A stretch of DNA of 64,000 bases. Origin: Sinorhizobium sp. BG8 (GTDB taxonomy: Bacteria; Pseudomonadota; Alphaproteobacteria; Rhizobiales; Rhizobiaceae). The DNA lies in the NCBI RefSeq assembly GCF_016864555.1, contig NZ_CP044011.1, positions 3,739,501 to 3,803,500 of the forward strand. The letters run 5' to 3'. Below the pieces are notes generated by a model that did no database searches, was not told the origin of the DNA, and saw only the letters and a program-made list of their open reading frames with translations. Both the position numbers and the translations under genes were made by a program. Below, piece by piece: positions 1 through 64,000 of the stretch (the stretch's first letter is position 1; every line of letters starts with the position of its first letter).

Positions 1-110
1 CCGGAGCCGGCGGCAAACGCCGCCGCCGCCGAGCCGCCAATGAACCCGCGCCGCGTGACGCCCGCGCGCCGGATGTTCTCCCCGGCAAGCCATGTGCGTT
101 CCTCGGTCAA
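1..110 (-). CDS. Start of a Tat-exported protein, probably a periplasmic substrate-binding protein (partial)
   Basis: Only the first 36 codons lie in the window; the gene runs off the left edge. Reading from a TTG at 110, the protein begins with about 17 polar residues, then a twin-arginine motif (TRRGFIGG) and an Ala-rich hydrophobic stretch, a clear Tat signal peptide. A stop codon lies four codons upstream of the TTG in the same frame, and no ATG or GTG is available, so TTG is the only sensible start. AAAGGA lies upstream. It follows the TonB receptor gene on the same strand by about 50 bases. A Tat-exported ferric-siderophore binding protein would fit, but that is inferred from context only. 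Confidence 0.6.
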   Translation of the reverse strand, partial: MTEERTWLAGENIRRAGVTRRGFIGGSAAAAFAAGS

Positions 111-163
111 TCCGTCAACCTATCCTTTCCGGCACCGCGCACGTCGCGGTGCCGGAATGCCTG

Positions 164-2662
164 CTAGAACTTGAACTTCGTCGAGACGTTGAAGCTGCGC
201 GGCTCGCCGTAGAAGCCGGTGTCGAAGTTTCCAAGCGTCGTGAAATACTTCTCGTTGAGAGCGTTCTTGACGTTGAACGTCACGTCCACCTTCTCGTTGA
301 AGGAGTACCGCGCCATCAGGTCGACGAGGAACACATTCTTCTGCGTGAAGTCCTCGTAGACGTTCGCCGGGCTCCAGACGTAGCCGTAGATCTTGTCCTG
401 CCACCTGACGCCGCCACCGATCGTCAGCTTCTCCCACTCGCCCGGCAGCCGGTATGTCGTGAAAAGCTTGACGACGTTTTCGGGTGCCGCCGTCTGGACG
501 AAGGAATAGACGCGGTCGCCGTTCTTCTTGCGCGCGTGGGAATAGGTGTAGCCGGCATAGATGTTCCAGTCGGGCCGGATCTCACCCGAGGCCTCGATTT
601 CGAAGCCCTTGGTCGTCACGCCATCGGCTGCGGTGTAGTAGTAGGTGCCCGTGACCGGATCGTAGCCGGCCTGCTCGGCGAGATTGTCCTGCTTGGTCAG
701 GAACAGGGCGGCGGTCGTGTTGAGCGCGCCGTCGAAAAACGATCCCTTCACGCCGGTCTCGAAGCTGTGCCCCTGTTCGGGATCGAGATAGTTGCCGCTG
801 GCATCCTGGTTGCCTTGCGGCTTGAAGATGCTCGTGTAGCTGCCATAGACCGAATAGACGTCGGTCACGTCGTAGACCACGCCGAAATAAGGGGTAACCT
901 CGCCCTTTACCGAGTAGCTGGCAGCCCCCGCCCAGGTGTTCGTTGCGTTGTCATACGTCCCCTTGTCGTCGAAGTCCCACCAGCTGATCCGGCTTCCCAG
1001 GATGACCGAGAGGTCATCGGTCGGCTTGAGCCGCACGGCGGCATAGGTGCCGTACTGCACGAGCTTGGTCTCGTATCTGCCGAGGACGTCGAAATCGGGC
1101 TCCTCCGTATCCCCGTCCCATTCGAAGAAGTTGGGGACCGAGGGGTCATATCCCACGCCGCCATAGCTGTACCACGGCCCCTTGTCGGTGCTGCGCGATG
1201 CCGTCGCGCCGACCATCAAATCGTGTTCGCGCCCAAACAGTTCGATCGGACCGGAAGCCTTCACGTCGAAGGTGTTCTGGATGACGCGCCCCTCGTATTT
1301 GCCGACATACTGGAAGACGCCCGCACCGGTTACCGGATCTGGCCAGCCGCCGCCGGCCGAGCCCAGCACGCTGTCATGGCCGTCGCGGCGATGGTTGAAG
1401 GTCAGGTCGAGGTTCCAGCCGTTGTCGAACTCGTGCGCGAGCGTTGCGAAATAGTTGTTCGTATAGGTATCGCGCCGGCTCCAGTCGGTTGCCGGGTTGG
1501 TCGACACGTCCCAGTCGGTTGTCGTACCGTCGCTGTAGAACATCGGCAGGCCTGTCCAGCTGGTTCCGCGCGGGAGATTGCGCTGGTAGTCGGAGCCGAC
1601 CGTCAGGGTCGTGTTGTCGGTGATGTCGGCCTCGAGCACGCCATAGAGGGTGAACTTCTCCTTCTTGTAGTGATCCAGGTAGGATTCGCCGTTCTCGTAG
1701 GATCCGGCAAAGCGCCCGCGCAGCGAACCGTCGGCATTGAGGGGACCGGACACGTCCATTTCGGTGCGATAGGTCTGCCAGGAGCCGACACCACCGGTCA
1801 GTGAAGCCTGGAACTCGTCGGTCGGGCGCTTGCGAACCAGGTTGACCGCGGCACCCGGGCTCCCTGCGCCCTGAAGCAGGCCGTTTGCACCCTTCACGAT
1901 CTCGATCCGATCGTAGATCGTCATATCCGCGTTGCTGAGACCGTAGTCGTAGACGCCGTCGGTCTGCACCACGACGCCGTCATACTGGAACTCGGTCAGC
2001 GCAAAGCCGCGTGCGAAGAACTCGGTGCGGTCACTGTCATACTGCTGCAGCGTGATGCCGGTCGCCGACGTGAGCGCGTCACTGATGGTGGTGGCCTCCT
2101 GATCCTGCATCAGCTGGCTGGTCACGACCGTCACCGATTGCGGCGTCTCCCGGATCGGGAGCGGAAGGCCGGTCGCCGTGCTCATCTGGCCGGTGGTGTA
2201 GGAGCCCGTATTCTCGGTGGTCTGGCCGAGCCCTTCGACCTGGATCGGATCGAGCGGCGTCGACCCGTCGATAAGCCCGCTGACGCCGGCCGGCGTCAGG
2301 CGCGGATCGGAAATCGTCACTGTGTTGGCGCTGGTGAAGCGGTAAGTGAGGCCCGTGTTGGCCAGTAGCTGCGCCAGGGCCGCCTCCGGGGTATAGCTTC
2401 CGGAAAGGCCGGCCGTCTGCTTCCCACGCACCAGATCGGCCGGATAGAGAACCTGGAGGTTGGACCGGTCGCCGAAGCGCGTGATCGCCGCGCCGAGCGG
2501 GCCGGCGGGAATGGTGTACTGTGTTTTGCCTGCGCGTTCACCCTTTTCCGCCTGCTGCTGTGCAAGCGCCGGCACGGCAACCGACGCCATGAGCGCCGTC
2601 GCCAGCCCGGCAATCAATGCCCCCGCACCCAACGATGCGCCACCCCGAAAGCCTCTTGTCAT
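164..2662 (-). CDS. TonB-dependent siderophore receptor with N-terminal signalling domain (FpvA/FecA-like)
   Basis: An outer-membrane receptor of 832 residues that would import a ferric siderophore using TonB energy. Visible parts: a signal peptide (about 1-34, ending ALAQQ); an STN/secretin-like signalling domain (about 50-115, with a LQVLYPADLVRG stretch); a plug domain starting near PLPIRETPQSVTVV; a long beta-barrel; and a terminal aromatic residue (KFKF) for outer-membrane insertion. Receptors with an STN domain signal through a FecR-type regulator to an ECF sigma factor, and both genes lie just upstream on the same strand. The ligand cannot be read from sequence. GGAG sits 12 bases before the ATG. 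Confidence 0.93.
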   Translation of the reverse strand: MTRGFRGGASLGAGALIAGLATALMASVAVPALAQQQAEKGERAGKTQYTIPAGPLGAAITRFGDRSNLQVLYPADLVRGKQTAGLSGSYTPEAALAQLLANTGLTYRFTSANTVTISDPRLTPAGVSGLIDGSTPLDPIQVEGLGQTTENTGSYTTGQMSTATGLPLPIRETPQSVTVVTSQLMQDQEATTISDALTSATGITLQQYDSDRTEFFARGFALTEFQYDGVVVQTDGVYDYGLSNADMTIYDRIEIVKGANGLLQGAGSPGAAVNLVRKRPTDEFQASLTGGVGSWQTYRTEMDVSGPLNADGSLRGRFAGSYENGESYLDHYKKEKFTLYGVLEADITDNTTLTVGSDYQRNLPRGTSWTGLPMFYSDGTTTDWDVSTNPATDWSRRDTYTNNYFATLAHEFDNGWNLDLTFNHRRDGHDSVLGSAGGGWPDPVTGAGVFQYVGKYEGRVIQNTFDVKASGPIELFGREHDLMVGATASRSTDKGPWYSYGGVGYDPSVPNFFEWDGDTEEPDFDVLGRYETKLVQYGTYAAVRLKPTDDLSVILGSRISWWDFDDKGTYDNATNTWAGAASYSVKGEVTPYFGVVYDVTDVYSVYGSYTSIFKPQGNQDASGNYLDPEQGHSFETGVKGSFFDGALNTTAALFLTKQDNLAEQAGYDPVTGTYYYTAADGVTTKGFEIEASGEIRPDWNIYAGYTYSHARKKNGDRVYSFVQTAAPENVVKLFTTYRLPGEWEKLTIGGGVRWQDKIYGYVWSPANVYEDFTQKNVFLVDLMARYSFNEKVDVTFNVKNALNEKYFTTLGNFDTGFYGEPRSFNVSTKFKF

Positions 2663-2813
2663 GCCCCGAATTCACTCCGTTCCTGCAATGCATCCAGGCG
2701 CTTGAAGCACCCGTTCGCATCCAAGACGGATCTGGGGACGAAGCCCCTCACCCCATAAGTTGAAAATTTTCATCAAGAATTTACGATCGCGCCTGCATGG
2801 CGAGATTTGCGGG

Positions 2814-3800
2814 TCAGGCGGGACGCACGAGCACCAGGAAATCGGTCAGTCGCGTCACCCGCACCGGCAGCGCTTCCGCGATCGCATCCAGCACGCCGTC
2901 GGGGTTGCGGATATCGAAAATGCCGCTGACGCGGAGATTGAGCAGACGGCTGTCCGTGATGCGGATTGTTCCCGAGCGGTAGCGGTTGACGTCCGCGATC
3001 ACCTGGCGCAACGGCCGGTCCTCGAAGATGAGCTTGCCGCGGCGCCAGGCGGATACCAGCTCCACATCGATGCCGCCGACCGCGCCGAGTCCATCCTCGC
3101 CGTAGGATACGTTCTGTCCGACGTGAAGGCTGGCGATCGTCCGGTTCGGTGCCATGACGGAGACCGCGCTTTCCTCGACGGAAACGGTGACCATGTCGAA
3201 CCACTGGTGCACGACGAAACGCGTTCCGAGCGCGGTGGTGGTGCCGTTGGCCGCTTCCACCACGAAGGGACGATCATTCTTCGCCACATCGAAGAAGGCG
3301 CGCCCGTGCAACAGGCTGATACGTCGCGAGCTGTCCGTGAACTCCACGGCAATCGCAGTGTCCGCATCGAGCCCCACCGTGGAACCGTCCGAAAGCGCAA
3401 TGCTCTGCTGTTGCCCCGTGCCGGTCGCATAGTCGCTGAGCCAGAAATCCGGCAATCCGGCACCTGCAACCAGGCCGGCGACGCCGAGAGCGGCTGCACC
3501 CCCAACAAGAAAAGCGCGCCGCCCCATCCCGCGCGTTGAACGTGCGGGCAGACAGATCGCCTGCGTTCGCCGATCCGTCACGCCATCGAGGTCGGTCCAT
3601 AGGCTTGTCAGCCGCGCATAGGCCGCCCGGTTTTCCGCCGATTGCGCCATCCATGCGGCATGGCCGGCGCGATCGGCGTCCGTCGCGTCGCCGGACTGCA
3701 TCCGGACGAACCACGCGAGTGCCTGCTCCCTCTGCTCTTCCAACGATTGGTTTCTGGCGTCAGCCATCAGTGCCACCGGCGTTCTGGGCGACCGGAGCAT
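2814..3800 (-). CDS. fecR: FecR-family anti-sigma / signal-relay protein
   Basis: An inner-membrane protein that relays siderophore occupancy from the TonB receptor to the FecI sigma factor. The N-terminus (about 20-75) resembles the DUF4880 sigma-binding region. It is followed by a single hydrophobic segment (about 95-118) preceded by GRRAFLVGG, which looks like a twin-arginine motif. Next come a periplasmic FecR domain and a C-terminal STN-like part beginning near KLIFEDRPLRQVI. The start is uncertain: ATG at 3800 has GGAG 14 bases upstream, while ATG at 3767 (MADARNQ) lacks a clear ribosome binding site. It lies between the sigma factor and receptor genes, the classic fecI-fecR-fecA order. 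Confidence 0.9.
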   Translation of the reverse strand: MLRSPRTPVALMADARNQSLEEQREQALAWFVRMQSGDATDADRAGHAAWMAQSAENRAAYARLTSLWTDLDGVTDRRTQAICLPARSTRGMGRRAFLVGGAAALGVAGLVAGAGLPDFWLSDYATGTGQQQSIALSDGSTVGLDADTAIAVEFTDSSRRISLLHGRAFFDVAKNDRPFVVEAANGTTTALGTRFVVHQWFDMVTVSVEESAVSVMAPNRTIASLHVGQNVSYGEDGLGAVGGIDVELVSAWRRGKLIFEDRPLRQVIADVNRYRSGTIRITDSRLLNLRVSGIFDIRNPDGVLDAIAEALPVRVTRLTDFLVLVRPA

Positions 3801-3888
3801 GCCGCAACGCGGAGCTCCGAATCGGTTGTTGCTTTATAGACGGATTTCGCTTGCAGGTTCCTCACCCTCACCGCTTCAAATTGCACCT

Positions 3889-4401
3889 TCAATCGAGAAG
3901 CCCGTCCAGCCGATCGCGGCATGTGGCAAGCGCCTTCATGATGAGTTTCTCGACCGCGCTTCTCGTGATGCCGAGTTCTTCAGCGATTTCCGAATGGCTG
4001 AGCCCGTCGAACTTGTGCATGAGGAAGGCTTCGCGTTGCCGCGGCGGCAGGTCGGAGATCGCAATCTCCAGGATCTTGATGCGCTGGCGGTAGTCCACGC
4101 TGCGCTCCGCCGAAGCCTCGTCGGACTGGACGTCGTGCCAATCCCCCGAAACCACATGGCGCGTGCGCGCGGCGCGGCTGCGCAGGTGGTCCATGGCAAC
4201 GTTGTCGGCCATGCGGAAGAGATAGGATCGCGGGTTCTGTATGTCCGTATCCGCGGGGATCCTCTGGATGCGCAAATACGTATCCTGGATGACATCGTCC
4301 GCGTCCACCGGTCCGCCCAAACGCCGCGTCACATGCTTGACGAGATCGCCGTAGCTTTCCGTCAGTAGCTGGATCATGGACTTCGTCTTGTTGGCGACCA
4401 T
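3889..4401 (-). CDS. fecI: FecI-type ECF sigma factor
   Basis: A 170-residue ECF sigma factor expected to direct transcription of the receptor operon. Region 2 is visible at about 18-85 (DDVIQDTYLRI for core binding, then the RSYLFRMADNVAMDHLRS helix). Region 4 is at about 115-165 (LPPRQREAFLMHKFDGLSHSEIAEELGI helix-turn-helix, written here as one domain). Length matches the iron-starvation FecI group. It is transcribed ahead of fecR and the receptor gene. The ribosome binding site before the ATG is weak. Confidence 0.93.
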   Translation of the reverse strand: MVANKTKSMIQLLTESYGDLVKHVTRRLGGPVDADDVIQDTYLRIQRIPADTDIQNPRSYLFRMADNVAMDHLRSRAARTRHVVSGDWHDVQSDEASAERSVDYRQRIKILEIAISDLPPRQREAFLMHKFDGLSHSEIAEELGITRSAVEKLIMKALATCRDRLDGLLD

Positions 4402-4725
4402 AAAGGCTGGAACCGGAGAAGGGTGTACCGCCTGGCCCGTCTGGATGCCAATGCTGCACGATCAGAACTGTTTCCACGATGCGGGCGCACCGATGGATAT
4501 TTAAGTGGACTAATAAAGTCATATTTGACGCTCGTGAAGACCCGTTCGATAGAAAGACACAGGGTCGTTCCGTCCAGTCCCTCAATGAGCCTGCTTCGAG
4601 AGGCAGTTGTTCAACTCACAATCGGCGCAAGCATCCGCATCGGACTTGTCAAGTTTCTGTGAGCAGATGTAACCTTCCCGCTGAGGAGAAGGTCGACCCC
4701 GAGGAGGAACGGGGCGGCCGATGAT
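4402..4725. other. Divergent intergenic region between fecI and coxC
   Basis: These 324 bases separate the minus-strand iron operon from the plus-strand cox cluster and must hold both promoters. An AT-rich stretch near 4496-4535 stands out from the GC-rich surroundings. A possible plus-strand promoter is TTGTCA at 4646-4651 followed after 17 bases by GTAACC, but its -10 box is poor. GAGGAGG at 4701-4707 is a strong Shine-Dalgarno match but lies 18 bases from the coxC ATG, longer than usual. I see no RNA gene or convincing ORF. Confidence 0.5.
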
Positions 4726-5964
4726 ATGATGTTCGCAGGACACGATCCATTGCTCGTGGCGCTTTCGGTCGCGATAGCGATTCTGGGCGGTTACACAGGA
4801 TTCGGCCTTGCGGCGCGCATTCGCCGTTTTCCGGGTGCGAACCGAAGGCTGCTGCTTGCGGGTGCTGCCGCATTTCTAGCGGTCGGCATCTGGACGATGC
4901 ACTTCATCGGCATGCTCGCCGCTCCCATACCCCCGGATGCTCTCTATCTGGTCCTTCCCACGGTCGTCTCGTTCCTCATCTGCGCTCTTGTCGTTGGCAT
5001 TTCGCTCTTTTTCGTCAGCATTGGCGACTGTTCCAACAGCCGCGTGCTGGCGGCAGCCCTTCTTCTCGGGCTCGGAATTGCCTCGATGCACTATGTCGGC
5101 ATCCACGCGCTTGTCGGAAATTTCACCATCGAGCACGACTACGGCATGGTCCTCCTCTCCCTGTTTGTCGCCATGGGGACGGCCTACGGAGGATTGCGCA
5201 TTTATCTCGCAAGGCATGGCGGCCTCAGGTTCGCGTTCAGCGCCATAGCCTTCGGCTTTGCTGTTTCGGGCATGCACTACACGGCGATGTACGGCATGCA
5301 CTTCCGCCCGGGCATGGACATGACGCATGCCATGGCGATGGACGGACTGCTCGCATCGAGACAGGTCCTCGCACTCGTCGTAGCGCTCCTCTGTTTCCTG
5401 GTCGCAGGCGGTTTCCTGCTGTTTCTCGTGCCTGAACCGCGCGTTCGCCTGAGGTCCCGGTCAGCCTCCGAGGACTTCGGTGACCCCGCCGATGAGGACC
5501 AGACCGATCCCGCCGGCATCGCAGCGCCTTCCCCAGCCTCATCGGTGTCGCTTGCAAAGCTCGGCGAGCCGTCGCAGAGGCTGCCCGTCGGGAGACTGCC
5601 CCTCGAAGGAGCGAACGGAACGCTCTTCATCGAAACCGGCGACATCCGCAGCATTCGTGCCGACGCCCATTACACTCTGGTTCACGACGGCTCGCGCGAG
5701 CGGATGTGTCCTTGGGCTATTTCCGAAGTTGAATCAAAGCTCTGTCCCACCACCTTCATGCGCATTCACCGAAGCCATATCGCGGCGATCCCCCACATCG
5801 TCCTGGTGCGGAAGGAAGGCGACGGAGCGGTCGTGGAACTCGACGGTCCTGCTTCGCACCTCGTCCCCGTCAGCCGTGCCAAGGTTGCGGAACTGAAGGT
5901 TCGACTCGGCCTTGCAAGGCGGGACTCTGCCTCCGGACGCCACAAAATAGGGCAGAATACCTGA
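4726..5964 (+). CDS. coxC: MHYT-LytTR membrane sensor/transcription regulator of the cox cluster
   Basis: A 412-residue membrane regulator. The N-terminal half (about 1-225) has seven predicted membrane helices carrying three MHYT-type signatures (TMHFIGM, SMHYVGI, GMHYTAM), a module proposed to bind a metal and sense diatomic gases. After a linker rich in acidic residues and proline, the C-terminus (about 305-400) is a LytTR DNA-binding domain (IRSIRADAHYTLVH, FMRIHRSHI). This architecture matches CoxC/CoxH of Oligotropha carboxidovorans. Position directly upstream of coxM, with direct repeats between, suggests it controls the CO dehydrogenase genes. The first two codons are tandem ATGs. Confidence 0.88.
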   Translation: MMFAGHDPLLVALSVAIAILGGYTGFGLAARIRRFPGANRRLLLAGAAAFLAVGIWTMHFIGMLAAPIPPDALYLVLPTVVSFLICALVVGISLFFVSIGDCSNSRVLAAALLLGLGIASMHYVGIHALVGNFTIEHDYGMVLLSLFVAMGTAYGGLRIYLARHGGLRFAFSAIAFGFAVSGMHYTAMYGMHFRPGMDMTHAMAMDGLLASRQVLALVVALLCFLVAGGFLLFLVPEPRVRLRSRSASEDFGDPADEDQTDPAGIAAPSPASSVSLAKLGEPSQRLPVGRLPLEGANGTLFIETGDIRSIRADAHYTLVHDGSRERMCPWAISEVESKLCPTTFMRIHRSHIAAIPHIVLVRKEGDGAVVELDGPASHLVPVSRAKVAELKVRLGLARRDSASGRHKIGQNT

Positions 5965-5969
5965 CGCAA

Positions 5970-6017
5970 ATCGTGCGCGAAAAACCGCATTTCGTGCGAA
6001 ACTTTGCTCTTGGTGCG
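5970..6017 (+). promoter_or_regulatory. Three direct repeats upstream of coxM, candidate LytTR operator
   Basis: Three copies of (A/T)T(C/G)GTGCG lie at 5970-5977, 5991-5998 and 6010-6017, all in the same direction, with start-to-start spacing of 21 and 19 bases, about two helical turns. LytTR domains are known to bind short direct repeats about 21 bases apart on one face of the helix. From memory, the CO sensor RcoM, also a LytTR protein, uses triplet repeats of the form TTnnnG; copies two and three match this and copy one differs at its first base. The repeats end 85 bases before the coxM start. Confidence 0.5.
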
Positions 6018-6102
6018 ACATCGCTTCCTCCATTCTTGCCAGCACCATTCAGCCGGTTGAGCCTCTGACCGACATCGTATGCCGATCGGTTGGGAGGAGA
6101 CC

Positions 6103-6966
6103 ATGATACCGGGCGCATTCAACTACCATCGGCCGGGAACGGTGGCCGATGCGGTGAAGTTATTATCCACGCTGGGCGACGAGGCCCGCCCCCTCGCGGG
6201 GGGCCACAGCCTGATCCCCATGATGAAGCTAAGGCTCGCGACGCCGGAGCATCTGGTCGATCTGCACGGCATCGCCAGCCTCAAGGGTCTCCGCCGCGAG
6301 GGGGACGACATCGTCATCGGCGCGATGACGACGCAGAACGAGCTCGTAAAGGCGCCCGAGATCACGGCGCATCTTCCGATCATCGCCGAGACGGCGCTCC
6401 AGATCGCAGACCCCCAGGTGCGCTATCTCGGAACCATCGGCGGCAACGTCGCGAATGGCGATCCGGGCAATGACATGCCGGCGCTGATGTTGACGCTCGG
6501 CGCCCGCTACCGCCTCGACGGGCCGGACGGCAGGCGCGAGGTCGCCGCTGTCGACTTCTATCAGGGAGCCTACTTCACGGCGCTCGAACCAGGTGAAATC
6601 CTCACCGAAATCGTCATTCCCGTGCCTGCGGCAGGTCACGGCTATGCCTATGAGAAGCTCAAGCGGAAGATCGGCGACTATGCCACTGCTGCTGCCGCAG
6701 TCGTACTCACGGTGTCCAACGGCAAGGTCGAGACCTGTCAGATCGGCCTCACCAATCTCTCGGATACGCCGTTGCTTGCCGAGGACGCCGCACAGGCCGT
6801 GATCGGAACGAGCCTCGACGAGGTGGCATTGAAGGAGGCGGTCCGACGCGCGCAGTCGATCATGCGGCCGGCGGCGGACGGGCGCGGGCCCGCGGAATAC
6901 AGAACGCATGTCGGCGGCATCATGGTCATGCGGGCGCTGACGCGCGCCGCCAGCCGCGTGTCCTGA
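6103..6966 (+). CDS. coxM: Aerobic carbon monoxide dehydrogenase, medium (FAD) subunit
   Basis: The flavoprotein subunit that passes electrons from the iron-sulfur clusters of CODH to the respiratory chain. It has 287 residues, essentially the length of the Oligotropha CoxM. Both FAD-pyrophosphate motifs are present: AGGHS at about 32-36 and TIGGN at about 111-115. The ATG at 6103 ([11 protein letters not shown]) is preceded by GGGAGGAG at ideal spacing and is preferred over the longer frame opening at 6079. It is followed 13 bases later by coxS in the usual M-S-L order. Confidence 0.96.
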
Positions 6967-6979
6967 CGGGAGGGGAACA

Positions 6980-7480
6980 ATGACAAAGACACATGTGACG
7001 ATGACGGTGAATGGCACGCAGGTCGAGGGGCTGGTCGAGCCGCGCACGCTGCTCGTGCACTTTCTCAGGGAAAACCTGCAACTGACCGGGACGCATATCG
7101 GCTGCGAGACCACGCACTGCGGTGTGTGCACGATCGATATAGACGGCATGTCCGCAAAGAGCTGCACCATGTTCGCGGTGCAGGCGGAAGGGTCGGAGAT
7201 TACCACGGTTGAAGGCATGGCCAATGCCGACGGCACGCTGTCCGCCCTTCAGGAAGGCTTCCGCCAGATGCACGGTCTCCAGTGCGGCTTCTGCACGCCG
7301 GGCATGATCATGCGCGCGCACCGCCTTCTCAAGGAAAATCCTCACCCCACCGAGGAGGAAATCCGCTTCGGCATCGCTGGCAATCTCTGTCGCTGCACCG
7401 GCTACCAGAACATCGTCAAGGCAATCCAGTATGCCGCCGCCAAGATCAATGGCGAAGAGTTCAAGGAGGCAGCGGAATGA
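6980..7480 (+). CDS. coxS: Aerobic carbon monoxide dehydrogenase, small (2x[2Fe-2S]) subunit
   Basis: The iron-sulfur subunit of CODH, 166 residues. Cys42, Cys47, Cys50 and Cys62 form the plant-ferredoxin-type [2Fe-2S] site. Cys102, Cys105, Cys137 and Cys139 (QCGFCTPG and LCRCTGY) form the second cluster near the molybdopterin. All eight positions coincide with those in the Oligotropha protein. The stop codon overlaps the coxL start (ATGA), implying coupled translation and a fixed subunit ratio. Confidence 0.97.
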
Positions 7481-9894
7481 ACGACATGACCATTACGCGC
7501 GCCGAGCGCGAAGCCAAGCTCGAGGGCATGGGCTGCAAACGCAAGCGGGTGGAGGACATCCGCTTCACGCAGGGCAAGGGCAACTACGTGGACGATGTGA
7601 AACTGCCGGGCATGCTGCACGGCGACTTCGTCCGTTCGCAGTATCCGCATGCGCGCATCAAGTCGATCAACAAGGACAAGGCGCTGAAGGTGCCGGGCGT
7701 CCTTGCCGTCCTGACTGCCGAAGACCTCAAGGGCGTGAACCTCGCCTGGATGCCGACGCTGGCTGGCGACGTGCAGATGGTGCTTGCCGATGGCAAGGTG
7801 CTTTTCCAGAACCAGGAGGTAGCGTTTGTCGTCGCAACCGACCGCTATGCGGCCGATGATGGCATCAATGCCGTCGAGGTCGAGTACGAGGCGCTCCCCG
7901 TCCTCGTCGATCCCTTTCATTCTATGGATGCGGACGCGCCGGTTCTCCGCGAGGATCTGGCTGGCAAGACCGAGGGCGCCCACGGGTTACGCAAGCACCA
8001 CAATCACATCTTCGAATGGACCGTCGGCGACAAGGACCTGACGGATGCCGCGTTCCGCAAGGCGGAGGTCTCCATCAAGGAGATGATCTCCTACCACCGC
8101 ACCCACCCCTCGCCGCTTGAGACGTGCCAATGCGTCTGTTCGTTCGACAAGATAAAGGGCGAGCTGACGATCTGGGGTACGTTCCAGGCGCCCCATGTCA
8201 TCCGCACGGTTGTGGCGCTGATCGCCAAGATTCCGGAGCATAAGATCCACGTGATCGCGCCGGATATCGGCGGTGGTTTCGGCAACAAGGTCGGCGCCTA
8301 TCCGGGCTACATCTGTGCGGCGGTCGCCTCGATCGTCACCGGCAGACCGGTCAAGTGGGTCGAGGACCGCATCGAGAACCTGACCAGCACCTCGTTTGCC
8401 CGCGACTACCACATGACCACCGAGATCGCCGCGACCAGGGAAGGCAAGGTCACTGGCCTGCGCGTGCACGTTCTCGCCGATCACGGCGCCTTCGATGCCT
8501 GCGCCGATCCCTCCAAGTGGCCGGCTGGCTTCTTCAACATCGTCACGGGCTCCTACGATTTCCCGACGGCACATCTGGCGGTCGACGGGGTCTATACGAA
8601 CAAGGCGCCGGGCGGTGTGGCCTACCGATGCTCGTTCCGCGTCACGGAAGCGGCCTACTGCATCGAGCGGGCGATGGACATCCTTGCCCAGAAGCTCGGC
8701 ATGGATCCCGCGGAACTGAGGCTCAAGAACTTCGTCCGGCCGGAGCAGTTCCCCTACCACTCGGCATTGGGGTGGGAATACGATTCCGGCGATTACCACA
8801 CCGCCATGAAGAAGATGATGGAGACGGTTGACTATGCCAGCCTTCGTCGCGAACAGGCGGAAAAACGTGAGGCCTTCAAGCGCGGCGAGACGCGCGAGAT
8901 CATGGGTCTCGGCGTCTCCTTTTTCACCGAGATCGTCGGCGCCGGGCCATCGAAGAACTGCGACATCCTCGGCATTGCCATGTTCGACAGCTGCGAGATT
9001 CGGCTGCATCCGACCGGCGCCGGCATCGCCCGTGTCGGATCGAAGAGCCAGGGCCAGGGCCACGAGACGACCTGGGCGCAGATCATCGCAACCGAGATCG
9101 GCATTCCGGCCGATGACATCATGGTCGAGGAAGGCAATACCGACACCGCGCCCTACGGCCTCGGAACCTATGGGTCCCGGTCGACGCCGGTCGCCGGTGC
9201 GGCGATCGCCATGGCCGCGCGCAAGATCAAGGCCAAGGCGCAGATGATCGCGGCCTACAAGCTGGAAGTCCACGAAGACGATCTCGAATTCGACATCGAC
9301 GGCTTCCGGGTGAAGGGTCTGCCGGAGAGGTACCTGTCGATGAAGGACATCTGCTGGGCGGCCTACAATTCGCCACCGCCCGGCATGGAACCGGGACTGG
9401 AGGCGGTGAGCTACTACGACCCGCCGAACATGACATATCCCTTCGGCGCCTACCTCTGCGTCATGGACATCGACGTCGATACCGGCGTCTACAAGGTGCG
9501 GCGCTTCTACGCGCTCGATGACTGCGGCACCCGCATCAACCCCATGATCATCGAGGGCCAGGTGCACGGCGGGCTCACCGAAGCCTTCGCGATCGCGATG
9601 GGCCAGGAGATCCGGTACGACGACGCCGGCAACGTGGTGACGGGATCCTTCATGGACTTCTTCATGCCGACCGCCGTCGAAACACCGCATTGGGAAACGG
9701 ACTTCACCGTCACGCCGTCGCCGCATCACCCGATCGGCGCGAAGGGGGTCGGAGAAAGCCCCAACGTGGGCGGCGTTCCGGCCTTCTCCAATGCAGTCAA
9801 TGATGCGTTCTCGTTCCTGGGCTCCACCCATATCCAGATGCCCCACGATTTCTGGCGCAACTGGCAGGCGGCGAAGAGCCTCGGCGTGGTTTGA
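7477..9894 (+). CDS. coxL: Form I aerobic carbon monoxide dehydrogenase, large (Mo-Cu) subunit
   Basis: The catalytic subunit oxidising CO to CO2 at a Mo-S-Cu-S-Cys centre, 805 residues. The diagnostic form I loop AYRCSFR is present with the copper-binding cysteine at residue 385 (Cys388 in Oligotropha). The active-site glutamate lies in GVGES at residue 760 (Glu763 there), the same offset of three. Form II homologues have AYRGAGR instead, so this is a genuine CODH signature. The start at 7477 overlaps the coxS stop and has AAGGAGG eight bases upstream. Maturation proteins CoxD, CoxE and CoxF are encoded directly downstream. Confidence 0.97.
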
Positions 9895-9985
9895 TGAAGG
9901 GGCAAGGGCCGATGTCGCGCGACGTTTCCGGCCCGGCAGAGGGGGCTTCTCTCCCGAACGAGGGAACGAGGAGAGAAGCCCCCCG

Positions 9986-10855
9986 TTGTCGCGCACCGAA
10001 ATCGGCGAGCGGCTGACGAATGCCGGCTACATCGCCGACCGGGAGCTCGTCACTGCGATCTCCCTGATGCAGATGCTTCGCCGGCCGCTGCTTCTCGAAG
10101 GAGAGGCCGGTGTCGGGAAGACGGCTGTCGCCTATGGCCTTGCCTCCGTCCACGCGACGGAAGTGATCCGGCTGCAATGCTATGAGGGGCTGGATCAGTC
10201 CGCGGCCCTCTACGAGTGGAACTACCAGCGCCAGCTTCTGGCCATTCAGTCACACCAGGGCGCGGACGCTGGTGTGATCGAGGACCAGGTTTTCTCCGAG
10301 AAGTATCTTCTCGAGCGCCCGCTCCTGGCTGCGATACGCAGACAGAAGCCGCCGGTCCTGCTGATCGACGAGATCGACCGGGCGGACGAGGAGTTCGAGG
10401 CATTCCTGCTCGAAATCCTGTCCGATTTCCAGGTCTCGATTCCCGAACTCGGAACGATCGCCGCCACGTCCATCCCGCACGTCGTCCTGACCTCGAACGG
10501 CACGCGTGAGCTGTCCGATGCGCTCCGGCGGCGCTGCCTCTATCATTACGTCGACTATCCGGACGTCGAACGCGAAACGCGCATCATTCTCGCGCGTGTT
10601 GAAGGTGCCGGGACGGACCTGGCCCTGCAGATCGCGCGGATGATGGAAGCCATTCGCAAGGAGGATTTGCGCAAGTTGCCGGGTGTCGCCGAAACACTCG
10701 ACTGGGCGGCGGTGCTCGTCGGTCTGGACATCTCGGATCTGAAGGCGGATCCGGAGGCCGTGTACGAAACGCTCTCGTGCCTTCTCAAGACGCGCGAGGA
10801 TAAGGCCCGCTTCCGCCGGGAGGTCACGGAACGCCTGCTTGGGAGGGTCGCATGA
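9986..10855 (+). CDS. coxD: MoxR-type AAA+ ATPase for CODH active-site maturation
   Basis: An AAA+ ATPase, about 289 residues from the chosen start. In Oligotropha, CoxD acts in sulfuration and copper loading of the apo-CODH centre. Walker A (GEAGVGKTA) lies near residues 39-47 and Walker B (VLLIDEIDRAD) near 124; sensor and arginine-finger regions follow (TSNGTRELSDALRRR). The frame is open upstream into coxL, but the only plausible start after the coxL stop is TTG at 9986 (MSRTEIGERLTN), with GAGGAGAG about 11 bases before it. It overlaps coxE by four bases (ATGA). Confidence 0.9.
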   Translation: MSRTEIGERLTNAGYIADRELVTAISLMQMLRRPLLLEGEAGVGKTAVAYGLASVHATEVIRLQCYEGLDQSAALYEWNYQRQLLAIQSHQGADAGVIEDQVFSEKYLLERPLLAAIRRQKPPVLLIDEIDRADEEFEAFLLEILSDFQVSIPELGTIAATSIPHVVLTSNGTRELSDALRRRCLYHYVDYPDVERETRIILARVEGAGTDLALQIARMMEAIRKEDLRKLPGVAETLDWAAVLVGLDISDLKADPEAVYETLSCLLKTREDKARFRREVTERLLGRVA

Positions 10856-12051
10856 GCTGTTGCGGCGCGCAGATGACGGCGGAAGAGGCCGATGCAGTCG
10901 CCGGCCTCGTAACCGCGAAGCTCTCGGCCTTTCTGAAGACACTGCGCGACAACAGCTTCGCAGTGGGCCTCGGTGAGGGCCGCGACGCGGCCGCACTGAT
11001 GGCGACGGGTTATGCCCAAAAGCCGGATCTCCTGCGTTCCGCCTTCAAGCATCTCTTCTGCGCGCGAAAGACCGACTGGGAAAAATTCGATGGGCTGTTC
11101 GACGCGTTCTGGCTCGGCCGCAGGGTGCGCAATCGCTCCACGGTCGCCGGCAGCACGGACCCCGGGAAGAACCCGGCGCTGAAATCGCTGAAGGACAAGA
11201 CCTCTAAGGGCGACGGCGCGACAGACCAGGTTCCCTCGGACGGCAGCGATGACCGCGAAGGCGATGGAGAAGGCCGGATGGAAGGCGCTTCTCGCATCGA
11301 GTCGATCTCGAGTACCGATTTCCGCAAACTTTCCGACCCCGCCGAGCTTGAACTGGCGCATGCGATCGCGGCGGATCTTGCACGGGCGATGCGATCGCGG
11401 CTCACCCGGAGGGAACGGGCCAGGTCGCGCGGCTATCGCCTCGATCTGCGCCGGACCATTCATGGCAATATCTGCCATGGCGGCGTGCCTCTGAGGCTGG
11501 TGCATCGGCGACGGCTGGAAAAACCGCTGCGCCTCGTCATGCTCCTCGACGTCTCCGGTTCGATGAGCATGTATACCGGAATGTTCCTGCGCTTCATGCA
11601 CGGGGCGCTCGATGAGTTCCGCGAAGCCGAGGCCTTCCTGTTTCACACGCGGCTGGCCCACGTCTCCGACGCCATGAAGGATCGCGATCCGGCGCGTGCG
11701 CTGGATCGGCTGTCAATGATGGCGCAAGGTGCAGGCGGCGGCACGCGGATCGGTGAATGCCTGTCGGATTTCAATCGCTATCATGCCGCGCGCATCATCC
11801 ATTCGCGCACCTGCGTGATGATCGTGTCGGACGGATACGAGACCGGCAATGCGGATCAGCTTGAACGTGAAATGGCGGCGCTCCGTCGCCGGTGCCGTCG
11901 CATCGCCTGGCTCAATCCGATGATGGGTTGGGACGGCTACGCGCCGGTATCCTCAGGGATAAAGGTCGCCCTTCCCTACGTCGATCTGCACGCACCCGCT
12001 CATACGCTGCAAAGCCTTGCCGCGTTAGAACCCTACCTTGCCAGGCTGTGA
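10852..12051 (+). CDS. coxE: VWA-domain protein for CODH maturation
   Basis: A 399-residue protein, the same length I recall for Oligotropha CoxE, which acts with CoxD in introducing copper into the CODH active site. The N-terminal half is helical and charged. The C-terminal half is a von Willebrand A domain with a complete MIDAS motif DVSGSMS starting near residue 233, suited to divalent metal binding. MoxR-type ATPase plus VWA protein is a recurring chaperone pair. Translation is coupled to coxD by the ATGA overlap. Confidence 0.94.
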   Translation: MSCCGAQMTAEEADAVAGLVTAKLSAFLKTLRDNSFAVGLGEGRDAAALMATGYAQKPDLLRSAFKHLFCARKTDWEKFDGLFDAFWLGRRVRNRSTVAGSTDPGKNPALKSLKDKTSKGDGATDQVPSDGSDDREGDGEGRMEGASRIESISSTDFRKLSDPAELELAHAIAADLARAMRSRLTRRERARSRGYRLDLRRTIHGNICHGGVPLRLVHRRRLEKPLRLVMLLDVSGSMSMYTGMFLRFMHGALDEFREAEAFLFHTRLAHVSDAMKDRDPARALDRLSMMAQGAGGGTRIGECLSDFNRYHAARIIHSRTCVMIVSDGYETGNADQLEREMAALRRRCRRIAWLNPMMGWDGYAPVSSGIKVALPYVDLHAPAHTLQSLAALEPYLARL

Positions 12052-12062
12052 CGGAGGTTGCC

Positions 12063-12905
12063 ATGAACGCCCATGTCGATGTTATGGAGCTGGCTTCCAG
12101 GCTGAAATCGGAAGATGAAGCCTTCGTGCTGGCAACGGTGGTGCGCACGGTTTCGGTCACCGCGGCCAAGGCAGGCGCCAAGGCCGTCATCCGCTCCGAT
12201 GGCACAATCGTCGCGGGCTGGATCGGTGGCGGATGTGCACGCGGTGCAGTGTTGAAAGCGGCCCGCCGGGCGCTCGCCGACGGTCAGGCGCGACTGATCT
12301 CGGTGCAGCCGGCGGACATGCTGGCCGAGCACGGCGTCAAGGCGGGGGAAAGTCGCGAAGGCATAGAATTCTCCACCAACATGTGCCCCAGCAAGGGCAC
12401 GATGGACATTTTCATAGAGCCAGTTCTGCCCCGTCCATCGCTGCTCGTCTTCGGTGCGAGCCCGGTGGCGCTTGCGATTGCGGAACAGGCACGCCCGCTC
12501 GGTTTCCACACCACGGTGGCTGCACCGGGCGCCGACTTCGCCGAAACGCCCAACGCCGACCTGCTGGTCGACGGATTCACGATCTCCGGACCACAGGCTC
12601 GCCCGTGTTTCGTGATTGTCGCCACACAGGGAAAGGGTGATCAGGCGGCCCTCAAGGCAGCGCTCGCTCTCGATGCCAGCTACTATGGCTTTGTCGGAAG
12701 CCACCGCAAGATGGCGGCTCTGAGGCTGGCGCTCGCGGCCGAAGGGGTACCGGCCGAACGCCTGGGCAGCGTGAAGGGCCCGGCTGGCCTCGACATCGGC
12801 GCCATCACGCCCGAAGAAATAGCGCTGTCGATCCTTGCGGAAATTCTCCAGGTGAGGCGGCGCGGCCAGCGGACTGATCCGGGAAAGGCAAGCAGCCCGT
12901 CTTGA
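12063..12905 (+). CDS. coxF: XdhC/CoxF-family molybdenum cofactor maturation protein
   Basis: A 280-residue XdhC/CoxI family protein. The N-terminal part contains the GWIGGGCARGAV segment typical of XdhC proteins, which bind and help sulfurate the molybdenum cofactor. The C-terminal part is a Rossmann-like domain (LLVFGASPVALAIAEQ, YYGFVGSHRKMAAL, LDIGAITPEEIALSILAEI). ATG at 12063 lies 11 bases after coxE and has GGAGG upstream. It is the last gene of the cluster here: coxG, coxH, coxI and coxK do not follow. Confidence 0.92.
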   Translation: MNAHVDVMELASRLKSEDEAFVLATVVRTVSVTAAKAGAKAVIRSDGTIVAGWIGGGCARGAVLKAARRALADGQARLISVQPADMLAEHGVKAGESREGIEFSTNMCPSKGTMDIFIEPVLPRPSLLVFGASPVALAIAEQARPLGFHTTVAAPGADFAETPNADLLVDGFTISGPQARPCFVIVATQGKGDQAALKAALALDASYYGFVGSHRKMAALRLALAAEGVPAERLGSVKGPAGLDIGAITPEEIALSILAEILQVRRRGQRTDPGKASSPS

Positions 12906-12964
12906 GATTAACCATGGGTGAAAGCTCGACCGGATCCTTGGGGCGCCCTCAGGTGAGAGACAAT

Positions 12965-14242
12965 CTACGCGCCAAGGTATGCCGCCAGGGCCAACGCGAG
13001 CGAGATGGTGATTGCTCCGCCCGTGCGTGTCACGATCTGCGCGAATGCCATGAGATCCATACGGCGCGCGGCGTTCAGAATGGCGATATCGCCCGTCCCT
13101 CCCATTGCCGCCCGCGCGGTCGTCAGGAGCGCGCAATCCACCGGGGCGAGCCCAACATGGCGAGAGCATAGGTATCCCGTGGCAGTCACTGCGGAAACAA
13201 CGGCTGCGGTTGTCACGATGTTTGTCGCGGTAAGGCTCTCAATCAGCGTCGGCCAGGGGGCCAGCAACATCCCTGCGGCAAAAAGCACGGGCCAGGTAAG
13301 GGCCGCGACGAGAGAGCGGTGCAGGGAGAGTAGCGCCACCCGCAGTCGGGTGGGCAGGAAATCGAAAACGTGCAGGACGGCCGCGATAAGGACGACCGTC
13401 AGGGGAATCGGAATCGCCAAGCCTGCAGCCGCAAGCCTCGCCACGCAGTAGATCACGAACAGCAGGAAAGCCGAACTCACGACTGCACCGGCATCCACAG
13501 GGCGTGCGCTCGCGTCGACGGCCTTGAACGCCCCATGGTCCCAATTGGTCTGCCGGTGCGTCCCCTCCCTCAAAGAGGGCCCATAGTGGCTGAGCAGTGC
13601 CGCCGCCATTACCGCCATGACATTGCCGAGCATGACGGGCGGCAAGATCCGGGAAAACGCTTCCGGCTGGGAAATCCCGAACGTGTTGGCGTAGCCGAGC
13701 GATAGCGGCAACGCACCGGCATTGATGCCGCCGCCGAGGACCGGAACGACCGTGTAGAAGAAGGTTGCCGACGGAGCCAGTCCGGTCGCGACACCGGCCA
13801 AAGTTCCGGCCAGGACCGCGACAAGGCTCGCGACGACCACCGGAAGTACGAGCTTCACTGAACCCGCGACAAGGGCTCTGCGGTCGATCCCCACCATGCT
13901 CCCGACGATCAGAACGGTGACGAAGACCGTGATCAGGTCGGTCGACTGCACGAGTGTTCCCGCCTGCTCGACGGTTGCGGGGGCGATGACCTTCCTGTGG
14001 ACGAGATATGCCGGGACAAAAACGACTGCGATCGTTTCGAAGCCGATGGCCCTGAGGCCGGGGAGCTGACGGCAGGCATGTCCCAGCGAGAATGCCCCGA
14101 CAGTCAGCAGAAGGCAGGCGCCGGCGGTGGGGCCGAGCATGCCTTGCTGCGCCGAAAGGAGCAGCACGACCGCCAGGAAGGCCAAGTGAGCCCATCTTGG
14201 CAGTCCTGCGAATTGGCCGATGATTTCGATCGCACGGACCAT
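12965..14242 (-). CDS. 2-hydroxycarboxylate transporter family (2HCT, CitS/MaeN-like) carrier
   Basis: A 425-residue membrane carrier with about eleven hydrophobic helices. The family hallmarks are visible: the re-entrant-loop motif GGGINAG (near 170) and the C-terminal ARAAMGGTGDIAIL segment followed by AARRMDLMAFAQI. 2HCT members move citrate, malate or lactate with Na+ or H+; the substrate here cannot be read. The start is set at 14242 (MVRAIEIIG), where AGGGGGAG lies 10 bases upstream, rather than the longer opening at 14299. It is divergent from a LysR gene and convergent with coxF. Confidence 0.88.
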   Translation of the reverse strand: MVRAIEIIGQFAGLPRWAHLAFLAVVLLLSAQQGMLGPTAGACLLLTVGAFSLGHACRQLPGLRAIGFETIAVVFVPAYLVHRKVIAPATVEQAGTLVQSTDLITVFVTVLIVGSMVGIDRRALVAGSVKLVLPVVVASLVAVLAGTLAGVATGLAPSATFFYTVVPVLGGGINAGALPLSLGYANTFGISQPEAFSRILPPVMLGNVMAVMAAALLSHYGPSLREGTHRQTNWDHGAFKAVDASARPVDAGAVVSSAFLLFVIYCVARLAAAGLAIPIPLTVVLIAAVLHVFDFLPTRLRVALLSLHRSLVAALTWPVLFAAGMLLAPWPTLIESLTATNIVTTAAVVSAVTATGYLCSRHVGLAPVDCALLTTARAAMGGTGDIAILNAARRMDLMAFAQIVTRTGGAITISLALALAAYLGA

Positions 14243-14453
14243 ACAACCAAACTCCCCCTGGCGAAGATACAGAGAAACAGTCCCGGCGTGCAGTGCCAAG
14301 TTGCAGCCGCGTGAAGTGGCTCAGCTCCAAAAAGAAACGGCATGCTTTCGCAGGGGAGCCAAGAATTTCTCCCAACTTACACAAATTCCGTCTAGTATTG
14401 AGAGGTATGCAACTCGACGTTCAAGTCCAGCGTTTCTTCCGGATTATCGCCAG

Positions 14454-15386
14454 ATGCAGCTGCGCCACCTGCGCTATTTCGTCAAGATCGTGGAGGCTGG
14501 CAGTTTTTCGCGTGCGGCGGCGGTCATTCATGTCGCCCAACCGGCGCTGAGCCAGCAGATCGCGGAACTCGAAGCACAACTCGGCCTCCAGCTCCTGCTG
14601 CGTAGCGCGCGCGGCGTGCGCCCGACCGCTGCAGGCGAGGTACTCTATCGCGAGGCGTCGTCGATCCTGCGCCAGATGGATCAACTCCCCGGGATCGTGC
14701 GCTCCAGTGCCGGCGAGGTCGAAGGGGTCGTGAGCCTCGGCATGTCCTCCACTCTCGCCGCCACGGTGGCTGGACGCTTCATAGAGACTTGCAGGACGAC
14801 GCTGCCGAAGGTCACCCTCAAGTTTTCCGTCTCCGACAGCGAGACCCTGAAGGCACGGCTGGAAGCCCGCACCCTGGATCTCGCCCTGGTCTTCGAGGAC
14901 GAACTCGTCCCTGCCTTTCGTCGCACGCCGCTTTTCAGGCAAAGGCTCTACCTGATCGGCAGGCCACCGGTCGCCGGCAATGCCTCGTCCGTGTCACTTG
15001 CCGAACTCGCCGCCCTGCCCCTCATCCTGCCGAGCCTTCCGAACGTGGTCCGCAGCGTTCTCGACCGTGCCTTCGCCGCAGCCGGGATTTCGGCCACCGT
15101 CGTTGCGGAAGCGGATGTGCTGTCCAGCATCCTGTCGGCAGTACTGAGCGGCGTCGGCCAGACCGTGCTCCCCAAAGGCGACCTGTCCGACCTTCCTGAC
15201 AGCGGTCTCGCGAAGCCTGTCCTGGTAGAGCCGCCCCTCTTCCTCACTGCATCCGTCCTGTCATCCGGGGATTTTCCGCTCACCCATGCGGGTGAGGCCG
15301 TCCGCCGCGTTCTCGGCGAATTTGCAGTCGATCACCTGCGCACTGCGCAGGAAGGCGCGGAATGGATCGAGCAGGACCAGCTATAA
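14454..15386 (+). CDS. LysR-family regulator, Nac-like
   Basis: A 310-residue LysR regulator. The N-terminal helix-turn-helix is typical (MQLRHLRYFVKIVEAGSFSR, then QPALSQQIAELE), followed by a periplasmic-binding-like effector domain. Starting with QLRHLRYF and having a QPALSQQ recognition helix resembles the nitrogen assimilation control group. It is divergent from the 2HCT transporter and heads the AtuA/decarboxylase genes, so it probably controls both for one organic acid. The 211-base gap between the two divergent genes should hold its operator. Confidence 0.9.
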   Translation: MQLRHLRYFVKIVEAGSFSRAAAVIHVAQPALSQQIAELEAQLGLQLLLRSARGVRPTAAGEVLYREASSILRQMDQLPGIVRSSAGEVEGVVSLGMSSTLAATVAGRFIETCRTTLPKVTLKFSVSDSETLKARLEARTLDLALVFEDELVPAFRRTPLFRQRLYLIGRPPVAGNASSVSLAELAALPLILPSLPNVVRSVLDRAFAAAGISATVVAEADVLSSILSAVLSGVGQTVLPKGDLSDLPDSGLAKPVLVEPPLFLTASVLSSGDFPLTHAGEAVRRVLGEFAVDHLRTAQEGAEWIEQDQL

Positions 15387-15507
15387 CTCCTGCCGATAGC
15401 CGCATATCGAAGCAGTATTTGTTCTTTCTGCCTTCGGGGAACAGTATCCCGCCAAGTCAACCGGGCGGCTCAAGACTATCCGCCCTTTTTACTGAGGGAG
15501 TTCTGAG

Positions 15508-17589
15508 ATGCCGAACCTCGTCTACCGTGTCATTTCCGCCTGCGGTGCCCTTGGATACGGATATCCCAAGGAATCGCTCGAAGCCGCATTACAGGGTCGC
15601 ATCGATGCGATCATCTGCGATGGCGGTTCTATGGATGCCGGCCCCTACTATCTTGGAACGGGCACCGAATACTTCGAGACCGAGGCCGTAAAGGCGGACT
15701 TCCGCCACATGGTCGAGGCGGGCCAGAAAATCGGCTGCCCTGTCATTCTCGGAAGCAGCGGCATGGCGGGCGGCAACCGGAATCTCGACTGGATGATCGG
15801 CGTCGCCAAGGAGATCTTCGCAGAGCTCCACGTAGCCGATGCAAAAGTCGCCGTGGTCGGTGCCGAGCTCGATCCGGAGATCGTCATCAAGGAATTCCGC
15901 AAGGGCGCGCTGCGCTCGACGGGTCGAGGTCCGGAGCTCAGCGAACAGGCGCTGCGCGATAGCACCATCGTCGGGCAGATGGGAATCCACCCTCTGATGA
16001 CCGCCCTTGAGAGCGGCGCCCAGTATGTCATCGCGGGCAGATCCTGTGATATCGCGCTCTTCGCTTCCGACATGATCCGTCGCGGCATCGCCCCCGGCCT
16101 CGCTTACCACGTCGGCCATGTGCTCGAATGCGGCGCCCTCGCCTGCGATCCGGGCTCCCCATCCGATTGCCTCGTCGCCGAGATCTACGACGACGGTTCT
16201 GCGCTCTTCATCGCCCCGAATCCGACGCGCCGCTGCACGGCCTATTCCATCGCCGCGCACTCGCTCTACGAGGAGAGCCACCCGCAGCTGCAATTCTATC
16301 CCGAAGGCATTCTCGCCATGGAGAAGACCGAGTTCTTTTCCAGGGACTCCCGTGTTGCCGGCATCCGCAACAGCCGCTTCGTCCGTTCGGCGAAACCGTG
16401 GCCATGGAGCATCAAGCTCGAGGGCGCCCGCCGGCTTGGTGGCCGGAAGGTCTCGCTTCTCTACATAGACCCATCGGATCTCGGGAAGGTCCCGCCGGAC
16501 GTCCTCGTCTACGGCCGCAACGGCGTGCAGCCCATCCCGGTCGAGGGATCCGAACGCGAGCTCGGCATCATCATCGAGACTACCGCGAAGAGCGAGCAGG
16601 CCGCCGTGCTGCTGGCGAGCGTGCTCACCCACTATCTCATCCACTACGGTTACCCGGGTCGCAAGGCGACCGCCGGCAACATCGCCTATCCGCTTTCGCC
16701 CAACCTCGTGAGCTTCCGGCGTGAGGACGGCTCCTATGGGGCCATCGTCCCGAGCGGCACGCGCGATCCGGTGTTCTTCGAAAACTACGCTGCGATCAAG
16801 GCGGCCGTGATTAAACTCGTGGAGCAGGAATTTCCGGACGCGCTCGCCAATGCGCACTACACGATCACGGATGCCGATGCCTCCGCCCCGGCAGTCCTCT
16901 TGAGGACGGTCGACAGTGATCCGGAGAGGCTCGCCGAGCGACACGCGCGAGAGATCGAAGAAATTACCCGTCTCATCACGTCGAAAACGTCCTCACTCTT
17001 CAATCTCGACGCACCGGACGCCTATGCCTGGTCGCTCTATCATCTTCTGCAGAATGAAGACGTGATAAAGAACGTCATGTTTCCGATAACCTACTACCAC
17101 GCGAACGGGAGCGAGTGGACAATCACGGGCAACGATCGGCCAAAGTACTTCGACATCGGCGAGACGGGTTACAAGGGCGACCTCAACGACCGCACCCTTT
17201 CGCTCATCTCCGACATTCCGCCAGATGGAGCGGAGATCGGCACCCACCGTCTGCTCGACATGGCGGTCGTCATTCGCAGCAAGGATGCGGGCGTCAATCG
17301 CCTCACCTTCGATGTCATTTTCACCTCGGGGGAAAACTATGAGGCAGCCCTTCGATCGAATGTCTTCAGCAGGGAAAGTATCGCCGGCATACTGAGGCTG
17401 CCGGCGGAGAGCATCGTCGGGACATTCTTCGTCGATACCTGCAATGCCATCAAGATTTCGGTCGAGAGGCCGAACATCTCCGCCTCACCCGACGAGCGGG
17501 ACGTCTTCGGGGCGCAGCAGCAGGCCCGCCTGGAGCGCCTCAGCATACCGATCCATGCCGCAGCCCTTGCGCGGGCGTCGGCCTTCTGA
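15508..17589 (+). CDS. AtuA-family (DUF1446) protein fused to a DUF4387 domain
   Basis: A 693-residue protein of the acyclic terpene utilisation AtuA/DUF1446 family (about 1-570; ACGALGYGYPKESL, CDGGSMDAGPYYLGTG, GSSGMAGGNRNLDWM). The last 110 residues or so match DUF4387 (AVVIRSKDAGVNRLTFDVIF, AIKISVERPNISASPDERDV, FGAQQQARL). The two domains are normally encoded by separate neighbouring genes. The reaction is not established; AtuA proteins accompany branched or unusual carboxylate catabolism. Context with a 2-hydroxycarboxylate carrier and a 2-oxoacid decarboxylase points to a hydroxy- or oxo-acid substrate. GGGAG lies about ten bases before the ATG. Confidence 0.85.
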   Translation: MPNLVYRVISACGALGYGYPKESLEAALQGRIDAIICDGGSMDAGPYYLGTGTEYFETEAVKADFRHMVEAGQKIGCPVILGSSGMAGGNRNLDWMIGVAKEIFAELHVADAKVAVVGAELDPEIVIKEFRKGALRSTGRGPELSEQALRDSTIVGQMGIHPLMTALESGAQYVIAGRSCDIALFASDMIRRGIAPGLAYHVGHVLECGALACDPGSPSDCLVAEIYDDGSALFIAPNPTRRCTAYSIAAHSLYEESHPQLQFYPEGILAMEKTEFFSRDSRVAGIRNSRFVRSAKPWPWSIKLEGARRLGGRKVSLLYIDPSDLGKVPPDVLVYGRNGVQPIPVEGSERELGIIIETTAKSEQAAVLLASVLTHYLIHYGYPGRKATAGNIAYPLSPNLVSFRREDGSYGAIVPSGTRDPVFFENYAAIKAAVIKLVEQEFPDALANAHYTITDADASAPAVLLRTVDSDPERLAERHAREIEEITRLITSKTSSLFNLDAPDAYAWSLYHLLQNEDVIKNVMFPITYYHANGSEWTITGNDRPKYFDIGETGYKGDLNDRTLSLISDIPPDGAEIGTHRLLDMAVVIRSKDAGVNRLTFDVIFTSGENYEAALRSNVFSRESIAGILRLPAESIVGTFFVDTCNAIKISVERPNISASPDERDVFGAQQQARLERLSIPIHAAALARASAF

Positions 17590-17689
17590 ACGAGCGAGGC
17601 AGACCGGAGGCGGCCCGCCACGCGGCCATTCATGCGAGCATTGCCGAAGGCGCCCGGTCTTCGGCCCTTCCAACACCATGGAGTTTGTC

Positions 17690-19375
17690 ATGACCAAGAC
17701 CGTGATCCAGCATGTCCTCTCCCGCCTGCACGATATCGGGATCGATGACGTTTTCGGCGTGCCGGGCGACTACTCCTTCCCGGTCAATGACGCGATCTGC
17801 ACCGATCCGAACGTCCGCTGGGTCGGATGCTCCAACGAACTGAATGCGGCCTACGCCGCCGATGGCTATGCCCGCATCAAGGGTGCCGCCGCGCTTTGCA
17901 CCACCTACGGCGTCGGCGAGCTTAGTGCGATCAACGGTGTCGCCGGTTCGTACGCCGAGTATCTGCCGGTGTTCCACCTCGTCGGCATGCCGAACATGGC
18001 GACACAGACCGGTCGCAAGCTGATGCATCACACGCTGGGCAATGGCGAGTACGACCTCTTTCGCCGCATGACCGAGCCGGTTGTCGTCGCACATGCGGTC
18101 ATGACCCCGCAGAACGCCGCCTATGAGACGGAGCGGCTGATCTTCGAGGCTCTCTACCATCGCCGCCCGGTGTACATGGCCTTCCCCGCCGATCTCGCCG
18201 GTCTGCCGGTGCTGGGCGAAGCTGCGCCGATCCCGATGCCACGGAGCAATCCGGAAAGTCTCGCCGCGGCGGCCGAGGCGATAACCGCTCTCCTGCACAA
18301 GGCCGGCACGGCCTGCGTCCTTGTCGGCATCCTGGTTGCGCGCGCAGGGCTTCGCAACGACCTGCAGCACCTTCTCGATGCCTCCGGGCTCCCTTTCTCC
18401 ACGATGTTCATGGGGAAGTCGGTACTCGACGAGCAGCATCCGGGATACATCGGAATGTACGACGGTGCCCTCATGAACGAGGAGGTTCGCAGTTTCGTCG
18501 AAGGCTGCGACGTGATCCTCAACGTCGGAGCCGCGATGACGGATTTCAACAGCGGCGCCTTTACCGCAAGACTGGATCCGGCAAGAACGATCACGGTTGG
18601 CCACCATGTCACCCACGTGAATGGGAAGGTCTATCCGGGAGTCGAGATGGGCGACCTTCTCGTCGAACTCGCACGGCGCCTGCCTAAAGGCGACTGGAAG
18701 AAACTGGCGCCATCCTCGCTCGGCCCGGTCACAGGGGCCGGCGACGATGCGATCGATGCCGCCACGCTCTATCCGCGCTGGGCGGATTTCCTGAAGCCGG
18801 ACGACATCCTGATCGCCGAGACCGGAACCGCGTCGATGGGTCTCGGCTTCGCCCTCATGCCGAAGGGGGCGACTTTCCACAACCAGACGCTCTGGGGCTC
18901 GATCGGCTGGGCCACGCCGGCTGCCTTCGGTGCTGCCGTCGCGGCTCCTGGCAGTCGCGTCGTTCTCCTGACCGGCGACGGCTCGCATCAGCTCACGGTC
19001 CAGGAGATCAGCCAGTTCGCGCGGCTTGGACTGAAGCCGATCGTCTTCGTCCTCAACAACAACGGCTATCTGATCGAGCGCCTGCTCTGCAAGGACCCCG
19101 CAATCGCCTACAACGACATCGCGCAGTGGCACTATGCCGAGCTGCCGCATGCCTTCGGCTGCGACGACTGGATATCGATGCAGGTCGCCACTTGCCGCGA
19201 GTTCGACAGTGCGCTGGAGCTTGCTTCCAACGCCGACACGGGCGTCTACATCGAAGTCGTCACCGATGCCTACGCGGCCTCCCCCTGTCGCTGCAGCTGC
19301 ATCAAGCGATGCAGGCCATCTATCGCGCCTAGCAGCGGCATGGCCCCCACGCCCCGCTCTACCCGCGGCCGTTGA
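17690..19375 (+). CDS. Thiamine-diphosphate 2-oxoacid decarboxylase (IPDC/PDC-like), C-terminus frameshifted
   Basis: A ThDP enzyme of the pyruvate/indolepyruvate decarboxylase group, which decarboxylates 2-oxo acids to aldehydes. The catalytic Glu is at residue 50 (CSNELNAAYAADGYAR), the decarboxylase His pair at 113-114 (MHHTLGNGEYDLF), and the ThDP/Mg motif is GDGSHQLTVQEISQFARLG to LNNNGYLIE. ATG at 17690 has GGAG six bases upstream. After VVTDAYAASP the frame departs at a run of five C at 19281-19285. The expected family ending (LSLQLHQAMQAIYRA) sits in another frame, ending with TAG at 19330-19332. One missing C would explain this; activity may survive as the catalytic core is intact. 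Confidence 0.85.
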   Translation: MTKTVIQHVLSRLHDIGIDDVFGVPGDYSFPVNDAICTDPNVRWVGCSNELNAAYAADGYARIKGAAALCTTYGVGELSAINGVAGSYAEYLPVFHLVGMPNMATQTGRKLMHHTLGNGEYDLFRRMTEPVVVAHAVMTPQNAAYETERLIFEALYHRRPVYMAFPADLAGLPVLGEAAPIPMPRSNPESLAAAAEAITALLHKAGTACVLVGILVARAGLRNDLQHLLDASGLPFSTMFMGKSVLDEQHPGYIGMYDGALMNEEVRSFVEGCDVILNVGAAMTDFNSGAFTARLDPARTITVGHHVTHVNGKVYPGVEMGDLLVELARRLPKGDWKKLAPSSLGPVTGAGDDAIDAATLYPRWADFLKPDDILIAETGTASMGLGFALMPKGATFHNQTLWGSIGWATPAAFGAAVAAPGSRVVLLTGDGSHQLTVQEISQFARLGLKPIVFVLNNNGYLIERLLCKDPAIAYNDIAQWHYAELPHAFGCDDWISMQVATCREFDSALELASNADTGVYIEVVTDAYAASPCRCSCIKRCRPSIAPSSGMAPTPRSTRGR

Positions 19376-19431
19376 TTTCAGGGCAAACCTAGATACTGTG
19401 GCCAGGGCGATCTGGGGACGGAAAGCGCATC

Positions 19432-20568
19432 ATGGACAAGAGTGCTGCCGAGGCATCCGGGAAACGCGATCTCAGCGCCCTGACCGCGCAAGAGTGGTTT
19501 TTCGCCGTCAGCGCGATAACCGTCCTGATATTCTCGCTTTGGGGAAACCGGCTGCTCGAAGGTTTTTCGAACTTCGCATGGCTCGCGTTCGTGTTCCTGT
19601 GGCTGTTTGCGGTCGTGCTTGGATCCGCGCTTGCGGTCGTCCGTCATGCCGACCATCTCGCCACCAAGCTCGGCGAGCCCTATGGCACCATGGTGCTGAC
19701 CCTGTCGGTCACCACGATCGAGGTGCTCAGCATCACGGCGGTGGTCATGCACGGCAGCAACAACGTCACGCTCGTCCGCGATACGCTCTTTGCCGTGATC
19801 ATGATCATTCTCAACGGCATGGTCGGCCTTTCGCTGTTGATCGGCGGCTGGCGGCATCACGAACAGCAATACAACCTGCAGGGTGCCAATGCCTATCTGG
19901 GCGTGATAATTCCGCTTGCGGTGCTCAGCCTCGTGCTCCCCGAAATGTCCCAGTCCTCGGCAGGGCCGACGCTCGCCCGCGACGAGAAGATCTTCCTCGT
20001 GATCATCGCAAGCGGCCTCTATGTCGCCTTCCTAGCGCTCCAGACCGGCCGTCATCGCACCTATTTCATGCATGGCGACGATGTCGAGGAGAACGGTCAT
20101 CAAGTTCGCCCTGCAGGCCCCACATGGTGGCACGCTCTCATGATCCCCGCCTATATGGCGCCGGTGGTGTTTCTGGCCGAACAGCTTGCCCATCCGGTCG
20201 ACTATCTGATCGAAACGCTCGGTGTTCCCGTCGCACTCGGCGGCGTGCTCATGGCGCTCCTCGTCGCCACGCCAGAAGCGATCGGCGCCGTGAGGGCCGC
20301 CAGCGCAAACCATCTCCAGCGGTCGGTCAACATCTTCCTCGGCTCGGTTCTTTCGACGATCGGCCTCACCATTCCGGCGATGGTCGTAATCACGCATATG
20401 AACGGCATGGACATGGACCTGGGCGTCGAGAAGACCGACCTTTTGATGCTCCTGCTCACGCTCACCGTCAGTGTCGTCACGTTCTCGAGCGGGCGGACCA
20501 ATGTTCTGCAGGGTGCGGTCCACCTCATTCTCTTTGCGGCCTTCCTCCTGCTCATTTTCCAGAAATGA
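19432..20568 (+). CDS. CaCA-family cation/proton antiporter (ChaA/Y4hA-like)
   Basis: A 378-residue inner-membrane antiporter with about ten to eleven helices. The two inverted alpha-repeats of the Ca2+:cation antiporter superfamily are visible: GEPYGTMVLTLSVTTIEV near residue 83 and VATPEAIGAVRAA near 281, each with the ion-coordinating glutamate. It probably exports Ca2+ or Na+ in exchange for protons. It follows the decarboxylase gene by about 56 bases but shows no functional link to it. Confidence 0.87.
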   Translation: MDKSAAEASGKRDLSALTAQEWFFAVSAITVLIFSLWGNRLLEGFSNFAWLAFVFLWLFAVVLGSALAVVRHADHLATKLGEPYGTMVLTLSVTTIEVLSITAVVMHGSNNVTLVRDTLFAVIMIILNGMVGLSLLIGGWRHHEQQYNLQGANAYLGVIIPLAVLSLVLPEMSQSSAGPTLARDEKIFLVIIASGLYVAFLALQTGRHRTYFMHGDDVEENGHQVRPAGPTWWHALMIPAYMAPVVFLAEQLAHPVDYLIETLGVPVALGGVLMALLVATPEAIGAVRAASANHLQRSVNIFLGSVLSTIGLTIPAMVVITHMNGMDMDLGVEKTDLLMLLLTLTVSVVTFSSGRTNVLQGAVHLILFAAFLLLIFQK

Positions 20569-20763
20569 CGCGAGCCGCCGATTAACGGCGGCTGATCGTT
20601 CGGCCCGGGAGGGCTTGATTCTTCCTGCTCCCCTTGCGTCTCCGCACGAAAACGGGCAATCGCCGTTGCATGGAACGGCGACCCAGGTCGCCAAATAGCT
20701 GGAAGCGCGACGACCCCGTGGCATGAGGGCGCCGCCGCCAACCTCTCGGAGCCGCATCCGCAT

Positions 20764-22386
20764 ATGATACGCATCGAAAACATCAGCAAGCAGAACAGCC
20801 ATCGCATCCTCTTCATCGAGGCGACCGCGGCGCTCAACAGGGGTGAGAAGATCGGTCTGGTCGGTCCCAATGGGGCGGGCAAGACCACCCTCTTCCGTAT
20901 GATCACGCAGGAGGAACTCCCCGACGAGGGACAGGTGTCCGTCGATAAGGGCGTAACCATAGGCTACTTCAATCAGGACGTCGGCGAGATGGAAGGCCGC
21001 AGTGCGGTCGCCGAAGTGATGGACGGCGCGGGCCCCGTGAGCATCGTTGCCGCCGAGCTTCGCGAGCTCGAGGCCGCCATGTCCGACCCGGACCAGGCCG
21101 ACAGCATGGACGAGATCATCGAACGCTACGGTGAGGTGCAGGCACGCTTCGAGGAGTTGGACGGATATGCTCTCGATGGACGGGCACGCGAGGTTCTGGC
21201 AGGCCTGAGCTTCAGCCAGGCGATGATGGACGGCGACGTTGGCGCGCTTTCCGGCGGCTGGAAGATGCGGGTGGCACTTGCTCGCATCCTCCTCATGCGC
21301 CCCGACGTGATGCTGCTCGACGAACCGAGCAACCACCTCGATCTGGAGAGCCTGATCTGGCTGGAGGAGTTCCTGAAGGGCTACGAGGGAGCACTGCTGA
21401 TGACCTCGCACGACCGCGAGTTCATGAACCGCATTGTCGGCAAGGTGATCGAAATCGACGGCGGATCACTCACCACCTATTCCGGCGACTACGAGTTCTA
21501 CGAGCAGCAGCGCGCCCAGAACGAGAAGCAGCAGCAGGCGCAGTTCGAACGCCAGCAAGCCATGCTCGCAAAGGAGATCAAGTTCATCGAGCGGTTCAAG
21601 GCGCGCGCTTCGCATGCGGCGCAGGTGCAGAGCCGGGTGAAGAAGCTGGAGAAGATCGATCGGGTGGAGCCACCCAAGCGCCGCCAATCGGTGGCGTTCG
21701 AGTTCCGGCCGGCGCCACGATCCGGCGAAGACGTCATCAGCCTGAAGAACGTGCACAAGAGCTATGGCGAGCGCAGCATATACGAGGGGTTCGACTTCAT
21801 GGTGCGCCGCCGAGAGCGCTGGTGCATCATGGGCATCAACGGTGCAGGCAAGTCCACGCTTCTGAAACTGGTGGCCGGTTCCGCCGAACCTGATCTGGGC
21901 AGCGTGGCGCTCGGCGCAAGCGTGAAGATGGGGTATTTCGCTCAACACGCGATGGATCTGCTCGACGGCGAACGCACCGTGTTCCAGACACTGGAAGACA
22001 AATTCCCCCAGGCAGGACAGGGTCCGCTTCGCGCCCTTGCGGGATGTTTCGGCTTCTCCGGCGACGACGTGGAGAAGAAGTGCCGGGTGTTGTCGGGCGG
22101 CGAAAAGGCCCGGCTCGTCATGGCGATCATGCTTTTCGACCCGCCGAACCTTCTGGTTCTGGACGAACCGACGAACCACCTGGACCTGGACACGAAGGAA
22201 ATGCTCATCAAGGCGCTCTCCGAATACGAGGGCACGATGCTGTTCGTTTCGCACGATCGGCATTTCCTCGCGGCGCTATCCAATCGGGTGCTCGAACTGA
22301 CACCCGAAGGCGTTCACCAATACGGCGGGGGCTATACCGAGTATGTCGCTCGCACTGGCCAGGAAGCCCCCGGCCTGCGGAGCTGA
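20764..22386 (+). CDS. ABC-F family ribosome-associated ATPase
   Basis: A 540-residue soluble protein with two ABC ATPase domains and no membrane segment, as in ABC-F translation factors acting at the ribosomal E site. Domain 1 has Walker A GPNGAGKTT (about 35), signature LSGGWKMRVALARIL, and Walker B LLLDEPSNHLDLESL. The interdomain linker (about 240-300) is Gln/Glu/Lys rich (EQQRAQNEKQQQAQ). Domain 2 has GINGAGKST, LSGGEKARLVMAIM and LVLDEPTNHLDLDTK. Both H-loops are present (TSHDREFM, VSHDRHFL). Subgroup assignment (EttA, Uup, YheS) is not attempted. Confidence 0.93.
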   Translation: MIRIENISKQNSHRILFIEATAALNRGEKIGLVGPNGAGKTTLFRMITQEELPDEGQVSVDKGVTIGYFNQDVGEMEGRSAVAEVMDGAGPVSIVAAELRELEAAMSDPDQADSMDEIIERYGEVQARFEELDGYALDGRAREVLAGLSFSQAMMDGDVGALSGGWKMRVALARILLMRPDVMLLDEPSNHLDLESLIWLEEFLKGYEGALLMTSHDREFMNRIVGKVIEIDGGSLTTYSGDYEFYEQQRAQNEKQQQAQFERQQAMLAKEIKFIERFKARASHAAQVQSRVKKLEKIDRVEPPKRRQSVAFEFRPAPRSGEDVISLKNVHKSYGERSIYEGFDFMVRRRERWCIMGINGAGKSTLLKLVAGSAEPDLGSVALGASVKMGYFAQHAMDLLDGERTVFQTLEDKFPQAGQGPLRALAGCFGFSGDDVEKKCRVLSGGEKARLVMAIMLFDPPNLLVLDEPTNHLDLDTKEMLIKALSEYEGTMLFVSHDRHFLAALSNRVLELTPEGVHQYGGGYTEYVARTGQEAPGLRS

Positions 22387-22392
22387 CGGAGA

Positions 22393-22599
22393 CTACCGGA
22401 CGAGCTCGGGGGTGAACCCCAACTGACACATGTCGACTCGCGCCACAACGGCGCGGGTGGCTATCCGGAACCGATCGCTGCCGTTGGTGTACGACGCGAA
22501 GATCTTTCCATCCGAGTCGCAGGACGCCGCTCGGCATCGCAATTCCCACTTTTCGAAATCTGGTCGCGGCACGAACCCCGTGTCGCTGGCTGCAATCAT
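22393..22599 (-). CDS. Possible small hypothetical protein, 68 aa
   Basis: A 68-residue ORF in an otherwise empty interval, with protein-like composition (FEKWELRCRAASCDSDGKIF, then SYTNGSDRFRIATRAVVARV) and four cysteines. No family is recognised. A second short frame on the same strand ends with TGA at 22606, four bases before this ATG (ending WLVVSPVDI), and a TTG-started frame further upstream (MAEKICDGEPGL at 22834) reads sensibly for about 55 residues. This could be a pair of tiny genes or the remains of one frameshifted gene. Confidence 0.3.
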   Translation of the reverse strand: MIAASDTGFVPRPDFEKWELRCRAASCDSDGKIFASYTNGSDRFRIATRAVVARVDMCQLGFTPELVR

Positions 22600-22961
22600 G
22601 GCAGTTCAGATATCGACGGGCGAGACGACAAGCCAGTGCTCGGTAACGCGAAAGACTCCGCGAACGCCGAAATCTGAAGTGAATCGCAGCAAGCTGGCAC
22701 ACACCGCTCGCCCCGATCTTCGTCTGGATACGAAGCTCCTGCTGCTTGCAGCCCCACTCCCACGGCAATCCTGAAAAGAAAACGACAGGCAGAAACGGCA
22801 GTCCCGGCTCACCGTCACAGATTTTTTCGGCCAAACGGTCCGGACAGAAAGTCCGTTTCTGCTCAAAGGCTTGCGTGCCACTGGCGACCGCGTCCGAACA
22901 CGCGGCGACACCGAAATCGGCCTGTCAACGAAAATCAAAGTTGACAGCCGTCAGATTACGA

Positions 22962-22998
22962 GTCCAATATAAACATACAACGTCTTCTAATGTTGGAC
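22962..22998 (+). promoter_or_regulatory. Interrupted inverted repeat upstream of the IclR gene, candidate operator
   Basis: GTCCAATAT at 22962-22970 and ATGTTGGAC at 22990-22998 form an inverted repeat with eight of nine bases paired and a 19-base centre. It overlaps the candidate -10 region and lies just before the preferred IclR start at 23020. Autoregulation is common in IclR proteins; the assignment is positional. Confidence 0.35.
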
Positions 22999-23019
22999 AA
23001 GAGGGAGGTCAAGCAAAAA

Positions 23020-23739
23020 ATGGCGGTGCGCCCACTCACATCGGTGTTGAAGACCCTTGCCGCCTTCGATTGCGTTGCCGCAGCTGCGGAGCCGCTTCGT
23101 CTGGCCGACATTGCCCGCCAGCTCGGCGAGGCGCGTGGCGCAGCCCATCAGCGGCTCGTCACCCTCATCGAAGCGGGCTGGCTGGAACAGACGCAGGACG
23201 GTCGTTACCGCCTGAGCCTGCGCGTCGTCAGCCATGCGGCGATGGCGCTCGAGCAGTCCAATCTCGGCGCCCGGTTTGCCGGGGTGCTGGAGGAGATGGT
23301 CACGCAGAGCGGCGAGACCGCTTCTCTTGCGATCCTGGACGGCAAGGACGCCGTCATCGTCCGCCGCGTCGAATCGCGCGGCGTGCTCAGAGCAGATCTC
23401 AAGGTGGGAGCGCACCTGCGTCTCGATCGCACCGCCTTCGGCCGTGTCCTCGTGTCCTATGCCCGTCCCGAGATCTACGATCGGCTGAAGGCGCAGGGCG
23501 TCAGCCTGCCCGATGAAGACACCATCGCGCACGTGCGAGAGCGGGGCTTTGCGATTTCCGAAGTCGAGGGACCGCGCACGGTATCGGCCGTCGCCGCGCC
23601 GCTCCTGGATGCCCAGGGCGAATGCATCGGTGCGCTCGCCCTTTCCGGCCCATTCACAGGTTTTGACACTGACAAGTGCGCCCAGATCGTCGTCGCTGCC
23701 GCGGCGGAGAGTTCGGGTCGTCTGCGAGGAGAACAATAG
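23020..23739 (+). CDS. IclR-family transcriptional regulator
   Basis: A 239-residue IclR regulator. A winged helix-turn-helix (about 8-65; LRLADIARQLGEARGAAHQR, LIEAGWLEQTQDGRYRLS) is followed by a GAF-like effector domain (RRVESRGVLRADLKVG, LDRTAFGRVLVSYA). The frame opens at ATG 22990, but ATG 23020 (MAVRPLTSVLK) has GGGAGG 11 bases upstream and matches the usual family start. It is immediately followed by the catabolic genes to 35.1 kb, all on the same strand, so it is their likely local regulator. Confidence 0.9.
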   Translation: MAVRPLTSVLKTLAAFDCVAAAAEPLRLADIARQLGEARGAAHQRLVTLIEAGWLEQTQDGRYRLSLRVVSHAAMALEQSNLGARFAGVLEEMVTQSGETASLAILDGKDAVIVRRVESRGVLRADLKVGAHLRLDRTAFGRVLVSYARPEIYDRLKAQGVSLPDEDTIAHVRERGFAISEVEGPRTVSAVAAPLLDAQGECIGALALSGPFTGFDTDKCAQIVVAAAAESSGRLRGEQ

Positions 23740-23740
23740 G

Positions 23741-25477
23741 ATGACCGCCCTGAAGAAACCCGCTCCGGAATCGGACGCATACCGCATCGCGCGGCTGATG
23801 CGCTCGCCCGGCGAGATGATGGAGCCCGCGCGGCTTGCCGCGATCCAGCCGTCCCGCATCAGCGCCTCGCGCGCCCTGATGAGCCGTGCAATTCGCCAGC
23901 GCTGGCAGATCCTGTGCAAGCGTTTCGACATCGATGAAAACGGCAACGGCGTCGCCGAATACCGTATCGAGATCGGCGGCTGGCGCTTCTCGTTTCCCGT
24001 CTATTCCTTCCAGCCCTCGCCGCACGGCCGGACCGGCCGCATCATCGGCCGCAGCTGGGACATGATGGGCGCGCTCGTCGAAGGCGACATGAGCCAGGAA
24101 GACTTCGAAACGACCCGCACGGAACTGCCCAAGCTCTACGAGGGCCGTGCGACGCCGGGCACCCTGATCTGGTGCCGCTCGAACCGCAGCGGCCGCTTCT
24201 TCGAAAGCGCGAAGCAGGCCTTGCAGGCGGGGCGGCAACCCGATGTCGCCGAACTGGCGCAGACCTGCTACCTCATGCGCAATACCGGCCTCGACGGCAA
24301 CGGCACGTTCGGCACGAAGACCTTCCTTGCCTACGAAGGCAACCACCCGCTCCGCTGGTCGCTCGCAGCCCAGATGCTGTGCGCCTACATGATGCGTGTC
24401 TTCGCGCAGGATCTCCTGCAGCATCTCGCCCGCCTCGGCGCACCGCAGGCCCCCGCAATGGCGATGGAGCTTCGCCGCTTTCTCGGCGTCGGAAATGGCT
24501 CCGCCCTCGGGCTTATGCTGTTCGTCAACAACCATCCACGGCTCATCGAGCGTTGGCTTTTCATTCGCGAAGAGGCAATCGCCCGCGCCAAGACGCTGAC
24601 ACCCGACGCAGACGGGTCCGAGATCGCCAGGCTGCTGGCACTCGTGGAAAAAGCGATCACCTTCCGCTCGCAGGACCGCGCCGCCTATGAAAACGTCACG
24701 CGATCCGACCTTCTGGCAGAGGAACTTCAGGTTGTTCGCCAAGCAGTGGCGAGCCTTCTTGAGCGCTGGCGGGCGGGTAGCCGCTTCGAAGCCGAACCGT
24801 TTGCCGAACTCGCAACTTCCCTCGAGGGTCGCATCCATGCCGAAGCGATGGAGACCCTCCATTCGCTGCTGATCGAGCTCGTTCCCGAAGAAGCGGATGC
24901 ACTCGTGGAAGGGCTGACCATCGACGAGGAACTGACCGGCCGCCCGGAAATGCCGGTGGGCCGCCTGCGCGAGGTCCTGCGCAACGACTATAGCTGGGCC
25001 TTCAAGCTCGATCTCGATGTCGAGCCGAGCAAGCGCTACGTCTGGTACAAGTCGATGACTGCCGAGGAGCCGCGTCGCGGCCCGGCCGCAGAGGTCGGCG
25101 AAGACGTCGTCAATCTCGGCCTCGACCTGCCGCGGCTGGTGGTCGCCCTCGATCGCGACCTTGCCGCCGCCGACCCGGAGCTCAGCACGGCGCGCTTCCT
25201 GATCGCCCATCCCCAGCACCGGGCGATCGTCACCCGCGTCCAGGCGCTTGCCGGCACCAGCCTGCATTCGCCGCACGCCGACATCATGAGCGAGGCGTTC
25301 ACGCCCGCCCACATCACCCGTCTCCTCAATGTCGGCATCCACGGCATCGACAAGACACGCGATTTCCTCGACCGCAATTTGCGCGGCGTCCTGTTCCACG
25401 GCGCTCCCACACCGGAAGACATCGCCACCGGAAACGCCGACGACCTGTGGTTCTATCCTGCGGAGCCGAGCCTATGA
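23741..25477 (+). CDS. Uncharacterised 578-aa soluble protein
   Basis: I do not recognise this family. The protein appears cytoplasmic, with no signal peptide or long hydrophobic helix. Striking conserved-looking segments are MRNTGLDGNGTFGTKTF (near 177), FLGVGNGSALGLMLFVNNHP (near 247) and a charged helical C-terminal half (VEPSKRYVWYKSMTAEEPRR). The glycine/asparagine-rich segments suggest a ligand-binding or catalytic site. It starts one base after the IclR stop and overlaps the DUF3726 gene by four bases (ATGA), so the two are translated together. It is a good target for finding the pathway's first enzyme. Confidence 0.75.
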   Translation: MTALKKPAPESDAYRIARLMRSPGEMMEPARLAAIQPSRISASRALMSRAIRQRWQILCKRFDIDENGNGVAEYRIEIGGWRFSFPVYSFQPSPHGRTGRIIGRSWDMMGALVEGDMSQEDFETTRTELPKLYEGRATPGTLIWCRSNRSGRFFESAKQALQAGRQPDVAELAQTCYLMRNTGLDGNGTFGTKTFLAYEGNHPLRWSLAAQMLCAYMMRVFAQDLLQHLARLGAPQAPAMAMELRRFLGVGNGSALGLMLFVNNHPRLIERWLFIREEAIARAKTLTPDADGSEIARLLALVEKAITFRSQDRAAYENVTRSDLLAEELQVVRQAVASLLERWRAGSRFEAEPFAELATSLEGRIHAEAMETLHSLLIELVPEEADALVEGLTIDEELTGRPEMPVGRLREVLRNDYSWAFKLDLDVEPSKRYVWYKSMTAEEPRRGPAAEVGEDVVNLGLDLPRLVVALDRDLAAADPELSTARFLIAHPQHRAIVTRVQALAGTSLHSPHADIMSEAFTPAHITRLLNVGIHGIDKTRDFLDRNLRGVLFHGAPTPEDIATGNADDLWFYPAEPSL

Positions 25478-26199
25478 GTTCATGCCAGACCAACCTCCCC
25501 TCGACCCTGACCGTCAGCCTGCGCGAGATGCGCATGGTTCTTGAGCGGCTCATGCAGGTCACGCGCGTCGAGCCGGGGCTTGTCCCGTCGCTTCGGGATT
25601 GCGCGCTGTTCTCGGCAGCGCTCGGCCTTGGCGGCTTCGCGCGGCTGTCGGACAACCTCGAGGCGGTGAAGGTTGCCGATCCTCATGCGATAAAGCTGGC
25701 CGCCACCGATCGGCCGGTTATCGACTGCGCCCGCCAGCACGCCTGGATAGCCGTGGATGCAGCCCTCGAACTGGCAATCGAAACCCTGCGCACCGGGGGC
25801 AATGGGGCCGTCGAGGTCAAGAACGCCACCGCGATAGGCGAACTGAAGGTCGCCGAAGCTTTGGCGCAACGCTTCGGGCTCAAGGCCACCGTCACGATCG
25901 ACGAAACGGCCGGCACGGCCTTGATCGTCGTCGCGCCGGCGACCGATGCCGCCGACATCGGCATTCTCGGCCGAATTCGCCGCGAAGGGCTCGTGGTCGA
26001 TGCCGGATTGTGGTGGCAGCTGTTCCACCAGTCCGCGGAAGCGCTCGCACCGGACTCCTACATGTCTCGTCGTCACGCCGGCCCGATCATCGTGGAGGCC
26101 GACGGCAAGGTCATTGGCCGGCAGGATGAGGACGAGACCGACCTGTCGTTGCTCCTAGCCGACGCCCCCAGGGGCGAGACCGCGTCAACAAATCACTGA
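25474..26199 (+). CDS. DUF3726-family protein
   Basis: A 241-residue protein resembling DUF3726 family members of unknown function, found in alphaproteobacterial catabolic operons. Features: TVSLREMRMVLERLMQVTRV near the start, a DCALFSAALGLGGFARL segment, and a central alternating segment (GAVEVKNATAIGELKVAEAL). No catalytic motif is evident. The ATG overlaps the previous stop, which ties it to the 578-residue protein, possibly as a two-component enzyme. It ends just before the dipeptidase gene. Confidence 0.7.
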   Translation: MSSCQTNLPSTLTVSLREMRMVLERLMQVTRVEPGLVPSLRDCALFSAALGLGGFARLSDNLEAVKVADPHAIKLAATDRPVIDCARQHAWIAVDAALELAIETLRTGGNGAVEVKNATAIGELKVAEALAQRFGLKATVTIDETAGTALIVVAPATDAADIGILGRIRREGLVVDAGLWWQLFHQSAEALAPDSYMSRRHAGPIIVEADGKVIGRQDEDETDLSLLLADAPRGETASTNH

Positions 26200-26210
26200 A
26201 CGGAACGACC

Positions 26211-27182
26211 ATGATCATCGATGCTCTTCAATGCGGCCACTTCAACCGGGAGTCTTTCGAAGCGCTCAAGCGCGGCGGCTACAGCGCCGTCACGCCGACC
26301 CTCGGTTTCTGGGAAGGAACCATGGAATCGCTGGATTCCCTGGCCCGCTGGCGCGACATGGAGCGTGACAACGCCGACCTCATCCTGATCGCCAAGACCG
26401 CCGCGGACATCGAGCGTGCCGAACGCGAAGGCAAGCTTGCCATCGTGTTGGGTTACCAGAACTCCAACCTCTTCGAGGACCGCATAGCCTTCATCGAGTT
26501 CTTCGCCGAGCTCGGCGTCCGCGTAGTCCAGCTCACCTACAACAACCAGAACGAACTCGGCGGCTCCTGCTACGAGGAAAACGACAGCGGTCTCGCCCGT
26601 TTCGGAAAGGATGTCGTGCGCGAGATGAACCGCGTGGGCATGCTTGTCGACCTTTCGCATGTCGGCGACAGGACGACGCTCGATGCGATCGAGTGGTCGG
26701 AAAAGCCGGTCGCGATCACTCACGCCAACGCTGCTTCGCTGTTCGAGCACAAGCGCAACAAGTCGGACCGGGTGATCCGCGCGCTGGCTGAGCGCGGTGG
26801 TGTCATCGGCTGCGTCGCCTACCGTAACATCACTCCCGACAGCGCCTGCGCCACCGTCGACGGATGGTGCGAAATGGTCGCCCGGACCGTAGACATCGCC
26901 GGCATCGATCATGTCGGCATCGGCACCGACATCTCGCACAACCACACCCAGCGCGACTACGACTGGATGCGCAAGGGCCGCTGGACGCGCTCGGTTCAGT
27001 ACGGCGCCGGCTCGGCGGCAACGCCGGGCGCGGTTCCGAAGCCTGCCTGGCTGACCAAGCCGGACAGTCTCAAGGACGTGGCGCCGGCGCTGCTGCGTGT
27101 GGGCTTCAACCAGGCAGAGGCCAACAAGATCCTCCGCGACAACTGGCTTCGCCTCTATTCGGAGGTCTTCCGGACCGCCTGA
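26211..27182 (+). CDS. Renal-dipeptidase-like (peptidase M19) amidohydrolase, atypical N-terminal metal site
   Basis: A 323-residue amidohydrolase-fold protein of the M19 membrane dipeptidase family. Family segments are visible: LGYQNSNLFED with the bridging-acid region, LTYNNQNELGGSCYE, MNRVGMLVDLSHVGDRTTLD, the second histidine in ITHANAASL and GIGTDISH near the end. The usual N-terminal HxD metal pair is absent: the protein begins MIIDALQCGHFNRESFE. As I recall, PA5396 of Pseudomonas aeruginosa (IIDGLIIAKWNRELFE) lacks it likewise and belongs to betaine/carnitine-linked genes. A modified one-metal site or a different substrate is likely. Confidence 0.85.
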   Translation: MIIDALQCGHFNRESFEALKRGGYSAVTPTLGFWEGTMESLDSLARWRDMERDNADLILIAKTAADIERAEREGKLAIVLGYQNSNLFEDRIAFIEFFAELGVRVVQLTYNNQNELGGSCYEENDSGLARFGKDVVREMNRVGMLVDLSHVGDRTTLDAIEWSEKPVAITHANAASLFEHKRNKSDRVIRALAERGGVIGCVAYRNITPDSACATVDGWCEMVARTVDIAGIDHVGIGTDISHNHTQRDYDWMRKGRWTRSVQYGAGSAATPGAVPKPAWLTKPDSLKDVAPALLRVGFNQAEANKILRDNWLRLYSEVFRTA

Positions 27183-27291
27183 CTGATCCCGGAAATGCCG
27201 GAATCCAACGACAAGAAGGGCTGCCGTCATGACGACGAGCGGCCCCGGGAATAGCAAACAACCGACCGTTCGAGTGTAAGGAGAAAGACGG

Positions 27292-28365
27292 ATGGAAGAG
27301 TTTAAGAATGCATCGGCGACCCCCGTATCAAGGCGCGCCGTTCTGGGTGCCGGCCTGTTCGGAGCCGCGATGCTTGCATCCCCCTTCGTTCGGCGTGCAA
27401 GCGCCGAGGAAAATGTACTTTATGTCAATACATGGGGCGGCGACTGGGAGGCTTCGGTCAAGAAGTTCCTGTTCGACCCCTTTACCGCCGATACCGGGAT
27501 TGAGATCCGCACCGTCTCTCCGATTTCCTTCGCCAAGCTTGCCGCCCAGAAGACCACCGGAGTGTACGAGTTCGACGTGACGACGCTTGGCGTTGCGGAC
27601 GTTGCGCGGGCAAATGCCGCCGGCCTCCTCGAGGCGCTCGACGGCAAGGTCGACGCCTCCGTTCTCTGGGATGGCGCGATCTACGAGAACGGACTTGCCA
27701 CGCACGGTTTCGCCACGCAGATGGCCTACAACAAGACGAAGTATCCTGACGGGCTCAACACCTGGGCAGACTTCTTCAACGTCGAGAAATTCCCGGGCAA
27801 CCGGAGCCTGCAGCGCCATGCGGCACGCGTCCTCGCGATCGCGCTGCTGGCAGACGGCGTTGCCGCGGATCAGCTCTTCCCCTACGACCTCGACCGCGCC
27901 TTCGCCTCGCTCGACAAGATCAAGGCCGACGTCCGCGTCTGGTGGACCGCCGGACCGCAGGCTCGCCAGATCCTGACCGACGGCGAAGTCGACATGGCCG
28001 GCCTCTGGGACAGCGACGCGGCCGGGGCACGGGATGCGTCCAAGGAACCGATCGAAGTCGTCTGGGATCAGGCCGTCGTGGACAAGGCCTGCTGGATCGT
28101 TGCGAAGGATAGCCCGCGCGCGGAGAACGGCTTCAAGCTGATCAGCCATATCGGCCAGAACGCCGAGGGGCTCGCACAGTTCTGCATGGCAGACCAGAAC
28201 GGGCCGCTGAACCCGAAGTCGTTCGAGTTCATCCCTGCCGAAGTCGCCAGCAACATGCCGACCTATCCCGATCACCTCGCACGCGCCGTGATGCTGGATG
28301 GTGCGAAGCTGCTGCCCCAGCTCGACGAGCTGACAAGCCGCTTCGAAAGCTGGGTCGGCATCTGA
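27292..28365 (+). CDS. Polyamine-type (PotD/PotF-like) ABC substrate-binding protein, Tat-exported
   Basis: A 357-residue periplasmic binding protein. A twin-arginine signal (SRRAVLGAGLFGAAML, cleavage near RRASA-EE) is followed by the class I extracellular solute-binding fold (VLYVNTWGGDWEAS, FDVTTLGVADVARA, MAYNKTKYPDGLNTWADF). It belongs to the spermidine/putrescine-type cluster, whose members also bind GABA, opines and other amines. It heads the importer completed by the next three genes. A strong stem-loop follows its stop codon. Confidence 0.9.
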   Translation: MEEFKNASATPVSRRAVLGAGLFGAAMLASPFVRRASAEENVLYVNTWGGDWEASVKKFLFDPFTADTGIEIRTVSPISFAKLAAQKTTGVYEFDVTTLGVADVARANAAGLLEALDGKVDASVLWDGAIYENGLATHGFATQMAYNKTKYPDGLNTWADFFNVEKFPGNRSLQRHAARVLAIALLADGVAADQLFPYDLDRAFASLDKIKADVRVWWTAGPQARQILTDGEVDMAGLWDSDAAGARDASKEPIEVVWDQAVVDKACWIVAKDSPRAENGFKLISHIGQNAEGLAQFCMADQNGPLNPKSFEFIPAEVASNMPTYPDHLARAVMLDGAKLLPQLDELTSRFESWVGI

Positions 28366-28376
28366 CATTCGCCCTT

Positions 28377-28404
28377 CCGGTCCCGGACGCCGTTCCGGGA
28401 CCGG
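28377..28404 (+). promoter_or_regulatory. Stem-loop between binding-protein and permease genes
   Basis: A perfect inverted repeat, CCGGTCCCGGA / TCCGGGACCGG, with 11-base arms and a 6-base loop, begins 12 bases after the binding-protein stop. There is no T tract. Such hairpins between binding-protein and permease genes act as mRNA 3'-end stabilisers or partial terminators, giving more binding protein than permease. A second hairpin-like palindrome (GGCCCTCC...GGAGGGCC) follows near 28448-28468. Confidence 0.65.
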
Positions 28405-28501
28405 TGAACCAAACGCGTCGGATGAACTGTTCCGCCAATGGCGGATCCGGTTCGATCGGCCCTCCGGGAGGGCCGCATCCGAGGGGTAGAGGAGCAATAC
28501 C

Positions 28502-29353
28502 ATGAAACTCCGGGCGTCTCCGGTCCTGACGGATGGACCGATACCGCTGATGGCTCCGGCGGCCATCTTCCTTTCAATCTTCTTTCTCGTGCCGCTCGGC
28601 TATGTCGGCTGGATGAGCCTGTCGCAGCCCGTGTTCGGCCTGCAGAACTTCGGAAGGCTGCTGCATTCGAGCCTCTTTGCGTCGGTCCTCTACCAGACGT
28701 TCAAGACCGCGTTCCTGGTGACGGTGCTGAGCCTCGTGTTCGCCTATCCCCTCGCCTATGCGGCCGCCAACGGTTCGAAGCGCTTTGCGACCTTCCTGCT
28801 CACCGTCGTGGCGCTCTCCTTCTGGACCAGCTATCTCGTGCGCACCTATGCCTGGATGGTCATCCTGGGCAACCAGGGGCCGGTGACGGCGCTGCTTGCC
28901 TGGTTGGGCTGGGATCCGGCACCGAAGCTTCTCTACACCACCTTCAGCGCCACGCTCGCCATGACCCATGCCCTGATCCCGTTCATGACCATGTCGCTGT
29001 TTTCGGTGATGAAGCGGATCGACCCGCTCTATGTCCGCGCAGCAGAAAGCCTCGGCGCCAACCCGCTGCGAGCCTTTGCAACGGTCTACCTGCCGCTGAG
29101 CGCCCCCGGTATCGTCAACGGCTGCACGCTCGTCTTCATCTCCTGCCTCGGTTTCTATGTCATGCCCGTCCTCCTCGGCAGCCCGCGCGATCAGATGATC
29201 GCCGGCATTATCGGCGACCAGATCGAGCAGACACTCGACTTCGGCCTGGGTTCAGCCATCTCGATCGTCCTGCTTGCACTGACGCTTGCGATCTACGCTC
29301 TCTACAATCGCTTCTTCGGCCTCGATCGGCTGTGGGCAGGAGGCGACCGATGA
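28502..29353 (+). CDS. ABC permease, PotB-like
   Basis: A 283-residue inner-membrane permease with about six helices. The EAA loop that contacts the ATPase is visible as AAESLGANPLRAFATVYLPL near residue 180. The N-terminal helix is preceded by a short basic segment. It overlaps the next permease start by four bases (ATGA). It would form the heterodimeric channel with that permease. Confidence 0.92.
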   Translation: MKLRASPVLTDGPIPLMAPAAIFLSIFFLVPLGYVGWMSLSQPVFGLQNFGRLLHSSLFASVLYQTFKTAFLVTVLSLVFAYPLAYAAANGSKRFATFLLTVVALSFWTSYLVRTYAWMVILGNQGPVTALLAWLGWDPAPKLLYTTFSATLAMTHALIPFMTMSLFSVMKRIDPLYVRAAESLGANPLRAFATVYLPLSAPGIVNGCTLVFISCLGFYVMPVLLGSPRDQMIAGIIGDQIEQTLDFGLGSAISIVLLALTLAIYALYNRFFGLDRLWAGGDR

Positions 29354-30179
29354 ACCCCTGGATTCGCGCTCTGGCGCTTTTGATCGCCGTCTTCGTGGCT
29401 GCCCCGATGTTCATCGTTATCCCGATGTCCTTCAGCTCCGCCGCCTCGCTGGCCTTCCCTCCACCCGGCTATACGCTCGGAAACTACATCAACTTCTTCT
29501 CGGATCCGAACTGGACGCAGCCGCTGATGAACAGCCTGGTGATCGGCGTCGGGACGGTCCTGGTGACGATGCTGGTTGCGGTCCCCGCCTCGTTCGCGCT
29601 GGTGCGGCACATCTTCGTCGGCCGCGGCCTGTTCAACCTGCTGATCATGCTGCCTATGATCGTCCCGACGATCGTCATGGCGCTCGGCTACTACATGTAT
29701 TTCGGGCAGTTGCGGCTGGTGCAGAGCTATCTCGGGTCATTCTCGCCCATAGCTGCATCGCCATGCCGATGTCGACCCTGATCCTGACAGCGGCGCTCAA
29801 GGGCTTCGACCGCTCGGTCGAGAGAGCGGCCATGAGCCTCGGCGCATCGCCCTTGCGCACCTTCCGACTGATTACATTTCCGATGCTACGTCCCGCCTTT
29901 ACCGTCGCTGGGCTGTTCGCCTTCATCGCGTCCTTCGACGAGGCCGTGATCGCCCTCTTCATATCCGGCCGCGACAAGGCGACCCTTCCGCGCCAGATGT
30001 TCAACGCCGTCCGCCAGGAGGCGGATCCGACAATCTCCGCCGCCTCCTCCTTCCTGTTCCTGCTGGTCCTTGCCGGCATCTGCATCTGGCTTGCGCCGCA
30101 GCTCGTACGCCGCCGCACCCGCACCGCAGATCAGTCACAAGGCAACGGTGCCACCCAGACCGCAGCCGCGGCATCCTGA
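29350..30179 (+). pseudogene. ABC permease, PotC-like, interrupted by a single-base frameshift
   Basis: The second permease of the amine importer. The first frame reads from ATG 29350 (MNPWIRALALLIAVF) through four helices to VQSYLG, then goes out of frame and stops at 29781. The rest, including the EAA loop (RAAMSLGASPLRTFRLITFP) and last helices, continues in another frame to 30179. One extra G in the GGG at 29734-29736 would restore a continuous protein of about 276 residues (SYLG then VILAHSCIAMPMS). Either a sequencing error or a genuine lesion that would disable the importer. Confidence 0.85.
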
Positions 30180-30195
30180 TACAAGGAGCATAGAA

Positions 30196-31245
30196 ATGAA
30201 CGCCCGTTCCCTCACGCTTCGCAACGTCAACAAGTCCTATGACGGCGTGCACATGGCCGCCGACGACGTTTCCCTCGACATCAAGGCCGGCGAATTCGTC
30301 TCCTTCCTCGGGCCGTCGGGTTCGGGCAAGACCACGACGCTGATGATGATCGCCGGCTTCCAGCATCCGACGAGCGGCGAGATCCGTCTCGGCGAGCGCG
30401 CCATCGACAACCTGCCACCCCACAAGCGCAACATCGGCATGGTGTTCCAGAACTACGCGCTCTTCCCGCACATGACGATTGCCGACAACGTCGCCTTTCC
30501 CTTGCGCATGCGCGGCGTGTCGAAGCCGGAAAAGGAACGCCGCTCCCGCGAGGCGCTGGCGAAGGTTGGACTTCAGGGTTTCGAGAAGCGCATCCCTTCC
30601 GAGCTGTCCGGCGGCCAGCAGCAGCGGGTGGCGCTTGCGCGTGCCCTCGTCTTCGAGCCCGACATCATCCTGCTCGACGAGCCGCTCGGCGCCCTCGACA
30701 AGGCGCTGCGTGAGCACATGCAGGTGGAACTCAAGCGCATCCACAAGGATCTCGGCGTCACCATGGTCTACGTCACCCACGACCAGACCGAGGCGATGAC
30801 CATGTCCGACCGCATCGCAGTCTTCAACCAGGGCCGTATCGAGCAGATCGGCACGCCGGACGAGATCTACTTCGCGCCAAAGACCCGCTTCGTCGCCTCC
30901 TTCATCGGAGACAGTAACATCATCGAGGCTTCAGCCCTTGGCGATGGCCGCTTCGAAACCGCAGTCGGCGTCGTCGAAGCGCGGGCAACCGGTGCCGAGC
31001 GCAACAGCCGCGCCGATCTTCTGCTGCGTCCGGAGATGATACGGATCGCCGATGCGGCTCAGCCCGATCGCCGGCCATTCAAGATCGACACCACCATCAA
31101 CTATGGCGACAATCTCCTCGTCATCGGCAAGCTCGGCACGCAGGCGATCCGCATGCGCGTTCCGGGCGTCGATGCGCGCAGGCTCACGGGCTCTTCGGAG
31201 TGCCACGTGACCTGGCGCAGCGAAGATATCCACGTCATCGCCTGA
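30196..31245 (+). CDS. ABC transporter ATPase, PotA-like
   Basis: The 349-residue energy-coupling subunit of the amine importer. Walker A GPSGSGKTT (near 40), Q-loop VFQNYALFPHMT, signature LSGGQQQRVALARAL, Walker B IILLDEPLGALDK and H-loop VTHDQTEAM are all intact. The C-terminal part (about 245-349) is the TOBE/OB regulatory domain typical of spermidine/putrescine-type ATPases. ATG at 30196 follows AAGGAG. It lies 16 bases after the frameshifted permease. Confidence 0.94.
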   Translation: MNARSLTLRNVNKSYDGVHMAADDVSLDIKAGEFVSFLGPSGSGKTTTLMMIAGFQHPTSGEIRLGERAIDNLPPHKRNIGMVFQNYALFPHMTIADNVAFPLRMRGVSKPEKERRSREALAKVGLQGFEKRIPSELSGGQQQRVALARALVFEPDIILLDEPLGALDKALREHMQVELKRIHKDLGVTMVYVTHDQTEAMTMSDRIAVFNQGRIEQIGTPDEIYFAPKTRFVASFIGDSNIIEASALGDGRFETAVGVVEARATGAERNSRADLLLRPEMIRIADAAQPDRRPFKIDTTINYGDNLLVIGKLGTQAIRMRVPGVDARRLTGSSECHVTWRSEDIHVIA

Positions 31246-31290
31246 TCGCCCATTTCCGTTTCTACGAGTGCATTCCTGATGGAGCCTGCC

Positions 31291-32676
31291 ATGAACGATC
31301 GTCCAAATTCCCTGCACGCCCTGGACAAGCAAACCCTGGTTCATCCCTACACGAACCTGGCGGTACACCAGGAGGTCGGGCCGCATGTGATTACCGGCGG
31401 CGAAGGCATCTACGTCATCGACGACGAGGGCAAGCGTTACATCGAGGGCTTGGCCGGGCTCTTCTGCGCCGGCCTCGGCTTCAGCGAACCCCGTCTCGTG
31501 GAAGCGGCGACCCGGCAGCTCAAGACGATGCCGTTCTACCATTCCTTCGCCCACAAATCGACGGAACCCGGTATCCGGCTCGCCGAGACACTGCTCTCCA
31601 TGGCACCCGTACCGATGTCGAAGGTCTTCTTCGCCGGCTCCGGCTCGGAGGCCAACGACACGGCGATCAAGCTGATCTGGTACTACAACAACGCGCTTGA
31701 GCGGCCGAAGAAGAAGAAGATAATTTCCCGGCGCAAGGCCTATCACGGCGTCACGGTCGCGACGGCGAGCCTCACCGGCCTGCCCTTCAACCACCGCGAC
31801 TTCGATCTTCCGATCGCGAACATCCTCCACACTGACTGCCCGCACTATTGGCGCTTCGCCGAACCCGGCGAAAGCGAGGAGGACTTTGCCACCCGGCTTG
31901 CCGACAACCTCGAAGCGTTGATTCTGGAGGAAGGTCCGGACACGATCGCCGCATTCTTCGCCGAACCGGTCATGGTGTCGGGCGGCGTCATCACACCGCC
32001 GAAGACCTATTTCGAGAAGATCCAGGCGATCCTCAGGAAATACGACATCCTCCTGGTTGCCGACGAGGTCATTTGCGGTTTCGGCCGCACCGGCAACATG
32101 TTCGGCTCCGAGACCTACGGCATGAAGCCCGACATGATCAGTTGCGCCAAGCAGCTTTCGGCGGCCTACATGCCGATCTCCGCACTGATGATCAACGAGA
32201 AGATTGCCGAAGCGCTCGTTGACCAGAGCCGCAAGATCGGAACGTTCTCGCACGGCTACACCTATGGCGGACATCCGGTCGCGGCCGCCGTCGCGCTCGA
32301 GGCGCTGAGGATCTACCAGGAGATTGACATCGTCTCCCACGTCCGCGCCGTGGCGCCCCGCTTCCAGAAAGGCATTGCCAGGCTCGGTGAGCATCCGCTG
32401 ATCGGCGAGGCGCGAGGCGTCGGGCTCGTCGCCGGCCTTGAGTTCGTCAAGGACAAGGCGACCAAGGAGAATTTTCCGCCTGCCTGGCAGGTCGCCAACC
32501 ACGCCGGAAAGTTCGCCACCGAGCGTGGCGTCCTGACCCGCGGTCTCGGCGACATGGTGAGCCTCTGCCCCGCCATGATCATCAACGAGGAACAGATCGA
32601 CGACCTCATGAGCCGCATGCAGCTCGCGCTCGACGACACCCTCGCCTGGGCGCGCGCCCAGGGCTACATGTCCTGA
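31291..32676 (+). CDS. Class III PLP-dependent aminotransferase (omega-amino acid:pyruvate type)
   Basis: A 461-residue class III transaminase transferring a terminal amino group, probably to pyruvate, to give a semialdehyde. The PLP-binding lysine is Lys287 (SCAKQLSAAYMPISA), the cofactor-anchoring aspartate lies in VADEVICGFGRTGNMFG, the phosphate-contacting loop is GSGSEANDTAIK, and FSHGYTYGGHPVAAA is typical of the family. ATG 31291 has GGAG ten bases upstream and is preferred over ATG 31279. The aldehyde dehydrogenase gene 13 bases downstream would oxidise the product. Confidence 0.9.
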   Translation: MNDRPNSLHALDKQTLVHPYTNLAVHQEVGPHVITGGEGIYVIDDEGKRYIEGLAGLFCAGLGFSEPRLVEAATRQLKTMPFYHSFAHKSTEPGIRLAETLLSMAPVPMSKVFFAGSGSEANDTAIKLIWYYNNALERPKKKKIISRRKAYHGVTVATASLTGLPFNHRDFDLPIANILHTDCPHYWRFAEPGESEEDFATRLADNLEALILEEGPDTIAAFFAEPVMVSGGVITPPKTYFEKIQAILRKYDILLVADEVICGFGRTGNMFGSETYGMKPDMISCAKQLSAAYMPISALMINEKIAEALVDQSRKIGTFSHGYTYGGHPVAAAVALEALRIYQEIDIVSHVRAVAPRFQKGIARLGEHPLIGEARGVGLVAGLEFVKDKATKENFPPAWQVANHAGKFATERGVLTRGLGDMVSLCPAMIINEEQIDDLMSRMQLALDDTLAWARAQGYMS

Positions 32677-32689
32677 GAAGAGGCCGACC

Positions 32690-34153
32690 ATGACCTCAGA
32701 CAACACATCCTTCGCCTACGAGCGGCTCGGCATGCTGATCGGTGGCCGCTGGATCTACGATGCCGAGCGGCGTGGCGAGGTTCTCGACCCCGCGACCGGC
32801 CAGGTTATCGGCCATCTGCCGCACGCGACGGATGCCGACCTTGCCGAGGCCGTCGCCTCCGCCCAGCGCGCCTTCGAGAAATGGAAGGATCGTTCCCCGC
32901 TCGAGCGGGGCCAGATCCTGCGCCGTTTCGCCGACCTCGCCCGCAAGCACGCCGACGAGATCGGCCGCAGCATGACGCGCGACCAGGGCAAACCGCTCGC
33001 CGAAGCAATCGGCGAGATCCGTTTTGCCGCAGACCATGCCGACTGGCACGCTGAAGAGGCACGCCGCATCTACGGCCGGGTAATTCCCTCGCGCGATCCG
33101 CGCGTGCAGCAGCTTGTCGTACGCGAACCGGTCGGGGTCTGCATCGCGTTCACGCCGTGGAACTTCCCCTTCAGCCAGGCACTGCGCAAGGTCGTGGCGG
33201 CGCTCGCGAGCGGCTGCACGATTATCCTCAAGGGGCCGGCGGAATCGCCCTCCTCCACGGTCGCAATCGCACGGCTGATGCAGGAATCCGGCTTGCCGGA
33301 CGGTTGTCTCAACATCGTCTGGGGTTCCTCTACCCACATTTCCGAGACGCTTCTTTCATCTCCCGAGGTGAAGAAGATCTCGTTCACCGGATCCGTGGAG
33401 GTCGGCAAACTGCTGGCCTCGCTTGCCGGACGCCACATGAAGCGCTCCACCATGGAGCTCGGCGGGCATGCGCCCGTCATCGTCTACGACGACGCTGATA
33501 TCGATGCAGCCGCCGAAGCCCTCGCGGCCCAGAAGATCCGCAATGCCGGCCAGGTCTGCATATCCCCGACCCGGTTCTATGTGCAGGCGAAGGCATATGA
33601 CCGCTTCGTGGCACGCTTCGCGGAGAAGGTCGCCGAGACGAAGGTCGGCAACGGATTTGACGATGGCGTGCAAATGGGCCCGCTGTGCCATGCGCGGCGG
33701 GTTACTGCCATGGAGAGCTTCGTACAGGACGCGCGCGAACAGGGCGCCGAAATCGTCGCCGGCGGTACACGGATCGGCAACGCCGGTTATTTCTATGCCC
33801 CCACCGTGGTTGCCGGCGGCACGGACGCGCTCCGCTTGATGAACGAAGAGCCTTTCGGGCCGATTGCGGTCGCAACACCCTTCGGCGATTTCGACGAGGT
33901 GATCCGCCGCGCCAACAGCCTGCCCTTCGGTCTCGCCTCATACGTCTTCACCGGATCGAGCAGCCGTGCCCAAAACACGGCCCGTGCACTTGCTGCCGGC
34001 ATGGTCAGCATCAACCACTTCGGACTGGCCCTGCCCGAAACGCCGTTTGGCGGCATCAATGACAGCGGCTACGGCAGTGAGGGGGGCGAGGAAACCTTCG
34101 ACGGTTACTTGAGCACCAAATTCGTCACGCGGTTCGACGCGGTTCCCGCGTAA
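32690..34153 (+). CDS. NAD(P)-dependent aldehyde dehydrogenase, succinate-semialdehyde type (GabD-like)
   Basis: A 487-residue aldehyde dehydrogenase that probably oxidises the semialdehyde made by the adjacent aminotransferase. The catalytic cysteine is Cys290 (NAGQVCISPTRF) and the general base Glu256 (MELGGHAP), the normal spacing of 34. The cofactor-binding segments FTPWNFPFSQ and FTGSVEVGKLL are intact. It groups by sequence with succinate-semialdehyde and related omega-carboxylic semialdehyde dehydrogenases; the exact substrate is inferred. Confidence 0.91.
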   Translation: MTSDNTSFAYERLGMLIGGRWIYDAERRGEVLDPATGQVIGHLPHATDADLAEAVASAQRAFEKWKDRSPLERGQILRRFADLARKHADEIGRSMTRDQGKPLAEAIGEIRFAADHADWHAEEARRIYGRVIPSRDPRVQQLVVREPVGVCIAFTPWNFPFSQALRKVVAALASGCTIILKGPAESPSSTVAIARLMQESGLPDGCLNIVWGSSTHISETLLSSPEVKKISFTGSVEVGKLLASLAGRHMKRSTMELGGHAPVIVYDDADIDAAAEALAAQKIRNAGQVCISPTRFYVQAKAYDRFVARFAEKVAETKVGNGFDDGVQMGPLCHARRVTAMESFVQDAREQGAEIVAGGTRIGNAGYFYAPTVVAGGTDALRLMNEEPFGPIAVATPFGDFDEVIRRANSLPFGLASYVFTGSSSRAQNTARALAAGMVSINHFGLALPETPFGGINDSGYGSEGGEETFDGYLSTKFVTRFDAVPA

Positions 34154-34279
34154 GCTGGGTGGCGGGGCAGCGCGGAGTGTTGGCGGGCACTCCGCGCGCC
34201 GAATTTCGGCTGCATCCTCGGTACGCAACGAAATGAAGCGGCGCGACACCCGCGCCCACAGCAGAAAACGGAGAATGAC

Positions 34280-34669
34280 ATGTTTGAAGCCATCGATACC
34301 GGCTCGGATCCATCCGATGTTCCGGTCAGCGAAGTCGTCCGCGCCGGCAACCTCGTCTGGTCGGTCCATGTATCCGAAGACCCGGTCAACGGTGGTCTCG
34401 TCCTCGGTGACATCGAAACCCAGACGCGCCGCACGCTCGGGAACCTCGACATCGCCATTCGCGCCGCCGGCGGAACGCTTGCCGACGTGGTGCAGGTACA
34501 GGTCTTCCTCGTAGAAAAGACGGACTCGGCGGGCATGAACAAGGTCTATGCAGAGTATTTCAAGGAGCCCTATCCGGTGCGCGCGACCGTCGTCGTGAAG
34601 GAACTCCTGGCCGAGGGCCTCAGGATCGAAATCCTTGCGCACGCCGTTCTCGGAGAAGCCGCGAAGTGA
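34280..34669 (+). CDS. RidA/YjgF-family protein, copy 1
   Basis: A 129-residue RidA/YjgF/UK114 family protein, a group that hydrolyses reactive enamine/imine intermediates or acts in amino-compound catabolism. It has the family pattern GDIETQTRRTLGNLDIAIRA, the LADVVQVQVFL strand and the substrate arginine region PYPVRATVVVKELL. The 127 bases before it hold no gene. A close homologue follows 63 bases downstream. Confidence 0.88.
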   Translation: MFEAIDTGSDPSDVPVSEVVRAGNLVWSVHVSEDPVNGGLVLGDIETQTRRTLGNLDIAIRAAGGTLADVVQVQVFLVEKTDSAGMNKVYAEYFKEPYPVRATVVVKELLAEGLRIEILAHAVLGEAAK

Positions 34670-34732
34670 GCTGCGCGTGCCGCTGGAATGCCCCAGAAGG
34701 ACCCGGCGCCACTTTCCTCAGGAAAATCGTAC

Positions 34733-35110
34733 ATGTTTGAAAAAGTCGAAACCGGCATCTTCGCGTCGAAGGCACCCCTCAGCGGAACGGTCAAGGCCGG
34801 CCGCATCGTGCGCTCGGCCCACATCGCCAAGAACCCCGAAACTGGCGAACTCGTCACCGGTGATATCGAAACGCAGGCTCGCCAGGTGTTTGCCAATCTG
34901 CGGCAGGCGCTGGCGGCCGCTGGGGGCACACTCGCCGACGTCGTGCAGATACAGGCGTATCTGATCGACAAGGCGGATGCCCCCGGCATGAACCGCGTCT
35001 ACCGCACGTTCTTCTCCGCGCCCTACCCCGTGCGCGCAACCGTCGTCACAGACCTCCTGTCAGCAGGCATTCGGCTGGAGATCATGGCGACGGCGGTCGT
35101 CGAGACCTAG
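34733..35110 (+). CDS. RidA/YjgF-family protein, copy 2
   Basis: A 125-residue RidA-family protein clearly homologous to its neighbour: GDIETQARQVFANLRQALAA, LADVVQIQAYLIDKADAPGM and PYPVRATVVTDLL align without gaps to copy 1. Most likely a tandem duplication; the two could form a mixed trimer or act on successive imines. ATG at 34733 has AGGA ten bases upstream. It is the last gene of the IclR-headed operon, followed by a terminator-like hairpin. Confidence 0.88.
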   Translation: MFEKVETGIFASKAPLSGTVKAGRIVRSAHIAKNPETGELVTGDIETQARQVFANLRQALAAAGGTLADVVQIQAYLIDKADAPGMNRVYRTFFSAPYPVRATVVTDLLSAGIRLEIMATAVVET

Positions 35111-35205
35111 GACGCCGGAAGCGATCTGCGCCGGATGGCATGAAGTGGGGTCTCCCGAGATCCCCAGTTCAGGATCATCTCACCGCAGCGCATTGGAAAT
35201 ACCGC

Positions 35206-35238
35206 GGGGCGCCTCCGACTTGGCTGGGTAGGCGCCCC
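35206..35238. terminator. Terminator-like hairpin between convergent genes
   Basis: GGGGCGCCT at 35206-35214 pairs perfectly with AGGCGCCCC at 35230-35238 around a 15-base loop. It lies between the end of the second RidA gene and the end of the convergent short-chain dehydrogenase gene. A T tract is missing on either strand, so efficiency is uncertain. Confidence 0.55.
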
Positions 35239-35251
35239 TGTCTGCCGGATG

Positions 35252-36088
35252 TCATGCGGCCGGCAGGAAATCAGTAGAGACGGATACCGGACGCCACGCG
35301 GTGAGAATCTCGCCGTCCGACACATGCTTTGCCTCGATCGCGGCGACGGTGTCGCTGCCGAGCGGAAGCCTGATCGGCGGGTTCTCGGCATCGACGAAGG
35401 ATATCAAGACGTCGACCAACGCGTCTGGATTGCCGGGCTGGTTGTGGCTGATCTCCTGCGCTTTCTGCCGCACGAGCCCTGCTGTCCCGGAATAGTCGTC
35501 GATCTGGATCGGGCTTACCGTGAGCGAGGTCGAGTCCAGGAAGTCTGTGCGGAAGTAGCCCGGCTCGATCGCAGTGGCATGGATGCCGAGCGGTCCCAGT
35601 TCCTCGGCAAGGGCCTCCGTCAACCCTTCGACCGCGAACTTCGTCGAGCAGTAAACGCCGAATCCAGGCCCGCTTCGATAGCCGCCGATCGAAGAAAAGT
35701 TGAGAATGCGCCCGGATCGCTGGCGGCGCATGTGCGGGAGCACCGCGCGGGTAACGGCGAGGAGCCCGAAGACGTTCGTGCGATAGAGGGCCTCGATCTC
35801 TGCCCCGCTTGCCTCCTCGACCGCCCCGAGCAATCCGTAGCCCGCATTGTTGACGAGAATGTCGATCCGCCCGAACCGGGCAATGGCTTGCCTTACCGCC
35901 TCATACGCCTGTGTTTCGTCGGTGACGTCGAGGGCAACGGCAAGGAGGTTGGGCTGCTCTCCAAAGCGTTCGACGATCCCCTTGGGATTGCGCGCAGTTG
36001 CGACGACCCGGTCGCCCTTGGCCAGCGCCTTTTCAACGATTAGGGCACCAAAGCCGCGGGATGCTCCTGTAATGAACCACGTATGCAT
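35252..36088 (-). CDS. Short-chain dehydrogenase/reductase
   Basis: A 278-residue classical SDR oxidoreductase. NAD(P) binding: TGASRGFGA at residues 8-16. Structural NNAG at about 84-87. Catalytic Ser (NFSSIGG) and YCSTK motif at about 154-158. An arginine in ATARNP after the second strand favours NADPH. The substrate is unknown. It is divergent from a LysR gene with a perfect palindrome between them, so that regulator probably controls it. Confidence 0.9.
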   Translation of the reverse strand: MHTWFITGASRGFGALIVEKALAKGDRVVATARNPKGIVERFGEQPNLLAVALDVTDETQAYEAVRQAIARFGRIDILVNNAGYGLLGAVEEASGAEIEALYRTNVFGLLAVTRAVLPHMRRQRSGRILNFSSIGGYRSGPGFGVYCSTKFAVEGLTEALAEELGPLGIHATAIEPGYFRTDFLDSTSLTVSPIQIDDYSGTAGLVRQKAQEISHNQPGNPDALVDVLISFVDAENPPIRLPLGSDTVAAIEAKHVSDGEILTAWRPVSVSTDFLPAA

Positions 36089-36160
36089 TTGAACCTCCTA
36101 GCTGGTATCGCCGCTCCATCATCTGCGGCTGGGATTGTTTTACCTCGGAGGATCTGATGA

Positions 36161-36179
36161 GATAATCCACTGGATTATC
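36161..36179. promoter_or_regulatory. Perfect palindrome, candidate LysR operator
   Basis: GATAATCCA and TGGATTATC are exact reverse complements separated by one C at 36170. The site lies in the 117-base gap between the divergent SDR and LysR genes, 26 bases before the LysR ATG. It contains the form ATAATCCAcTGGATTAT, AT-rich inverted arms as expected for a LysR-type operator controlling both directions. Confidence 0.65.
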
Positions 36180-36205
36180 CACGTGTTAGTGAGTAAATTT
36201 CACCA

Positions 36206-37105
36206 ATGCCATCCATATCACCTTCGGACCTGTCCCCGTTCCTGACGCTCGCGCGCCATCGCAGCTTCCGTCGTGCAGCAGATGAGATCGGCTGCACGCC
36301 ATCGGCGCTGAGCCATGCGATCAAGGCACTGGAGGGGCGCCTTGACCTGCGCCTCTTCAATCGTACCACCCGCAGCGTCGCTTTAACGGAAGCCGGGGAG
36401 CGACTGCTTGCACGCATTGCCCCGGCATTTCGCGACATCGAGGATGCGCTCGATGATCTGAACAACCTGCGCGGCACGCCTGTCGGGCGGCTCAGGATCA
36501 ACGCTGCCCGCACATCATCGAAGATGGTGCTGCTGCCCCTCGTCGCCCGCTTTCTGGAGATCCATCCCAGGGTCAGCATCGAGATCACCGTCGAGAACGA
36601 TCTGGTCGACATGGTCTCCGAAGGATTCGATGCGGGCGTCCGCTTCGGCGAGGTGATTGCCCAGGACATGATCGCGGTTCCGATCGGCCCGCGCCAGCGA
36701 ACCGCGATCGTGGCGGCCCCCGCCCTTTTCGAGCGCTATCCGAGGCCGACCGCCCCGGAGCATCTGAAGGCGCTTCCCTGCATCGGCCTGCGCTTCGGCA
36801 GCGGCCGGCTCTACGAATGGGAGTTCGAGCGCGGCGGCATGGAAGTTGCCGTCGAGGTGAACGGACCGCTGGTCGTCGGCGACCAGGACATGATGGTCGA
36901 CGCCGCACTCCTCGGCACCGGCGTCGCCTACGCCTTCGAGGACCAGGTCTCGCCTTACATCGAAGAGAAGCGGCTCGTGCGGGTGCTCGAGGACTGGTGT
37001 CCCTACTATGGCGGCTTCTATCTGTACTATCCGAGCCGGCGACAGATGCCTGCCGTACTGCGCGCCTTCGTCGATTTCATGAAGGCGTCGGCTCCCGGCC
37101 AGTGA
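36206..37105 (+). CDS. LysR-family regulator
   Basis: A 299-residue LysR regulator of the large CrgA/YafC-like group. The helix-turn-helix is at about 5-65 (FLTLARHRSFRRAADEIGCT, then SALSHAIKALEGRLDLRLF), followed by a full effector domain (GRLRINAARTSSKMVLLPLV, VDMVSEGFDAGVRFGE). It is divergent from the short-chain dehydrogenase, its likely target. Transcription ends toward a strong hairpin before the convergent sulfatase gene. Confidence 0.92.
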   Translation: MPSISPSDLSPFLTLARHRSFRRAADEIGCTPSALSHAIKALEGRLDLRLFNRTTRSVALTEAGERLLARIAPAFRDIEDALDDLNNLRGTPVGRLRINAARTSSKMVLLPLVARFLEIHPRVSIEITVENDLVDMVSEGFDAGVRFGEVIAQDMIAVPIGPRQRTAIVAAPALFERYPRPTAPEHLKALPCIGLRFGSGRLYEWEFERGGMEVAVEVNGPLVVGDQDMMVDAALLGTGVAYAFEDQVSPYIEEKRLVRVLEDWCPYYGGFYLYYPSRRQMPAVLRAFVDFMKASAPGQ

Positions 37106-37173
37106 CTTCCGCCAGAAGAATTCGATCCCGAGCGAAGCCCATGCGGAGCGGCCATGTCGGCGGGACCGCTCCG

Positions 37174-37207
37174 ACGGGCACGCATCGACGTGACGATGCG
37201 TGCCCGT
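37174..37207. terminator. Strong bidirectional hairpin between convergent genes
   Basis: ACGGGCACGCATCG at 37174-37187 pairs perfectly with CGATGCGTGCCCGT at 37194-37207 around a 6-base loop: a 14-base-pair, GC-rich stem between the LysR stop and the convergent sulfatase stop. A second hairpin (GGAGCGG/CCGCTCC, about 37145-37172) directly precedes it. No clear T tract. Confidence 0.7.
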
Positions 37208-37246
37208 GCGGGCCAATGCGCCTGCGGCCGTGGCCCTCCGGCGGTC

Positions 37247-38766
37247 CTATTCCGCCGCAGGTTGCGTCCGATCGGGTACCGGGAGCCCGATACGCCGATA
37301 GGCTTCAGGCGGAGCATCGTTTTCTTCCATCAGCTCGATCAAACGGGCGATGAGGCGTGCTTCCGTCTCGGGGTCATCCAGCGCGTGCGCCTGTTGGGGA
37401 TCGACAGCAGCATTGTAGAGCCGCGTATCGCTCTCGATAAGGCTGCCGGGGCCGTAGTTCATGTAGAACGGCGAGCGCGTCTGCACCGGGATCTGAAGCA
37501 ATGGCACGTCCTTGGTCCAGTCGAACGGCGGATGCAGCCTGGCTTCGCACAATTCCTCCGGCGTGAAGCGCGTCTTCAGATGGGTCGGCATCAGCGTGTA
37601 CTGATATATCTCCTGCGTGCGGATATCCTCGGGGTAACGGTGATAAGTGTAGACGCCGTCTGTGATGTTCACGGCACCGCCGAAGTAACCGAATATCACT
37701 GCGTCATGGTGCGTCTCGCCGACGAGCGCCCGCCCCTTCATCTCCTCGGCCGGAGGGAGACCGAACAACGCCAGCAACGTAGGGGCGATGTCGATGGATT
37801 GGGTCACCTCGCCGATACGGACAGAGCGCGGCGCGCGCGGGTCGTGGATGAACAGCGGGATGTTGGCGATCTCCTGGTACATCGTCATCCGGTTCTTCGC
37901 CCACAGGTCATGCTCCCCGAGAAGAAAGCCGTGGTCGGTGGTCAGGATGAGCGCCGTGTCCTCCCAGAGGCCGTATTCGTCGAAAGCGTCGAGCAGCTTG
38001 CCGAGCAGATGGTCGCAATGCGCGAGGGTGGCGCGATAGTTGGCGCGAAGCTCATCCCCCTCGCCCGGTTCGTCGTTGCCCCTGCCATATGTCGGCCAGT
38101 CCCTGATAGGTCCGTTCCACCCGGTTCTGAAAGCCTCCTTGAAGCGGTCGGGGGCATGGAAGGGTTCATGAGGGTCGAAGGTCTCGATCTGAAGCAGCCA
38201 GTTGTCCGCCGCGTGGTTCTTCGCAAGGAAATCGAGACCGTGCGCGAATGTCTTGTAGGAGGGGAAATCCTCCTCCGCGTTGACGAATTCGCGGTTGACG
38301 ATATAGGGCTCGAAGACGTGCTTGATCCCGCCGCCCCGTTGCTTGGGGTGGTACTTTTCGCTGAGCTCGGCAAGGTCCTTGGACTTGTCGACCTTCCACG
38401 GATCGGCCTCCTGGCCGCGGACGAATTCGAACGTGGTGTAGCGATTGTGATAGGTGGCCCCGCCGTCCTCCCAATAGTGATAGTGATCTGTCACCAGGTG
38501 GGAATGGACGCCCGAGTTGTGCAGGATCTCCGGGAAGGCGTTGTCGAAGGGTTCGAGCGGCCCCAGCTTCGATGCAGGAACGATAGCCGCCCGGTCATCA
38601 TGTCACGCCGCGCGGGCATGCAGGGCATCGATCCGACATAGTGCTTGTCGAAGACCACCGAACGAGCCGCCAACCGGTCGAAGTTCGGCGTCGACACGGC
38701 GGTTCCGCCGTAGGGCCCGAGAAGATGACGGTTGAGACTGTCGAATAGCAGGAAGACGGCTTTCAT
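37247..38766 (-). pseudogene. Cys-type sulfatase, interrupted by a single-base frameshift
   Basis: A type I sulfatase (alkaline-phosphatase superfamily) of about 505 residues if repaired. The N-terminal frame starts at 38766 (MKAVFLLFDSLNRHLLGPYG) and contains the formylglycine motif CMPAR with the modified cysteine at residue 49. After LHRSWG it goes out of frame. The remainder, with the metal-binding TTDHGFLLGEHDLWAKN and the ending PDRTQPAAE, continues in another frame from about 38560 to 37247. One extra C in the run at 38561-38564 restores it (WGPLEPFDN). It is the last gene of the ABC importer operon, two bases after the ATPase gene. Confidence 0.87.
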
Positions 38767-38768
38767 AA

Positions 38769-39839
38769 TCAGGGAGCTCCGGTAAGCTGCGGCAGGGTGC
38801 TGCCGGTGGACTTGGCAAAGAGATGGACGCGGCCCGGTTCTGGCCGCAACCAGACCGTCTCGCCGGCTCGCCCCTGCGAACCGGGCCTGCGCCAGCAGAT
38901 CTGCCGACCATCGCGGTTGCCGAAGACGTAAGTCTCCGCGCCGAGGTGCTCGACGATGTCGAAGGTCAGCGGCAGGGTGTCGGGTGCGTTCGGCTCGCCG
39001 GGAACAAGGTCTTCCGGACGGATGCCGATATCTACCGGTCCGGGCGCCGCGGAACTCCGGCCAAGGACGAGGCGACCTGCGCGGACGGTCCCGTCCACGG
39101 CAATCTCCCCATCCAGGATGTTGATCCCCGGCGCACCGATGAACTCGGCCACGAAGCGGCTTGCCGGGTTCGCGTAGACCTCGAGCGGTGTTCCGATCTG
39201 GACGATCTGCCCGCGGTCCAGCACCACGATACGATCGGCCATCGTCATGGCCTCCACCTGGTCATGCGTCACGTAGATAGAAGTGGCGCCGAGACGCTCG
39301 TGCAGCGCCCGTATCTCGGTCCGCATCTGGACGCGCAGCTTCGCATCCAGATTGGAAAGTGGCTCGTCGAACAGGAAAAGTGCGGGCTTGCGCACAATCG
39401 CCCGGCCCATCGCGACGCGTTGTCGTTGTCCACCAGAGAGCTGGCGCGGCTTGCGATCAAGAAGCGCCCCGAGGCCGAGAAGACGCGCCGCATCCTCCAC
39501 GGCCGCATCGATCTCGGCTTTCGGCCGACCCGAGAGCGTCAGGCTGAACCCGATATTCTGGCGAACGGTCATGTGTGGATAGAGCGCATAGGACTGGAAC
39601 ACCATCGCGACATCGCGTTCACGGGGCTCAAGACCATCAACGTCTCGTCCGTCTATGCGCACGGTACCCGCGTCTGCGTCTTCGAGGCCCGCAATCACCC
39701 GCAGCAGCGTTGATTTTCCGCAACCCGAGGGCCCGACGAGAACGAGAAACTCCCCGTCCCTGATATCGAGGGTGATTTGGGAGAGCACTTGCGACTTCCC
39801 GAACGTCTTGACGATTCCTTTAAGGTCAACTCTTGCCAT
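38769..39839 (-). CDS. Sugar-type ABC ATPase (UgpC/MalK-like)
   Basis: A 356-residue ATPase for a carbohydrate-type (CUT1) importer. Walker [11 protein letters not shown]-loop [13 protein letters not shown], signature [15 protein letters not shown], Walker [15 protein letters not shown] and H-loop VTHDQVEAM are complete. The C-terminal TOBE/OB part spans about 235-356. It follows the second permease by eight bases and precedes the sulfatase by two, so importer and sulfatase are one operon. Confidence 0.94.
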
Positions 39840-39847
39840 TGCTTCCT

Positions 39848-40678
39848 CTATTTCAAGGCACCGCCGGTGAGACCCTGGACCACGAAGCGCTGGCCAAAGA
39901 TCATCAGGACCAGCGCCGGCAGGATTGCGATCATGGAGGCGGCGGCCATGGGGCCGTTTTGGATTTCAAATTGCTGGGCAAACTGCGCAATCCCGATCGG
40001 CACGGTTGCCGCAGCCCGCGAAGCGAGGGTCAGGGCGACCGAAAACTCGTTCCAGCTGAACACGAAGGCGAGTACCCCGGCCGCGATGAGCCCCGGCGTC
40101 ACGAGCGGCAGGACCACCTTCCGAAAGACCTGGAACGGCGTACAGCCGTCAACACGGGCAGCGTCCTCCAGTTCGACGGGGATGTCGCGGATGAAGCCCA
40201 TGAGCAGCCAGACGGTCAGCGGCAGGTTCAGTACCACATGGACCAGAACGAGTGCCGTCAGCGTGTTGTAGAGATCGAGCCAGCGGAAGATCAGATACCA
40301 CGGCCCTATCAGGGTGAGCGTGGGCACGACGTGGAAGACGAGCGTCCACCCCAGAAACAGCCGCGAGATCAGCCGGGAATGCTGCTGGCGTTCCAGCGCG
40401 TAGGCCGCGAGCAGCCCGATAGCAAGCGTGATGACGGTACTGACCGCGGCCACGGTGACGCTGTTGAACAGGTTGCGGACAAAATTCGAGCGGCGCCCGA
40501 AAAGCACCTGCTGATAGTTGCCCAACGTCGGATCGAACAGGATGTCGCCCGTGGCGATCGATATTTCCGTCTTGAACGACGTCGCCAGGATGTAGAGGAA
40601 CGGCGTCAGCGTGAAGACAACCGAGAGCGCCAGGAGCACATGGCCGAGAACAAGACTGCGGCCTCTCAATTCAAGCAT
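39848..40678 (-). CDS. Sugar-type ABC permease (UgpE/MalG-like)
   Basis: A 276-residue permease with six predicted helices. The EAA loop is EDAARVDGCTPFQVFRKVVL near residue 175. A short basic N-terminus (RGRSLVLGHVLLALS) precedes the first helix. It overlaps the upstream permease gene by eight bases, and is its channel partner in a CUT1-type importer. Confidence 0.92.
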   Translation of the reverse strand: MLELRGRSLVLGHVLLALSVVFTLTPFLYILATSFKTEISIATGDILFDPTLGNYQQVLFGRRSNFVRNLFNSVTVAAVSTVITLAIGLLAAYALERQQHSRLISRLFLGWTLVFHVVPTLTLIGPWYLIFRWLDLYNTLTALVLVHVVLNLPLTVWLLMGFIRDIPVELEDAARVDGCTPFQVFRKVVLPLVTPGLIAAGVLAFVFSWNEFSVALTLASRAAATVPIGIAQFAQQFEIQNGPMAAASMIAILPALVLMIFGQRFVVQGLTGGALK

Positions 40679-41618
40679 TTCGCGCCTCCAGCCAGCGCAG
40701 TCCGAACCGTGCCGTCAACAGAAAAGCCAGGACCATCGCAATGGTGACAACCGACAGAAGCGCGCCGTAACCCATCACATTCTGCTCGAAGAAAACCTTG
40801 TAGAGCCTCAGGCTGAGCACTTCGGTCGACGTGCCGGGTCCGCCGCCGGTCAAGAGCACGATCTGGTCGAATACCTTGAAGGCAGCAATGGTACGGAAGA
40901 TGAAGGCCACCGCGATGGCCGGTGCCAGCAGCGGCAGGACGATATGGCGCATAAGCTGGCGGCGATTGGCTCCGTCGATCCTTGCAGCCTCGATCACCTC
41001 GCGCGGCAATCCCTCGACGCCGGCAAAGAGGATGAGGAACACCAGAGGCGTCCAATGCCAGACGTCGACCACGACGACCGACAGCAAGGCGATCGAGGTT
41101 TCAGAGAGCCAACCCACCTTGGCGAAGCCGAGCGCCTCGAGGATCTGGTTGAGCGGACCAAAATCGTAGCTGTAGATCAATCTCCACATTGCTCCGATAG
41201 CGACCGGGGAAACGAGGATAGGCAGGATCGTGACTGTCCGGATCAATCCCTTGCCACGACGAACCGAGGCGGCAAGAAGCGCGAGGCCGATGCCCAGCAC
41301 GAGCTCCACGGAAACCGAAAGAACCGTGAAGACAAGGGTATTCAGCGTAGCCGTCAGGAACAGGGTGTCATCCAGAAGCAGGCTCAGATTGGCCAACGGC
41401 TTGAACGCCCATTCCGTTTGTCCGCGCGAGATCGAGATCTCGGCCAGTGCCATGGCGAACAGATTGAGCATAGGCACGACAGTGAGCAGGACCAGCAAGA
41501 TCACCGCGGGCCAGAGTGCGACCCGACGAAAGAGCTGCTTGCGACGGAGCGCCCTTGCGGGGCGCTCCGCTTCGTCCAGAATGGCTGAGCTTGCAGTCAT
41601 CGTTCCCGCTCGGTTCAT
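40671..41618 (-). CDS. Sugar-type ABC permease (UgpA/MalF-like)
   Basis: A 315-residue permease with an extended cytoplasmic N-terminus (about 1-35) and six to seven helices. The EAA loop reads EAARIDGANRRQLMRHIVLP. The ATG at 41618 overlaps the binding-protein stop (ATGA); an internal ATG at 41600 is a possible alternative. Together with the next permease it forms the membrane channel. Confidence 0.91.
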   Translation of the reverse strand: MNRAGTMTASSAILDEAERPARALRRKQLFRRVALWPAVILLVLLTVVPMLNLFAMALAEISISRGQTEWAFKPLANLSLLLDDTLFLTATLNTLVFTVLSVSVELVLGIGLALLAASVRRGKGLIRTVTILPILVSPVAIGAMWRLIYSYDFGPLNQILEALGFAKVGWLSETSIALLSVVVVDVWHWTPLVFLILFAGVEGLPREVIEAARIDGANRRQLMRHIVLPLLAPAIAVAFIFRTIAAFKVFDQIVLLTGGGPGTSTEVLSLRLYKVFFEQNVMGYGALLSVVTIAMVLAFLLTARFGLRWLEARNA

Positions 41619-42982
41619 TCCGCGAGGTCAGGCAGGCGACCGGTCTTGCGACCTGACTTGCGGAAGATCGCCTCGATTTCGGCGGCCGCGGTATTCAGCG
41701 CGGCGGCAGGGGTGAGTTCCCCGATCAGCGCCTGGTTCAGCCGGAGCCCCAGCACCTCGTTGACCTCGGCCGCTTCGGAATAGCCGAACAGGCTCACCGC
41801 TCCGTCGAGGTTCGACAGATAGGCCTTCACCCAGAAGTAGTCCTGCTCGTCCGCAAGCGGTTCCAGCACGTCTCCCCGGATGGGCACACCACCCGCTTCG
41901 ACATAGGCCTCCTGGGCCGGCTTCGACACAAACCATTTCAGGAAAGCCAGAGCCGCTTCCTTCTGTTCCTTCGAGATATTCTGCGGGATCGCCGAGACCC
42001 AGTTGCCGATGGGCGACGGAAGCTTCTTCCCGTCGACGATAGGGTTCGGCACCGCGCCGAGCTTGCCGGCAACGACGGACTTGGCGGGATCTGTCAGGCT
42101 CGACATGGCCGCAACGACGACCTGGATCTCGGCAGCCTTGCCGGCAGCCATGAGCTGGATAACGTCGTTCTGCGTGAGGGCGGCAACGTTGTCCGGTCCG
42201 CATCCCTTCAGGATCGCAAGGAACTTGGTGAGGGCGGTCAACGCCTCGGGGCTGTTCACGGTCACGGTGTAGTCACCGTTCTCCATGTCTGCCGCGATAT
42301 CGGCGCCGTGCGCCAGGAGATAGGGAGACCACTCGAAGCGGATCGAGCCTCGCTCGCCGCGGGTGACGTAACCATAAAGTCCCGAAGCTTCCTGGACGGC
42401 CTTGCAGTTCCCCGCAACGTCGTCCACCGAAACCGGCGGCGTAAGCTTGGCCTGTTCGTAGATGTCCGTGCGATAGACCTGCATGTGCGTGTTGCAGTTC
42501 GGCGGTACACCGTATAGCGCGCCCCCTTCGGGCGTGCGCCAGCGCTTCTCGGCGTTCCACCAGTGCGTGAGACCGCAGGCAAAGACCTCTTGCGGGAGTT
42601 TGAACTCCGGATCGATTTCGTTGAGCGGCGTCAGCGTGCCGGCCTCGTAGAATTCGACCGTCCAGCCGCCGTCGATGTTCAGCAACTGGTGTGTGCTCTC
42701 CGCGCCGCGTACCGCGTTGCGGGCCTTTTCCAGCATGCCGGAGTAAGGTGTGACATCCAGCTCCACCACATTCCCGGTCTGCTCCTCGTAAAGGGCGACC
42801 GCCGCTTCGTAGCCCGAGAACCAGGGCGATGCGTTGATCAGAACTGTGATCGGCACCTGCTCGCCGACATCAGGAAAGTCTTCCTGCGCCAGAACGGGTG
42901 TCGCCGCAAAACCCACGGCGAGCAGCGCCGCGCTCAGTTTCAGCCGCCAGCGCTGGCAGGCCCAGCCGGGTGTCTTTTTCAT
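41615..42982 (-). CDS. Sugar-type ABC substrate-binding protein (UgpB/MalE-like)
   Basis: A 455-residue periplasmic binding protein with a Sec signal peptide (MKKTPGWACQ, hydrophobic core, cleavage after VLAQ). It shows family features such as WFSGYEAAVALYEEQTGNVV and LLNIDGGWTVEFYEAG. The frame is open far upstream, but ATG 42982 has GGAGG nine bases before it and begins the signal peptide. As first gene of an importer-sulfatase operon, it probably binds a sulfated or otherwise substituted sugar or polyol. Confidence 0.92.
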   Translation of the reverse strand: MKKTPGWACQRWRLKLSAALLAVGFAATPVLAQEDFPDVGEQVPITVLINASPWFSGYEAAVALYEEQTGNVVELDVTPYSGMLEKARNAVRGAESTHQLLNIDGGWTVEFYEAGTLTPLNEIDPEFKLPQEVFACGLTHWWNAEKRWRTPEGGALYGVPPNCNTHMQVYRTDIYEQAKLTPPVSVDDVAGNCKAVQEASGLYGYVTRGERGSIRFEWSPYLLAHGADIAADMENGDYTVTVNSPEALTALTKFLAILKGCGPDNVAALTQNDVIQLMAAGKAAEIQVVVAAMSSLTDPAKSVVAGKLGAVPNPIVDGKKLPSPIGNWVSAIPQNISKEQKEAALAFLKWFVSKPAQEAYVEAGGVPIRGDVLEPLADEQDYFWVKAYLSNLDGAVSLFGYSEAAEVNEVLGLRLNQALIGELTPAAALNTAAAEIEAIFRKSGRKTGRLPDLAE

Positions 42983-43025
42983 CGCTTCATACCTCCGTTC
43001 GTATGCCGAACAGACGACATACTTT

Positions 43026-43036
43026 ATAGACTTTAT
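43026..43036 (-). promoter_or_regulatory. ATAAAGTCTAT motif upstream of the importer/sulfatase operon
   Basis: On the minus strand this reads ATAAAGTCTAT, 43 bases before the binding-protein start and within the AT-rich gap to the divergent LysR gene. The identical 11-mer occurs at 54048-54058 upstream of the flavoprotein gene, and close variants at 47620, 47775 and 58196. It may be the LysR operator or part of a shared regulator site. Confidence 0.4.
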
Positions 43037-43108
43037 TGACAAAACAACCGGCGGGATGATGATGTAAAATGAATTCACTGGGCACGAGCGATAACCTGAC
43101 GGAATGAC

Positions 43109-44017
43109 ATGGATAGAAATCTTCGAGCCTTCCTTTCCGTAGCAAGAAAGGGCAATTTGACCGCCGCTTCGGAGGAAATTGGTCTCACTCAGCCCGCTGT
43201 TACGAAAACGATCCGCCGACTCGAATCCGAGCTCGGAGCGGAACTTTTCATGCGGACCGCCCGTGGCATGTTCCTGAACGACACCGGAAAGCGGTTCCTG
43301 CAGCGCGCCGAAGCGATTGAAAATCAGTATCGCTTCGCGGTCGAAGAAATGGCCGCGGAGCGGCGGCAGGAAAAGGCAATCCTGCGGATAGTGGCGGGCG
43401 TTGCCTATCAAAGCGGACTGGCCGCCCGCCTGGTCAGCCAGCTTCACAGCGAGTTTCCGCACACGATGATCGAGCTGCGCGCGGATCTCCTGGCGCCCAC
43501 GCGCCCGGAGTTGATGCGGGGCGAGATCGACCTGATCCTCGGCGCTCTGGTGGGGGCACCGCCGGAGGGGATCGTCACCCATCCCCTCCTCTCCGCGAAC
43601 GTCGTCGTCTTTGCAGGGCCACTCAGTCCTCTCTACGAAAGACAGAACGTAACGCTGGCGGACACCGCGCCGTGCCCCTGGGTGACCCTTCACCGCGACG
43701 ACCACACGGCAGGTCGCCTCAGGCGTGCCTATGATGACCTTCGCCTGCAGCCGCCAAGGATTGGACTGACGGCACATGCAATCGAAGCCTGCCTCGACAT
43801 CGTCGCCAACTCCACGGCGTTGACGGCAGCGGCCGACCCCGTCCGGTCACTGGCCCACGAGCGCGGATTGCGCCAGCTGCCTTTGGCGGCGCCATTGTGG
43901 TCCTTCGAATCCGGTCTCTGGATCAGGAAGTCATCGCTGGGCTACCCCATCATCCAGCGTGCGATAGAGATACTAGAAGAGCTCTGCTCACCATTGCGCG
44001 ATGAAAATTGGTCATGA
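43109..44017 (+). CDS. LysR-family regulator
   Basis: A 302-residue LysR regulator: helix-turn-helix at about 1-60 (MDRNLRAFLSVARKGNLTAA, QPAVTKTIRRLESELGAELF) and an effector domain (LRIVAGVAYQSGLAARLVSQ, MRGEIDLILGALVGAPPEG). It is divergent from the sugar-type importer operon and followed 80 bases later by the second sulfatase, so it most likely controls the whole sulfatase locus. It resembles the GbpR/galactose-binding regulator group; the inducer is unknown. Confidence 0.92.
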   Translation: MDRNLRAFLSVARKGNLTAASEEIGLTQPAVTKTIRRLESELGAELFMRTARGMFLNDTGKRFLQRAEAIENQYRFAVEEMAAERRQEKAILRIVAGVAYQSGLAARLVSQLHSEFPHTMIELRADLLAPTRPELMRGEIDLILGALVGAPPEGIVTHPLLSANVVVFAGPLSPLYERQNVTLADTAPCPWVTLHRDDHTAGRLRRAYDDLRLQPPRIGLTAHAIEACLDIVANSTALTAAADPVRSLAHERGLRQLPLAAPLWSFESGLWIRKSSLGYPIIQRAIEILEELCSPLRDENWS

Positions 44018-44097
44018 CCAACGGTCTCTATTTTCATTTCCCGGGTGGTCAGGGCACCGCTACGTTCCCTCTCCTTTGACAAGCATTGGAGCAGGTG

Positions 44098-45480
44098 GTG
44101 GCCAAACGACCAAACGTGATCGTCTTCTTCACAGATCAGCAGCGGTTCGACACAACCGGAGTGCACGGCAATCCCATGGGACTGACGCCAAACTTCGACC
44201 GGATCGCGCAGATGGGCACCCACGTGGCCAATGCATTTGCGTGCCAGCCGCTCTGCGGCCCTTCGCGTGCCGCCCTGCAGACAGGACGCTACGCGACGGC
44301 AGCCGGCGTGTTCCGCAACGAGATACCGCTGGACCCGCAACTGCCGACACTGGCGCGCGTCTTTTCCGAGAACGGCTATCGCACAGGCTATATCGGGAAA
44401 TGGCATCTGGCCGGACAGGATCCGGTTCCCGCCGGCCTGCGCGGCGGCTATGACGAGTGGCTGGCAGCAAACCATCTCGAGTTCGTCTCGGACGCCTACG
44501 ATACGCGGCTCACCGATGGTGACGGGACAGAGCACAGATTGCCGGGCTACCGCGTTGATGCGATGACGGATGCAGCCATCCGCTACGTTGACGCCCACAA
44601 GGAAGAGCCGTTCCTGCTGTTCCTCTCCTTCCTGGAACCGCATCACCAGAACAATACCGACGACTATCCGGCACCCACGGGCTGTCGGGAGGAACTGCAG
44701 AAGCGCTTGTGGGTGCCGGCAGACCTTCAAGCGCTGCAGGGCACGTCAAGCTGGCATCTCGCCGGCTACTACGGAATGGTAAAGCGTCTCGACGAAGCCT
44801 TTGGCAGGCTGCTGGACGCGCTCAAGAGCCTGAACCTGGAGGAGGACACCATCGTCCTCTTCACCTCGGACCATGGCTGCCACTTCAAGACTCGAAACGA
44901 CGAATACAAGCGCTCCTGCCATGAATCATCCATCCGCGTTCCGATGGCATTCACGGGACCGGGCTTCGACAGCGGCGGGCGGATGCGCGCGTTGGTCAAC
45001 ACGACAGACATTGCGCCGACGCTGATTGATGCAGCAGGTCTGCCGATACCCGAGACGATGCAGGGCCGGTCAATCCTGCCGCTCCTGCGCGATCCGAAAT
45101 CCGACTGGCGGCAGGAAAGCTTTGTCCAGATTTCCGAAACGGAGACCGGGCGTGCGATCCGGACCGCGCGCTGGAAGTATGCGGTCACTGCCCCCTACGA
45201 CGCAGCACAGTCCGAGGCTGCCGAATACGACGAGTTTGCCCTCTATGACCTCGAAAGCGACCCGTACGAGTTGGTGAACCTGATCGGAATGCCTGCGTTT
45301 GCCGAAGTCACGGCTGACCTTCGGTCTCGACTTCTGAAGTGGATTTTCGACATCGAAGGAAGCACCCCTCGCATAAACATGCATCCCGAACGGTACCAGC
45401 GCCAGCATCGGCTCAGCGCCCTGGACCTCCTGCAAGACTACCGTGATGGGCAGGTTGGACGTGGTCATGGAGGAGCATAA
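44098..45480 (+). CDS. Cys-type sulfatase
   Basis: An intact type I sulfatase of 460 residues that hydrolyses a sulfate ester. The formylglycine signature is CGPSR with the modified cysteine at residue 53, followed by ALQTGR. Metal and substrate residues are in FFTDQQRFDTTGVHGNP, YIGKWHLAG and LFTSDHGCHFKTRND. No signal peptide is present, suggesting a cytoplasmic enzyme acting after import. GTG at 44098 has GGAG six bases upstream and gives MAKRPNVIVFF; a TTG at 44086 is less likely. It overlaps the formylglycine-generating enzyme gene. Confidence 0.92.
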   Translation: MAKRPNVIVFFTDQQRFDTTGVHGNPMGLTPNFDRIAQMGTHVANAFACQPLCGPSRAALQTGRYATAAGVFRNEIPLDPQLPTLARVFSENGYRTGYIGKWHLAGQDPVPAGLRGGYDEWLAANHLEFVSDAYDTRLTDGDGTEHRLPGYRVDAMTDAAIRYVDAHKEEPFLLFLSFLEPHHQNNTDDYPAPTGCREELQKRLWVPADLQALQGTSSWHLAGYYGMVKRLDEAFGRLLDALKSLNLEEDTIVLFTSDHGCHFKTRNDEYKRSCHESSIRVPMAFTGPGFDSGGRMRALVNTTDIAPTLIDAAGLPIPETMQGRSILPLLRDPKSDWRQESFVQISETETGRAIRTARWKYAVTAPYDAAQSEAAEYDEFALYDLESDPYELVNLIGMPAFAEVTADLRSRLLKWIFDIEGSTPRINMHPERYQRQHRLSALDLLQDYRDGQVGRGHGGA

Positions 45481-46474
45481 CCGCAAGACATGCTGCGTTC
45501 CGCGCGGGGAAGTTCGTGTGCCGCAAGCCCCGCAGGCTTCTGCCCAGTCCGGTGAAGGCGCGAGCTTCGACCAAGGGGACATGGCATTGATCCCCTCGGG
45601 ACTGTTTCGGATGGGCGACGACGGCCCCGATGGCTTTCCGGCCGATGGCGAGGGACCGGCGCGATCGGTCCACGTCGATGCGTTCCTGATCGACAGGACC
45701 GCGGTAACCAATGCCGCGTTCGAGCGCTTCGTCGCGGAGACCGGACATGAAACCGATGCGGAACACTTTGGGTGGTCCTATGTCTTTCATGCCGCCCTGC
45801 ATCCCGCAGCCGCTGGCGCGATCATGGATGCCGGCGTTCCGGCCGTTCCCTGGTGGCTCGCCGTGCGCGGCGCGAACTGGCGTGCACCTGACGGGCCGGG
45901 TTTGGGGCTAGCCGGTCGCGAGGACCATCCGGTCGTCCATCTGTCCTGGCGTGATGCTTCCGCCTATGCGTTGTGGGCAGGCAAGCGGCTGCCGACCGAG
46001 GCGGAATGGGAAAAGGCCGCCCGCGGCGGCCTGGATGGAGAGCGGTTCCCGTGGGGGGACGAACTTGAGCCGGCAGGCGAACACCGCTGCAACATCTGGC
46101 AGGGTGAATTTCCGACGCGGAACACTGCGGAGGATGGCTTTCTCGCGACGGCACCCGTGCGCAGCTTCCAACCCAACGCCTACGGCCTTTGGAACACTTC
46201 GGGAAATGTCTGGGAATGGACAGCGGACCGGTGGAGCGCGTCCTGGCATGCGGCGGAGCGGACGGAAACACGCAACAATCCGCGCGGTCCCGATACAGGA
46301 GTGGCCCGTGTGATAAAGGGTGGCTCCTACCTCTGCCACGCCTCCTACTGCAACCGCTACCGCAATGCCGCGCGCAGCTTCAACGACGAAGACACGTCGA
46401 CCGGACACATGGGCTTTCGCTGTGCCAGCGACGTGCCCGGTTCCAACCGAGGTTCGGCAGTTCCCGTTCGCTGA
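45467..46474 (+). CDS. Formylglycine-generating enzyme (SUMF1-like), sulfatase maturase
   Basis: The copper-dependent oxidase that converts the active-site cysteine of sulfatases into formylglycine, about 335 residues. The two redox cysteines are present at 290 and 295 in GGSYLCHASYCNRYRNAARS, the same spacing as Cys336 and Cys341 of the human enzyme. Other hallmarks are HPVVHLSWRDASAYALWAG, RLPTEAEWEKAARGG, NVWEWTADRW and GHMGFRCA. The frame opens at GTG 45443; ATG 45467 (MEEHNRKTCCVPRG) fits the family start. Overlap with the sulfatase gene implies coupled synthesis; it may also mature the second sulfatase. Confidence 0.95.
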   Translation: MEEHNRKTCCVPRGEVRVPQAPQASAQSGEGASFDQGDMALIPSGLFRMGDDGPDGFPADGEGPARSVHVDAFLIDRTAVTNAAFERFVAETGHETDAEHFGWSYVFHAALHPAAAGAIMDAGVPAVPWWLAVRGANWRAPDGPGLGLAGREDHPVVHLSWRDASAYALWAGKRLPTEAEWEKAARGGLDGERFPWGDELEPAGEHRCNIWQGEFPTRNTAEDGFLATAPVRSFQPNAYGLWNTSGNVWEWTADRWSASWHAAERTETRNNPRGPDTGVARVIKGGSYLCHASYCNRYRNAARSFNDEDTSTGHMGFRCASDVPGSNRGSAVPVR

Positions 46475-46616
46475 CAGAGCGACAACGGCTACCTTGGGCA
46501 GCGGTTCAGAAAACCAGACCGCGAACTGTGTCACCGCGGTCCTTCGCACGTTCTGAAAAGCCTGCAGATCGACCTGGTCATCCTTGATGCGGACCGGAAT
46601 GTTCCCGCACGCAATC

Positions 46617-47579
46617 TTATTGCAGTGCCACCGACGCGCCGTTCTCACCAGGCGCCAGATGTCTTGGATGGCGCGGATCGTCGTGTGCGTTCAGGAAATA
46701 GCGGCGGGCAACATCCGTGTAGCCATCATAGACCAAGCCACCGTTCAATCCGACGAGCGCGTCCCTGTCCTGGCGATAGAGAGCAGGAATCCGGTACCAT
46801 GGGACCGCAGGCCTTTGGTGATGCAGAACATGCAGGTTGTTGTAGAGAAACAGGAGGCCGAAGAGCGGGCTGTTCTCGACGATTGCCGTGCGTTCTTCAT
46901 GGTTGTCGGCATAGCGGTGCTCGGCGTAGGAGCGCAATCTGCTGAGGGCGGCACCGAGATAGACGAATCCGAGAAGGTAGAGCCAGATAGGCATGTCGCA
47001 GACCACCAGCACCCAGGTCAGCACGACCACCACGCCGACCCCGTGTCTCAGCCAGATAGCAGCGCGCCTACGGTCGCCGGACAAAATCTGCCGCCCCTCT
47101 TGTACGAGAAAATTGAGGATCATCACCGCGGGGCCGATCATCAGCCGTCCGAGTAGGGTCGTGTTCCATTGCGCCAGCAGACGTCCGATCGGTCCGAGCT
47201 GCGTCCAGGCAGCCTGGGTGAAGTAGGACGATTCGGGATCTTCGATCGGATCGGTCAGGTGCTCGTCGCGGTGATGCGTGAGGTGCCCTTCCCTGTAGAT
47301 CGCATAGGGCAGCCACAGGGACAAAGGCGGCCAGCCGATCGCGTCGTTGATCCAGCGTTTGCGCGTCGGATGGCCATGCATCACCTCGTGCTGAAGGGAT
47401 CCGTGCCAGGCAACGACCCAGCCGCCGGCGACAAACACGAACACAAGAGGCAGCGTATCCCAGAACCACGTTAGCGCCAGGAAGCACGAGTAGATCGTGA
47501 CCGCCAGGACGATCGTCTGCCATTCGACCGCCGGCACATTTGGGCCGCGTGGTCTCGATAAAGGTGAACTTCTTGACAA
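46617..47579 (-). CDS. Membrane fatty acid desaturase family protein
   Basis: A 320-residue membrane diiron protein of the fatty acid desaturase/hydroxylase superfamily. Three histidine boxes are visible: HEVMHGH (near 64), HLTHH (near 99) and NNLHVLHH (near 248), with about four helices between. The start is TTG at 47579, with AGGAG seven bases upstream; no ATG is available nearby. Substrate is unknown: fatty acids, but also alkyl or amine side chains in related enzymes. It is divergent from the peptide-type importer, across an AT-rich promoter region. Confidence 0.88.
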   Translation of the reverse strand: MSRSSPLSRPRGPNVPAVEWQTIVLAVTIYSCFLALTWFWDTLPLVFVFVAGGWVVAWHGSLQHEVMHGHPTRKRWINDAIGWPPLSLWLPYAIYREGHLTHHRDEHLTDPIEDPESSYFTQAAWTQLGPIGRLLAQWNTTLLGRLMIGPAVMILNFLVQEGRQILSGDRRRAAIWLRHGVGVVVVLTWVLVVCDMPIWLYLLGFVYLGAALSRLRSYAEHRYADNHEERTAIVENSPLFGLLFLYNNLHVLHHQRPAVPWYRIPALYRQDRDALVGLNGGLVYDGYTDVARRYFLNAHDDPRHPRHLAPGENGASVALQ

Positions 47580-47619
47580 GGGTGTGCTCCTGAATGGATA
47601 TGCCGCTTACCTACTATTA

Positions 47620-47785
47620 ATATAATCTATTGATTTAGTAGTCTATCGCCTTACGATGGTATCTGACCGTCGCTGACCGGGGATGTGCCCAGGAAGGCAG
47701 CTCACTGCGATGGCTTTGCGGCACCCCGCGAAAAAAGAAAATCCCTTTGCGCAAAGCGGCGTCTTATTGAATATATAAATTCTAT
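47620..47785. promoter_or_regulatory. AT-rich divergent promoter region with two TCTAT-type motifs
   Basis: This stretch between the desaturase and peptide-importer genes is far more AT-rich than its surroundings. It contains ATATAATCTAT at 47620-47630 and ATAAATTCTAT at 47775-47785, variants (9/11 and 10/11) of the ATAAAGTCTAT element found upstream of two neighbouring operons. CTACTA at 47611-47616 and TAGTAG at 47636-47641 flank the first as inverted arms. One motif faces each of the two divergent units. Confidence 0.4.
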
Positions 47786-47872
47786 GTATTTAATAATTTA
47801 TTGGCTGTAATTGCCGACATCGAAACGAAACGGCGACCCAAGCGGTTGGGACCGATTACCGGAGGACACCTC

Positions 47873-49435
47873 ATGACGTTCAATCCAACCCGACGGCAAG
47901 TACTGCTCGGTGGCGCGTCCCTTGCCACAGCAGTCGCGCTCGGCGGCGTGCATCCCGCCTTTGCCAACGCCGATCGCACGAAAATCGTCGTGCGAGTGGA
48001 GAAGGATCTGGTCAACCTCGATCCTGCCAATCGCTCCGGCCCGATCGACCTCAACGTCATCTGGTCGGTGCAACAGGGGCTCATTTCATTCAAGCCCGGT
48101 TCGACAGAATGGGAACTCGACGCTGCCGAGGAACTGGAACAGGTCAGCGACACGGAAATCCGCTTCAAGCTGCATAAAGGGATCGCCTTCACCGGCGGCT
48201 ACGGAGAGCTGACAGCGGAGGATGTAAAGTTCTCCTTTGAGCGCTTCATCGAGCCGGACGCGGAAGGAAAGCCCGTCACTTATGCAAAGGACTGGTCTGC
48301 GCTAGATCGCGTCGAGGTCACCGCTCCGCTCGAGGGCCGCATCATCCTCAAGAATCCCGCTCCGGCGCTCTACACCATTGCGCTGGCAGACGGGTCCGGA
48401 CGCATCGTTTCGAGGAAGGCCTTCGAGGCGCTCGGCAAGGACATCGCCACCAAGCTGATCGGCAGCGGTCCCTATGTCCTGAAAGAATGGACTCCGCGCG
48501 AGCAGTTCGTTCTGGAGATCAACCCCGACTACAAGGGCCCGATCAAGCCGCATTTCCAGCAGATCGTTGGAAAGCCGATCGGCGAACAGAAGACCGCCGA
48601 AATCGCCTTCAAGTCCGGCGAGATCGACTTCACTGCGATCGATCCCGAAAGCGGAAGAGGTCTTGCCGACCTGCCGGACGCAAGCGTTACGGAAATTCCC
48701 GCGATCGACTACGTGTGGTTCGGTCCCAATGTCGAAAAGGCGCCGTTCGACGACATCCGCGTCCGCCAGGCGGTCCGCTATGCGGTCGATATCGACGCGA
48801 TCCTTCAGGGAGCCTATTCCGGCATCTATCCCCGCGCGAACGCGTTGCTGGCACCGAGCCTCCTCGGCTACTGGAAGGACGCGCCGGTGCATGCCCGCGA
48901 TCTCGAGAAGGCGCAGGCACTGCTTGCCGAAGCCGGCCATCCGAGCGGTTTCAAGACAAAACTGACCATCGAGGCGAATGCGCGATACGAGGCGATCGCC
49001 CAGATCATTCAGGCGAACCTTGCGGAAGTAGGAATCGAAGTCGAGATCGAGGCCCTGGAATCCGCGGCCTACTGGGCGCTCGGCGAAAACGACGCCAGCA
49101 AGGATCTGGAGCTGTCGCTGATCAAGTACAACGGGAAGTTCGACCCCGGCTTCCAGACCCAATGGTTCACCTCGGCCCAGGTCGGTCAATGGAACTGGCA
49201 GCGCTGGAAGAACACCGAATTCGATGCCCTTCACGAGAAAGGCGCCGTCACCGTCCATCCGGCCGAACGGGAGAAGATCTATATCGAGGCTCAGAAGCTG
49301 CTCGACGAGTCTGCCGCCTTTGTCTGGATCACGCACAACCTCAATGCCTTCGCCTCGCGCAAGTGGCTGAAGCCCGGTGTCCTGCCAAACGGCAACAACT
49401 GGCTCTACACCGCATTCACCGAAGCCACGGCCTGA
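47873..49435 (+). CDS. Oligopeptide-type ABC substrate-binding protein (family 5), Tat-exported
   Basis: A 520-residue periplasmic binding protein of the DppA/OppA (SBP_bac_5) family. A twin-arginine signal (TRRQVLLGGASLATAVAL, cleavage near AFANA) precedes the mature domain. Family motifs: VNLDPANRSGPIDLNVIWSV, LTAEDVKFSFERFI and DDIRVRQAVRYAVDIDAILQ. Such proteins carry di- and oligopeptides, but also nickel, opines and glycosides. GGAGG lies seven bases before the ATG. It heads a five-gene importer operon. Confidence 0.93.
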   Translation: MTFNPTRRQVLLGGASLATAVALGGVHPAFANADRTKIVVRVEKDLVNLDPANRSGPIDLNVIWSVQQGLISFKPGSTEWELDAAEELEQVSDTEIRFKLHKGIAFTGGYGELTAEDVKFSFERFIEPDAEGKPVTYAKDWSALDRVEVTAPLEGRIILKNPAPALYTIALADGSGRIVSRKAFEALGKDIATKLIGSGPYVLKEWTPREQFVLEINPDYKGPIKPHFQQIVGKPIGEQKTAEIAFKSGEIDFTAIDPESGRGLADLPDASVTEIPAIDYVWFGPNVEKAPFDDIRVRQAVRYAVDIDAILQGAYSGIYPRANALLAPSLLGYWKDAPVHARDLEKAQALLAEAGHPSGFKTKLTIEANARYEAIAQIIQANLAEVGIEVEIEALESAAYWALGENDASKDLELSLIKYNGKFDPGFQTQWFTSAQVGQWNWQRWKNTEFDALHEKGAVTVHPAEREKIYIEAQKLLDESAAFVWITHNLNAFASRKWLKPGVLPNGNNWLYTAFTEATA

Positions 49436-49477
49436 GCCTGTGTCTGCCCGTAGCATGCTTGGAGGGCACACGCCGCG

Positions 49478-50455
49478 ATGACGAGCGCGTCCTTCCAGAT
49501 CCACCTTGCTTTCAAGCTGGCAACGGCACTTCTCGCCGTTGCCGGCTCGGTGGTGATTCTCATGGCGCTGACGCGCCTCATCCCCGGCGATCCGGCCACA
49601 GTTATCCTCGGCTCGCGGGCAACGCCGGAGGCCGTCGCCGCCCTTAATGCCCGGATCGGGCTCGACAAGCCCTTGGCGGGACAGGTACTCGCCTTCTTCG
49701 GCCGGCTTGTGTCCGGCGACCTCGGCGAGGACGTCTTCAACGGCCGGCCGGTCCTGACCCTCGTCGCCGCGGCCCTGCCGAACACTGTGGCCCTCGCCAT
49801 ATCCGCCATGCTCTGTGCGATCGCCATCGGCGTTCCGCTGGCGCTGCTGTCGGCACGCTGGCCCGGAGGGAAGACAGACCGCCTGATCGCCTTCCTGAGC
49901 GTCGGCTTCATCTCGACGCCGAGCTTCGTCGTCTCGGTTTTCCTGCTGATGGTGTTTTCAGTGACGCTGCGGTGGTTCCCCGTGCTTGGTGCCGGAGATG
50001 CCGGCGACATCGGCGACCAGCTGTGGCACCTGGTGCTCCCGACCGCGGCCCTTGCCATTGGCTGGATCGGCTATATCGCGCGGCTGCTTCGCTCCTCGCT
50101 CCTCGAGGTGCTGGGCGAGAGCCACATCCGCACGCTGCGCGCTTACGGTGTCAGTGAAGCCAAGATCCTGATGAAATACGCCCTGAAGCCCGCAATTTTG
50201 CCGACTGTCGCCGTACTCGGCATGGGCTTCGGGGAGCTTCTGGGCGGGGCCGTTTTCGCGGAAGTGATCTTCAACCGTCCGGGCCTCGGCTCCCTCATCT
50301 ACGACGCGATCCGTACCCGCAACTACCCCGTGGTCCAGGGTGGCGTCTTCATCATCGTGCTCCTCTATGTGCTGACAAATCTCGCCGCCGACCTGGCGCA
50401 GAGCTTGATCGATCCGCGAGAGCGGGCCCGCCTCGCCTCCCGGAAGGAGGCCTGA
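49478..50455 (+). CDS. Oligopeptide-type ABC permease (DppB-like)
   Basis: A 325-residue permease with six helices. The N-terminal half has the family segment LTRLIPGDPATVILG followed by the RIGLDKPL region; the EAA-like loop is RTLRAYGVSEAKILMKYALK near 217. It precedes the second permease by three bases and pairs with it. Confidence 0.93.
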   Translation: MTSASFQIHLAFKLATALLAVAGSVVILMALTRLIPGDPATVILGSRATPEAVAALNARIGLDKPLAGQVLAFFGRLVSGDLGEDVFNGRPVLTLVAAALPNTVALAISAMLCAIAIGVPLALLSARWPGGKTDRLIAFLSVGFISTPSFVVSVFLLMVFSVTLRWFPVLGAGDAGDIGDQLWHLVLPTAALAIGWIGYIARLLRSSLLEVLGESHIRTLRAYGVSEAKILMKYALKPAILPTVAVLGMGFGELLGGAVFAEVIFNRPGLGSLIYDAIRTRNYPVVQGGVFIIVLLYVLTNLAADLAQSLIDPRERARLASRKEA

Positions 50456-50458
50456 TCG

Positions 50459-51292
50459 ATGACGGCTCTATCCGATCTGACGCGGCGGCCGGGCGGTACG
50501 TTCTCACTCGCCGTGGTCATTCTCATCTGTCTCCTTGCGATCGCCGCACCGCTGATCGCACCCCACAACCCCAATGCGATTGCGCCGGCGCAGCGGTTGG
50601 CGGATCCGTCGCTGCAACACCTCCTCGGCACTGACCATCTCGGGCGCGACATTTTCAGCCGCCTCATCTTTGGCGCGCGCGTCGCGCTCGGCGTCTCACT
50701 CGCGGTCATCGCCATTTCATTGACCACCGGCGTGGCGCTCGGCATCGCTGCTGCGCTTTCGCCCCGCGCGATCGACCTTTTCATCGCCGGCATGTTCGAT
50801 ATCGTCACCTCCTTTCCGAGCGTCATCCTCGCGCTTGCGCTCGTCGCCGTCTTCGGGCCGGGACTGGGCAACGTGGTGCTGCTCGTCAGCATCGTTTTCA
50901 TTCCGCACTTCGGCCGCGTTGCCCGCGCTCAGACGATAACGCTGCGCAACAGCCCCTTCATCGAGGCCGAGAAAGTACTGGGAGCCGAGCCCTGGCGGGT
51001 GATACTGCATCACATCACGCCCAACATCATCGGCCCGATCTTCGTGCTCGCCTGCATGGACATTCCGGTCGTCATCACCATCGAAGCGGGCCTCAGCTTC
51101 CTCGGTCTTGGCGTTCGTCCGCCGCTCGCAAGTTGGGGAAACTTGCTCAACGACGGTTACACCTATCTCGACCAGTCGATCTGGCTTGCGACCTTTTCCG
51201 GCACAGCCCTCATTGTCGCCACCCTCGGCTTTTCGCTGCTGGGAGAGGCATTGCGAGACACTCTCGACCCAAAGCTGAGGAATGCCCTGTGA
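50459..51292 (+). CDS. Oligopeptide-type ABC permease (DppC-like)
   Basis: A 277-residue permease with a short cytoplasmic N-terminus. Family features: LLGTDHLGRDIFSRLIFGAR near residue 55, the coupling loop EAEKVLGAEPWRVILHHITP near 162 and the terminal GEALRDTLDPKLRNAL. The last codons overlap the GTG start of the first ATPase gene, indicating coupled translation. Confidence 0.94.
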   Translation: MTALSDLTRRPGGTFSLAVVILICLLAIAAPLIAPHNPNAIAPAQRLADPSLQHLLGTDHLGRDIFSRLIFGARVALGVSLAVIAISLTTGVALGIAAALSPRAIDLFIAGMFDIVTSFPSVILALALVAVFGPGLGNVVLLVSIVFIPHFGRVARAQTITLRNSPFIEAEKVLGAEPWRVILHHITPNIIGPIFVLACMDIPVVITIEAGLSFLGLGVRPPLASWGNLLNDGYTYLDQSIWLATFSGTALIVATLGFSLLGEALRDTLDPKLRNAL

Positions 51293-52266
51293 GCGAGGCC
51301 CTCGTCGCCATCGAAAACCTCAATGTGACCTACCGGGGATCCGGACCGCCCGCGCACATTCTCAATTCAGTCGATCTTTCCATCGGCCGCGGGCAGGCAG
51401 TGGGCCTCGTCGGCGAGAGCGGCAGCGGCAAATCGACTGTGGCCTTCGCATTGGTGGGGTTGCTCGCAAACAATGCCGAGGTCTCGGCCAGCCGCGCCGC
51501 CTTCGACGGCCACGAGAACATCTTCGCCACGAAGACTGCCGAAACCCTTCGCGGCACCGATGTCGCGATGATTTTCCAGGACCCCATGACGGCGCTCAAT
51601 CCGATGTTCACCATCGGCACCCAACTCGTCGACATCCAGCGGCGCCGGCGCCCGGGCGAAAGCCGGAAAAGCCTCTGGGCCCGCGCCGAGGCTGTGCTTG
51701 CCGATGTGGGCGTGCCGGACGCGCCGAAGCGCATGCACCGTTATCCGCATGAATTCTCCGGCGGCATGCGGCAGCGCGTGGTGATAGCAATGGCGCTCCT
51801 CGTCGAGCCAAAGCTCCTCATCGCCGACGAGCCGACGACGGCCCTCGATGCGACGATCGAGGCCCAGGTGGTCGAAGTCCTGAAGCGTCTGAGGCAAAAG
51901 ACTGCGTCATCGATGCTCGTCGTCAGTCACAGCATGGGGCTGATCGCCGAACTCTGCGACAACGTCGTCGTGATGTACGCCGGTACCGTCGTCGAGTCCG
52001 GTCCGGTCGAGGAGGTGCTGCATCGTCCGAGGCACCCCTACACCCGTGCGCTTCTTGCTTGCGAAATCGACCCCTACGCTGCCTTCGACCCCTCGCAGGA
52101 TCTTGCGACAATCGCCGGCACGGTACCCGATCCAGCCAGGCGACCCGCCGGTTGCGTCTTCGCCCCACGCTGTTCGTCCCGTCATGAGCGGTGCAACGGC
52201 ACGCCTCCGCGTCGGCAGGCTGGAAGCCGCCACGCATTTTCCTGCTGGCAGGAGGCGACGCGATGA
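51289..52266 (+). CDS. Oligopeptide-type ABC ATPase (DppD-like)
   Basis: A 325-residue ATPase. Walker A GESGSGKST, Q-loop FQDPMTALNPMFTIG, signature FSGGMRQRVVIAMAL, Walker B LLIADEPTTALD and H-loop VVSHSMGLI are intact. The C-terminus carries the oligopeptide-transporter extension with cysteines (GCVFAPRCSSRHERC) that holds an [4Fe-4S] cluster in some homologues. The start is GTG at 51289, overlapping the permease stop as GTGA. It overlaps the next ATPase gene by four bases. Confidence 0.94.
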   Translation: MSEALVAIENLNVTYRGSGPPAHILNSVDLSIGRGQAVGLVGESGSGKSTVAFALVGLLANNAEVSASRAAFDGHENIFATKTAETLRGTDVAMIFQDPMTALNPMFTIGTQLVDIQRRRRPGESRKSLWARAEAVLADVGVPDAPKRMHRYPHEFSGGMRQRVVIAMALLVEPKLLIADEPTTALDATIEAQVVEVLKRLRQKTASSMLVVSHSMGLIAELCDNVVVMYAGTVVESGPVEEVLHRPRHPYTRALLACEIDPYAAFDPSQDLATIAGTVPDPARRPAGCVFAPRCSSRHERCNGTPPRRQAGSRHAFSCWQEATR

Positions 52267-53234
52267 CCACTCCCGTCCTTGTTCTGAAGCATGCCGTGGT
52301 CAGGTACAATCGGCTCACGGCCGTTGACGGGGTCTCGCTCGAACTGCGCGGCGGTGAAACGCTCGGTCTCGTCGGCGAAAGCGGTTGCGGGAAATCGTCG
52401 GTGGCTCGAGCGATCGCCGGGCTCCAGCCGCTTGCTTCGGGTACCTTGTCAGTCGGCGGCGAGGTGCTCGTCGAAAGCACGGCAGCAAGGCGGCGCGAGC
52501 TTCAGCGAAGGATCCAGCTCCTGTTCCAGGATCCGGTGGCCTCGCTCTCCCCTCGCCTGACCGTGAGCGCGCTCCTGGCCGAGCCTCTGAAGATACGAAG
52601 GGTCCACTCCCCGGAAAGCTGGGGCCGGATCCTTGAGCTTGCGGAGGGATTAGGCCTCGGCCAGCAACTGCTGTCGCGCTATCCGCACCAGCTGAGCGGT
52701 GGACAGGCCCGGCGCGTGGCACTTGTCCGGGCGCTTGCCGCCGCCCCCTCGATCATCGTCGCCGACGAGCCGACCGCCGGGCTCGACATTTCCGTTCAGG
52801 GCGAACTGCTCAACCTGTTGCGGTCGCTGCGGAACCGTCTGGGCCTCAGCTACCTGTTGATCTCCCACAACCTGAATGTCGTTGGCCGGGTGACCGATCG
52901 GGTGGCGGTCATGTATCTCGGACAGATCGTCGAAAGCGGGCTGACCGCCGCTCTCTTCCGGGCTCCGGCGCATCCCTACACGCAGGCGCTGCTATCGGCC
53001 AATCTCACGCTCGACGGGAGCAGCCGGCGCGAGCGCATCGTGCTTTCCGGCGAGCTGCCGAGCCCAAGCAATCCGCCGTCGGGATGCCGCTTCCACAAGC
53101 GATGTCCCCTCGCCCAGCCGCTTTGCTCAAACGAAGCTCCGGAACTCAAGCCTGGCGCGGCAGGACGCGTCGTCGCCTGCCATTTCCCCCTCGCCGAGGC
53201 GGCGGCGATCATCCCTCAGGCGATCACGGGGTAG
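52263..53234 (+). CDS. Oligopeptide-type ABC ATPase (DppF-like)
   Basis: A 323-residue ATPase, partner of the previous gene product. Walker A GESGCGKSS, Q-loop LFQDPVASLSPRLTV, signature LSGGQARRVALVRAL, Walker B IIVADEPTAGLD and H-loop LISHNLNVV are visible. The C-terminal cysteine pattern GCRFHKRCPLAQPLC is the family extension. Its 3' end overlaps the end of the convergent PhnD-like gene by 19 bases. Confidence 0.94.
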   Translation: MTTPVLVLKHAVVRYNRLTAVDGVSLELRGGETLGLVGESGCGKSSVARAIAGLQPLASGTLSVGGEVLVESTAARRRELQRRIQLLFQDPVASLSPRLTVSALLAEPLKIRRVHSPESWGRILELAEGLGLGQQLLSRYPHQLSGGQARRVALVRALAAAPSIIVADEPTAGLDISVQGELLNLLRSLRNRLGLSYLLISHNLNVVGRVTDRVAVMYLGQIVESGLTAALFRAPAHPYTQALLSANLTLDGSSRRERIVLSGELPSPSNPPSGCRFHKRCPLAQPLCSNEAPELKPGAAGRVVACHFPLAEAAAIIPQAITG

Positions 53235-54023
53235 CCATGGCGCGCAGCATCCCGATCCAGCGCTGCGAGCGCCTCGTAATCCTTGTCGCCCAGCACATGG
53301 ATGCCGCGAAGCGAGAGCACGTCGCAAACCGTGGCCAGCGCCGGGTCTGCGACCACCTCGGCAAGCGCGCGGCGCAGGGTCGCCAGTTGTTCCGGCGAAG
53401 TCGTCATCGACGTGATGAACGGAAGGCCGGGTCCGCTGGCTGTTTCCATGAGCACGCGGACGCCTGCGACACGCTCGGGATCGAAGCGCAACGTGTTGCC
53501 AAAGGTGACGCAATCGATCGCGGCGACGTCGGCCTTGCCGCTTGCAACCGCATCGATGCTCGCCCGGTGCCCCCTGTTTCCAGTACGGACGAAAAGAAGC
53601 GCCCCTCGATCGCATGCGGGGCGATGAGCGCGCGAAACAGGTTGTAGCCCGAATTGCTCCCGGGCTCGTTGATCGCCGCACGCATTCCCCTGAGATCCGT
53701 GAGGGAGGCAGCCTGAGAGCCGGCGCGAACAATGACGAAGCTGCATTTCAGCGGCCCGTCGCAGCCGGGCAGCCCGTAGGCCGGCGTCGCCACCAGCTGC
53801 ACCTTGCCGCGCAACTGGCGGACATAGGGATAGCCGCAGGTTTGGCCGAAGAGCAGATCGGGCCGATGCCACGCCTCGTCATAGCGAACCCCTTCGTCAA
53901 GGGCAGCCGGGGCCCCTCGATACCGTAGCCGCGCAGACGTGCGCTCAAGGCCGTCCAGAACTCCCGGGTTGCCTCCAAGACCGGCGGCGGACTGACGTAC
54001 ATGGCGAGGCTGGCGAGGGACAT
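53216..54023 (-). pseudogene. PhnD-like periplasmic/phosphonate-type binding protein with two frameshifts
   Basis: Three frames together encode one protein of about 270 residues of the PhnD/SsuA/transferrin-like group. It opens MSLASLAMYVSPPPVLEATR at 54023 (GGAG nine bases before). It shifts near 53909-53916 (GGGGCCCC) to DEGVRYDEAWHRPDLLFGQT, GYPYVRQLRGKVQLVATPAY and AAINEPGSNSGYNLFRALIA. It shifts again at the C5 run 53570-53574 to ASIDAVASGKADVAAIDCVT and the end RHGYPVIA. Each shift is repaired by adding one base to the homopolymer. No signal peptide is seen. If the shifts are real the gene is dead. Confidence 0.8.
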
Positions 54024-54047
54024 GATCGAGGCTCCGTAGCGGCACGC

Positions 54048-54058
54048 ATAAAGTCTAT
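54048..54058 (+). promoter_or_regulatory. ATAAAGTCTAT motif upstream of the flavoprotein gene
   Basis: An exact copy of the 11-mer found upstream of the importer/sulfatase operon (43026-43036, other strand). It lies in the 91-base gap between the divergent PhnD-like gene and the flavoprotein gene, followed by AT-rich sequence (CATTACATGGTTTTAAAT). A shared regulatory element is the simplest explanation. Confidence 0.4.
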
Positions 54059-54114
54059 GCATTACATGGTTTTAAATCGCAATGCGGCATCTTTGCCAAG
54101 ACAGGAGCGACTGG

Positions 54115-55725
54115 ATGACGCGAGAACAGGAACAACACCCTTCCACCACCGAAACTCATCTTCGTTGCGATGTACTCGTCATCGGTGGCGGACCTGCCGG
54201 CTGCTGGGCAGCACTCGAAGCGGCAGCGGCGAAGGTGAAGGTCGTCCTCGTCGACAAGGGCTATTGCGGAAGCTCGGGTGCCACCGCATCGGCGGGCACG
54301 CAGATCTGGTACGTGCCCCCGCGGCCGAATGAACGGGAGGCGGCCATGGCGAGCCGCGAAGCCATGGGTGGCTATCTCTCCGATCGCTCCTGGATGGTGC
54401 CCGTGCTCGATAAGACCTTTGAAAGCGTCAATCGGCTCGCCGACTGGGGCTACCCCTTCCCGCGCGATGAAAACGGCGAGCAGCAGCGCATCTCGGCGCA
54501 GGGGCCGGAATACATGCGACTGATGCGCCGGAAGGTGAAAAATGCCGGTGTCGTCATTCTGGATCATCACCCGGCAACGGAACTGCTGATGGATGGTGAA
54601 ACAGTCGTCGGCGCGACGGGCGTGCGGAGACAGAAGAGCGGTCGCTGGACGGTGCATGCCGGCGCTGTTGTCCTTGCCGCGGGCGGGTGCGCTTTCATGA
54701 GCAAGGCGCTCGGTTGCGACGTTCTCACCGGAGACGGCTACCTCATGGGTGCCGAAGCGGGTGCCGAACTCTCCGGCATGGAGTTCTCCTCGGCATACGC
54801 AATATCGCCGGCCTTCGCATCGATCACCAAGACTGCGCTTTACCGGTTTGCGCGCTTCTACCGCAAGGATCACACTCTCATTGAAGGCGCGGGCTCGGCC
54901 CGGGGTCGCTCGATCATCGCCCGTACATTGCTCTCCGAGCCGGTCTTTGCGCGTCTCGACCTTGCCGAGACGGCGGAGCTTCGAGAAATTCTGCGCCGCG
55001 CCCAGCCGAACTTCTTCGTCCCCTTCGACCGGCGCGGGATCGATCCCTTCACCGAATTCTTCGAGGTCAAGCTGAGGCTGGAGGGCACGGTCCGCGGCAC
55101 CGGATGGTTACGCCTGACGGGGCTCGATTGCGCCACAGCCGTTCCAGGGCTGTTCGCTGCGGGCGATAACGCCACGCGCGAGCCAATCTGCGGCGGGTTC
55201 ACCGGAGGCGGCAGCCACAATGCCGCGTGGGCGATAGCGACCGGTGCCTTCGCCGGCACTGCAGCGGCAAATTTCTCCCGGAAAGCCAGCCGGAGCGATG
55301 TTCGCACACCACCAAGGACGACCGCACCACGTCATGCGGACGGCAAGGCGCTCGACCCTCGCGCCGTCGTCGAGGCGGTTCAGGCGGAAGTCTTTCCGCT
55401 GGAGGTCAACTACTTCCGCACCCATGCGGGCCTTTCGGCCTCCCTGGAAAGGCTCGAAAGCCTCTGGGCGGCATTTCCGGCTTTGCCGCGCGACGACGAC
55501 GACCAAGCGCTGCAATGGCGCGAGGCCCAGGCCATGCTAGCGACGGCACGCTTCATGTACCGCGCCGCGCTGGCGCGAACCGAGACGCGCGGCATGCACC
55601 GCCGCGACGACTTTCCGGACCAGGACGACGCCCAGCATCACCGCCTGATCGCAAGCGGCCTTGACCAGATAGCGATAAGAACGGAACCGGTCCGACCGGG
55701 CGTCTACAGGGAGGCTGCAGAATAA
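54115..55725 (+). CDS. FAD-dependent oxidoreductase, fumarate reductase/AprA-like
   Basis: A 536-residue flavoprotein of the fumarate reductase/adenylylsulfate reductase alpha superfamily. The dinucleotide fold is VIGGGPAGCWAALEA at about 22-36. VVLAAGGCAFMSKALG, TGDGYLMGAEAGAEL and the C-terminal FAD contact AAGDNATREPICGGFTGGGS are typical. There is no signal peptide. ATG at 54115 has AGGAG eight bases before it. It overlaps the ferredoxin gene by one base, and this AprA/AprB-like pairing suggests a cytoplasmic two-subunit oxidoreductase. The electron acceptor and substrate are not readable. Confidence 0.88.
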   Translation: MTREQEQHPSTTETHLRCDVLVIGGGPAGCWAALEAAAAKVKVVLVDKGYCGSSGATASAGTQIWYVPPRPNEREAAMASREAMGGYLSDRSWMVPVLDKTFESVNRLADWGYPFPRDENGEQQRISAQGPEYMRLMRRKVKNAGVVILDHHPATELLMDGETVVGATGVRRQKSGRWTVHAGAVVLAAGGCAFMSKALGCDVLTGDGYLMGAEAGAELSGMEFSSAYAISPAFASITKTALYRFARFYRKDHTLIEGAGSARGRSIIARTLLSEPVFARLDLAETAELREILRRAQPNFFVPFDRRGIDPFTEFFEVKLRLEGTVRGTGWLRLTGLDCATAVPGLFAAGDNATREPICGGFTGGGSHNAAWAIATGAFAGTAAANFSRKASRSDVRTPPRTTAPRHADGKALDPRAVVEAVQAEVFPLEVNYFRTHAGLSASLERLESLWAAFPALPRDDDDQALQWREAQAMLATARFMYRAALARTETRGMHRRDDFPDQDDAQHHRLIASGLDQIAIRTEPVRPGVYREAAE

Positions 55726-56045
55726 TGATCGAAGTTATCGACCCGGACACCTGTACCGATTGCAATCTCTGCGTTCAGGTCTGCCCGACCAATGTCTTCG
55801 AAGCCGTTCCCGAAGGTCCGCCCCGCATCGCGCGGCAGGAGTCCTGCCAGACCTGCTTCATGTGCGAACTCTATTGCCCGGTCGATGCGATGTACGTCGA
55901 ACCGGATGCCGAGCGGGTTCATCACGTCCACGTCGAGGACGTCCGCGCAAAGGGATTTTTCGGCAGTTATCGCAAGGCGATAGGCTGGCACAAGGACACC
56001 CGCCATCGTCGACATATCGACGATCATTTCCGGCTTCCGCAGTGA
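55725..56045 (+). CDS. 2[4Fe-4S] ferredoxin-type subunit, AprB-like
   Basis: A 106-residue ferredoxin. Two complete CxxCxxCxxxCP motifs start at Cys10 (CTDCNLCVQVCP) and Cys41 (CQTCFMCELYCP), enough for two [4Fe-4S] clusters. A basic C-terminal extension of about 45 residues (SYRKAIGWHKDTRHRRH) could dock on the flavoprotein. The gene starts within the stop codon of the flavoprotein gene (TAATG), so the two are made as a complex. Confidence 0.92.
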   Translation: MIEVIDPDTCTDCNLCVQVCPTNVFEAVPEGPPRIARQESCQTCFMCELYCPVDAMYVEPDAERVHHVHVEDVRAKGFFGSYRKAIGWHKDTRHRRHIDDHFRLPQ

Positions 56046-56142
56046 AGCCAGGTGAACGTGTTGTCTCCTCGCAGGGCAGTGACCGACTGACGTGGCATAT
56101 GCAAACCACTCCGGCCCCTCCCCATAGGTACCGTTCGACATT

Positions 56143-57144
56143 TCAGGCAGCGCTGGCGCGCAGGCGAGCGGGCGTCGCGTCATGAATGCGGTTCCACGCC
56201 CTTCGGAACTGGCGCGTCGAGGAAAAGCCGGCGCGTTCGGCGACACTGTCCATGTCGAGCCTTGAACCGACGACAAGTTCCCGCGCGAAGGCTACACGCA
56301 TGCGGTTCACATAGTCGGTAACGCTCATCCCGACATGCTCGTTGAACAGTCGTGAAAGGTTGCGCGGGCTGGTCGACGTAACCGTCGCAAGGGATGCAAG
56401 CGACCAGCTGCGGGCCGGCTCTGCCGCAACGGCATCCTGCGCCCGATGAATGGCGGGATGAATGTGGTTCCGCCCTTCAAGCCAGGGCGAGAGCTGAGGA
56501 TCCGCTCCCGCCCTGCGGAGATAAAGGACCAGGTTGCGTGCGACGGCCAACGCTGTGGCATGACCTGCCTCCCGCGTGACGATTGCAAGCATGAGATCAA
56601 TGCCGGCAGTCACACCGGCACTGGTCAGCCGTTCCCGATCCTCCACGTAAAGACGGTTGTCACGTACGTTCGCCGTCGGCGCTAGCCGGGCAAGCGCTGA
56701 AAGCATCGAATGATGTGTCGTGCACTCATAACCTTCGAGCAGGCCCGCGCGGGCAGCAAGCAGTGCGCCCGAGCAGATTGTCGCAATCCGGATCCCCGAG
56801 CGGATACTCCGCTGCAGCCAGTCGACGATCTCTGCTTCGAGCGGCGCATCCGTATCCCGCGCATCGGCTACCGTCCCGAGCGGCTGGTCGACGGCGCCGG
56901 AGACGACGACCAGCGCGCCGTCCGGCAGCCGTGCGGGAAGCGGGACGACACCCGTCAGCCCGAGGCCGACGGAACTCAGGACATCCGACGATGGTCCGAC
57001 ATAGGTCACCTGAAAATGAACGGCCGCCTGTTCCATGTTCGCCCGACGCAGAACTTCCATCGGGCCTGCGATATCCAGCAGCAGGGCACGTGGAGGAACG
57101 ACGAGAAAGACGGGAACCTGTCTCGGCCGGATGTCCATGATCAT
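56143..57144 (-). CDS. GlxA-type regulator: DJ-1/PfpI domain plus AraC helix-turn-helix
   Basis: A 333-residue regulator. The N-terminal amidotransferase-like DJ-1/PfpI domain (about 10-190) has the nucleophile elbow TICSGALLAARAGLL. The C-terminal AraC domain (about 230-330) has two helix-turn-helices (SLASLATVTSTSPRNLSRLF and MDSVAERAGFSSTRQFRRAW). Its start overlaps the stop of the isochorismatase-like gene, so the pair forms an operon, a frequent arrangement. It may regulate that gene and nearby nitrogen or carbon genes. Confidence 0.93.
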   Translation of the reverse strand: MIMDIRPRQVPVFLVVPPRALLLDIAGPMEVLRRANMEQAAVHFQVTYVGPSSDVLSSVGLGLTGVVPLPARLPDGALVVVSGAVDQPLGTVADARDTDAPLEAEIVDWLQRSIRSGIRIATICSGALLAARAGLLEGYECTTHHSMLSALARLAPTANVRDNRLYVEDRERLTSAGVTAGIDLMLAIVTREAGHATALAVARNLVLYLRRAGADPQLSPWLEGRNHIHPAIHRAQDAVAAEPARSWSLASLATVTSTSPRNLSRLFNEHVGMSVTDYVNRMRVAFARELVVGSRLDMDSVAERAGFSSTRQFRRAWNRIHDATPARLRASAA

Positions 57145-57704
57145 GCGGCAGCCGCCTCAGGTGCGCCCGCAAGCGCCTGCTCGACGGTTGCGATGCGGGC
57201 AAATCGTCCCGCCAGAACCAGTTCCGTGCGGGCACGGATTTCCGCAGCGCTCCATTCCCGTCCGGATGCATCGACCATCGGGAATGTCAGCGTCGCCTCC
57301 CCGACATAGTCGACGGCATAACCCAGATCGGACGCGTGCCGCGTCGTGGTTTCACAGCACTGCTCGGTGCGAATGCCCGAAACGATGACACGACGGATAC
57401 CGTGCTCGGTGAGCCATACTTCCAGACCGCTGCCGACGAGCGCACTGTGGCGCCGCTTGCGGAACATCGCGTCCGGTTCGATCCGCAGTGGCGCGAGCGT
57501 CCTGACCAGCCCTGACGCCTCGCTGAAGATACCGCTGTCGTCGATGTGAAAGATCTGGATCACGGGGATGCCAGCTGCCCGTGCGCCATCGATGAGGGCC
57601 TGCTGGCGGGAGACGTAGAGCCCAAGTCCCTCTTCGCTGAAATAGGAGCGGTGGCGGAACGATTCCTGCGCGTCGATAACAAGAAGTGCGGTTGTCTCGG
57701 ACAT
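57141..57704 (-). CDS. Isochorismatase-like cysteine hydrolase
   Basis: A 187-residue hydrolase of the isochorismatase/nicotinamidase fold. The Asp-Lys-Cys triad is recognisable: Asp in LLVIDAQESF, the basic residue in MFRKRRHSAL and Cys in RTEQCCETTTRHA. Members hydrolyse amides, ureas or carbamates, so the exact substrate is open. The frame is longer, but ATG 57704 has GGAG nine bases upstream and begins the fold directly. It is coupled to the GlxA-type regulator gene. Confidence 0.9.
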   Translation of the reverse strand: MSETTALLVIDAQESFRHRSYFSEEGLGLYVSRQQALIDGARAAGIPVIQIFHIDDSGIFSEASGLVRTLAPLRIEPDAMFRKRRHSALVGSGLEVWLTEHGIRRVIVSGIRTEQCCETTTRHASDLGYAVDYVGEATLTFPMVDASGREWSAAEIRARTELVLAGRFARIATVEQALAGAPEAAAA

Positions 57705-57830
57705 TTCGGTTTCTCCATTTCGGTTGATGGAGAAAACTCTACCTGAGCAAAGGCAATCGGTAAGACCCGTCCGGGACGAATTCAGGACAAAGCGCGCCAA
57801 CGGCACTACACCCTGCGACCACTCCGTCCT

Positions 57831-58019
57831 TCAAGCCGCAAGTGGCTGGCTCGACGATAAATGGGACTGGACCGCGCCATTCAACTGGCCAAGCGTCGGA
57901 AACTGGCGCTGATCGAGATCGAAGACGTTGAACTTGACCGCAATGAAGCGCAGCTGACCTTCCTCGGTCACCGCTATCCCCACGGGTACACCCGCATATT
58001 CAATAACTTGCTTGCTCAT
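57831..58019 (-). CDS. Small conserved-looking hypothetical protein, 62 aa
   Basis: A 62-residue soluble protein (MSKQVIEYAGVPVGIAVTEE, then GQLRFIAVKFNVFDLDQRQF). The beta-strand pattern VPVGIAV, RFIAVKF, VFDL is protein-like, and I recall similar small unannotated rhizobial proteins. Its ATG overlaps the stop of the preceding tiny ORF (ATGA), strong evidence for translational coupling. It lies 127 bases before the isochorismatase start on the same strand. No function can be assigned. Confidence 0.6.
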   Translation of the reverse strand: MSKQVIEYAGVPVGIAVTEEGQLRFIAVKFNVFDLDQRQFPTLGQLNGAVQSHLSSSQPLAA

Positions 58020-58171
58020 AACCTTGCACTACCCTGGCTCGATTGCCGAAAACTTGACCTGAGGTCACTGCGTGTGACCAGCGGGTCACCCTCAACGCAG
58101 AGCAAGTCACGACACGAAAGTCGCAGGGCGCGTTCGATATCGACCATCGTGGTCAAAGCGGAATTCATCAT
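58016..58171 (-). CDS. Tiny ORF, 51 aa, coupled to the 62-aa protein gene
   Basis: A 51-residue ORF starting at tandem ATGs (MMNSALTTMVDIERALRL) with GGAG eight bases upstream, and ending in an ATGA overlap with the next ORF. Both signals argue for real translation. Two cysteines occur in LRLSCRDLLCVEGD. AT-rich sequence with an AATCTATAAATT core lies about 30 bases upstream. It may be a leader peptide or a small partner protein. Confidence 0.45.
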   Translation of the reverse strand: MMNSALTTMVDIERALRLSCRDLLCVEGDPLVTRSDLRSSFRQSSQGSARL

Positions 58172-58408
58172 TCTGTTTGCTCCTTCCGGTCGAGCCAATA
58201 ATCTATAAATTATGTGTACTATTATTCACTGATGCGCTCAAGCGAAATGGCGCGCACCGAAGAAGAAAAATCTAATTTTCTCCATGACGGACTATTTTAT
58301 AGGAAGATATTTTCGCCATCGCCGCGCCACCGCAGCTTTTGTCGCGGCCTAGTCCGATGTTTGAGGTGCCCTGCTAGCGGCCAAGTCCTGCGTCCATCGA
58401 CGATACGT

Positions 58409-59458
58409 TCATCTGTGCTCTTTCAGATAGCGAAACGTCAGTGCCGAGCCGGCAACGACCACCAGCACCCGCACGATATGATGCAGGACGACGAAAGGCA
58501 CTTCGATGCCGAGCGACAGAGCCATGATGCTCATCTCCGCAACACCGCCTGGCGAATATGCCAGCACGAGTGCAATGAAGCGGTCGCCGGTGAAATAGGC
58601 GAGCAGCCCCGCAAAGCCCAACGAGATGCAAAGCAGCACGAGAGTGGATCCGGTCGAGAGACCGACAACCCTCAGAATCTCCTTGGGTGACGCCATCGCG
58701 AAACGGCAGCCGACCGTAGCTCCAATCACCACCTGAGCGGCCGCAAGCGCCGCACTCGGCATCTCGAAGTCCGCAACGCCGGTGACATGTAGAAGGGCGC
58801 TCACCGCCATCGGCCCCATGAGAAAGCGGGCGGGAAAGCGCAGCAGGGTGCCTGCTCCAATGCCAACAGCAATGGCCGCGGCGAACCACCAAAGATCAGC
58901 CAGATCAACGGTGGACAAGGGCACATGGCTGCTCCCGGACCGGCTGACGGCAACTCCCGTGAACAGCTGGATCAGGAACGGCAGGCAAAGGACGACGAGG
59001 AAGATTCGCGACGCATGGATGAGTGCAATGGTCTTCTCGTCGCCACCCCGCTCGGCACCCAGGGTCACCATTTCGACCAGGCCACCCGGCATCGCTGAGA
59101 AAAACGCGGTCGGGTGGTCCAGTCCTGCGACGAGACGGAAGTAGCAGTAGACCGTTGCGCCGGCCGCCACGATGAAGACGATGAGCCCGGAAAGAGACAG
59201 AAGCCATAAGCCCACGTGTTCGAACACTGCGGGCGAGAAGGATGTTCCGAGCATCGCTCCGATCAGGGCCGTCATCGGCGGCCTGGCAAGGCGAGGCATC
59301 GCGAGTGGCAGGCGGACAAGCGCACCAAGGCCCGTTGCAATCATCGCACCAAGGAGCCAGGCGAGCGGCATATGGAAATGCCACATCACCCAGCCGCCAA
59401 CAGAGGCAATCGACAGGGTCAGGACAAAGCGTGCGATCGCAGCAGGCTTGCTACGCAT
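58409..59458 (-). CDS. AbrB-family membrane protein (putative transporter)
   Basis: A 349-residue inner-membrane protein with ten to eleven helices in two homologous halves. The duplicated motif is visible as GWVMWHFHMPLAWLLGAMIA / FFSAMPGGLVEMVTLG in the first half and LLRFPARFLMGPMAVSALLH / LVLAYSPGGVAEMSIMAL in the second. The family was once annotated as putative ammonia monooxygenase and is now regarded as a likely small-molecule transporter. It is the last gene of the tctA-to-abrB operon, two bases after the ABM gene. Confidence 0.88.
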   Translation of the reverse strand: MRSKPAAIARFVLTLSIASVGGWVMWHFHMPLAWLLGAMIATGLGALVRLPLAMPRLARPPMTALIGAMLGTSFSPAVFEHVGLWLLSLSGLIVFIVAAGATVYCYFRLVAGLDHPTAFFSAMPGGLVEMVTLGAERGGDEKTIALIHASRIFLVVLCLPFLIQLFTGVAVSRSGSSHVPLSTVDLADLWWFAAAIAVGIGAGTLLRFPARFLMGPMAVSALLHVTGVADFEMPSAALAAAQVVIGATVGCRFAMASPKEILRVVGLSTGSTLVLLCISLGFAGLLAYFTGDRFIALVLAYSPGGVAEMSIMALSLGIEVPFVVLHHIVRVLVVVAGSALTFRYLKEHR

Positions 59459-59460
59459 GA

Positions 59461-59760
59461 TCAGCCATAAGAAGCGACGCCTTGCGAATGGGTGACGCGC
59501 GGAGCGCCATCAAAGAAAGGACCTACGAGCTCCCGCCACTCCTGGAAATCGTCGGAATTGCGGAAGTCGACCATGTGATCGTCCACCGTCTCCCATTTCA
59601 CCACGAGGCGATAGACCGTCGGGTTCTCGACGACCCGGTGCAGCGACAGGCCATGGCATCCCTTGGCGCGGAGGAACAGGGGAGCAGCCTTTTCGACACC
59701 CTCCTCGAACGCCGGTTCGCTGCCCGCCTTCACCGTGATCTCTGCGACTTCGAGGATCAT
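59461..59760 (-). CDS. Antibiotic-biosynthesis-monooxygenase (ABM) domain protein
   Basis: A 99-residue dimeric alpha-beta barrel protein of the ABM/YgiN group (MILEVAEITVKAGSEPAFEE, with the LHRVVENPTVYRLVVKWET strand pair). These small cofactorless proteins act as quinone or polyketide monooxygenases or simple isomerases. ATG at 59760 overlaps the cupin stop codon (ATGA), which fixes the start despite a longer open frame. Confidence 0.87.
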   Translation of the reverse strand: MILEVAEITVKAGSEPAFEEGVEKAAPLFLRAKGCHGLSLHRVVENPTVYRLVVKWETVDDHMVDFRNSDDFQEWRELVGPFFDGAPRVTHSQGVASYG

Positions 59761-60194
59761 TGGCCCACCCCGACCTGGTGGCCATGTTCGGCATCGATCG
59801 CGCGCTCCTCCCCTGTCGCGATCATCGTGCGCGTGGCATCGATCGAGGCGTAGATCCAGAAAATGCGCATTGGTTCCGTCTGCGAGGCATTGATGAAGCG
59901 ATGCGGCACGTTCGCAGGAATCCACGTCGTGTCGTTGGTATCGAGATGATGCCGGACGCCATCGATCTCGGCGATCGCCTGGCCCTCAATGACCATAACG
60001 CTCTCTTCGCAATTGTGCTTGTGCAGGCCGATCGCGGCACCGGGGTCGAATGCAGTGATGCCGTTGATCATGCTGGTCGAGCCGCACTTGCGGGTGACGA
60101 GCGGGGTCGTGCGCGCGCCACCGCCGCGGTCGTTCGTCTTGAGTTCACGCGGACGGAGTATCGCCGGCTGGGCAGTTGAGGTCATGATCTTCAT
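59757..60194 (-). CDS. Cupin-domain protein
   Basis: A 145-residue single-domain cupin. Metal ligands are visible in motif 1 (GLHKHNCEESVMVIEGQAIA, His-x-His-x-x-x-Glu pattern) and motif 2 (IPANVPHRFIN). It may be a dioxygenase, isomerase or sugar-acid binding protein. It starts three bases after the aldehyde dehydrogenase gene, with ATG 60194 or the in-frame ATG 60185 as start. Confidence 0.88.
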   Translation of the reverse strand: MKIMTSTAQPAILRPRELKTNDRGGGARTTPLVTRKCGSTSMINGITAFDPGAAIGLHKHNCEESVMVIEGQAIAEIDGVRHHLDTNDTTWIPANVPHRFINASQTEPMRIFWIYASIDATRTMIATGEERAIDAEHGHQVGVGQ

Positions 60195-60197
60195 TCC

Positions 60198-61568
60198 TTA
60201 CTTTGCGGGACCGATCCAGATGGTCTTGATGTTCACAAATTCGCGGATGCCGTAGACGCCGAGCTCGCGGCCGTACCCGGAACGCTTGATTCCACCGAAG
60301 GGATAGCGGGGATCGGAAGCCACCATACCGTTGATAAAGACCGCGCCTGCGTCAAGTTGTCGGGCAAGTTCACGGGCACGCGTCACGTCTTTGCTCCAGA
60401 TCGCCGACCCGAGACCGAATTCCGTCTGATTGGCGAGGCGGATCGCCTCTTCAGCATTCTTAACCCGGATGATGGCCGCCACCGGCCCGAAGGTTTCTTC
60501 GCAAAATGCAGTCATCCCGGGCGTCACACGGTCGAGAACGGTCGGTGGATAGTAGAAACCGTCGCCCTCGAGCGGCCTGCCGCCCATCTTCAGCACCGCG
60601 CCGGCGGCAACAGTCTTTTCCACCTGGGCGTGAAGACCGCTCATCAGGTTGGCGCGCGCCATCGGACCAATGTTGGTATCGCGCTGCATGGGATCGCCGA
60701 TCTTCAGTTTCGCCACACCGGCGCAGAACAGTTCGACGAAGCGATCCGCGATACTCTCCTCGACGATGAAGCGCTTGGCGTTAACGCACGACTGGCCGAC
60801 ATTGATGTAGCGCGCCTTGACCGCGACCGATGCCGCTTCCTCGAGGTCCGCATCGGCAAGGACGATGAACGGGTCCGAACCGCCGAGCTCGAGCACCTGC
60901 TTCTTCAGCGCCTTTCCTGCCTGTGCGGCAACGATCGCGCCGACCTCCGTCGAGCCGGTCAGCGTGACGGCAGCAATGCGGTCGTCGTCGATCAGGCCCG
61001 CCACCTTCTGCGGCTCGATCAGCAGCGTGCGGAAAAGCCCTGCCGGGCACCCCGCCTCCGCCATCACCTCTTCGATCGCCAGCGCACATTGCGGCACGTT
61101 GTTGGCATGCTTCAGGATTGCCCCGTTGCCGGCGGCGAAGGTGGGTGCGGCAAAGCGGAAGAACTGCCAGAACGGATAGTTCCAGGGCATGATGGCAAGC
61201 ACGACGCCGAGCGGATCGAAAGCCACGATACTTTCGGAGGCATTGGATCGCACCGGTTCGTCGGCAAGATATTGCGGGGCGTGCTCCGCGTAGAAGTCAC
61301 AGTTGTAGGCGCACTTCTCGATTTCGCCCTCGGCCTCGACGATCGGTTTTCCCATCTCGAGCGTGATCATCTGCGCATAGCGCGCCTTGTTGGCGCGAAG
61401 AACCTTCGCCATTGCGTGCAGAAGGCGGACGCGTTCATTGACGGAAACCTTCCGCCAGGTCTTCTGCGCCTCTGCTGCGGCGGAAAGCGCAGCTTCGACA
61501 AAGGCGTCGTCGTGGAGTTCGTAGCGCGCCAGTTCGCTTCCGTCCGTGGGATTGATCGCCGTTATCAT
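60198..61568 (-). CDS. NAD(P)-dependent aldehyde dehydrogenase (Sad/YneI-like)
   Basis: A 456-residue aldehyde dehydrogenase closest by eye to the Sad/YneI succinate-semialdehyde type. The catalytic cysteine is Cys261 (VGQSCVNAKRF) and the base glutamate is in LELGGSDP, about 34 residues earlier. The cofactor segments IMPWNYPFWQFF and LTGSTEVGAIV are intact. In this operon a tartronate- or malonate-semialdehyde-like compound is a possible substrate. It overlaps the hydroxypyruvate isomerase gene by four bases. Confidence 0.91.
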   Translation of the reverse strand: MITAINPTDGSELARYELHDDAFVEAALSAAAEAQKTWRKVSVNERVRLLHAMAKVLRANKARYAQMITLEMGKPIVEAEGEIEKCAYNCDFYAEHAPQYLADEPVRSNASESIVAFDPLGVVLAIMPWNYPFWQFFRFAAPTFAAGNGAILKHANNVPQCALAIEEVMAEAGCPAGLFRTLLIEPQKVAGLIDDDRIAAVTLTGSTEVGAIVAAQAGKALKKQVLELGGSDPFIVLADADLEEAASVAVKARYINVGQSCVNAKRFIVEESIADRFVELFCAGVAKLKIGDPMQRDTNIGPMARANLMSGLHAQVEKTVAAGAVLKMGGRPLEGDGFYYPPTVLDRVTPGMTAFCEETFGPVAAIIRVKNAEEAIRLANQTEFGLGSAIWSKDVTRARELARQLDAGAVFINGMVASDPRYPFGGIKRSGYGRELGVYGIREFVNIKTIWIGPAK

Positions 61569-62395
61569 GCTGGCCTCCTGTCTTGCCGTTCCTGCCTGGC
61601 ATTCGTTGCCATGAATTGCTTCCAGCGCGGCAGGAAGGCGGCGCTGTCGATCGTGGTTTTCGATGGGATGTATTCGAAGCCGATTGCGCCCTCGTAGGCG
61701 TGGGACTGCAGGACCGCGAGCAGCGGTTCGAAGGCGATCGTCCCGGTTCCCGGCTCATGCCTGCCGGGATGGTCGGCGATATGGATGTGGCCGATCCTGT
61801 GATGGTTCGCGGCAATCCAGCCTTCGAGCGCAACACCGTTCGCCCGCGCGTGATAGGTATCGACGAGAAGCGCGACATTGCCCGGCCCGTACAGGTCCTG
61901 AATTTTTGCTGCATGATCGAGCGTCGACATCGCATAGCCCGGCACCGCCGCTTCGCTGATCGCCTCGATCAACACCTTGACCGGAGTGCCCGCCGAGCGC
62001 TCCACCGCATAGCTCAGGTTGCGGTGGTAGGTTTCAGCTATGGCGGCACCGTCCCTTGTCGAGGGAACGCCCGCCATCGGGTGCACGAAGGGGCAATCCA
62101 CCGCGACGGCATAATCCAGCGCGCGATTGAATTCTTCCTGGAAGTCCGCTTCCCGTCCCGGAAGCGCTGCGAGCCCCTTCTCGCCCTTGTCGGCATTGCC
62201 GACGGCACCGGCAATCTGCGAGATCGCAAGTCCGAAACGCTCGAGTTCCGCCCGCATGTCCGCGGCCGAAATCTCAAACGGCTGCGGATGCTCGATCGCG
62301 GTGAACCCGGCCTCCGCCGCCGCTGCAATCCTTTCGAACAGCGGCAGTTCTTTGAACAGATAGCCAATGTGGGCTGACAGTCGGTTGGGCAGCAT
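61565..62395 (-). CDS. hyi: Hydroxypyruvate isomerase-like TIM-barrel protein
   Basis: A 276-residue sugar-phosphate isomerase/epimerase-fold protein resembling hydroxypyruvate isomerase, which interconverts hydroxypyruvate and tartronate semialdehyde. Features: AHIGYLFKELPLFERIAAAA, VKVLIEAISEAAVPGYAM with a metal-binding Glu, LLVDTYHARANG, HIHIADHPGRHEPGTG and GFEYIPS. ATG at 62395 overlaps the dehydrogenase stop (TGATG), which sets the start although the frame is open further upstream. Confidence 0.87.
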   Translation of the reverse strand: MLPNRLSAHIGYLFKELPLFERIAAAAEAGFTAIEHPQPFEISAADMRAELERFGLAISQIAGAVGNADKGEKGLAALPGREADFQEEFNRALDYAVAVDCPFVHPMAGVPSTRDGAAIAETYHRNLSYAVERSAGTPVKVLIEAISEAAVPGYAMSTLDHAAKIQDLYGPGNVALLVDTYHARANGVALEGWIAANHHRIGHIHIADHPGRHEPGTGTIAFEPLLAVLQSHAYEGAIGFEYIPSKTTIDSAAFLPRWKQFMATNARQERQDRRPA

Positions 62396-63471
62396 CAGGA
62401 GACCTCGCCTTCCGATCGGCCCTGCGGAAGCGCGATGCCGAAGCGCTCCCCTTCGTTGGTCAGGTCGGAAACTACATTTGCGGTGATTGGAACGCCCGTC
62501 TTGAGACGCTCCTCTTCCCGGCGCTGTTCCGGCTCTCCCGGCATCATGATCTCGGTGACACCTGCGGCCGCAGGAAGCGCCTTGATGCGCTCGTAGTACT
62601 CGTCCATGCGCGCTTCGAAGTTCTCGAGCGACATGAAGAGGTCGGGCTTTATCGCGAAGAACAGGTGCCCGACGTTCTGCGGCTCGCTGTGATCGAAGTA
62701 GAGGCTCTTGACGTCCCCGCCGAAATTCGCGCCCGTGAGAACGCCGGACATGAGATCCATCAGTGTTGCGAGCACAGAACCCTTCACGCCGCCGAAGGGA
62801 AGGCAAACCCCCTCGAAGGCCTTGGCGGCGTCGGTGGTCGGATTGCCCTCAATGTCGAGCGCAAGGCCCTCGGGGATGGCTTCTCCCTTCATCGCCGCAA
62901 GACGTATCTTGCCTCGGGCGATCACCGTCATCGCCATGTCCATGACGTAGGGCGCGTGTTTGCCGCCGGGAATGCCCGCCGCAATCGGACTTGCACCGAG
63001 AAACGTGGTGCGGCCGCCCCACATCGGGATGGCAGGCGACGAATTGGTAAAGATCATGGAGATGTAACCGGCTTCTATTGCCTGGAGTGCGTAGAGCGCG
63101 CCCATGCCGAAATGTGTGCTGCGGTGAACCCCGACGAGACCGATGCCGTTCTGACTGGCAAGTGAGACCGCTTCGTCCATCGCCTTGTGAGAAGCAATGA
63201 ACCCCATTCCATTGTCGCCATCGACGATGGACACGGCGCCCGCCACCTTCTCGACGCCGACGTTCGGCCGTGGATTGACGAGACCGCGCTGAAGTCGTTC
63301 GACGTACATTGGAATACGCGAAACGCCGTGTGAATCGATGCCTCGCAGGTTCGCTTTCACGAGGTCCCGGGCGATGACGGCCGCATCTGCATCCGTCATT
63401 CCTGTCCCGGTGAAGATCCTCGTCGCAAAGGCTGTGAGTTCGTCCGCAGGGAAGTATTTGAGTGTCGTCAT
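62395..63471 (-). CDS. Ldh_2-family malate/L-lactate-type dehydrogenase
   Basis: A 358-residue NAD(P)-dependent dehydrogenase of the Ldh_2 (malate/L-lactate/ureidoglycolate/sulfolactate) family, with its own fold. Signature segments: KANLRGIDSHGVSRIPMYVE, GMGFIASHKAM, HRSTHFGMGALYALQA with the catalytic His, and PFGGVKGSVLATLMDLMSG. It oxidises a 2-hydroxy acid to a 2-oxo acid. Between a tricarboxylate carrier and an isomerase it would feed the operon's 2-hydroxy acid into the pathway. Confidence 0.92.
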   Translation of the reverse strand: MTTLKYFPADELTAFATRIFTGTGMTDADAAVIARDLVKANLRGIDSHGVSRIPMYVERLQRGLVNPRPNVGVEKVAGAVSIVDGDNGMGFIASHKAMDEAVSLASQNGIGLVGVHRSTHFGMGALYALQAIEAGYISMIFTNSSPAIPMWGGRTTFLGASPIAAGIPGGKHAPYVMDMAMTVIARGKIRLAAMKGEAIPEGLALDIEGNPTTDAAKAFEGVCLPFGGVKGSVLATLMDLMSGVLTGANFGGDVKSLYFDHSEPQNVGHLFFAIKPDLFMSLENFEARMDEYYERIKALPAAAGVTEIMMPGEPEQRREEERLKTGVPITANVVSDLTNEGERFGIALPQGRSEGEVS

Positions 63472-63507
63472 GGCGAGCTTCCTGTGCTGATGGCTGGCGA
63501 TGTTCGC

Positions 63508-64000
63508 TCAGACGTGTGGGGTGATTTCCCGCTCATGGCGCGCAGCACGCCAGCGATAGATGGTCGGGAGAATGACGAGCGTTGCGGCGATGATCAGCAA
63601 TGCCAGCGAAATCGGGTGGGTGAAGAAGACGCTTACGTCCCCCTGGCTGATCGTCAGTGCGCGGCGGAACTGCTGCTCGGCGAGCGGGCCGAGGATCAGG
63701 CCGACGATGCACGGAGCAACAGGCACGTTCAGGACCCGCATGCCGAACCCCATCAGGCCGATGATCCAGAGGATGGCGACATCGACGATGTTGTTGTTGA
63801 GCGTGTAGGCTCCCATCGTCGCGAAGAGCAGGATGCCTGAATAGAGCCAGGGACGCGGTATAGTCAGCAGCTTAACCCATACGCCTGCAAGTGGGAGATT
63901 GAGCAGGAGCAACATCACGTTGCCGATGTAGAGGCTTGCGATCAGCCCCCAGACAAGGTCCGGATTGCTGTCGAAGAGGAGCGGGCCAGGCTGAATTCCA
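63508..64000 (-). CDS. tctA: Tripartite tricarboxylate transporter large membrane subunit, C-terminal part (partial)
   Basis: The window contains the last 163 codons; the gene continues beyond the right edge. The diagnostic GIQPGPLLF segment is present at the start of the visible part, followed by LVWGLIASLYIGNVMLLLLN and the second-half helices (YSGILLFATMGAYTL, PLAEQQFRRALTISQGD). TctA forms the channel of TctABC carriers, which use a periplasmic binding protein for citrate-like and other carboxylates. It is 36 bases upstream of the dehydrogenase gene and probably opens the operon together with tctB and tctC outside the window. Confidence 0.93.
   Translation of the reverse strand, partial: GIQPGPLLFDSNPDLVWGLIASLYIGNVMLLLLNLPLAGVWVKLLTIPRPWLYSGILLFATMGAYTLNNNIVDVAILWIIGLMGFGMRVLNVPVAPCIVGLILGPLAEQQFRRALTISQGDVSVFFTHPISLALLIIAATLVILPTIYRWRAARHEREITPHV

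Follow-up and report, generated by a model that had tools for sequence, protein, structure and literature searches.

A near-obligate gene pair joining a protein family without detected relatives to a putative former dehydrogenase in amine-type catabolic operons

Comparison across loci shows that a 578-residue protein, here called UNK, and a smaller partner of the DUF3726 family form one functional unit, being encoded together nearly always and fused into a single chain in four actinobacterial loci. Judged by sequence and by searches with the whole predicted model, UNK is a family without a detected relative, and its fold may be new. That the partner has the fold of Ldh_2 (the type-2 malate/lactate dehydrogenases, DpkA-like) without the NAD(P)-binding domain is well supported by profile comparisons and predicted structures. 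We propose, with a probability of roughly 0.4 for the proposal as a whole, that the pair acts early in a catabolic pathway and would make an imine or enamine from an N-heterocyclic betaine or an amine. The UNK family is widespread, with at least 577 confirmed matches, and carries no name, fold or reaction; its tie to a former dehydrogenase and to an imine-forming step would give a testable reaction to hundreds of genes now annotated as "hypothetical protein".

The gene pair and its operon

The pair was found in a window of 64,000 nucleotides, the whole stretch of DNA that was analysed, from Sinorhizobium sp. BG8, whose genome comprises 5.67 Mb in two contigs. The closest plasmid relatives lie on Sinorhizobium pSymB-type replicons, with identities of 87% for UNK and 74% for the partner. 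The original prediction, made from the letters of the window, had described two proteins without known function that overlap by ATGA at the head of an amine-type catabolic operon. The overlap of the 578-residue protein with its smaller partner was borne out (shared bases 25474-25477), and the amine-type catabolic operon around the pair is likewise supported. The position at the head was nearly right: the pair does lie close to the start, but the first gene of the string is one of the IclR type, which has the same orientation and stops 1 nt short of UNK, leaving the pair as genes 2 and 3. The features of the operon are as follows.

22990-23739, + strand: IclR-type regulator (PF01614, E 4.6e-22; PF09339, E 4.4e-13)
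23741-25477, + strand: UNK, 578 aa, the larger protein of the two, ATG start; no family or fold match found
25474-25477, + strand: ATGA stop/start overlap read from the sequence, predicted translational coupling
25474-26199, + strand: DUF3726-family partner, 241 aa, ATG start; predicted Ldh_2 fold without the NAD(P)-binding domain
26211-27182, + strand: M19-type amidohydrolase fold with the M19 zinc ligands lost (PF01244, E 6.9e-78)
27292-28365, + strand: substrate-binding protein, PotD-like (PF13416, E 3.2e-42; PotD, E 5.3e-10, below cut-off)
28502-29353, + strand: ABC permease 1 (open reading frame; identity read from sequence and position)
29350-30179, + strand: ABC permease 2, frame broken once near 29.75 kb
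30190-31245, + strand: ABC ATPase, PotA-like, start approximate (open reading frame; same-family frames in relatives)
31279-32676, + strand: class III aminotransferase (PF00202, E 1.6e-86; PRK06105, 774 bits, cut-off 517)
32690-34153, + strand: aldehyde dehydrogenase (PF00171, E 1.8e-156; TIGR01780, 480 bits, cut-off 646)
34280-34669, + strand: first RidA-family protein (PF01042, E 2.9e-22)
34688-35110, + strand: second RidA-family protein (PF01042, E 3.4e-24)

The closest model for the aldehyde dehydrogenase is succinate-semialdehyde dehydrogenase, under its cut-off. The second permease runs in one uninterrupted frame in 24 relatives, and its frame change in the window is either a sequencing error or the mark of a disabled importer. 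Elsewhere in the window (15508-17589) a 693-aa fusion of AtuA (PF07287) and DUF4387 (PF14330) is encoded.

The coupling of the two genes was followed in 107 unfused loci, counted apart from the window copy (L001) and the four fused loci, and with L004 and L056 being identical copies. A four-base stop/start overlap is present in 75 of them (64 ATGA, 7 GTGA and 4 TTGA), a one-base overlap in 11 and neither type in 21; being kept across loci, the coupling exceeds chance.

UNK, a family without detected relatives

Searches of UNK against Pfam and NCBIfam gave no match at useful E-values, and only chance-level matches were returned when 25 of its relatives were compared with Pfam and the UNK profile with PDB sequences. 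Readings of UNK as Knl-2-like (E 0.036) or as V-ATPase subunit C (E 0.14) were rejected as chance-level scores. The AlphaFold2 model was confident (pLDDT 90.8, pTM 0.92), and a Foldseek search with it against PDB and BFVD gave 0 matches with E<=0.001, the best PDB entry standing at E 0.054. A second look with VIA reached a best Z of 7.3, for one long helix pair (helices 286-349 only), and both programs returned helix-bundle rows only; they were given the whole 578-residue model, in which single-domain matches could be hidden. YgiF (CYTH-CHAD), first in the ranking twice (E 0.054 and 0.022), was discarded as the fold at a TM of 0.08 and an rmsd near 22. The larger protein had been placed outside known enzyme families, and the searches agree, with no match by sequence and no clear fold match in PDB.

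About 50 residues of UNK are invariant across 60 relatives. They include the arginines R97, R100, R136, R146, R152, R180, R246, R445, R499, R527 and R548, the aromatic residues W55, W106, W419, W435, W570, Y74, Y177 and Y436, and the glutamates E277, E371, E379 and E443. The Gly/Asn segments that had been called conserved-looking in the larger protein are represented by G249-x-G251-N252, which is invariant in the same 60 relatives. The invariant set would suit an anionic or aromatic ligand, and no cofactor motif was found in the UNK sequence.

The partner as a former dehydrogenase

Within the partner alignment, 20 of the 31 members match DUF3726 (PF12525, a model that spans 73 positions only); Ldh_2 is matched by 8 of them, the best at E 4.8e-12. 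The DUF3726 label of the original prediction is therefore right for the family, most of whose aligned members match, but not for the window protein itself, which falls short of PF12525 and reaches 15.8 bits with the Ldh_2 model (PF02615), well under the cut-off of 38.8. The description of both proteins as uncharacterised holds, with the qualification that the partner proved to have known kin, as a remote Ldh_2 homologue. An hhalign comparison of the partner profile with seven Ldh_2 neighbours gave E 4e-7 at a probability of 92.8. Against PDB sequences the profile found the Ldh_2-type entries 1z2i (E 4.5e-4), 2x06 and 1nxu, in a list shared with two designed TIM barrels (E 0.004-0.008). A literature search on DUF3726 found no papers.

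Structural comparison was made with the model of a fused UNK–partner protein (pLDDT 81.7, pTM 0.70), in which the linker has a pLDDT of about 30-40 and the placing of the two domains relative to each other is uncertain. With the partner domain (residues 600-813, the Ldh_2 fold being read over 604-792), the top 14 rows of VIA were all of the Ldh_2 type, at Z 8.7-11.3 and rmsd 3.5-4.3 with about 174-186 of about 340 residues aligned, and the next row, an unrelated one, stood at Z 4.2; Foldseek alone scored the same entries at E-values over 0.1 and at probabilities as high as 0.99. Both chain ends of the Ldh_2 structures are aligned and about 150 of the 340 residues between them are absent, a pattern consistent with the NAD(P)-binding domain having been lost from the partner, whose median length is 242.5 aa. 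The conserved His of the SHG motif, which we take to be the catalytic position in Ldh_2, is aligned with a Leu in the window partner and is kept in 21 of 104 partners. With the NAD(P)-binding domain lost and the catalytic His gone, the window partner should not be a dehydrogenase.

The possibility that DUF3726 is a family without relatives was ruled out by the Ldh_2 matches from profiles, PDB and VIA. Aligning the fused proteins jointly with UNK and partner rows placed the partner rows on the wrong half, and this alignment was dropped.

Co-occurrence and distribution

A profile-pattern scan with one genome per species yielded at least 577 confirmed UNK matches among 591 stretches, and the best 80 of these were kept, a sample that leans to closer relatives and Gammaproteobacteria. 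Hosts among the matches listed are Pseudomonadota, Actinomycetota (Leucobacter, Labedella, Pedococcus) and Bacillota (Brevibacillus, Salimicrobium), and a relative is also found in the haloarchaeon Natrinema.

Whether the two proteins always occur together had been put forward as a check, and the association proved near strict: in 398 evenly drawn genomes of Pseudomonadota, UNK was found in 29 genomes as 33 copies, and all 33 copies have an adjacent partner match. The wider census of the pair covered 112 loci (109 distinct proteins) with a partner profile built solely from adjacent genes; an earlier, iterated profile had pulled in Ldh_2 genes, whose matches stood at E 1e-20 or better before the rebuild and at 3.8e-5 or weaker after it, the later values being the fair measure. 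A separate partner adjoins UNK in 104 of the 112 loci, and in four, all actinobacterial (L061-L064, with L062 and L063 identical), it is fused to the UNK C-terminus (E 3e-12 to 3e-16). In two loci of Bacillota (L066 and L067) the partner stands one gene further on, after M19; in L083 it is a 422-aa frame that begins at the UNK stop; and in L020 a partner match lies 4.7 kb off on the opposite strand, found in the wider stretch, with none within the short flanks.

UNK was found in 17 of 101 closer genomes, each of which also has the partner, detected by the window protein in 6 and by PF12525 in 11. Two other genomes of this set (G021 and G025) encode a PF12525 protein, about 200 aa long and beside a UbiH-type monooxygenase (label read from sequence), and a stretch of 15 kb there holds no UNK. 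A partner-profile match without UNK was also obtained in 8 of the 398 genomes, in open frames of 340-408 aa that were taken, by length only, as Ldh_2 genes. The near-obligate pairing of UNK and partner is well supported by these counts.

Some individual loci deserve mention. At L118:7289-7891 and L119:7433-8026 a short DUF3726-type protein without UNK comes immediately behind a UbiH-type monooxygenase, with MsrA-like genes close by (both labels read from sequence). One genome (G064) carries three UNK copies (L013, L120 and L121), two of them divergent, and neither L120 nor L121, for which wide flanks were available, has an M19 gene within 8 kb. In G479 and G481, of one genus, the UNK frames each contain one internal TGA and are possibly pseudogenes or errors.

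The M19-type neighbour

The gene that follows the pair matches peptidase family M19 (membrane dipeptidase) in Pfam at 262.4 bits, with a cut-off of 26. Its closest solved chain is 2i5g_A ("amidohydrolase", E 1.9e-67), which likewise has Gln at the position of the Glu ligand and has neither His nor Asp at the aligned N-terminal motif. Aligned with 3id7 and GliJ, the window protein shows Gln in place of the Glu ligand and Tyr in place of the active-site His, the N-terminal His/Asp motif falling outside these two alignments. The two-zinc ligands of M19 are this His, Asp and Glu, with the active-site His beside them. Across 91 loci, the window included, none of these four residues is kept in any locus; all four are replaced in 89, and gaps occur in the other two. 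Two later His, an Arg and an Asp are all kept in 88 of the 91. With the zinc and active-site residues replaced, the dipeptidase name is unsafe, and the label is doubtful from the sequence.

It had also been argued that the order of the two genes before the dipeptidase marks an early step. That argument did not survive: gene order is not constant, M19 lying ahead of UNK in the majority of LysR-type loci and separating UNK from the partner in L066 and L067, and the zinc ligands of M19 are missing from the "dipeptidase". It is highly improbable that the operon serves an amide or dipeptide pathway with UNK and its partner supplying the substrate of a genuine M19 dipeptidase. The Pfam score and the standing of M19 as the most constant neighbour would speak for such a pathway, but against it are the replaced residues for zinc binding and catalysis and the annotated loci around the pair, in which, apart from an M20 gene (L033) and an amidohydrolase (L032), neither a further peptidase nor an importer for peptides was found.

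Operon classes across loci

Neighbouring genes were recorded, up to a limit of 8 kb, in the 80 of 96 loci with flanks of 7 kb or more on either side. M19 is present in 76 of the 80, whereas four have none within 8 kb, and aldehyde dehydrogenase is missing from 24. Both an IclR-type and a LysR-type regulator occur in two loci and neither in five. The LysR-type loci (n=42) contain M19 in 42, aldehyde dehydrogenase in 42, the betaine transporter BCCT in 37, RidA in 32, Ldh_2 in 5 and SoxA-like genes in 6. The IclR-type loci (n=31) contain M19 in 30, a PotA-like ATPase in 27, a substrate-binding protein in 22, aldehyde dehydrogenase in 12 and an aminotransferase in 10; rarer are BCCT, TTT and RidA, with 2 each, the window's own RidA genes lying beyond the 8-kb limit.

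The constancy of M19 bears on the notion that UNK–DUF3726 is non-catalytic, helping M19 or the aldehyde dehydrogenase through assembly, cofactor loading or allosteric control, with the former dehydrogenase domain only sensing a ligand. This is unlikely; it would accord with the nearness of M19 and with the lost cofactor domain, but the roughly 50 invariant residues of UNK, Arg, Trp, Tyr and Glu among them, are more like those of an active site, and the four loci without M19 keep both UNK and partner.

RidA and Ldh_2 are found together in 0 of the 80 loci and in 0 of the 42 LysR-type loci; the chance that all five Ldh_2 loci would fall among the ten LysR-type loci without RidA is 3.0e-4, ignoring kinship. 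In L108 (3556-4644) a complete Ldh_2 gene sits exactly at the place that RidA occupies in L092 (4176-4613), L093, L094 and L100, the gene order being otherwise identical. RidA hydrolyses enamines and imines, and since RidA or Ldh_2 alternate, the earlier steps of the operon probably deliver an imine or enamine. Ldh_2 enzymes such as DpkA reduce imines from 2-oxoacids and methylamine (PMC6110843).

SoxA-like genes occur in 5 of the 10 LysR-type loci without RidA versus 1 of the 32 with it, and an AraC-type gene lies beside them in loci of the LysR clade. The SoxA-like family includes N-methylglutamate dehydrogenase, and the BCCT, SoxA-like and AraC-type genes of this clade seem to resemble N-methylglutamate dehydrogenase clusters. 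For the aldehyde dehydrogenase of one locus (L034) the nearest model is 2,5-dioxovalerate dehydrogenase, at 476 bits under a cut-off of 750, which is what an aldehyde of five carbons would call for. According to a 2026 paper (PMC13390433, citing Ferrer-Gonzalez 2026), Mgd participates in homarine catabolism and tmaR often adjoins mgd. Homarine is the best substrate candidate for the LysR/BCCT sister clade.

The tree places the window in a clade of 40 tips with support 0.998, made up of 28 IclR, 4 fused IclR, 8 unassigned and 0 LysR tips; the LysR tips are in a 69-tip clade of weak support (0.565). As the window clade has no LysR tips, its substrate need not equal that of the LysR clade, and the chemistry of the latter may not carry over to a clade that shares neither LysR nor BCCT with it. 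The contrary case, that the window clade degrades homarine like the LysR clade with another importer and regulator, is quite unlikely. The core of UNK, partner and M19 is common to both clades, and the window has an aldehyde dehydrogenase and a pair of RidA genes; however, the 40-tip clade is without LysR-type tips, BCCT is found in 2 of 31 IclR-type against 37 of 42 LysR-type loci, a class III aminotransferase occurs in 10 of the 31, and the closest aldehyde dehydrogenase model differs.

The proposed early step and its alternatives

According to the proposal, UNK and its partner would be a heteromeric enzyme with its active site situated where UNK meets the substrate-binding portion of the former dehydrogenase. 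The substrate, a carboxylated N-heterocycle or a quaternary amine, would be brought in by the importer of the operon, and the pair would open or activate it early, giving an N-substituted enamine or imine. The M19-fold protein might contribute at this early stage too, perhaps by hydrolysing an N-acyl group with one metal or none; the aldehyde dehydrogenase would oxidise the aldehyde set free, and the imine would then be hydrolysed by RidA or reduced by a complete Ldh_2. In the window operon, with its IclR clade, PotFGHI-like importer, aminotransferase, dehydrogenase of the succinate-semialdehyde type and RidA, the substrate would be a different amine. UNK stands a fair chance of being a new enzyme class. 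A more specific version remains doubtful: UNK–DUF3726, of new fold and new class and with the former dehydrogenase as substrate-binding subunit, would open N-heterocyclic betaines (homarine-type alkaloids and relatives) without flavin, Rieske centre or haem, helped by an M19-fold protein with a rebuilt zinc site in which two His and one Asp are left.

Betaine importers and SoxA-like genes in the sister clade would also suit an N-demethylase or dealkylase for betaines in place of a ring-opening enzyme, and an M19-like gene precedes dgcAB in Vibrio natriegens and Pseudomonas as well (PMC12093977). The prospect is nevertheless slim: demethylation leaves the aldehyde dehydrogenase and the alternation of RidA and Ldh_2 unexplained, and the core set holds no flavin, Rieske or haem gene. 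If the homarine link of the sister clade is true, the early imine-forming step proposed here bears on the breakdown by bacteria of an alkaloid abundant in the sea, and the window clade would represent its counterpart in land bacteria for a different compound. A literature search on the gene set of the operon found no papers; a sister betaine or amine catabolic operon may already be in print.

Comparison with known systems

With the Ldh_2 family (PF02615; YiaK, AllD, DpkA) the partner shares a fold over about 180 residues and a remote sequence similarity, whereas it has about 230 aa instead of about 340 and the His is replaced in most members. The trigonelline pathway (tgnABCDER) opens an N-methylpyridinium carboxylate aerobically, with an aldehyde dehydrogenase and a hydrolase, and uses a flavin two-component oxygenase. 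It resembles the UNK operons in the aldehyde dehydrogenase and the hydrolase and differs from them in the oxygenase, no flavin oxygenase gene being seen in the UNK core set.

The homarine operon homABCDER, reportedly described by Ferrer-Gonzalez et al. in 2026, is said to hold five structural genes. The window operon differs from it in having an IclR gene, a PotFGHI-like importer and an aminotransferase; no LysR, Ldh_2 or SoxA-like gene was found around the window operon, IclR being there instead, which applies to the window clade only. In the Roseobacter clusters, by contrast, a LysR gene accompanies aldehyde dehydrogenase, M19, UNK, DUF3726 and Ldh_2, together with a transporter and next to SoxA-like genes, and these clusters may resemble the homarine operon in combining five structural genes with LysR.
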